Shown in pieces: positions 1 to 37,689 of a stretch of 37,689 bases of DNA (position 1 is its first letter; the number at the start of each line of letters is the position of its first letter). This DNA comes from Desulfurococcales archaeon. GTDB lineage: Archaea > Thermoproteota > Thermoprotei_A > Sulfolobales > Acidilobaceae. The notes beneath the pieces were generated by a model, which saw nothing but the letters and a program-made list of their open reading frames with translations, made no database searches and was not told where the DNA came from. A program made the position numbers and the translations under genes. The stretch is from contig WAKG01000015.1 in NCBI GenBank assembly GCA_015523445.1, positions 1 through 37,689 of the forward strand, in the 5' to 3' direction.

Positions 1-676
1 GGCTGTGCTCAAACTGGCCTTCACCCTGCCTTCCTATTAGGAAGAATGACTCTATTGGTTCCCTCACCTTGACGCCTGGGGGGACGTAGATGAATGTACC
101 TCCACTCCACAGGGCTCCGTGGAGAGCTGCAAACTTGTGGTCTGCTGGTGGGAACACCTTTAGGAAGTACTTCTTCACCAGATCCGGGTACTTCTGCACT
201 GCCTCCTCTAGGGGTAGGACTATTACTCCCTTCTTCTTGAGATACTCCTTCATCCTAGCATATACTGTCTCACTGTCGTACACAGCTACCAGGCCTGAGA
301 GGAACCTGGCCTCCAGCTCTGGCAGGCCCAGCTTCTCATAGTACTTCCTCATATAGTCAGGCAGCTCCTCCCAGTCCTGGGTGAACTCTGCCTCAGGCTT
401 CACATAGTGGGACAGGGCGTCTAGATCTATCTCCTCTATGCCGGTCAGCCAGCGGGGCATGGGTAGCTTGTAAAATAGGTCTAGGCTCCTGAGCCTGAGG
501 CGCCTCATCCAGTCGGGCTCCTTCTTTATCCTGCTGATCTCCTCTACAAGGCTCCTGGTTATCTTACCCTTCAGCTCCACTTCTGCCCTGGGTGGCTTGT
601 CTAGCCATCCTAGGATCTCGGGGCTATCAGCCCCCTTAAGAATGTCCTCCTTTATCTTAACAGCCTGCTCGGCCAC
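1..676 (-). CDS. sufB: Fe-S cluster assembly protein SufB (partial, runs off window start)
   Basis: Minus-strand translation from GTG at 676 reads VAEQAVKIKEDILKGADSPEILGWLDKP...IYVPPGVKVREPIESFFLIG..., SufB-like, directly downstream of sufC. Confidence 0.88.
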   Translation of the reverse strand, partial: MAEQAVKIKEDILKGADSPEILGWLDKPPRAEVELKGKITRSLVEEISRIKKEPDWMRRLRLRSLDLFYKLPMPRWLTGIEEIDLDALSHYVKPEAEFTQDWEELPDYMRKYYEKLGLPELEARFLSGLVAVYDSETVYARMKEYLKKKGVIVLPLEEAVQKYPDLVKKYFLKVFPPADHKFAALHGALWSGGTFIYVPPGVKVREPIESFFLIGRQGEGQFEHS

Positions 677-715
677 TCCAAACCACCTCCCTTTTACACT
701 GTTAAAGTTCAGAGG

Positions 716-1495
716 CTATATTGTAGACTCCTTACCCTCCACATACCTCCTCCTTATATACGCGTAGCCCCGCTCCTCTACAAGGTCAGCCAGCTCCGGG
801 CCGCCCTGCACGGCCACCCTCCCGTCGAGCAGCACGGTGACCATGTCGGGCTTCACATACTTGAACATCCTAGCGTAGTGTGTGATCAGCATGATGCCAT
901 GGCCCTGAGCTTTGAGGTCAACTAGGTACTCTGATACCTTCTTAACACCATCTACATCGAGCCCGCTGTCAGGCTCGTCCAGTATTATTATCTTAGGCCT
1001 GACCACTAGTGCCTGTAGGAGCTCGCTCCTCTTCTTCTCTCCGCCGCTGAACCCTACGTTAATCTCCCTCTGCAGCAGGTCTCTGGAGAGGCCTAGCTCC
1101 TCCGCTAGAGAGTACATCCTCCTAACTACCTTGGGGTCCCTCACCCTGGTGAGATCGCTGGAACCCTGCCTCTTGTTGAGGGCAGCGATCATGAGGGTGG
1201 TCAGCCTGACACCGGGTATCTGTGGGGGATCCTGGAGAGCCATGAATAGCCCCTTTAGAGCCCTCTCCTCGGTGGGTAGGTCTAGTATACTCTCGCCGTC
1301 AAGCCTTATATCGCCCTGCTCGACCTCATACCCCTCTCTACCCATTACGGTGTAGGCTAGCGTGCTCTTCCCGCTCCCGTTTGGACCCATTATGGCGTGT
1401 ATGGCCCCGTAGCCTACGTTTAGCGAGACGCCCTTGAGCACCTTCTTGCCGTAGACGTTGACGTGGAGGTCAACTACCTCTAAACCCTTCGACAC
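716..1495 (-). CDS. sufC: Fe-S cluster assembly ATPase SufC
   Basis: Walker A GPNGSGKST, FSGGEKKRSELLQAL signature, LDEPDSGLDVDGV; SufC-specific layout next to sufB. Confidence 0.95.
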   Translation of the reverse strand: MSKGLEVVDLHVNVYGKKVLKGVSLNVGYGAIHAIMGPNGSGKSTLAYTVMGREGYEVEQGDIRLDGESILDLPTEERALKGLFMALQDPPQIPGVRLTTLMIAALNKRQGSSDLTRVRDPKVVRRMYSLAEELGLSRDLLQREINVGFSGGEKKRSELLQALVVRPKIIILDEPDSGLDVDGVKKVSEYLVDLKAQGHGIMLITHYARMFKYVKPDMVTVLLDGRVAVQGGPELADLVEERGYAYIRRRYVEGKESTI

Positions 1496-1583
1496 GGTCG
1501 CTCACCTTTAACGCGTGTTAAACACCTAGGCGGGGGGCGCTTAAATGCTTTAACAAGGACATGCAAATAACAAGGCCAGCCAG

Positions 1584-2339
1584 GTGGTAAGAGTGAGAGT
1601 AGAGATATTAATTCACCCAACATGCGCCACCAGCTATAAAGTAGTCAAACACCTACACTCAAAGAGGCTCCTAGGCAAGGCAGAGCTAGCCCCCACCTCC
1701 AGTCCAAGACACGCATTCAGGGCCCGAGTATGGAGCGTGCCCTGGATAATTGTAGATGGGATACCTGCTGCAACAGACCCCGTAACGCCCGAGGAGGTCG
1801 AATCGATAATATTAGAGGGTAAGGCAGAGATACCAAGAGACCCGGTAAAAGCGTTCATGGAGGCAGTCCTACACAGCGCCTACGCGGCGAGCGTCGCAGT
1901 AGTCCACGGTAGCATAAACCCCGTCTTAGATGAGGACCTAGCAAGCGCCGCGCTCAGGACACCCCTAGGAGGACCCAGCCCAGGCCAGCTCAGGATACAC
2001 GATACAGTATACATGGAGTGGAGTAACATGCTTGTTAGGGCACTAGCGATCAGCCTGGTAAGGGAGCTATGGTGGGCTACACGAGGCTCTCCACCAAGCC
2101 TAGTCGAGCTAGGCAACCTAGAGGCAATAGCAGGTACATGGCTACTAGCCAAGGCTAGTATAGGAAGGGCAGGACTCCCAGGCGACCCAAGTAGCCGGGA
2201 AGTCAAGGGAGCTGGAGAGCTGGCCGAGTTCCTCTCAAAGACCTACAATAGCCTGGTTAAGAGGGTGGAGAGGGAGCAGAAGATGATACTGGGGGACAAA
2301 GAGTACTGGAGGCTTATCGAGGATCTAGGGCTAAACTAG
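1584..2339 (+). CDS. Thioredoxin/glutaredoxin-like N-terminal domain with ~170-aa helical C-terminal extension
   Basis: IHPTCATSYKVVKHL and VPWIIVDG (cis-Pro-like) resemble a thioredoxin fold; C-terminal part unrecognised; GTG start. Confidence 0.55.
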   Translation: MVRVRVEILIHPTCATSYKVVKHLHSKRLLGKAELAPTSSPRHAFRARVWSVPWIIVDGIPAATDPVTPEEVESIILEGKAEIPRDPVKAFMEAVLHSAYAASVAVVHGSINPVLDEDLASAALRTPLGGPSPGQLRIHDTVYMEWSNMLVRALAISLVRELWWATRGSPPSLVELGNLEAIAGTWLLAKASIGRAGLPGDPSSREVKGAGELAEFLSKTYNSLVKRVEREQKMILGDKEYWRLIEDLGLN

Positions 2340-2632
2340 CGGTGGCCATGATGCGCAGGGCCATGTACATGACCAGTCACCCTAAAAATCCTATAACTAA
2401 ATCGACACTGTCCCAATAGCCTATTTAACCCTCCTTTCTCAATCCAAGCCCTAGCCTCCTCGAGGCTCCTCCACATAACCAGTATCCAAGGCTTGCCATC
2501 AAGATCCTCGATAGTAATAGCTGCATGAACCCCATCAATCTTTGAGAAAGAATCTAAAACTCTAGGCACGTCAATCGAGCCACACTCAACCCCAACTAAA
2601 ATCGATACCCGCGGAGGCATAATATCCACCAT
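2336..2632 (-). CDS. Hypothetical protein (98 aa)
   Basis: ORF between annotated genes, convergent with 1584-2339 (4-nt overlap). Confidence 0.4.
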   Translation of the reverse strand: MVDIMPPRVSILVGVECGSIDVPRVLDSFSKIDGVHAAITIEDLDGKPWILVMWRSLEEARAWIEKGGLNRLLGQCRFSYRIFRVTGHVHGPAHHGHR

Positions 2633-2722
2633 GACATCTATAGAGGCCCCTGAATGGAGGTAATAATTATGAGGTAGGATAACACTTAAACCCCCGACAT
2701 GTAATCAATCCCTATAGCGGGT

Positions 2723-2814
2723 GGGCCCGTAGCTCAGCCAGGCAGAGCGGCGGACCCCACAGGGGGCCGAGGCTCCAGACCCGTAGGTCGGGGGTTCGAA
2801 TCCCCTCGGGCCCA
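2723..2814 (+). tRNA. trnW: tRNA-Trp (CCA), ~18-nt non-canonical intron; CCA encoded at 2815-2817
   Basis: Acceptor GGGCCCG/CGGGCCC, D arm GCTCAGCCAGGCAGAGC, T arm GGGGGTTCGAATCCCCT; after removing ~18 nt the anticodon arm is GCGGG-CTCCAGA-CCCGT (anticodon 2775-2777). Confidence 0.82.
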
Positions 2815-2919
2815 CCACACTCTGCGAGGGCTCCTAACCCCCGTCCATATATACTAGGCTTTAAAACATATTATTCCATCCATACAATACAATTACATCA
2901 TGGCACCGGGTGGCACGAT

Positions 2920-3294
2920 ATGCCCACCAAGCCCTACATAGGGGACGTCCTACACTTTAAAGACGACGAGATCATAATCTATGGGATAGGGAAGCCGAAA
3001 ACACTCAAACTACCAGAAGAGGTACACAGATGGCTCAAGGAGAGCTACGCCGCAAAAAGGATACTAGAGGAGCTAGTCACACACTACAAGTTCAGGGCAA
3101 GACTAAGCCACCCAGCAAGCCTAAGAAGCCTAATACTCCTCCTCTACGCCAGGGCACACGGGATCCCACCATACAAGGTAGCAAGGAAATACGGGATAGC
3201 ACCCGAGCAACTATACAGGATGGAGAGAGGACTCAAAAAAGACAACCTATACGACTTCACAATGAACCTACTCTCACTAGAAGCAACATCGTGA
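2920..3294 (+). CDS. Hypothetical protein with possible HTH-like C-terminal segment
   Basis: 124-aa ORF; ...HGIPPYKVARKYGIAPEQLYRMERGL resembles a helix-turn-helix; lies between two tRNAs. Confidence 0.5.
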   Translation: MPTKPYIGDVLHFKDDEIIIYGIGKPKTLKLPEEVHRWLKESYAAKRILEELVTHYKFRARLSHPASLRSLILLLYARAHGIPPYKVARKYGIAPEQLYRMERGLKKDNLYDFTMNLLSLEATS

Positions 3295-3340
3295 AGGTAA
3301 CCCATATAAAACCCACCACCTGGAACCTATAGGCACGGGC

Positions 3341-3414
3341 GCCGGGGTAGCTCAGCTAGGTAGAGCGCCGGGCTGTTAACCCGGTGGTCGGGGGTTCAAG
3401 TCCCCTCCCCGGCG
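3341..3414 (+). tRNA. trnN: tRNA-Asn (GTT); CCA encoded at 3415-3417
   Basis: GCCGGGG/CCCCGGC acceptor, GCCGGGCTGTTAACCCGGT anticodon arm, GGGGGTTCAAGTCCCCT T arm, G73. Confidence 0.95.
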
Positions 3415-3579
3415 CCAGAAACCATGATACAGATATCCAAAACAATCAGAATCAATCAAATACTCAACCACCACCTAGCCTCATTCCTCACTCGAATCCC
3501 CAATCAGTAAATACTATTACTATATGCCACTGACTGCATAGAAGCGTATATCAAGAATAGTACCAAGGGGTTAGGTATT

Positions 3580-3909
3580 ATGCCTAGAGGAGACCTCCCA
3601 CTAGTCCTTATAGCCAGATTCTATGGGAGTAGTAGAGGTTGCTTCAAGGCAGGTGATACCCTAAGAGGTTTAGACGCCAATTACTCAACATACTATCGTA
3701 AGTTGGAAGATCGAGTTATGTATGTGAGGGTGTTGTTGGGGGTCTATCATTCCTGGATGCCTGAGAACGTTAGGAGGGCTATAGTGGAGGCTATAGATAG
3801 CGCTGAGGCTGTGAAGGCCTCCCTGGCGAGGGAGGTGGACCCTGTCCTAAGGAGCCTGGCCAACAGGTCCCAGGCTGGCCTGGAGGCCAGGGTGTTAGAG
3901 AAGGCCTGA
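3580..3909 (+). CDS. Hypothetical protein (109 aa)
   Basis: ORF with plausible composition; no family recognised. Confidence 0.45.
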   Translation: MPRGDLPLVLIARFYGSSRGCFKAGDTLRGLDANYSTYYRKLEDRVMYVRVLLGVYHSWMPENVRRAIVEAIDSAEAVKASLAREVDPVLRSLANRSQAGLEARVLEKA

Positions 3910-3995
3910 ATCGCTCCAGCCCAAGTTTTCCCCCTAACACCCTGGGTGTAGTGTTTCCCTCTTCTTTAGGCTGAGGTGTGCTGGGATTGTGTGTT

Positions 3996-4067
3996 GGGGC
4001 GGCGGGTGTGATGATCGAGGCACGAGCTGACCTGTGATGTACGCTCGCTGCGCTGACCCGCCGCCCC
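3996..4067 (+). ncRNA. Box C/D guide sRNA
   Basis: Box C GTGATGA (4008-4014), 12-nt guide TCGAGGCACGAG, D' CTGA (4027-4030), C' GTGATGT (4034-4040), 12-nt guide ACGCTCGCTGCG, D CTGA (4053-4056); perfect 11-bp terminal stem GGGGCGGCGGG/CCCGCCGCCCC (3996-4006/4057-4067). Confidence 0.92.
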
Positions 4068-4283
4068 CTGTATACTCTGTGTGCTTAGGCCCAATAAGCC
4101 CTACGCTCTGCTTAGCCCCGCATTAGAATAGTTAGATCTCGTAGGCAGTAAACGCTAAAACAAATTCTTCATAGCCTCCAATACTCAGCTTGATGAGCCC
4201 TCTAGGGGGCGGAGAGGCTCTATGAGGTCTCCCTGGAGAGTGTATGATTCGTTTTATAAGCATGGAAGTCAATATTGTATGAC

Positions 4284-4355
4284 GGCCGAGGCGGGTGGCT
4301 ATGATCCTTCCCGGCTCTCCGGGGTAAGCTTGCCCGTCGGATGAGTGCTACTCTC
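4284..4355 (+). ncRNA. Structured repeat element E (divergent copy of a five-copy putative ncRNA family)
   Basis: GGCCGAGGCGGG...CCCGTCGGATGAGTGCTAC; arms CCGA-gg-CGGG (4286-4295)/CCCGTCGG (4333-4340), TGGC (4296-4299)/GCTA (4347-4350), extra hairpin CCCGG-CTCT-CCGGG (4310-4323). Confidence 0.6.
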
Positions 4356-4397
4356 TCTGTAATCTTTAAATTCTAAACGGGGTCTAAAGTGAATTGG

Positions 4398-4460
4398 GTG
4401 GAGGCCCCGGGACTGCGGGGGTGTACCGGGGTCCCGGATGACGCATCCCCCGCATACTCT
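4398..4460 (+). ncRNA. Structured repeat element A (putative pseudoknotted ncRNA)
   Basis: Arms CCGGGAC (4407-4413)/GTCCCGG (4431-4437) interleaved with GCGGGGG (4415-4421)/CCCCCGC (4447-4453); shared CCCGGATGA. Confidence 0.7.
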
Positions 4461-4526
4461 ATGTCTACCCATACCCCCCAGCGGCCACAGTTAAACATTA
4501 ATGTTGCATCGTAAACCGGCAATACT

Positions 4527-4590
4527 TGCCGAGTCCCGGGCGGGTAGCGGGGGCACCCCCGGGCCCCGGATGAGGCATCCCCGCACCCTC
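4527..4590 (+). ncRNA. Structured repeat element B (putative pseudoknotted ncRNA)
   Basis: TGCCGAG...CCCCGGATGAGGCATCCCCGC; arms CCGGG (4536-4540)/CCCGG (4565-4569) interleaved with GCGGGG (4547-4552)/CCCCGC (4579-4584). Confidence 0.7.
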
Positions 4591-4654
4591 TACCCGCCAA
4601 TTCCATATTCAACATAGCGGTCCTCTACAGTATCCTATCCTAAGGGTATTACTC

Positions 4655-4728
4655 TTCCAGGGGAGGGCACGGACTCATCCGGCCTGGGATATAGCGGCCC
4701 TCCCCCAAGGAGTTTCCCAGGCCTCGCC
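4655..4728 (-). ncRNA. Structured repeat element C (putative pseudoknotted ncRNA)
   Basis: Minus strand GGCGAGGCCTGGGA...TCCCAGGCCGGATGAG...GCCCTCCCC; arms at + coordinates 4715-4723/4681-4689 (9 bp) and 4697-4705/4660-4668 (9 bp), interleaved. Confidence 0.72.
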
Positions 4729-4752
4729 ATGTGGTTATTTTTAAGCTGAATG

Positions 4753-4775
4753 ATTATAATAAATTTTATTATAAT
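4753..4775. repeat. A/T-only perfect inverted repeat ATTATAATAAA-T-TTTATTATAAT
   Basis: 11-bp arms with 1-nt centre, between elements D and C. Confidence 0.9.
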
Positions 4776-4837
4776 AGATGTGGGGGACGCACTCATCCGG
4801 TACCCGGGTACCCCCCACGCCTCCCCGGGCCTCGGCA
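4776..4837 (-). ncRNA. Structured repeat element D (putative pseudoknotted ncRNA)
   Basis: Minus strand TGCCGAGGCCCGGGG...GTACCCGGGTACCGGATGAGTGCGTCCCCCAC; arms CCCGGG (4824-4829)/(4803-4808) and GTGGGGG/CCCCCAC (4812-4818/4780-4786). Confidence 0.7.
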
Positions 4838-4989
4838 TTTATAAGTAATATGATGATAGTATCCTTTTAAATGTAATTGGTCTGTGTTGTGAAGCTTTGC
4901 TAAGGGTATTAATATTTTTAGTTGGGGATGGGTTTAGAATTAAGGGTTGCGGTAGCTAGTTGATCAATGGGTGATGGGGTGCGAAGGGT

Positions 4990-5727
4990 TTGACTTTGAT
5001 GACTAGGCTATTGTTCCAGGAGGATAGTTATCTGAGGGAGTTTGAGGCTACCGTGTCTAGGATTGAGAGGGACATAGTGTTTCTGGATAGGACGGCATTC
5101 CATCCAACACCCTATGGTGGTCTTGATACTGATACGGGTGTGTTGGAGTCGGGCCGGGGCAGGGCTAGAGTGCTGGAGGCTAGGGTTGTGGGGGATGAGG
5201 TTGGCCATGTGGTAGATGATCCTAGCGTATTCGCTGTGGGGGATCGGGTCAGGGGTGTGATAGACTGGGATAGGAGGTACAGTATGATGAAGCTCCACAC
5301 GGCTAGCCACATACTGGCCTCGGTGTTGTACGAGAGGCATGGTGCAATGGTTACGGGTGGGCATATAACATGGGAGTATGCTAGGGACGACTTCAGCATA
5401 GAGTCGAGCGGGTGGAAGAGGATCATAGAGGATGCGGTGGAGGAGACTAACAGGATAATAGCCAGGTGCCTGGAGGTCAGGGTGTACTGGCTGCCCAGGA
5501 GGGAGGCCCTCAAGATACCTGGCCTCGTGAAGCTTGCAGACAAGATGCCGCCCGAGGTTGAGAGGGTTAGGATAGTGGAGATACCCGGGGTTGATATACA
5601 GGCCGATGGGGGGCCGCATGTGAGGAACACCTGCGAGATCGGCGGGATCAGGATATTCAAGTTCGAGAGCAAGGGGAGGAGGCGGAGGAGGGTCTACTAC
5701 ACCCTAGCCCAGCCCCGGCCAGGGTAG
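4990..5727 (+). CDS. alaX: Alanyl-tRNA editing protein (AlaX family); TTG start, or ATG at 4999
   Basis: HTASHIL (HxxxH) and GGPHVRNTCEIGGI motifs of the AlaRS editing/AlaX domain. Confidence 0.88.
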   Translation: MTLMTRLLFQEDSYLREFEATVSRIERDIVFLDRTAFHPTPYGGLDTDTGVLESGRGRARVLEARVVGDEVGHVVDDPSVFAVGDRVRGVIDWDRRYSMMKLHTASHILASVLYERHGAMVTGGHITWEYARDDFSIESSGWKRIIEDAVEETNRIIARCLEVRVYWLPRREALKIPGLVKLADKMPPEVERVRIVEIPGVDIQADGGPHVRNTCEIGGIRIFKFESKGRRRRRVYYTLAQPRPG

Positions 5728-5788
5728 TCTTTTAAACGGATAGAGTTAAGAGGATAGGCGGGAGTTCACGCTACAGGGGGAGGACTGC

Positions 5789-6223
5789 TTGGCAATGGAG
5801 ATACCGCCGGAGTGGAAGAAGTTCAGGTACAGGGGTAGGAGCCTAGAGGAGCTAATGGAGATGCCGCTAGACGAGCTAGTCCAGCTACTCCCGTCGAGGC
5901 AGAGGAGGAGCCTCCTCCGGGGCTTCACGCCGGCGCAGAAGAAGCTACTCCTCAAGATAAGGAAGGTTAAGAAGAGGATGCAGGAGGGCAAGCTGAAGAG
6001 GCCGCCAGTCATAAGGACCCACGTGAGGGACCTAGTGATACTGCCTGAGATGGTAGGCCTCACAATAGCAGTCTACAACGGGAAGGAGTTCGTCCCCGTC
6101 AGGATAGTCCCGGCTATGATAGGCCACTACCTAGGAGAGTTCAGCCACACCACCAAGATAGTCCAGCACGGCGAGCCGGGACTCAAGGCGACTAGGAGCA
6201 GCCTGCACGTTGCATCCAAGTAG
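5789..6223 (+). CDS. rps19: 30S ribosomal protein S19
   Basis: [25 protein letters not shown]...[21 protein letters not shown]. Confidence 0.96.
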
Positions 6224-6232
6224 AGGTGAGCA

Positions 6233-6709
6233 GTGGTGCCCAGGTGGAGCTATAGCTACAAGGTGAGGGACGAGTCTAACATAGCCAAGGCAATGGTGTG
6301 GGACGCCCCTGTGCACGTGAAGGTGATGAGGGAGGTAGCTGAGGCCATAAAAGGGATGAGGGTAGACGAGGCCAAGAGGTTCCTAGAGGCAGTTATAGAG
6401 AAGAAGGAGGCAGTCCCGTTCAGGAGGGCCCACGGCAAGCAGGCCCACCGGAGGGGGCTAGGGGCAAAGTGGGGCTGGCCAGCGGGCAGGTACCCGGTAA
6501 AGGCAGCTAAGATAATGCTCAGGCTCCTAAACAACGTGGAGAACAATGCGGAGAATAAGGGTCTAGAGGTGGAGAAGCTCAGGATAATCCATGTTGGGGT
6601 CCACAAAGGCCTCACCTTCAAGAGGTGGATGCCCCGGGCCTACGGCAGGGCATCCCCCAAGAACAAGACCCATAGCCATGTGGAGATAATCGTGGCCCAG
6701 GAGGGGTGA
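6233..6709 (+). CDS. rpl22: 50S ribosomal protein L22
   Basis: L22 sequence pattern and position between S19 and S3. Confidence 0.95.
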   Translation: MVPRWSYSYKVRDESNIAKAMVWDAPVHVKVMREVAEAIKGMRVDEAKRFLEAVIEKKEAVPFRRAHGKQAHRRGLGAKWGWPAGRYPVKAAKIMLRLLNNVENNAENKGLEVEKLRIIHVGVHKGLTFKRWMPRAYGRASPKNKTHSHVEIIVAQEG

Positions 6710-6715
6710 TGACGG

Positions 6716-7420
6716 GTGTCTAGGATAAAGAAGATGTTCCTGAAGCAGTCAATCCTCAAGGCAAAGGTGGACGAGTACCTGGCCCAGAACTTCTACGAGG
6801 CCGGGTACAGTGGTGCGTTCATAATACAGTCGGGCCTGGGGACGAGAGTTCACATCTACGCCGAGAGGCCAGCCCTAATAATTGGTAGGCGGGGTGCAAC
6901 GGTTAGAAGGCTCCAGGATATACTGAGCACAGTCTTCGACCTCGAGAATCCCCAGATAACTGTGAGCCAGCCAGACAATCCAGAGCTAGACGCTAGGATA
7001 CAAGCCTTCAGGATAGCAAGGTCAATAGAGAGGGGATACCACTTCAGGAGGGTAGCCTTCGCCGCCCTAAGGAGGATAATGAACAATGGCGCGGTAGGCG
7101 TGGAGGTAACTATAAGCGGGAAGCTGACGAGTGAGAGGGCCAGGTTCGAGAAGTACAAGGCGGGGAAGGTCTACAAGGCTGGCCAGGTCGTGGATGAGCT
7201 GGTGGACAGGGCAGTAGCGCACGCGAAGCTGCCTAAGGGGATCATAGGTGTAGAGGTCATAATAGTGAAGCCAGGGGTCACGCCGGATTATATAAGGATA
7301 AAGAGCCCCGAGGAGGTCAGGGGCTTCATAGAGTCCCTAAGAGAGGAGATGCTGGAGGAGTCCCTGCCGGAGGAGCTAAAGGAGATGATAGAGGAGGTGC
7401 AGGAGGGTGGCGAAGCATAA
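6716..7420 (+). CDS. rps3: 30S ribosomal protein S3
   Basis: KH domain RPALIIGRRGATVRRLQDIL; S3 C-terminal domain. Confidence 0.96.
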   Translation: MSRIKKMFLKQSILKAKVDEYLAQNFYEAGYSGAFIIQSGLGTRVHIYAERPALIIGRRGATVRRLQDILSTVFDLENPQITVSQPDNPELDARIQAFRIARSIERGYHFRRVAFAALRRIMNNGAVGVEVTISGKLTSERARFEKYKAGKVYKAGQVVDELVDRAVAHAKLPKGIIGVEVIIVKPGVTPDYIRIKSPEEVRGFIESLREEMLEESLPEELKEMIEEVQEGGEA

Positions 7421-7619
7421 GGTCAAGGCGAAAGAGCTAAGGGAGATGAGTAGAGAGGAGAGGGAGAAGCTACTCCAAGAATTCCGCTCGGAGCTAGTAA
7501 TACTAAGGCATAAGGCTGCCGTAGGAGGCCTAGAGAGCCCTGGAAGGCTCAGGGAGCTGAGGAAGAATATTGCTAGGATACTAACAATAAACAGGGAGGA
7601 AGAGCTGGGTAGAAAGTGA
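7407..7619 (+). CDS. rpl29: 50S ribosomal protein L29
   Basis: KAKELREMSREEREKLLQEFRSELVILR...GRLRELRKNIARILTI. Confidence 0.94.
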   Translation: MAKHKVKAKELREMSREEREKLLQEFRSELVILRHKAAVGGLESPGRLRELRKNIARILTINREEELGRK

Positions 7620-7897
7620 GGATCACTAGGAGAAACCTGGCGAACCACCCCCTCATAGGCCTGAAGGCTAAGATCCTCTCCTACCCGGATCCCACGATAA
7701 GAGGAGTAGAGGGGGTTATAGTAGGGGATAACAGGAGAACCCTAGTAATAGATACGGGCCGGCGCGAGGTCCTAATCCTCAAGGTCCATGTGGTCCTCCT
7801 GATAGAGATTCCTGGAGGGAAATGGGTCAGAGTGAAGGGAGAGTTATTAACCGGTACCCCGCCGGATCGGGCTAAGAGGATACTGAGAGGTAGGTAG
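7616..7897 (+). CDS. rnp1: RNase P protein component 1 (Rpp29/Pop4)
   Basis: NHPLIGLKAKIL...GVEGVIVGDNRRTLVIDT; usual position between L29 and S17. Confidence 0.93.
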   Translation: MRITRRNLANHPLIGLKAKILSYPDPTIRGVEGVIVGDNRRTLVIDTGRREVLILKVHVVLLIEIPGGKWVRVKGELLTGTPPDRAKRILRGR

Positions 7898-7900
7898 GCG

Positions 7901-8248
7901 GTGCCAGCCCTAAAAGAGGTGAAAAACCTCAAGATACCCGGCGTGAAGCCGCCGGAGGAGAAGTGTAGCGACCCGAACTGCCCCTGGCACGGGACGCTCA
8001 AAGTTAGGGGCGTCATAATGGAGGGTGTAGTAGACAAGGCTAGGGCGAGGAGGATGGTAGTGGTAAGGCACGACTACCTATACTACGACCGGAAGTATAA
8101 GAGGTACGAGAAGAGGAGCAAGAGGATACACGCCCACCTCCCAGACTGCATAAAAGTCTCAGAGGGAGACATGGTCGTGGTGGGCGAGACTAGGCCCATA
8201 TCTAAGACGGTTAAATTCGTCGTGCTAGGAGTAAAGAGGAGGGTGTAA
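7901..8248 (+). CDS. rps17: 30S ribosomal protein S17
   Basis: CPWHGTLKVRGVIMEGVVDKARARRMVVV...RIHAHLPDCIKVSEGDMVVVGETRPISKTVKFVVL. Confidence 0.95.
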   Translation: MPALKEVKNLKIPGVKPPEEKCSDPNCPWHGTLKVRGVIMEGVVDKARARRMVVVRHDYLYYDRKYKRYEKRSKRIHAHLPDCIKVSEGDMVVVGETRPISKTVKFVVLGVKRRV

Positions 8249-8252
8249 TAGG

Positions 8253-8675
8253 ATGCCAAAGAAGAAGAAGTACGGGGCAGTACTATCCAGGTTTGGAGTA
8301 AACAGGGGCCTACAAGTAGGCTCCTACGTCCCCGTAGCAGACAATAGTGGGGCAAAAGAGGTCATGATAATCAACGTCCCCCTATTCAAGACGAGGCTGA
8401 GACAGCTACCAGCAGCAGGAGTAGGAGACCTTGTAGTGGTAACAGTGAAGAAGGGGACACCCCAGGTGAGGAGGCAGGTCATGTACGCAGTGGTGATAAG
8501 GCAGAGGCGCCCATTCAGGAGGAGCGACGGCACATGGGTATCGTTCGAGGACAACGCTGTGGTTATAGTAAACCAGGACGGCACTCCTAGGGGGAGCGAG
8601 ATCAGGGGCCCCGTAGCTAGGGAGGCAGCAGATAGGTGGCCGAGGATAGCTAAGCTAGCCACAATAATAATATGA
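8253..8675 (+). CDS. rpl14: 50S ribosomal protein L14
   Basis: [15 protein letters not shown]...[14 protein letters not shown]...[24 protein letters not shown]. Confidence 0.96.
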
Positions 8676-8688
8676 GGGGGGACTGGTC

Positions 8689-9090
8689 ATGGCGAGGCTA
8701 ACACTGAGCAGGCAGCCCAGGAGGCAGAGGAAGGCCTACTACAGGGCCCCCCTTCATAGGAGGCAGAAGCTTGTCACCGCAACCCTAAGCAGGGAGCTGA
8801 GGGAGAAGTACGGGGTGAGGAACCTACCCGTAAGGAAGGGGGACAAGGTCAGGATTATGAGGGGCGAATTCAAGGGCCACGAGGGCGAGGTTGTCGAGGT
8901 GGACCTGAAGAAGTATGTGATATATGTGGATGGAGTAACCATAAAGAAGGCAGACGGCACACCCGTCTTCAGGCCCATACATCCCTCCAACGTCATGATA
9001 GTACAACTGAAGCTAGACGACAAGTGGAGGCAGAAGCTTATAGAGCGCAGGGGAGGCAAGAAGGAGGAGGCTGAGGAGGCTGGCGAGTAA
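8689..9090 (+). CDS. rpl24: 50S ribosomal protein L24
   Basis: [26 protein letters not shown] motif; [12 protein letters not shown]. Confidence 0.95.
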
Positions 9091-9851
9091 TGGCAAGGAT
9101 GGGAGGACAGCGGAGGCTAAGGGCACTAGCAGCCCCCAAGTTCTGGCCTATACTCAGGAAGCACTACAAATGGACAGTCAAGCCAAGGCCAGGCCCCCAC
9201 CCTGCCGAGAGGAGCCTACCACTACTACTCATAGTCAGGAACGTCCTAGGCTACGCCGAGACAGCGAGGGAGGCTAGGAAGCTGATAAGCGAGGGCCACT
9301 TCAGGGTAGACGGGAGGGTTAGGAAGGATTACAAGTATCCAGTCGGCTTCATGGATGTTATAGAGGTGGTCGATACAGGCGAGACATATAGGTTCCTCCC
9401 CTATCCAGTCAAGTACTTCAAGCTACACCCGATACCACGGGATGAGGCCCAGATAAAGCCTGTAAGGATAGAGAATAAGACTACAATTAGGGGAGGCCAT
9501 ATACAGCTCAACCTCCACGATGGAAGGAATATATTAGTCAGGGTCAAGGACCCGAGAAACCCGGTGGAGGATATCTACAAGACGATGGACACCCTAGTCA
9601 TCACCCTGCCAGGACAAGAGGTTAGGGATCATCTAAGGTTCAGCGAGGGGATGCTATCCATAATTATTGGAGGCAGGAACGTGGGTAGGGTAGGCAAGAT
9701 CGTCTCGGTACAGAGAGGATGGGGTAGGAAAAGGAGTATAGTAACCATAGAGGATGCCACGGGCAACCTGTTCCAGACAAGCCTAGACTACATACTAGTT
9801 ATAGGCTCGGAGAAGCCGGTCATCTCATTACCGGAGGGTGCATGGAAGTGA
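9090..9851 (+). CDS. rps4e: 30S ribosomal protein S4e
   Basis: S4e RLAAP...KFWPI...[25 protein letters not shown]. Confidence 0.96.
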
Positions 9852-10411
9852 GCCTGCCTATACCACCCGAGGAGGTATCCAGAATACTAGATGACTGGAA
9901 TAAGAATCCTATGAGGAAGCCTAGGATAGCTAAGGTAACAGTGAATATTGGTATAGGGTACAGCGGGGATAGGCTGCAAAACGCTGCTAGGGTTCTAGAG
10001 GAGCTCACGGGCCAGAAGCCGTCATTCAGGAAGGCAAAGAGGACCATAAGGGCGTTCGGGGTCAGGAGGGGTGAGAACATTGCAGTCATGGTTACGTTGA
10101 GGGGTGAGAGGGCTACTGAGTTCCTGAAGAAGGCCCTCGAGGCCGTAGGCCATAGGCTGAAGGCGTCCAGCATAGACGAGCATGGCAACATAGCGTTTGG
10201 AATAGAGGAGCACATCCTAATACCAGGGGTTAAGTATGACCCTGAAGTCGGGATTCTGGGCATGGATGTAGCTATAACAATAGAGAGGCCAGGCCACAGG
10301 ATAGTTAGGAGGAAGAGGCAGAGAAAGACACACATACCCAGGAGGCACAGGGTCACGAGGGAGGAGACCATGATACTATTAAACCAGCTATTCGGAGTAC
10401 GCTTCATATAA
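9842..10411 (+). CDS. rpl5: 50S ribosomal protein L5
   Basis: [35 protein letters not shown]...[17 protein letters not shown]. Confidence 0.96.
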
Positions 10412-10428
10412 CGGAGGTGGCAACAGGG

Positions 10429-10593
10429 ATGGGGAAGTTCAGGCCCATAAAGCCCAAGAGGATGGGTAGGGGAGCCCAGCGCTGCATGAGGTGTGGCACA
10501 AGGGATGCTGTGATACAGAAGTACGGCATATACCTATGCCGGCAGTGCTTCAGGGAGGTAGCGCCACTACTAGGATTCAGGAAGTATAGGTGA
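10429..10593 (+). CDS. rps14: 30S ribosomal protein S14 (zinc type, 54 aa; absent from supplied ORF track)
   Basis: Manual translation [54 protein letters not shown]; CxxC...CxxC, between L5 and S8. Confidence 0.95.
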
Positions 10594-10599
10594 GGAGCT

Positions 10600-11001
10600 A
10601 TGACCATGCAGGACACGCTGGCCAACGCCCTAGCAACGCTACAGAACGCTGAGATGAGGGGTAGGACTGAGACAGTGATAATGCCAGCCTCGAAGCTTAT
10701 AGCAGCCGTGCTCAGAGTGCTCCAGAGGGAAGGCTACATAGGCGAGTTCGAGTATATAGACGATGGTAGGTGGGGCAAGTTCCGGGTACAGCTCCTCGGC
10801 AGGATAAACAAGGTGGGGGTGGTCAAGCCAAGGGTATCGGTAAGCTATAGGGAGCTAACCAGGCTACCCGAGTCTCTTAAGAAGTACCTGGCAAGCAGGG
10901 ACATAGGAGTCCTCATAATATCCACAAGCCAAGGTGTAATGACCCATAGGGAGGCTATGGAGAAGAGGATAGGGGGAGTAGTTATAGCATACGTCTACTA
11001 G
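10600..11001 (+). CDS. rps8: 30S ribosomal protein S8
   Basis: [17 protein letters not shown]...[28 protein letters not shown]. Confidence 0.96.
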
Positions 11002-11003
11002 AC

Positions 11004-11837
11004 TTATACAACCTCCATTCTAACCTCTGGCAGAAGACCCCTATCACGGGACATCCTATACAACACTCTATGGGCCTCCAAGCCGTCCTCGCCCATATCA
11101 ATAGTCCTATCATTTACATACATAGTTATGAACTTCTCGAGCAGGGAAAGGTCCTTAACCCTAGAGTACCTAGAGGCGAATGATATAGCCTCACCCTTAT
11201 GCTCATAGGAGTACCGTATACTCTCAACCAGAGCCCTCCTGAAGGCCTCAGCGGCATCTCTGCCATGAGACATGCTGAAGAGATCCACGCCTAGCGGCAT
11301 AGGCAGCCCGCCAGTCTCCCTGCTCCACCATTCCCATAGGTCTAAGACTAGGTCCAGCCCCCTACTTGCATAGGTTATCTGCTCCTCGTGGATCAAGAGG
11401 CCAGCATCAGCCTCGCCACTCTCCACCATTCCCGGGACGAGGTCGAACCTGGTAAACACTGGCTGGAATATGTCTCCTATAGCAAGGCGGAGGAGAAGAT
11501 AGGCAGTGGTATACCTACCTGGAACCGCGACCCTAGCCCCCCTCAGGCTAGCCAGTCCTGGCTTTGAGACAACTACAGGCCCATAGCCCTCGCCCATGCT
11601 AGCCCCAGTCCTAAGTAGGTAGTACCTGTTGCTGACGTATGCGTATGCATGTGCACTGGCAGCAGTGGCGTCTATAGCCCTACCCTCCTCTATAATCCAC
11701 CTGTTGAGCGTCTCTATATCCTCAATAATATGATCTACTCCATCGAACCCCACAACCCTTACAGCCCCACTAACTATACCATAGAACATGAATGCATCGT
11801 CAGGGTCTGGAGTATGCGCTACGCTTAGCCTAGCCAA
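11004..11837 (-). CDS. MqnA/MqnD-family periplasmic-binding-fold protein (COG2107-like)
   Basis: SVAHTPDPDDAFMFYGI start and LLIHEEQITY... resemble the MqnD/COG2107 family. Confidence 0.75.
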   Translation of the reverse strand: MARLSVAHTPDPDDAFMFYGIVSGAVRVVGFDGVDHIIEDIETLNRWIIEEGRAIDATAASAHAYAYVSNRYYLLRTGASMGEGYGPVVVSKPGLASLRGARVAVPGRYTTAYLLLRLAIGDIFQPVFTRFDLVPGMVESGEADAGLLIHEEQITYASRGLDLVLDLWEWWSRETGGLPMPLGVDLFSMSHGRDAAEAFRRALVESIRYSYEHKGEAISFASRYSRVKDLSLLEKFITMYVNDRTIDMGEDGLEAHRVLYRMSRDRGLLPEVRMEVV

Positions 11838-11891
11838 TCCAACCCACCAAGTAAACCCGGGATGGGAGTCAAGGGGGTATATGTATAGGGT

Positions 11892-12419
11892 TTAGCCCAC
11901 CTCGATAGGCCTTAACATAAGCATCCTCAACTGGGCCTCCCTAGCCCTCAACAGATCCACCTGGAGGATTACTGCCCCCATACCGGGTGCTCCATAGACG
12001 ACGACCCCGCCCTCGGGGCTACACGCTAATGCTGGCAGGGCTAAAAGGTCCTCTTCGCCATCTACTAGTAGCAGGGTGGGAGCCCGTAGCCTCAGTGCCC
12101 TGCACACGGCTTCAATAGCATCTACCGACACGGTGCCCCGGGGGTTAGAGATCTTGTATACCTCCATACCCATCCTAGACGCTCTATCGAGTAGTTCATT
12201 AGTAGTGGTTGTGAGATCCCTCCTAGTGAATCCGTCTATGGCAGCCAGTGTAGGTGTGAGGCCCGAGTCCAGGCATGTCCTAGTTACGATGTCACCTATA
12301 CATGATAGTGTGATGGGCTTTAGGTGTGCTAGTAGCTCATGTACTCTGCCCCGGTATATAGGGCCTCGGGGCCACTTGAAGTCTGGCCTGATCCTGGCGG
12401 GTAGGCTTAAGGCGATCAT
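11892..12419 (-). CDS. GTP-dependent dephospho-CoA kinase (DUF359)
   Basis: CIGDIVT, IDGFTRRD, NPRGTVSVDAIEAV, VDGEEDLLALPA, YGAPGMGAV motifs; adjacent to spt4/rpo7. Confidence 0.88.
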   Translation of the reverse strand: MIALSLPARIRPDFKWPRGPIYRGRVHELLAHLKPITLSCIGDIVTRTCLDSGLTPTLAAIDGFTRRDLTTTTNELLDRASRMGMEVYKISNPRGTVSVDAIEAVCRALRLRAPTLLLVDGEEDLLALPALACSPEGGVVVYGAPGMGAVILQVDLLRAREAQLRMLMLRPIEVG

Positions 12420-12637
12420 TTCCTCTTCACGATCCTGCCTGATACCTTGATTGCATACATGCCGGGCTTCTCTATCTCAAGCTCGCTTGCTAGGACAGAG
12501 TCAGTGCTTATAATAATGATCATTCCTTCCCAGTCCTCTGTGAAGCTCGTGGATTTACATACTGGACACACATTGGCATCCCTAGGAACCAGTGCGCCAC
12601 AGTTCCTGCAGGCCTTTAGCCTAGGCCTTCCTGCCAT
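12416..12637 (-). CDS. spt4: Transcription elongation factor Spt4 (RpoE'')
   Basis: ACRNCGALVPRDANVCPVCKSTSFTEDWEGMIIIIS. Confidence 0.94.
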   Translation of the reverse strand: MAGRPRLKACRNCGALVPRDANVCPVCKSTSFTEDWEGMIIIISTDSVLASELEIEKPGMYAIKVSGRIVKRK

Positions 12638-12649
12638 CCTATATCCACC

Positions 12650-13216
12650 TCACTGTGTAGCCTCTGCCTCTAGCCACTCCTCCTTCCCTAGGTATGGCTG
12701 GCGCATAGTCATTCCTATCCTGAGCATCCTACCCCTCCTAGCTGTTCTGCTTATCTGAGTAATTCTAGCCCTAACTATGTCACCCACCTCAACTATCCTA
12801 CCCGTCTCCTCGCCCCTGAATCCTCTACGGTCAGGCAGATACTCTACTGGCTCATCCATGATCTGGTTCCTAAACACGAACCCGTCCAGCGGGCCTAGGC
12901 CCACAAATATGCCCTGCTCCCTAGCCTCCCTGACTACTCCTCTAACCACCTCTAAGAGTACAGGCTCGAAGCTGAGGACCTTATACTTCACAGGGAAGTA
13001 TATGTTAGGATCTCCGGGCAGGGGCACGATCACCCCGTCACCCGTAAGCTTAACCTCTATCACCGATACTATAACTCCGAGATCTGGGTCCACCTGGCCC
13101 TCAAGGTTCTCCCTCAGTATCTTAAGTATCTCAACCTCGAGGGAATCCTTGCTGATGCTTGATGGTGGTACTCCGATCCACTCCTCTACCTCGTAGACCA
13201 CGTACAATACTAGCAA
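12650..13216 (-). CDS. rpo7: RNA polymerase subunit Rpo7 (RpoE')
   Basis: Rpo7/S1 layout, FVGLGPLDGFVFRNQIMDEPVEY; next to spt4. Confidence 0.94.
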   Translation of the reverse strand: MLVLYVVYEVEEWIGVPPSSISKDSLEVEILKILRENLEGQVDPDLGVIVSVIEVKLTGDGVIVPLPGDPNIYFPVKYKVLSFEPVLLEVVRGVVREAREQGIFVGLGPLDGFVFRNQIMDEPVEYLPDRRGFRGEETGRIVEVGDIVRARITQISRTARRGRMLRIGMTMRQPYLGKEEWLEAEATQ

Positions 13217-13282
13217 CCCCCAAGACAGGCTAAGATTCTGTGTGGGGAATAAATCCCTTTAAATACCATTTGCCCCCCGGGA

Positions 13283-14848
13283 CTACCCATACTTCCTCTT
13301 AAGGTACTCGTAGATGAGGCGCACTCCATAGCCCGGCGCTAGGCCGTCAGGCCAGTACTCTGGCGCGGTGGGCCCAGCATCAGTTCCTATACCAGGCCCG
13401 GCTATGTCGAGGTGTATCCACGGCTTGCCGTGAGTGAACCTCTCTAGGAAGAGTGCAGCAGTTATAGCTCCTCCATAGCGGCTGGTTGATACGTTTCCAA
13501 CATCACCTAGCGGGCTGGACTTGTTAAGTAGCTTCTTATATTCATCTACAAGGGGCATCCTCCAGACACGGTCACCAGTGGCCTTTGCGGCATCCTCAAG
13601 TCTAGCTGCATTATCGTCGTCTCGGGTGAAGTATCCAGCTATTAGGGGGCCTAATGCTACCATCATGGCACCGGTAAGGGTCGCTAGATCTATGATCTCC
13701 CTGGCACCTATCTCCTTGGCTGCATAGGCTATTGCATCGGCTATAATTAGCCTGCCCTCGGCATCCGTGTTCCCAACCTCTACCATGGTCCCATCCCACA
13801 TCCTAATTACGTCACTGGGGAGATAGGATTCGCCGCTAGGTGCATTGATCACTGCCGGGAGCAGTGCGACGAAGTTGGTTCTAGGCCTGGTCTTAGCTAG
13901 TATCCATGAGGCGCCTAGAACAGCGGCTCCACCAGCTTTATCGCTCCTCATGGAAGTGATCCAAGGACTGGTCTTCAGGTTTATCCCGCCAGTATCGAAG
14001 ACAACGGTCTTACCGACTAGTGCAACAGGCTCGCCTTCCCCGCCTGTATAGCGTATAACTATCAGCCTCGGCTTGCTACTACTACCCTTGCCCACATTCA
14101 CTATGCCGCCGAAGCCCTCCCTAACGAGCCTATCATAGCTGAACACCTCAACATCGACATCCGGTAGCCTGGAGAATAGGTCCCTAACCGCATCGGCCAG
14201 CCTCGAAGGGGCAAGATGGTTGGGCGGGGCATTAGCTATATCCCGCGCTAGGTACACGCCCTCAACTATAGCCTCTGCAACACTTATGTTACCTTGGAAG
14301 CCGTGCACACCAATCCTCTTAATCCTCATCCTAGGCTTGCTCCTAAACGCGTCAAGCCTGTAGGAGCCTAGGGCAGCTGCTATAACCGCCTCTAGGGCCT
14401 CCTCACTGCCCAGATTCCCGGTGCACAGCAGGGCCTCCTCCCGGGACTCGGCAAGGTCCTTAAAGGCCTTTCCTATCGCCCTTCTGACATTCTCCAGCCT
14501 AATACTGTCCCCAGTATCCGGGCCACCAAGGCCTACGAAGACGATCTCAGAGCCGCCATGGTAGGCCTTGAAGACCTCCCCAACCCCTGCCTTAAAGCCT
14601 TCTACCTCAACGGCGTTCCTCAGAGGACCACCAATGCTCTCATCGATCTGCCCTGCAAGGTCCTCGAGGACAGGCTGGCCCTCAGGGCCCTGCCAAACCG
14701 GTACAACAATCGACTTAAATCCGAGGGAGAGTATGTCTCCCTCAACAGGATCCAGCGCTGGAGGCCTAGTATACAATACCACACCCTGCCACCCGGGATA
14801 TAGGCACGGGGGCTGATAGCCATTATTAATACCAGTCCAGGGAGACAT
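13283..14848 (-). CDS. pepA: Leucyl aminopeptidase (M17, PepA)
   Basis: VFDTGGINLKTSPWITSMRSDKAGGAAVLG, NTDAEGRLIIADA. Confidence 0.93.
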   Translation of the reverse strand: MSPWTGINNGYQPPCLYPGWQGVVLYTRPPALDPVEGDILSLGFKSIVVPVWQGPEGQPVLEDLAGQIDESIGGPLRNAVEVEGFKAGVGEVFKAYHGGSEIVFVGLGGPDTGDSIRLENVRRAIGKAFKDLAESREEALLCTGNLGSEEALEAVIAAALGSYRLDAFRSKPRMRIKRIGVHGFQGNISVAEAIVEGVYLARDIANAPPNHLAPSRLADAVRDLFSRLPDVDVEVFSYDRLVREGFGGIVNVGKGSSSKPRLIVIRYTGGEGEPVALVGKTVVFDTGGINLKTSPWITSMRSDKAGGAAVLGASWILAKTRPRTNFVALLPAVINAPSGESYLPSDVIRMWDGTMVEVGNTDAEGRLIIADAIAYAAKEIGAREIIDLATLTGAMMVALGPLIAGYFTRDDDNAARLEDAAKATGDRVWRMPLVDEYKKLLNKSSPLGDVGNVSTSRYGGAITAALFLERFTHGKPWIHLDIAGPGIGTDAGPTAPEYWPDGLAPGYGVRLIYEYLKRKYG

Positions 14849-14869
14849 GTATAACCGAGGTTCAGCGCC

Positions 14870-15532
14870 ATGAGAATACTAATCATAGGGGCTGGCATTG
14901 TGGGTAGCACCCTTGCTGAGAGGCTGAGTAACGCAGGCCACTCCGTCACTATAATAGACAAGGATGAGGACAAGATCACGAAGGTAGGATCTATGGTTGA
15001 CGCGGAGGCACTAATTAAGGATGCAACTAGCCCCGAGGTATACGAGGAGCTTGACATAGAGAGTTACGACATTATAGTGGCTGTAACTGATAGAGACGAG
15101 GTCAACCTATTTACAGCAGCTATAGCCAGGCTCTACAATGTAGAGAACATATACGTCAGGATCAGGAACCCCCAGACATCTAGGATACTGGACATACTAG
15201 GGGTTAAGGGGGTGGTTCCAGAGCCCCAGCTAGTAGCCAACATATTCTATTCTATGATAGAGGGAATGCATACAGTCGTCAACCTGATACCAACACTAAC
15301 TGGCGACTTCCACCTAGTCTCAGTGGCTGTTAGGCCCACCAGTATAGCGCGGGGGAAGATGTTGAGAGACCTAGTGAGGGATGAGAGGTTCCCGCGCGGA
15401 GTGAAGATACTAGCAGTCTACGACGGGGAAAACCTGATAGACCCCGAATCCGCGCCAGTCCTAGATATCGGGCACACCTTGATCGCCCTGGTTCACCGAG
15501 ACTCTCTCAGGGAATTCAGCAACTTATTCTAG
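14870..15532 (+). CDS. trkA: TrkA-type K+ transport regulatory protein (RCK_N NAD-binding)
   Basis: MRILIIGAGIVGSTLAERLSNAGHSVTIIDKDEDK; TrkA-C domain. Confidence 0.9.
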   Translation: MRILIIGAGIVGSTLAERLSNAGHSVTIIDKDEDKITKVGSMVDAEALIKDATSPEVYEELDIESYDIIVAVTDRDEVNLFTAAIARLYNVENIYVRIRNPQTSRILDILGVKGVVPEPQLVANIFYSMIEGMHTVVNLIPTLTGDFHLVSVAVRPTSIARGKMLRDLVRDERFPRGVKILAVYDGENLIDPESAPVLDIGHTLIALVHRDSLREFSNLF

Positions 15533-15542
15533 GTGTAATAGG

Positions 15543-16397
15543 GTGTATAGCATGGTGGAATCGATAAAACTCGTGGAGGGAAGCTTGGAGATCCTCGGTA
15601 TAAAGATACCTATAGCAGTCATAAATTCTATACTAACACTTATCATAATAATACTGTTCCTAATGGTATACAAGAGGATTCTAAACCGGCTAGTAAACAT
15701 TAGAGTACTTGACAGGGTATACTATGAGAAGCTGTATAGGGTCACGGAGCTAGCGGTCTTCATAGTAGCCATCTTGGCAATAACATATTATATAACTGGA
15801 GAGAACATTCTAGTTTACGTCATAGCAGGGATGATCCTGATAGTAGCAGCCTCCAGCTGGCAGATAATAGCTAGCCTAGTCAGCTTCTACATCCTACTAT
15901 TCTCCAGGATCGTCAATAGGGGTGACTATATAATCCTGCCCGGAGGTCCCCAGGGCAGGGTTAGAGACATAAACCTGCTATACACTGTCCTCGAGACGCC
16001 CCACGGAGTCTATGCGGTGCCCAACCTGGAGATAGTCAGGCAGGGCAGGCTGCTGCTAAGGGATGTGTCTCAGATGAGGATCGTGGTTAGGATATGGGGC
16101 TTCGAGGATCCCTCCATAGTGAGTGACCTTAGACTAAAGATAGCTGAGGTTCTAGAGGAGCGGCTATCTGAGGTGGCAATACACGGGGCAATACCTAGGA
16201 TATACGTGGACGAGGTGTCCATGGACAGTGTTACCTTCAAAGCTGTAATCCCAGTATCGGGTCCTAGGCCAAACCTATCCAGGCTGTCAGACATACTCGT
16301 GGTCATGGCTAACTCCTTAAAAGAGCTAGGATATTCATACACAATAACTCTGGAGCATACCGAGGGCTACGAGCAGAGGTGGAGGACTGTTGCCTAG
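15543..16397 (+). CDS. Mechanosensitive ion channel (MscS) family protein
   Basis: Three hydrophobic segments followed by RGDYIILPGGPQGRVRDINLLYTVLETPHGVYAVPNLEIV beta domain. Confidence 0.85.
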   Translation: MYSMVESIKLVEGSLEILGIKIPIAVINSILTLIIIILFLMVYKRILNRLVNIRVLDRVYYEKLYRVTELAVFIVAILAITYYITGENILVYVIAGMILIVAASSWQIIASLVSFYILLFSRIVNRGDYIILPGGPQGRVRDINLLYTVLETPHGVYAVPNLEIVRQGRLLLRDVSQMRIVVRIWGFEDPSIVSDLRLKIAEVLEERLSEVAIHGAIPRIYVDEVSMDSVTFKAVIPVSGPRPNLSRLSDILVVMANSLKELGYSYTITLEHTEGYEQRWRTVA

Positions 16398-16665
16398 GAG
16401 GAAGGATCCATTCGTATGCCCCAGATGCGGGACCAGGGCCCAGGAGCCCAGCAAGACCTGGACACTAGTCTCACCCATGCCAGACAAGTACGGCAGGATA
16501 ACCGTGACGGTGATGGGTAGCTTCACCTGCCCCAGCTGCGGCTACTCCTGGAGAGCCGTGGTCCAGAAGATCAAGACTGGAGGGGGAGAGGCTGAGGAGG
16601 AGAAACCCCGGGAGCCAGGCATGGTCATAGAGATAGACCTGGACGAGCTAGACGATGTAGACTAG
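16390..16665 (+). CDS. Elf1-like zinc-ribbon transcription elongation protein
   Basis: FVCPRCGT...FTCPSCGYSWRAVV; acidic tail. Confidence 0.75.
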   Translation: MPRRKDPFVCPRCGTRAQEPSKTWTLVSPMPDKYGRITVTVMGSFTCPSCGYSWRAVVQKIKTGGGEAEEEKPREPGMVIEIDLDELDDVD

Positions 16666-16671
16666 GCCATC

Positions 16672-18201
16672 CTACTCCCACTCTATGGTTGCCGGCGGCT
16701 TACTCGTTATATCATACACCACCCTGGTAACCTCAGGTATCTCCCCCGTTATCCTGGACGCGATCCTCTCCAGCACCACCCAGGGTAGCCTAGACACCCT
16801 AGCTGTCATTGCATCAATACTCTCTACAACCCTAATAGCCACAACATATCCGTAAGACCTCCTATCACCCTTAACCCCCGTTGCCCTAGAGGAGGTTAGC
16901 ACCGCGAAGTATTGCCAGAGGCCACGATGTAGCCCGGCACCCTCAATCTCCTCCCTAACGATTCTATCAGCAACTCTTGCTATCCTAACCTTATCCAGGG
17001 TAACCTCGCCCTCAACCCTCACAGCCAATCCAGGGCCGGGTATAGGCTTCTTCTCAACGATCTCGTCGGTAAGCCCAAGCATCCTCCCTATCCTCCTCAC
17101 TTCATCCTTGTAGAACCATCTCAAAGGCTCTACCAGGATGAGGCCCAGCCTCTCGGGGAGGCCACCAACGTTGTGGTGGGTCTTTATAGTATCAGCACCT
17201 GGCCTGGCCCCAGACTCTATGACGTCGGGATATATGGTCCCCTGCACTAGGAACCGGGCCCCTAGCCTCTCAGCCTCCTCCCTCAACACCTCACCATAAA
17301 CCCTTCCAATAACCCTCCTCTTCTCCTCAGGGTCAACAATGCCCCTGAGCTCGAAGAAGAATCTGTTGGAAGCGTCAACAACGCGAGGGGGGATTCCAAG
17401 GCTTGTAAGGGACCTGACCACCCACTCTACTTCCCCTTCAGGGTGGAGTCCATGATCTATGAAAACGGGTACAAGCCTATCCCCTAAAGCCCTCTTAGCC
17501 AGAAGTGCTGCAACTGTGGAGTCCACCCCTCCACTAACAGCGGCTATAGCCACCCCATCGCCGACTAGGCTCCTTATATGGTCTATGAGACTGCCGATAA
17601 GGTCCTCCGGCCTCCAATCCCTCGGGACACCGGCGATCGATAGGAAGTTGTCGAGGAGTAACATGCCGCCCCAGCTATGAGACACCTCAGGATGCCACTG
17701 GACACCATAGACTCTACCGTCATACTCGAAAGCTGCGACAGGGCTACCCTCACTAGTAGCCAGAACCCTAGCACCAGGCGGGGGCTCGAGGACAGCGTCG
17801 TTATGACTCATCCAAACCTCAACCTCACCCGGGAAGCCCCGGAGGAGGCCTCCATCATCCAGAACCCTAACCCTAGTAGAGCCGAACTCCGGCCTAGGGC
17901 TAGGCCCAACCCTGCCACCAAGTACCTTGGCAAGTAGCTGGTGGCCATAGCATATACCCAGAACAGGCTTACCACTCTCAACGGCAGCCAGCGCTATGGC
18001 GTCGTGGTTTGCCTCCCAAACCGATGAGGGGCCTCCACTGAGGATCACGGCATCAGCCATAGCAAGGACTTCCTCTGCCTCCATCGGGCTGGCGATCTGG
18101 CTCCATCTTTCAGCCTCTCTAACCCTCCTAGCTATCAGGTGTGCATACTGGCCGCCGAAGTCTACTACTAGAACCCTGCTATACCCGTTGGGCTCGCCCA
18201 A
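16672..18201 (-). CDS. guaA: GMP synthase (glutamine-hydrolysing), single fused polypeptide
   Basis: GATase GICYGHQLLA...VQWHPEV followed by PP-loop AVSGGVDSTVAA. Confidence 0.96.
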   Translation of the reverse strand: MGEPNGYSRVLVVDFGGQYAHLIARRVREAERWSQIASPMEAEEVLAMADAVILSGGPSSVWEANHDAIALAAVESGKPVLGICYGHQLLAKVLGGRVGPSPRPEFGSTRVRVLDDGGLLRGFPGEVEVWMSHNDAVLEPPPGARVLATSEGSPVAAFEYDGRVYGVQWHPEVSHSWGGMLLLDNFLSIAGVPRDWRPEDLIGSLIDHIRSLVGDGVAIAAVSGGVDSTVAALLAKRALGDRLVPVFIDHGLHPEGEVEWVVRSLTSLGIPPRVVDASNRFFFELRGIVDPEEKRRVIGRVYGEVLREEAERLGARFLVQGTIYPDVIESGARPGADTIKTHHNVGGLPERLGLILVEPLRWFYKDEVRRIGRMLGLTDEIVEKKPIPGPGLAVRVEGEVTLDKVRIARVADRIVREEIEGAGLHRGLWQYFAVLTSSRATGVKGDRRSYGYVVAIRVVESIDAMTARVSRLPWVVLERIASRITGEIPEVTRVVYDITSKPPATIEWE

Positions 18202-18311
18202 GCCGTATCCCCGTCACAGCGCCGCACTAAAGAGGCCCTAAAAGTATGGTTCAACACGGCGGGCCCGCCATAGTAGGCAAGTATATGGAGGTGGAGTCCG
18301 GCCGCAAGACA

Positions 18312-18354
18312 CCTACCCTCATTGCCCCCGCGTGACTCGCGGGCCTGAGGTAGG
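18312..18354 (+). other. Strong nested hairpin in guaA-enolase intergenic region, possible structured RNA
   Basis: Outer arms CCTACCCTCA (18312-18321)/TGAGGTAGG (18346-18354), inner CCCGCG (18327-18332)/CGCGGG (18338-18343) with 5-nt loop. Confidence 0.55.
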
Positions 18355-18396
18355 CACGGGCTATTTGGTTCATGTAGTCTTTAAGGGGTTATAAAC

Positions 18397-19713
18397 ATGC
18401 AAGCTGTCCATGGCTCATGGAGGTGTGGATTTGAAGTGGATGACAGGTTCATTATAAGTAAGGTCTATGGGATTCAAGCACTAGACTCGAGGGGCTCGCC
18501 TACGGTTAAGGCGATTGTGGAGACCCGGGGAGGAGGTAAGGGTTATGGGCTGGCTCCTAGTGGGGCTAGTAAGAGTAGTAAGGAGGCGGTGGAGCTGAGG
18601 GATGGAGGGAGGAGGTGGAGGGGTAAAGGAGTCTCCAGGGCCCTGTCAATGCTAGAGAACCTGGTGGCACCCAGGCTTGTCGGGATCGACTCTAGGAGGC
18701 AGGACCTAGCCGACTCCATACTGGATGCGGTGGATGGTAGCGGGAACAAGTCTAGGGTAGGGGGTAACACGTCCACAGCTGTCAGCATAGCGGTGGCTAG
18801 GGCAGCAGCGTCAACTGCTGGTTTACCCCTCTATAGGTATCTTGGAGGCCCTACATCTAGGCTCCTGCCAGTTCCGATCCTCAATGTGATAAATGGGGGG
18901 GCCCACGCGGGTAACGACCTGGCTTTCCAGGAGTTCATGATTATACCTATGGGTGCAGATAGCTTCTCCGACGCCCTCAGGATGTCAGTGGAGGTCTACT
19001 GGAGCCTTAAGGAGTTCCTCAAGGAGAAGTATGGGCCTGTAGCAGTTAACGTCGGTGATGAGGGCGGCTATGCCCCTCCCATGTCTAGAGTAGAGGAGGC
19101 TCTGGAGGCACTAGAGAGGGCTATAGACAGGAGCGGCTATGCCCTGGGTAGCGACTTCTACCTGGGTATAGATGCTGCTGCCAACCACTTCTACGATGAA
19201 TCCACCGGAGTGTACGTGGTTGATGGCAGGAGACTGGATAGGGGGGCCCTTATGGACCTCTACGAGGACTTGGCTGTCAGGTATAGGCTAGCGTACCTGG
19301 AGGATCCGGTGCATGAGGATGATGTTGAGGGATATAGAGAAGCCACCAGGAGGCTAGGGCACAAGGCACTGATAGTGGGTGACGACCTATACGCCACCAA
19401 CACGAAACTACTCTCCAAGGGGATAGAGGCTGGAGCAACCAACGCTGCCCTGGTCAAGGTTAACCAGGTGGGGACGCTGACCGAAACGGTGGACTTCATA
19501 CGCATGGCTGTAGGAAGCGGGATGAGGGTTATAATAAGTCATAGGAGCGGGGATACGGAGGACACCTTCATAGCCGACTTGGCGGTCGCTGTAGAGGCTG
19601 GGATTATAAAGACGGGAGCTCCTGCCCGGGGCGAGAGGACCTCGAAGTATAATAGGCTACTGGAGATAGAGTGGGAGCTGGGCGCTGAGGCCCGCTACAA
19701 GCCATTTATCTAA
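18397..19713 (+). CDS. eno: Enolase (in-frame GTG at 18436 may be the true start)
   Basis: ALDSRGSPTVKAIVETRGG, ELRDGG, LPVPILNVINGGAHAGNDLAFQEFMI, SHRSGDTEDTFIADLAV. Confidence 0.96.
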   Translation: MQAVHGSWRCGFEVDDRFIISKVYGIQALDSRGSPTVKAIVETRGGGKGYGLAPSGASKSSKEAVELRDGGRRWRGKGVSRALSMLENLVAPRLVGIDSRRQDLADSILDAVDGSGNKSRVGGNTSTAVSIAVARAAASTAGLPLYRYLGGPTSRLLPVPILNVINGGAHAGNDLAFQEFMIIPMGADSFSDALRMSVEVYWSLKEFLKEKYGPVAVNVGDEGGYAPPMSRVEEALEALERAIDRSGYALGSDFYLGIDAAANHFYDESTGVYVVDGRRLDRGALMDLYEDLAVRYRLAYLEDPVHEDDVEGYREATRRLGHKALIVGDDLYATNTKLLSKGIEAGATNAALVKVNQVGTLTETVDFIRMAVGSGMRVIISHRSGDTEDTFIADLAVAVEAGIIKTGAPARGERTSKYNRLLEIEWELGAEARYKPFI

Positions 19714-20462
19714 GAGGACTCTCCAGCCTCACCCTCCTTGCTGCTGGAGGCTTCAGCGGCCTCTCCCGACTCCTCCTCGGCCTCCTTAGGGTACTCAACC
19801 TCTACGATTATCCTCAGCTTCTCGGGCGATAATAGGTCGTAGACGTCCTGGGCCAGTAGTCTTAGCCTACTGTCTAGGTCGTGCATGCCTAGCACCTCAG
19901 AGGGGAGGACCACCTCCATGACCCCGTTGCTGGCGGATGTGGAAAGGGGCTTCACCCCTAGCCAGCGGAGTGATAGGTGCTCTAGTTTCTCCTCGTTGGT
20001 TTCAACCTTCTTTACAACCTCCAGCTCTATCTTGAGCTTCTTACCAGCGAGGGGGTGGTTGAAGTCTATGTATGCGAACCTCTCGGTCACCCTAATGATT
20101 CTTCCTACCCTGCCGCCTACCTCAATCTCCTGGCCTACTCTAGGCGTTATATTATGCCTCCTCAACTGCTTAACTGGAATCCTTATGACCAGCTTCTCAT
20201 CCCTCATCCCATAGGCCTTCTCGGGTGGTGCTACTACCTCTCTCCTCTCGCCCGGCTCCATCTCCTTCAGCGCCTCATCCACAGCATCTATCAGCCTACT
20301 CCTACCAACCACCACCGGGTGCTCCCCGTACCTCCTGTTGGGATCGTATACTCCTGCCTCCTTAGCTACCTCCTCCCTCGTAGTGTCTATTACCTCCTCG
20401 CCGCCGTCTATAGTCTTTATTGTGTAGTGTATTAGCACGAAGTCGCCCTCTTTCAGAGCCAC
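19710..20462 (-). CDS. FKBP-type peptidyl-prolyl isomerase (long archaeal type)
   Basis: GDFVLIHYTIKTIDGGEEVIDTTREE, VVGRSRLIDAVDEALKEMEPGE, AYIDFNHPLAGKKLKIELEV. Confidence 0.93.
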   Translation of the reverse strand: MALKEGDFVLIHYTIKTIDGGEEVIDTTREEVAKEAGVYDPNRRYGEHPVVVGRSRLIDAVDEALKEMEPGERREVVAPPEKAYGMRDEKLVIRIPVKQLRRHNITPRVGQEIEVGGRVGRIIRVTERFAYIDFNHPLAGKKLKIELEVVKKVETNEEKLEHLSLRWLGVKPLSTSASNGVMEVVLPSEVLGMHDLDSRLRLLAQDVYDLLSPEKLRIIVEVEYPKEAEEESGEAAEASSSKEGEAGESS

Positions 20463-20465
20463 TAC

Positions 20466-21017
20466 TTATCCACCTCGCCTAAGGTACCATCCCAGATCCT
20501 TTATAGGCTCTATCATTCTCGATCCTCCACGCTCTGCTCCAAGGCCCCAGCCTATAGCCTCTCCCAGCGGGTTCACAACTATCCTAAGCCCTGGGCTCCA
20601 CACCTCAATATTCTCCTCGAGCACCCTGCGTCCGTAGAGGAAGAACTTCTCCCCTTCCCACGTCACCCTTACACAGGGTATGAGGTGGCTGCAGAGCCTG
20701 GATAGCCTGTGGGCTAGGGGCAGGCTAGGGATGAACCCCGACCTGTCGATCGTGCCTAGGTATAGGCCTGCCGAGTATAACCACCCAACTCTGCCCAGTA
20801 CCCGTGCCACGTGTATGGGCACGTCGAACACGTCGTGGTATCTAGCTCCTCCCACCTCGAGGGCCATAGGGTTATGTGCTATAGACTCCAGCTCTAGCCC
20901 CTGGCTGGCGGCGAAGAGGTGGAGTATCCTATACTCATCCCTCCTCAGCTTCCTCAAGTGCGGCCTCTCCTTAGCCTGCAAATGAAGAATCCCTCCGTCC
21001 CGTGCCTGTGAGGCCAC
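20466..21017 (-). CDS. NIP7-like PUA-domain protein; TTG at 20981 may be the true start
   Basis: YLGTIDRSGFIPSLPLAHRLSRL...KFFLYGRRVLEENI...VVVNPLGEAIGWG-type PUA pattern. Confidence 0.75.
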   Translation of the reverse strand: MASQARDGGILHLQAKERPHLRKLRRDEYRILHLFAASQGLELESIAHNPMALEVGGARYHDVFDVPIHVARVLGRVGWLYSAGLYLGTIDRSGFIPSLPLAHRLSRLCSHLIPCVRVTWEGEKFFLYGRRVLEENIEVWSPGLRIVVNPLGEAIGWGLGAERGGSRMIEPIKDLGWYLRRGG

Positions 21018-21931
21018 AACCTCTTGCAGCGCTTAACCTCGCTGGGTAACTGTAGCTTGCCGTACTCCTCGATCCCGGGGTCTCCAGGGTACGCACCGCT
21101 GTCCTCAACTTCGAAGTCATCCCTAGACTCTAGGAGCCTGGCAACCACAAGCTCTCCCTCCTCGACCGCGGTGGTGCAGGCTGCATAGACTATTACTCCT
21201 CCCAGCTTCACCCTGTCGGCTAGACTGCTGAGCATCGAGTATTGGATCTCGTGGATGGCCCTTAGGTCCTCCATGCTCCTGCTCCTCTTCCTGGCCCTAT
21301 CCTTCCTTATGATCCCCTCGCCACTACTGGGCGCATCTAGGAGTATCCTGTCAGCCTGAATATCCCGGGGCAGCCTGCGGGAGTCGCCCCGGATCAGAAT
21401 ATAGCTGGAGAACCGCATTCTGTTTAGATGGGATCGGAGCGCTCTGATCCTACGCCTGCTTATCTCCACCGCTATTAGGAGGGCTGAGTCCCTTGTCTCC
21501 TGTAGTATCTGGGTCGCCTTGCCCCCGGGTGCAGCTGCTGCGTCCAGTATGATTTCCCCTGGCTGCGGGTCTAGGTGCGCTGTAACGGTCATGGACCCAG
21601 GGTCTTGTATGTAGTAGTAGCCCTGCAGGTACTCGTGGGTTGCCCCCACTGGTATAGGCTGTCTGTGTACTATATAGCCGTGCCTGGTGAAGGGTATTGG
21701 CTCTAGCGTGAAACCCTTAGCCTCCATCCTCTCCTGTAGAAGCCTGCAATCTATGAGGTGACTGTTGCATCGTATGGTTTCTGGTAGCGGCTCCTCATTT
21801 GCCTCTAACAGCTCCACCGCCTCGCTACCCAGGATCATGAGGTACCTCTCAACCATGAATGGGAGGTAGTCATACTTCTCCGCCAGCCTGACTGCCTCTC
21901 TGCTTAGTTTAATATTGAGGGCTTGACTCAC
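20954..21931 (-). CDS. NOL1/NOP2/Sun-family RNA m5C methyltransferase
   Basis: ILDAAAAPGGKATQI, RILLDAPSSGEGIIRKD, VIVYAACTTAVEEGELVVARLL. Confidence 0.92.
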   Translation of the reverse strand: MSQALNIKLSREAVRLAEKYDYLPFMVERYLMILGSEAVELLEANEEPLPETIRCNSHLIDCRLLQERMEAKGFTLEPIPFTRHGYIVHRQPIPVGATHEYLQGYYYIQDPGSMTVTAHLDPQPGEIILDAAAAPGGKATQILQETRDSALLIAVEISRRRIRALRSHLNRMRFSSYILIRGDSRRLPRDIQADRILLDAPSSGEGIIRKDRARKRSRSMEDLRAIHEIQYSMLSSLADRVKLGGVIVYAACTTAVEEGELVVARLLESRDDFEVEDSGAYPGDPGIEEYGKLQLPSEVKRCKRLWPHRHGTEGFFICRLRRGRT

Positions 21932-21985
21932 AAGGTCCAGTGTTAACCCCCCGGTTTACATAGGTATTGTTGCCACCTAAGGGAT

Positions 21986-22579
21986 TTGCATAGTCCCCAG
22001 CTTAATATCCTAACACAGCATCAACCCGGTGCACGGGGCCTAGGATTGGGTAGGCTAGAGGCTGTAGTGGTTCCAGGCAGGTACCAGCCATTACACGAGG
22101 GACACATCCATGTATTCAGGTACGCCCTCAGCGTCGCTAAGAGAGTATACATCGTGGTAGGCAGTGCCCAGGAGTCGTTCACCATCAAGAACCCCTTGAC
22201 AGCCGGGGAGAGGATAGTAATGCTTGAGACTGCACTAGACGAGTTGATGGGTAGAGGCTGGGAAAGGAGGATCAAGATATACCCGGTAATGGATATAAAC
22301 ATGAACAAGGTATGGGTCAAATACCTCCAGCAGCTACTACCCCCCTTCGAGGGTGTTGTATCGGGCAACGAACTCGTCCTAGCCCTATTCGAGGACGAGG
22401 GCATGGAGGCCATCAGGCCCCCGCTATACAGGAGGGGTGAATGTAGCGGGACCCTGATAAGGAGGAGGATCCTTGAGGGGGATCCCGAGTGGAGGAAATG
22501 TGTTCCAGAGGTGGTGGTAAAGTATCTAGATTCGATAGGGTTCACCCATAGGCTGGTGAGGCTGGCAAGGCATGAGTAG
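21986..22579 (+). CDS. nadM: Nicotinamide-nucleotide adenylyltransferase (archaeal NadM); start may be internal
   Basis: [49 protein letters not shown]. Confidence 0.92.
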
Positions 22580-23642
22580 GATAATCGAGATAGACGGTTC
22601 GATGGGTGAAGGCGGAGGCCAGATACTGAGGACCAGTGTTGCCCTTGCAGCCATACTGGGGAGGCCGCTGAGGATCTACAACATTAGGGCGAAGAGGCGG
22701 AACCCTGGCCTCAGGCCGCAGCACCTTAATGCTGTCAGGGCGATAGCAGCCCTATCCCAGGGAAGGTTGGAGGGTGACAGGGTTGGCAGCATGGAGATAG
22801 TGTTCTGGCCCGGGAGGATACGTGGGGGGAGTATAGAGGTGGATATAGGAACGGCTGGGAGTATCTCGCTAGTACTACAGGCTATGCTACCAGTAATGGC
22901 ATACGCCGAGTCGCCTGTGAGGGTAAGGATTCGTGGTGGGACTGATGTACCTATGTCTCCGCCTATAGACTATGTACGAGAGGTGCTGTCGAGGCTCCTG
23001 GGGAGACTAGGGTATAGGGTCGATGTGAGGCTGCATAGGAGGGGCCACTACCCTAGGGGAGGTGGCTTGGTCGAGGTGGAGGTCTCCGACCCGCCTAGGG
23101 GCTTCAAACCTGTTAGCTTCACTAGGAGGGGTAAGATGCTTGGGGTCTATGGGAGGAGCCATGCTGTGAGGCTTCCCATGCATGTTGCCCAGAGGCAGGC
23201 TAGGGCTGCAGCATCTCTCATAAGGAGGAGGCTGGGGGTGGACCCCATTATAGAGGTAGAGGGGTATAGGCCCGGCGAGGATCCCCATCTAGGGCCTGGT
23301 AGTGGTATAGTTGTGTGGGCGCTGTTTGAGGAGACAGCCATGGGGGGTGACTCCCTGGGTGAGAGGGGTAAGAGGGCCGAGGTTGTGGGGGAAGAGGCTG
23401 CTGGTAGGCTTATTGAGGACCTTGAAACGGGGGCTGCCTTGGATAGGCATGCATCTGACATGATCCCGGTATACTTGGCTCTTTCAGGCGGGGTGGCTAG
23501 GGTGTATGGGGCCAGGTTGACGTCTCATACAAAGACCGTGCTAGACCTGCTGTCAATTGTGCTGGATGGGTTCCAGTATAGGATCCTGGAGGGAAGGGAG
23601 GGTAAGCCATTTAAGGTTGAGATACGGGGTGTGCCTGTCTAA
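22572..23642 (+). CDS. rtcA: RNA 3'-terminal phosphate cyclase
   Basis: [29 protein letters not shown]...[29 protein letters not shown]. Confidence 0.95.
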
Positions 23643-24660
23643 TCGAGTCCTCCACTATATCATCGACAACCTGGCTGGCTGAAGAGTGGTCCTTTGCCAC
23701 CATGTGGTAATACTTTCTGGCTAATCCCTTCCCGATCATCATCTTGGCGAGGCCCTCGGCCTCCCTTAGGGTGTCATCAGGAGCCTCGTCTACCTTATTC
23801 ACAGCTATGTAATGAGGCTTTCCGCCAGTGTATCTGTGGATCTTGGCCAGTAGCCTGAACTGGTCTTGAAGGGGCATGTAGGAGGTGGGAGTAGGGTCTA
23901 CCAGGTATAGGATTGCTCCGGGTATCTCCTTGAGAGCTGCTACAGCCCGCCTCTCCACTTGGTTCATCTCATCCGGGCTCCTGTCTAATATACCGGGAGT
24001 GTCTATTAGCTGGATCCTCGTATCCTTGTAAGTGTAGTGGCCTATGTGTATGTTCTTGGTGGTGAATGGATATGGGGCTACCTGGGGGCTGGCAGTTGAT
24101 ACTGTTTTGATTAGCGTGGACTTACCAGTGCTTGGCGGGCCAGCGACTATTATAGTTGGTATTTCCGGGTTTATTGAGGGTAGGTGTTGTAGGAATACGA
24201 CTAGACTTCTGAGTAGTTCTAGGCCCTTACTGCACCTCTTGATGGACGACATCATCCTGCCCCTGGCCTCCGTCGAGGTCCTCCTCAGCTCTCTGGGGGT
24301 TTCTGATGCTAGTAGGAGGAACCTATACTTGTCCCAGAAGCTTGATATTAGCTTTCTCGACTTTGACACGCACGAGATCGCCTTGTGGATCTCGTCTCTA
24401 TTGAACTCTATCTCTATCAGCCTCCAGTAGAAGGGATGTAGATTATCGAGTAGCCTGACCAGCTGTTTGATGAATGAGGTCCTATCTATGATTATATTCC
24501 GTATAGTCTGTAGCCTGGTTATCTCTCTATCCACTGGCTTGAGGCCTCTGCCCTTGGGGTACCGCGATCTTATCCTCTCCATGATCTCGTCGTAGGTGGG
24601 CACGTGTATCCTCTTCGCCTCCTCTCTTGGATCTACTACCTGCATCCCTAATCCTAGCAA
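23611..24660 (-). CDS. NOG1-family GTPase
   Basis: [62 protein letters not shown]. Confidence 0.93.
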
Positions 24661-25177
24661 TGACTCCGTCGATCCTACTCCTATATCTCCTTATGATCGA
24701 TTGTATCGTGTAGGGGCTTGTGCCCGCCTTGGCGGCAGCTATCATTAAGGCCCTACCCTTGGGTGTACCCTGGAGGATGAGGTGTATGTATAGGGCTAAG
24801 CCTACTCTGGCCCTTAAGGTCCTAGACTTAAGTAGGGGATCCTCGAGTAGGGCTCTATAAACTGGGATCAGCTCCCTCATCTCCATCAGCACCCTCCTAG
24901 CCTTCCTGTTACCTGGGTGGTCTAGGACTAGCCCCCTCCTAGTCGTCCTGACTAGGAGCCCCCTCCTTGCAGCCTCCATAATCTTCTCCTCTGCCTGTCC
25001 CATGCTGGTCCTGATTAGGGGTCTGACAAGTGTGTCTGTCTGCGCATTATGAGTCGCCTCCATTATAGGTGCTAGGACTGCCCCGCATCTCATACATACT
25101 ATAAACCCGGTCTCGTGGCTCCAAGCCAGGTTCTCGCTTTCACACCACCTACACTTGGAATTATGCATCTCGTACAC
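24527..25177 (-). CDS. TFIIB-like zinc-ribbon protein with a single C-terminal cyclin/HTH-like region
   Basis: CRWCESENLAWSHETGFIVCMRCGAVL zinc ribbon; RARVGLALYIHLILQGTPKGRALMIAAAKAGTSPYTIQSIIRRYR. Confidence 0.7.
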   Translation of the reverse strand: MYEMHNSKCRWCESENLAWSHETGFIVCMRCGAVLAPIMEATHNAQTDTLVRPLIRTSMGQAEEKIMEAARRGLLVRTTRRGLVLDHPGNRKARRVLMEMRELIPVYRALLEDPLLKSRTLRARVGLALYIHLILQGTPKGRALMIAAAKAGTSPYTIQSIIRRYRSRIDGVIARIRDAGSRSKRGGEEDTRAHLRRDHGEDKIAVPQGQRPQASG

Positions 25178-25336
25178 CAGGATGCAATTGTTGTGAGGAC
25201 CATTGATTGGCTCCCGCTTATCCTGGTAGAGTAGTCTCCCCGGGGGAGGGTGGAGTGGATGTACTCGTGGATAAGTAAAGCTACTTTATAACCTGGGAGG
25301 GTTACATGTGGCTATAGCCTGGAGGGTGCGTTAAGG

Positions 25337-25945
25337 GTGTCCTGGGGATTCGGAGCGACAGTGCTCGGCTTAAAGGCTGGGGATGGAGTGGTTCTGGCAA
25401 CCGACAGGAGGCTATCTTATGGAGGCTTCGTAATGAGCAGGAACGCAAGAAAGATATTTGTGTTGGAGGATAGGGTTGGTATTGCCATAGCTGGGCTCTA
25501 CGGTGACACAAGCGGCCTCTCAAGGATCCTAGAGGCTGAGATAAAGTACTACGAGCTCACCAGCGGGTCCAGCCTTAGCGTTAAGGGCGTGGCTAAGAGG
25601 CTATCCTCAATACTATATGCCTACAAGTTCTATCCATTCTTCGTGGAGGCCATAATAGGGGGGATAGACGATGGAGAGCCAAGGCTATACGTCCTAGACT
25701 CCCTAGGCTCTATAACGGAGGAGGACTATGCAGCCTCCGGGTCGGGGGCAACCATGGCACTCGGCGTATTAGAGGCAACCTACAAGCCAGGACTCAGCAT
25801 TGACGAAGCTATGGACATAGCCGTGAAGGCCATGAAGTCTGCGATAGAGAGGGATGCAATGAGTGGGGACGGGATTGATATAGTGGCGGTGACGAGGAGC
25901 GGGGTTAGGGAGAGGAAGATAACCCTGAAGATGGTAGAAGGGTGA
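25337..25945 (+). CDS. psmB1: Proteasome beta subunit (crenarchaeal beta-1 type)
   Basis: GATVLGLKAGDGVVLATDRRLSYGGFVMSRNARKI...YAASGSGATMALGVLE...SAIERDAMSGDGIDIVAV. Confidence 0.93.
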   Translation: MSWGFGATVLGLKAGDGVVLATDRRLSYGGFVMSRNARKIFVLEDRVGIAIAGLYGDTSGLSRILEAEIKYYELTSGSSLSVKGVAKRLSSILYAYKFYPFFVEAIIGGIDDGEPRLYVLDSLGSITEEDYAASGSGATMALGVLEATYKPGLSIDEAMDIAVKAMKSAIERDAMSGDGIDIVAVTRSGVRERKITLKMVEG

Positions 25946-26661
25946 TGGAGTGCAGCCTTGTCAAAAAGAGGTTCAGCGCCAGCAGAGCCTCAAGGGCCCA
26001 GAAAATCTTACAGGGCATGGTGATGCTCGAGGACCAGCCGGGGGAACCTAGTGTAATAGCAGGGCTCGACGCAGCCTATACTAGGAGGGATGGGAAGAGT
26101 ATAGGTGTTGGTGTCGCGGTGGCTATAGACTCGGGCAGCCTAGAGGTGCTCTCCTGCAAGTGGTATGCGGCCGAGGTGTGCGTGCCCTACATACCAGGTC
26201 TCCTAGCATTCAGGGAGATGAGGATCATGGCTCCACCACTATCCCTCCTCATGGAAGAGGTTAATGTTGACATGGTTGTAGTGGATGGTCATGGAATAGC
26301 CCATCCACGAGGCTTCGGGATAGCGTCCCACGTAGGAGTGGCATTCAGGATCCCCTCGATAGGGGTCGCGAAGAAGAGGCTGTACGGGGAGCTGAGGAGA
26401 ATTGGTGGGAAGACCTACCTGATCGATGAGGGCAGGCCTATAGGCGTGTACCTACAGGGAGTCTACGTAAGCCCAGGCCACATGGTTACCGTAGAGAGGG
26501 CTGCCAGGATGGTTGAGGGGCTAAGGGTTAGAGGTAAGCTGCCTGAGCCTACAAGAGTGGCGGATATTGTAACCAAGAGGCTGAGGAGGAGGATACCCTG
26601 GCTAGGACCTGGCGATTGTAGTGCAGAGGCTAGAAGAACAGGCCTTCTTGATTATATCTGA
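25942..26661 (+). CDS. nfi: Endonuclease V
   Basis: IAGLDAAYTRRDG, VPYIPGLLAFRE, VVVDGHGIAHPRGFGIASHVGV, IGVAKKRLYG. Confidence 0.95.
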   Translation: MMECSLVKKRFSASRASRAQKILQGMVMLEDQPGEPSVIAGLDAAYTRRDGKSIGVGVAVAIDSGSLEVLSCKWYAAEVCVPYIPGLLAFREMRIMAPPLSLLMEEVNVDMVVVDGHGIAHPRGFGIASHVGVAFRIPSIGVAKKRLYGELRRIGGKTYLIDEGRPIGVYLQGVYVSPGHMVTVERAARMVEGLRVRGKLPEPTRVADIVTKRLRRRIPWLGPGDCSAEARRTGLLDYI

Positions 26662-27339
26662 GGTGCTCCTCAGCCCACCGGAGAACACGTGCTTGCCAGG
26701 ATACCTGACAACTAGGGGCCTCTTACCGGTCCTCCTCTCGGCCTCCTCGGCGAGCCACTCCTCGTTAAAAGCCTGGTCAGGGCCTAGGACTATGACGTCT
26801 GGCTTCACATCTTCAACGCTCTTTAGGGGATCTCCCTCATGGCCCAGCCTGGCCTTATAGACATAGCGTATAGATGATACGATCTGGAGCCTGTCCTTCT
26901 CGCTTAATAATGGGTGCCTACCCTTGATCCTCTTGACAGTGGAATCTCTAGCTATAGTGACGATAACCCTGCCATACCTAGAGGCGAACCTTAAAAGTCC
27001 TACATGCCCTGGATGTATAATGTCGAATGTCCCACCTACGAAGACTATGGGCTTCTCGGGAGGCCTGCCCCACTCGGGCTCTAGAACTCCCAGATACTTC
27101 AAGGCGTCAATGAGGCCCTCAGCATAGCTAGCAGCTGCAAGGGCCGTTAAGGGATCACCTATGTCTAGGTAGTATTTGGCGTCCCCAGCATATCTCTCTG
27201 CAGCGTCTATCAGCCTATCCAGTCCAGGGCCAAGCTCGTCAAGTCTAGATCTCAACTTCTCCAGCGCCTCTCTCACACCTCTAATATACAGCTCTGCCCT
27301 TGACTCGGCGTCACCTGGATCCACAGTAACCCCCGTCAC
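26602..27339 (-). CDS. DUF357-like N-terminal helices fused to cytidylyltransferase/RibL-type nucleotidyltransferase
   Basis: FVGGTFDIIHPGHVGLLRFAS and RSTSDIIK; N-terminal ~90-aa helical region resembling DUF357. Confidence 0.82.
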   Translation of the reverse strand: MTGVTVDPGDAESRAELYIRGVREALEKLRSRLDELGPGLDRLIDAAERYAGDAKYYLDIGDPLTALAAASYAEGLIDALKYLGVLEPEWGRPPEKPIVFVGGTFDIIHPGHVGLLRFASRYGRVIVTIARDSTVKRIKGRHPLLSEKDRLQIVSSIRYVYKARLGHEGDPLKSVEDVKPDVIVLGPDQAFNEEWLAEEAERRTGKRPLVVRYPGKHVFSGGLRSTSDIIKKACSSSLCTTIARS

Positions 27340-27429
27340 GCAGCTATGGATAGTAGAAGGGATATAACTCGCTCAGGGATACTCTTTAATATACCGCTTA
27401 GGGTAACCTACATCAAGCCCTGGGGGCGA

Positions 27430-27533
27430 GGGCCGGTAGCTCAGCCAGGCAGAGCGGCGGGCTTTTAACCCGTAGGCCTGCAGTGCGCTGGCCTGTAGGG
27501 CGGAAGTCCCGGGTTCAAATCCCGGCCGGCCCG
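27430..27533 (+). tRNA. trnK: tRNA-Lys (TTT) with ~30-nt insertion/intron in variable region; CCA encoded at 27534-27536
   Basis: GGGCCGG/CCGGCCC acceptor, GCGGG-CTTTTAA-CCCGT anticodon arm (anticodon 27464-27466), 35 nt (27474-27508) before T arm CCGGG-TTCAAAT-CCCGG. Confidence 0.88.
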
Positions 27534-27560
27534 CCACACTGCAGTAGCCATACCCCATGA

Positions 27561-27902
27561 ATGTGGGCTCCTATAGGGGTGCGGGCACGATACTCTAATA
27601 AGCCCCAGACGATGCCTCACCCCTTGTTGGGGGTAGTAGGCATCTTGCCGTCTAAATCCAGGAGGATAACGAAGAAGATACTGAAGCATGAGCTTGTACC
27701 CGAGCACAGGATACTATCTCTGGAGGAGGCCGTCGAGGTCCTTAGACGGTATAATGTGAAGCCTTGGAACTTGCCTCAGATTAGCATTAATGACCCTGTC
27801 ATCAAGCTGCTAGGAGGAAAACCTGGAGATATAGTTGAGATAAGGAGAAGATCGCCTACTGGCGGGGAGTCGGTTGCGTATAGGATAGTAGTCCCATTCT
27901 AA
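27561..27902 (+). CDS. rpo5: RNA polymerase subunit Rpo5 (RpoH); likely true start TTG at 27645
   Basis: KHELVPEHRILSLEEAVEVLRRYNVKPWNLPQISINDPVIKLLGGKPGDIVEIRRRS...AYRIVVPF; upstream of rpoB. Confidence 0.93.
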   Translation: MWAPIGVRARYSNKPQTMPHPLLGVVGILPSKSRRITKKILKHELVPEHRILSLEEAVEVLRRYNVKPWNLPQISINDPVIKLLGGKPGDIVEIRRRSPTGGESVAYRIVVPF

Positions 27903-27934
27903 CAGCTAAGTGCTGAGAGAAGGGTGAGTGTGGC

Positions 27935-30900
27935 ATGGCAGAGCTAGGGATCACGGTGGACGATCTATGGGTAGTATACTCCACTGGCATGAGGGAAATG
28001 GGGCTGGCAAGGCAGCACCTGGATTCCTTCAACGACTTTGTAACCGACAGGATCCACAAGATAATTAGGTCCTTCGGCGAGATAAAGCCTGCCTGGAGAA
28101 CCGTAGCCAGTAGGAGGAGGAGATATACACCGATGGATATGTCTGAGGTTAAGATACTCCTTGGTAGGCTGACTATAGGCGATCCCATGGTAAAGGAGGC
28201 TGAGGGCCATACCCATAGGGTAAGGCCGCTGGAGTGTAGGATAAGGAACCTAACATACGCAGCCCCCCTCAGGCTTGAGATGATACTTATAGAGAACGGG
28301 GTTGAGATCCACAGGGAGGAGGTAGAGATCGGCGAAATACCAGTAATGATCAAGTCTGCCATAGACCCGCTATCTAAGATGAGCCAGGAAGAATTGATAG
28401 AGATCGGCGAGGACCCCTACGATCCTGGAGGCTACTTCATCATTAACGGTAGTGAAAAGGTGGTAGTTATCCAGGAGGACCTAGCGGTGAATAGGATCAT
28501 AGTGGGTCCCTCAACAGCCAGCACGGCCAAGATAACCCACACGGCCAAGGTGGTCTCGACAGTCCTAGGTCTCAGGAGGCAGGTTATAGTTGATAGGATG
28601 AGTGATGGTAGCATAGAGGTCAGCATATCAAAGCTACCCTACAGGGTCCCCTTCGTAGTCCTAATGAGAGCCCTAGGCCTAGAGAAGGAGTCGGAGATCG
28701 CCGCCGCGGTCAGTCCAGACCCCGACGTGCAGAGGGAGCTCATGCCCAGCTTCGAGAAGGTAGCTATAACAGTAACAACCAGAGAGCAGGCCCTCGAGTA
28801 CATAGGTAACAGGCTAGCACCTGGCCAGCCTAGAGAGGTCAGGATCCAGAGGGCCGAGGAGTTCCTCGACACACAGTTCCTCCCACACCTAGGCACGAGG
28901 CCTGAGGATAGGAAGATGAAGGCCTTCTACCTGGCCGAAATGGCTAACAGGGTACTCCAGCTATATCTGGGTAAGAGAAAGCCAGATGACAAGGATCACT
29001 ACTCAAACAAGAGGCTCAGGCTTGCCGGAGACCATATAGCAGAGATTTTCAGAGAGGCATTCTCAAACTTCGTCAAGCACATGGAGAACCAGTTGGAGGA
29101 ACTGATCAGCCAGAGGAAGAAGATTAGGTTCTCCTACCTGGTCAGGAAGGATATAATATCGGATAAGATAAAGACGGCCCTAGCAACCGGTAACTGGGGC
29201 CCGGACAGGACAGGCATAAGCCAGGCCCTTGACAGGACCAACTGGATAAGCCTCCTAAGCCACCTCAGAAGGGTGGTCTCACCACTAAGCAGGGGCCAGG
29301 CCCACTTTGAGGCTAGGGACCTTCACGGTACCCACTGGGGCAGGCTATGCCCCTTCGAGACGCCTGAAGGCATAAACTGTGGCCTAGTGAAGAATCTGGC
29401 CCTCATGGCCTACATATCGGTCGGCGTAGATGAAGATGAAGTAGAGAATCTCCTATATGAGCTGGGAGTTGTAAGGCTGGATAGTATAATAGAGGAGGTA
29501 CTAAAGACCGGGATCCCGCCTGAGATAATGACTGTAGGGGCAAAGGTGTTCCTCAACGGGAAGCCCATAGGCTACCACCCAGACGGGGCAGAGCTGGCCG
29601 AGAGGATCAGGAGCCTAAGAAGAAGCGGTAAGCTGAGCTTCGAGGTGAATGTAGCACACATAAGGGATGAGTACGTCAACGAGGTCTACATAAACACAGA
29701 TGAGGGAAGGCTCCTTAGGCCCTTGGTTAGGGTTGTAAATGGAATGCCGCTCCTAACCAAGGAGCACGTTGAGAAGATCAAGAGGGGAGAACTCGGATTC
29801 TGGGACCTGATAAAGACTGGGATAATAGAGATGCTAGATCCCGACGAGGAGGAGAACGCATACGTGGCAGAGTTGCCATGGGATGTGACAAAGGAGCACA
29901 CACACATGGAGCTGTGGGTACCCGCAATAGTAGGCGTGGCGGCAGCCACCATACCATACCTAGAGCATAATCAGAGCCCAAGGAGCACGTACCAAGCCGC
30001 AATGGCTAAACAGGCTCTAGGCCTATACGCTCTCAACTATCACTTTAGGACTGATAGCCACTCATACCTATTACACTACCCACAGAAGCCTCTAGTACAG
30101 ACTAGGGCCCTAGACCTCATGGGATACAATAACAGGCCAGCAGGCCAGAACATGGTCGTAGCGCTAATGTCCTTCTACGGATACAACATAGAGGATGCCC
30201 TGATATTTAACAAAGGGTCGATTGACATGGGCCTAGCTAGGAGCCACTTCTTCAGAGTATACACTGCGGTGGAGAACGACTACCCCGGAGGAGTCAGCGA
30301 TAAGATAAGGGTACCCCATCCCAAGCTCCTCGACCACAAGGGTGACAAGTACTACAGGAAGCTGGCTCCAGACGGGGTCATAGACCCCGAGGTAGAAGTC
30401 GAGGGAGGAGACATACTAGTTGGCAGGGAGAGCCCTCCAAGGTTCATGGGCGAGGAGAGAGTCATAGGTGCAGGGGCACTGATACACAGGGATACCAGCG
30501 TACAGCTAAGATTCGGAGAGAAGGGGGTAGTAGACCAGGTCATACTAACCCAGACGGCGGAGAGGAACAAGCAGGTCAAGGTGAAGGTGAGGGACCTAAG
30601 GATACCCGAGATAGGGGATAAGTTCGCCAGCAGGCACGGCCAGAAGGGAGTTATAGGAATGATCTTCCCCAAGTATGACATGCCATACACAGAGGACGGG
30701 ATAACGCCAGACGTCATACTAAACCCCCACGCCATACCATCGAGGATGACCGTAGGCCAGCTGCTGGAGGAGATAGCTGGTAAGGCAGGCGCGATCCTGG
30801 GCAGGCTGGTTGATGGTACACCCTTCTTTAAGGAGGACGTGGGCCAGCTAAGGATAGAGCTGGTCAAGCACGGCTACGACCCCAGCGCTAGAGAGGTGAT

Positions 30901-31411
30901 GTACGACGGCAGGACAGGGCTCATGATAGAGAGGCCAGTCACGATAGGGATAGCATTCTACCAGAGGCTATACCACATGGTCTCCGACAAGATGCATGCA
31001 AGGGCTACTGGAAAGGTACAGCTGCTGACAAGGCAGCCCACAGAGGGTAAGGCCAGGCAGGGAGGCCTAAGGTTCGGAGAGATGGAGAGGGACTGCCTCA
31101 TAGGCCACGGGGCAGCTAACCTGCTGAGGGACAGGATGCTGGAGAACAGTGATGCATATACAATGTATGTATGTAATAAGTGTGGCCATATAGCATGGTA
31201 TAATAGGAGGAGGGGCACCTACGAGTGCCCAATACACGGGGACGAGGGGGAGATATACCCGGTAAAGGTGCCCTACGCCTTCAAGCTGCTACTCCAGGAG
31301 ATAACCAGCATGGTGATAAAGCCTAGAGTATTCGTGGCGGATAAGATAACGGTGATGGATAGGCTCTGGAAGAAGCCCGTCTCCCTGGACGAGGGGAACG
31401 GGTCTAGATAG
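27935..31411 (+). CDS. rpoB: RNA polymerase subunit Rpo2 (RpoB, unsplit)
   Basis: GYFIINGSEKVVVIQED...GRLCPFETPEGINCGLVKNLAL...EIGDKFASRHGQKGVIG. Confidence 0.98.
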   Translation: MAELGITVDDLWVVYSTGMREMGLARQHLDSFNDFVTDRIHKIIRSFGEIKPAWRTVASRRRRYTPMDMSEVKILLGRLTIGDPMVKEAEGHTHRVRPLECRIRNLTYAAPLRLEMILIENGVEIHREEVEIGEIPVMIKSAIDPLSKMSQEELIEIGEDPYDPGGYFIINGSEKVVVIQEDLAVNRIIVGPSTASTAKITHTAKVVSTVLGLRRQVIVDRMSDGSIEVSISKLPYRVPFVVLMRALGLEKESEIAAAVSPDPDVQRELMPSFEKVAITVTTREQALEYIGNRLAPGQPREVRIQRAEEFLDTQFLPHLGTRPEDRKMKAFYLAEMANRVLQLYLGKRKPDDKDHYSNKRLRLAGDHIAEIFREAFSNFVKHMENQLEELISQRKKIRFSYLVRKDIISDKIKTALATGNWGPDRTGISQALDRTNWISLLSHLRRVVSPLSRGQAHFEARDLHGTHWGRLCPFETPEGINCGLVKNLALMAYISVGVDEDEVENLLYELGVVRLDSIIEEVLKTGIPPEIMTVGAKVFLNGKPIGYHPDGAELAERIRSLRRSGKLSFEVNVAHIRDEYVNEVYINTDEGRLLRPLVRVVNGMPLLTKEHVEKIKRGELGFWDLIKTGIIEMLDPDEEENAYVAELPWDVTKEHTHMELWVPAIVGVAAATIPYLEHNQSPRSTYQAAMAKQALGLYALNYHFRTDSHSYLLHYPQKPLVQTRALDLMGYNNRPAGQNMVVALMSFYGYNIEDALIFNKGSIDMGLARSHFFRVYTAVENDYPGGVSDKIRVPHPKLLDHKGDKYYRKLAPDGVIDPEVEVEGGDILVGRESPPRFMGEERVIGAGALIHRDTSVQLRFGEKGVVDQVILTQTAERNKQVKVKVRDLRIPEIGDKFASRHGQKGVIGMIFPKYDMPYTEDGITPDVILNPHAIPSRMTVGQLLEEIAGKAGAILGRLVDGTPFFKEDVGQLRIELVKHGYDPSAREVMYDGRTGLMIERPVTIGIAFYQRLYHMVSDKMHARATGKVQLLTRQPTEGKARQGGLRFGEMERDCLIGHGAANLLRDRMLENSDAYTMYVCNKCGHIAWYNRRRGTYECPIHGDEGEIYPVKVPYAFKLLLQEITSMVIKPRVFVADKITVMDRLWKKPVSLDEGNGSR

Positions 31412-31414
31412 AGT

Positions 31415-35316
<3,902 letters not shown>

Positions 35317-35339
35317 GACAAGGACGAGGGTGAGTAACG

Positions 35340-35639
35340 GTGTCAGTCTCATTCGAGAGGGAGCTCAGGAACCTGATCAAAACCGGTAAATACTACCTCG
35401 GAGTAAAGCAAGCAATGAAGGCCCTAAAACTAGGCAAGGCCAAAATGCTGATAGTGGCTGAGAACACGCCGCCAGAGTACAAGAGGAGGCTACTTTACTA
35501 CGCCAAGCTAGCTGGCACCCCAGTATACATATACAGGGGCACAAGTATAGCCCTCGGCCTTGCAGCGGGTAAACCATTCAGGGTATCAGTGATAACAGTG
35601 CTAGACGAGGGTCAGTCTAGGATAACAGAGCTGGTCTAA
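35340..35639 (+). CDS. rpl30e: 50S ribosomal protein L30e
   Basis: LIKTGKYYLGVKQAMKALKLGKAKMLIVAENTPPEYKRRLLYYAKLAGTPVYIY. Confidence 0.95.
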   Translation: MSVSFERELRNLIKTGKYYLGVKQAMKALKLGKAKMLIVAENTPPEYKRRLLYYAKLAGTPVYIYRGTSIALGLAAGKPFRVSVITVLDEGQSRITELV

Positions 35640-35647
35640 CCCGATCC

Positions 35648-36130
35648 ATGGCCAAGCCAAACAAAGGCCACTGGCCTAGGTGGAGCGTGGTGACGGTGTC
35701 GGATAGGGGTAAGATCACTGTAGAGGAACTAAGGTACCTCTCAATATTTCAAGAGTTTACAGGAGCCATGGCCTACAGGTGTATAGTCGATAAGGAAGGA
35801 GGTAGGCTCATCTTCCTAGTAGATAGCACAGACCTGGGAAGGGCGATAGGAAAGAAGGGGGGCAACGTAAGGCTCCTATCAAGACTATTCAACAAGAACG
35901 TGGAGATAGTGGAGTACGCTGGTGACCTCGAGGGCATGATTAAAAACCTGTTCCCCGGAGTAAAGATACTGAATATACACGTCACAAGCAGGGGAGAAGA
36001 GAAGGCTGTGACGATAAAGGTGGCTGAGGAGGACAAGGGCAAGGCGATAGGCAGAGATGGAAAGAACGTGAAGAGGGCGAGGCTAGTGCTATCAGAGATA
36101 TTCGGCGTCTCAAAGGTATCCATTAAATAG
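35648..36130 (+). CDS. nusA: NusA-like KH-domain transcription factor
   Basis: Two KH domains, [32 protein letters not shown] and [19 protein letters not shown]. Confidence 0.94.
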
Positions 36131-36155
36131 GGGGTACCAGCAGCCCCGGGAACCC

Positions 36156-36162
36156 TTTATAA
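36156..36162 (+). promoter_or_regulatory. TATA box of rps12
   Basis: TTTATAA about 35 bp upstream of the rps12 start. Confidence 0.55.
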
Positions 36163-36191
36163 CCCCAGCACTGCACCCAGCCCTAAAGGCG

Positions 36192-36647
36192 GTGGGATGC
36201 AGGGTGACAGGGAAGAAGTCCCCCTACGGCCTGTTCGCTGCTAGGAAGCTTAGGAGGAAGAGGATGAAGTTCAGGTGGAGCCAGAGGGAGTTCAAGGTAA
36301 GGATGCTTGGACTAAAGAAGAAGTACGACCCTCTGGAGGGTGCCCCGATGGCCCGGGGCATAGTGCTAGAGAAGGTTGGAGTAGAGGCAAGACAGCCCAA
36401 CTCGGCCCTCCGTAAGTGCGTTAGGGTCCAGCTAGTCAAGAACAAGAAGGTTGTAACCGCATTCGTGCCAAGGGACGGAGGAATACTCTACATAGACGAG
36501 CACGACGAGGTCATCATAGAGGGTATAGGGGGCCCCAGGGGCAGGTCCATGGGAGACATCCCAGGGGTAAGGTATAAGGTAGTCATGGTCAACGGGGTGT
36601 CCCTGAAGGCAATCTGGGAGGGTAGGAAGCAGAAGCCGAGGAGGTAG
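36192..36647 (+). CDS. rps12: 30S ribosomal protein S12
   Basis: [17 protein letters not shown]...[26 protein letters not shown]. Confidence 0.97.
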
Positions 36648-36665
36648 CCCCCCGCGGGTAGCACC

Positions 36666-37208
36666 CTATAAGTCCACACCTAAATCATCATCCAGATCAT
36701 CATCTAGATCCAGGTCCTCGTCCCCAGCCTCCTCGACAAGATCCTCAAGTACATATATAGGCCTCTCAGCGAGCAGCGCCATATATATGGCGTGGCTGGG
36801 GATCATCTTAACCTTAAGCGTTATACCGCCTTCCTCGAACTCCACAGTGGCTGTATACAGGCTAGTCTCATAGTCCAGCTCATCTATTACAACGCGCTTC
36901 AGCCCCCTGCCCAGAGCCTCCCTGAAATACTCATGGTTAACTAGGAGTGAGAAGAGGCTCTGCCTCCTAGGCGGAGCCTCCCCCTCATTGAGGACCTTGA
37001 TAGCCTCTGCCACCTCGTAGGGTATATTCACGAGCACGAAGCTCCTCCCATCTTCCAGCAGTAACTTCAAGCCTATTACATACGTGCTAATGTGCATGTC
37101 GTGATACTCAACTATGCGGGCAAACGGGAGGACCTTGACAGCTCTCACCAGCCCACCATTTTCCAAGACTCGGCGCCCTCGCAGCGTTCCAAACCCTACA
37201 CCGTGCAC
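36666..37208 (-). CDS. Bifunctional nuclease-like (DUF151) protein with acidic tail
   Basis: VLEDGRSFVLVNIP...VKMIPSHAIYMALLAERPIYVLEDL; tail DEDLDLDDDLDDDLGVDL. Confidence 0.75.
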   Translation of the reverse strand: MHGVGFGTLRGRRVLENGGLVRAVKVLPFARIVEYHDMHISTYVIGLKLLLEDGRSFVLVNIPYEVAEAIKVLNEGEAPPRRQSLFSLLVNHEYFREALGRGLKRVVIDELDYETSLYTATVEFEEGGITLKVKMIPSHAIYMALLAERPIYVLEDLVEEAGDEDLDLDDDLDDDLGVDL

Positions 37209-37259
37209 TACAGGCTATAATAGGATAACGATCCCCGCCACCCCGGGAGCCTAGGCACC

Positions 37260-37267
37260 CTTATAAA
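37260..37267 (+). promoter_or_regulatory. TATA box of rps7
   Basis: CTTATAAA about 43 bp upstream of the rps7 GTG. Confidence 0.5.
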
Positions 37268-37308
37268 CTCTCTGTCCGCCCTGGATCCGGTGCAGGGTGT
37301 AGAAGAGC

Positions 37309-37689
37309 GTGGCGCAGGAGACCCTACCGGAAGGCCTAGAGGTTAAGGCTGACCAGATAAGGCTCTTCGGGAAGTGGAGCTGGGTTGATGTCGAGATAAG
37401 GGATCCGAGCCTGAAGAGGTACATAAGCCTCAGGCCGGTATGGCTACCTCACACAGGCGGGAGGCACGAGCACAGGAGGTTCGCAAAGGCGGAGGTACCC
37501 ATTGTGGAGAGGCTTATGAACAAGCTCATGAGGCCGGGGAGGAACGGTGGCAAGAAGCACCTTGCATATAACATAGTGAAGACAGCTTTCGACATAATCT
37601 ACTTCGAGACAGGGGAGAACCCGATACAGGTGCTAATAAGAGCGATAGAGAATGCAGCCCCAAGAGAGGACACCACCAGGATCATGTAC
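37309..37689 (+). CDS. rps7: 30S ribosomal protein S7 (partial at window end)
   Basis: Manual translation from [82 protein letters not shown]. Confidence 0.95.

Follow-up and report, generated by a model that had tools for sequence, protein, structure and literature searches.

Putative small RNA genes with a kink-turn-like core and a loop-tail pseudoknot: a multicopy family in Acidilobaceae-type archaea

One intergenic region of an archaeal contig carries five short elements on both strands, and it raises the question of whether these are genes for a structured small RNA, copies of a spreading repeat, regulatory leaders or guide RNAs of a familiar class. An earlier note, made from the letters alone, had proposed a new multicopy RNA family. 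In this study, the whole stretch of DNA that was analysed (37,689 nucleotides, hereafter the window) and related genomes were searched for further copies, focusing on their structure, distribution, promoters and genomic setting.

Copies in the window and in related genomes

Because MAFFT alone put the apical stem P1 out of register, the alignment was made by hand, with N as padding, and a covariance model (R1) was built from 10 copies with 15 nested pairs. Copies A, B and D were included in the training set, C and E were left out, and the window was scored with filters off. The five copies, with their basal stems, P1 and the loop-tail helix P2, are as follows.

4283..4357, + strand: copy E; core GCCGAGG / TCGGATGA; P1 GGCGGG/CCCGTC; conserved TGATCCTTCCCGG within a long loop; weak P2; R1 14.4 bits (E 0.42)
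4396..4453, + strand: copy A; basal stem GTG/CGC; P1 CCCCGG/CCGGGG; P2 GCGGGGG/CCCCCGC; R1 43.9 bits (training sequence); copy in G003, 94% over 66 nt
4526..4585, + strand: copy B; basal stem GCC/GGC; P1 CCCGGG/CCCGGG; P2 GCGGGG/CCCCGC; R1 44.0 bits (training sequence); copy in G012, 97% over 58 nt
4660..4730, - strand: copy C; basal stem GGC/GCC; P1 GGCCTGGGA/TCCCAGGCC; P2 GGGGAGGGC/GCCCTCCCC; R1 33.5 bits (E 4e-5; outside the training set); pseudoknot complementarity reached in 0 of 300 shuffles
4780..4838, - strand: copy D; basal stem ATGC/GCGT with a bulged T; P1 GG-CCCGGG/CCCGGG-TA-CC; P2 GTGGGGG/CCCCCAC; R1 56.9 bits (E 5e-10; training sequence); relatives in G003 and at the G050-series loci L050, L051, L055 and L056

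The strands agree with those given by the earlier note, and the 5' SGAG and 3' YCGGATGA motifs that it described are common to all five copies. Its further statement that the interior sequences differ is true in part; it misses P1 and the 5' strand of P2, which lie within the interior, the P2 partner being placed directly 3' of GGATGA. The covariance-model check that it had named recovered C, although this copy had been left out of training; A to D span 33-57 bits, and the best score in the 37.7 kb window after the five copies was 9.6 bits. Copy E is weak by itself and its P2 alone is not significant; it is a probable member, the case for which rests on a clear relative in another genus (G012, L064 7944-8012, 81% over 69 nt). 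A sixth copy was found in the genome of the window itself (contig C114:2565-2623). A loose motif pattern run over that whole genome returned 932 matches and was uninformative.

A total of about 25 copies were assigned to the family, distributed over 9-10 genomes with 1-6 copies per genome. Matches to R1 were present in 9 of the 48 genomes of the taxonomic family, among which the genome of the window (G000) had five, including that on C114, in addition to E, G020 and G057 had four each, G056 three, G003 two, and G010, G012, G049 and G058 one each; two more copies were recognized in G012 by inspection. The matching contigs bear the public names of Acidilobaceae archaeon, Thermodiscus sp. and Desulfurococcales archaeon MAGs. 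Copies in different genera are 91-97% identical within unrelated flanks. Most genomes of the family lack copies, so the element is not essential; one of those without copies is G002, which belongs to the same genus and is 99% complete. Outside the family, R1 detected no copies in a 197-genome sample of the order or a 151-genome sample of the phylum, a search in which diverged A+T-rich relatives could be missed since the model is G+C-rich and the filters were strict. Searches of phage and plasmid DNA returned nothing related, two scans of viral contigs followed by R1 yielded no members (best 20.9 bits), and a DNA pattern scan of genome contigs gave matches of at most 20 bits in other phyla. Weak R1 matches in G015, G002, G011 and G058 lacked the core motif and were set aside, as were a tRNA-like sequence at L012 and a match without the motif at L010. 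A 23S rRNA was found only in G015.

Kink-turn-like core, stems and pseudoknot

All copies share an internal loop with the 5' strand N-GA-G and the 3' strand C-GGAU-GA-N. Positions 1n, 2n, -1n, -1b, L1, L4 and 1b are invariant over 25 copies, and 2b is A in 24 of them. In U4 snRNA and box C/D RNAs, the kink-turn consists of a CC-GA-GG strand and an (A/G)AU-GA-G strand around tandem G.A pairs, with a bulge of 3 nt. The core studied here (CGAG / CGGAUGA) would likewise have tandem sheared G.A pairs, a bulge on the 3' strand and two flanking helices, which makes it kink-turn-like; however, its bulge is 4 nt (GGAU), so that L7Ae binding is not assured, and the guide arrangement of C/D RNAs is absent. 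The basal stem changes in a paired manner: 16 copies have C-G and five have G-C at 3n-3b, and a neighbouring pair is GC, UA, AU or CG. P1 differs by type (CCTGGGA/TCCCAGG in C, CCCGAGGG/CCCTCGGG in L056). Some copies look decayed, such as L063 (GGATGT) and L009. At L009 630-701 (G009), an E-type relative retains the TGATCCTTCCCGG loop and has lost the G.A pairs of the core; it may be either a decayed copy or a variant without the kink-turn.

The apical loop contains a G-rich strand complementary to the 3' tail (GCGGGGC/GCCCCGC in L056b, GGCGAGC/GCTCGCC in L064b). Compensatory changes support P2, the helix between this loop and the bases that directly follow the core, and with it an H-type pseudoknot, a feature missed by the earlier note. 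Summed over 14 copies, loop-tail complementarity reached 290, against a shuffle mean of 192 and a maximum of 227.5; individually it was not significant in E, B, L052, L064a and L064b. In a 20-copy alignment of the whole structure, 13 pairs were altered on both sides versus 7.7 in shuffles, and the covariation score was 0.289 versus 0.105 in shuffles and at most 0.063 when partners were slid. Part of the P2 covariation in this alignment came from differences in helix length, and P2 was therefore recounted with its outer end anchored so that shifts in register could not create artefacts. In this count, pairing holds in 110 of 111 cells, and position 2 is occupied by five standard pair types. Covariation is present in the basal stem, P1 and P2. 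Nested folding of single sequences was no better than that of shuffles and made P1 and P2 exclusive, an outcome that fits a pseudoknot and leaves a switch between P1 and P2 open.

Promoters and a variable island beside a tRNA gene

Clear TATA-like boxes precede three of the copies in the window, E, A and D, while those of B and C are weaker.

4253..4260, + strand: TATA-like box TTTATAAG, 30 nt upstream of E
4364..4371, + strand: TATA-like box CTTTAAAT, 32 nt upstream of A
4864..4871, - strand: TATA-like box TTTAAAAG, 33 nt upstream of D

Over the family, the A+T content of upstream columns -31 to -24 was 0.815 versus a circular-shift null of 0.696 +/- 0.021, with none of 5000 shifts as high, and the best TATA-like octamer started at -40 to -28 in 15 of 23 cases (4.7 expected). 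The peak at about -30 would be the expected position of an archaeal TATA box for an RNA starting at the 5' end of the element. Since this peak recurs about 30 bp upstream within flanks that are mostly unrelated, the promoters appear to be independent and the copies look like small RNA genes; a TATA promoter of its own for each copy thus has computational support. Homology between genomes mostly ends at the borders of the element of about 60 nt. An extra stable hairpin follows the element in about 10 of 24 copies (z below -2), so that some of the RNAs may be longer. A strong separate hairpin stands directly after P2 at L050, L051, L053, L054, L055, L056 and L057 and is common to L051b and L054; a 3' domain or a terminator is possible.

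All five copies in the window lie between a tRNA gene and an alaX-like gene.

3341..3417, + strand: tRNA-Asn(GTT), left border of the island
3418..4993, no strand assigned: strain-variable island between tRNA-Asn and the alaX-like gene, holding all five copies; unrelated DNA in G002

G002, the closest relative with a good assembly, matches the window up to the 3' end of tRNA-Asn and resumes at the alaX-like gene (96% identical protein). The DNA between these two points is unrelated, and the genome as a whole has no convincing copy. The five copies therefore belong to a variable stretch that follows a tRNA gene on its 3' side. Among 17 sites, 6 follow a tRNA gene at a distance of at most 1.1 kb on its 3' side, against about 0.6 for a uniform spread (an optimistic comparison because of intergenic bias), and none is as near on the 5' side. 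Directly 3' of tRNA-Asn, the window shares related sequence with the DNA that follows tRNA-Thr in G003 (74% over 201 nt). Related DNA was observed directly 3' of tRNA-Asn or tRNA-Thr genes in different genomes (window 3418-3632, L062 4652-4851 and L064 5456-5601), with an antisense frame that runs into the tRNA as in captured integrase fragments, and an integrase remnant beside these tRNA genes is suspected. No integrase and no common gene were found when the ORFs of the island were compared with Pfam and PHROGs, nor was a repeat of the tRNA-Asn 3' end found at the far end of the island.

Several other features were recorded in the surroundings. CRISPR-like repeat arrays with repeated peptides such as LQFYAIDS adjoin two copies (L054 6120-7875 and L059 4033-4996). 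A good-looking box C/D sRNA candidate at 4004-4058 (+) of the window reaches no Rfam gathering score (its best match, sR9, gives 29.9 bits versus 36) and is partly conserved in G010 (L122 1704-1752, 82%). The tRNA at 27430-27533 has an Rfam match and no ARAGORN match, the tRNA-Cys at 2723-2817 was assigned the unusual anticodon ACA, and both may contain introns.

The main rival to an RNA gene family, which we consider unlikely, is a selfish element: a very short repeat, or a parasitic gene for a small RNA, that is carried along by mobile DNA without serving the host. It would account for the position of the copies in a variable island, for the tRNA-proximal sites, for the patchy copy number and the decayed look of some copies, and for the finding that the same copy types occupy non-matching sites in different genomes. 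However, no terminal repeats, target duplications or linked transposase were seen, the promoters vary in sequence and keep their position, and selection on an RNA is indicated both by compensatory changes in two helices and by the 91-97% identity that copies from different genera retain amid unrelated flanks.

Interpretation and comparison with known RNAs

We favour, with a probability of roughly 0.6, a new family of stand-alone small RNA genes in some Acidilobaceae-type hyperthermophilic archaea, which would have their own TATA promoters and encode a kink-turn pseudoknot RNA acting in trans. The reading of the earlier note as a multicopy family of structured small RNA genes is largely borne out by relatives conserved mostly over the element, covariation in all three helices and the TATA-like peak, and its suggestion of novelty by Rfam: covariance models of Rfam 15 at gathering score identified only tRNAs in the window and eight related loci, and nothing relevant was found over 3400-5000 up to E 10, the C/D matches there being confined to the candidate at 4004-4058.

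Each copy would give an RNA of about 60-75 nt with a basal stem of 3-4 bp, the kink-turn-like internal loop (GA opposite GGAU-GA) and an apical P1 of 6-9 bp, whose loop would pair with the 3' tail as P2 (6-9 bp). L7Ae would bind the kink-turn and fold the basal stem back along P1, bringing the 3' tail to the loop and locking the pseudoknot into a compact, heat-stable RNP. Because almost every base would be paired, action in trans as a structural or protein-binding RNA is most likely, rather than as a base-pairing guide. The copies would be gained and lost fast and gather in variable islands, notably 3' of tRNA genes. More tentatively, and with rather less than even confidence, these RNAs may constitute an undescribed class of archaeal small RNP, in which several diverged copies of a kink-turn-driven pseudoknot RNA on variable islands act in trans as protein decoys, RNP scaffolds or guides for an unidentified effector. 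The L7Ae-type RNAs known from archaea are rRNA, RNase P and SRP RNAs, guides for RNA modification and a small number of mRNA leaders. A pseudoknot RNA family with multiple copies and its own promoters, absent from Rfam and turning over rapidly where mobile DNA is found, would give L7Ae a candidate substrate of a new kind. It would also offer a compact system in which to test how pseudoknot folding depends on a kink-turn when temperatures are high, and it draws attention to genes that standard annotation passes over.

Other functional readings were considered. The copies could be stand-alone omega-RNA-like guides of a TnpB-type or unidentified effector, with the pseudoknot as scaffold and the variable sequence 3' of P2 as guide, although this seems very unlikely. 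Scaffolds with a pseudoknot beside the guide are known in the TnpB class of enzymes. Beyond P2, copies of a single type have no related sequence, and L7Ae-binding archaeal RNAs at transposase 3' ends have been described (PMC3124441). Against this, TnpB (PF07282) was not found in G000, G057 and G058, all of which carry copies (for G000, 90% complete, the absence is not final), the TnpB-rich genomes G013, G041 and G051 lack the element, and no copy stands beside a recognised tnpB among the neighbours checked.

The exclusive P1 and P2 of nested folding, and the same-strand gene that follows several copies, might indicate a conformational switch working in cis as a riboswitch, attenuator or terminator. 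We give this little credence: copies E, A and B point towards C and D instead of leading into alaX, neighbouring genes differ everywhere and are unrelated, with mixed orientations and no conserved leader position, L055 and L063 face convergent genes, and the loop lengths would permit P1 and P2 together. This lack of a shared neighbour gene pointing to cis-regulation agrees with the preference of the earlier note for an RNA family over an attenuator or terminator.

The shared kink-turn, the similar size and the real-looking C/D sRNA 230 bp away might point to guide RNAs of the box C/D or box H/ACA(-like) kind that escaped recognition, but this is hardly credible. In the H/ACA pattern (PMC4652768), a kink-turn or kink-loop is located over a pseudouridylation pocket, with the canonical stem by the pocket and an ANA box 14-16 nt from the pair that closes it. 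This pattern is contradicted by a kink-turn that faces the wrong way (canonical stem apical and non-canonical stem basal in all copies) and by the lack of both a pocket and an ANA box at that distance; the sequence after P2 is variable, its first base being A in 16 of 24. The C/D pattern, with boxes C (RUGAUGA) and D (CUGA) close to the termini, D'/C' between them and a guide of roughly 10 nt, is contradicted by the order CGA then CGGAUGA around a stem, with no outer C and D boxes enclosing a guide and no Rfam match.

For the preferred reading of stand-alone small RNA genes, three described systems offer comparison. In the SAM-I riboswitch (PMC4316175), a kink-turn also bends a helix, whose loop can then pair elsewhere in a pseudoknot, but this is a multi-helix cis aptamer, and it shares no sequence or Rfam match with the element. 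The H/ACA-like sRNAs of Pyrobaculum (PMC4652768) are likewise short crenarchaeal single hairpins with an embedded kink-turn, which is apical and in the opposite orientation and is accompanied by guide strands and an ACA box, whereas the element has a predicted pseudoknot and no pocket. Among described RNAs, sRkB, sRkC, sRk48 and sRk52 of Pyrococcus abyssi (PMC3124441) come nearest to the element. These belong to a different phylum, are about 130-340 nt long with several stems and are related to the 3' ends of transposase genes, and a loop-tail pseudoknot like P2 is not reported for them (PMC3124441); like the element, they are archaeal RNAs that occur in several intergenic copies, and they contain kink-turn or kink-loop motifs for which L7Ae binding has been shown; some have promoters of their own (PMC3124441).
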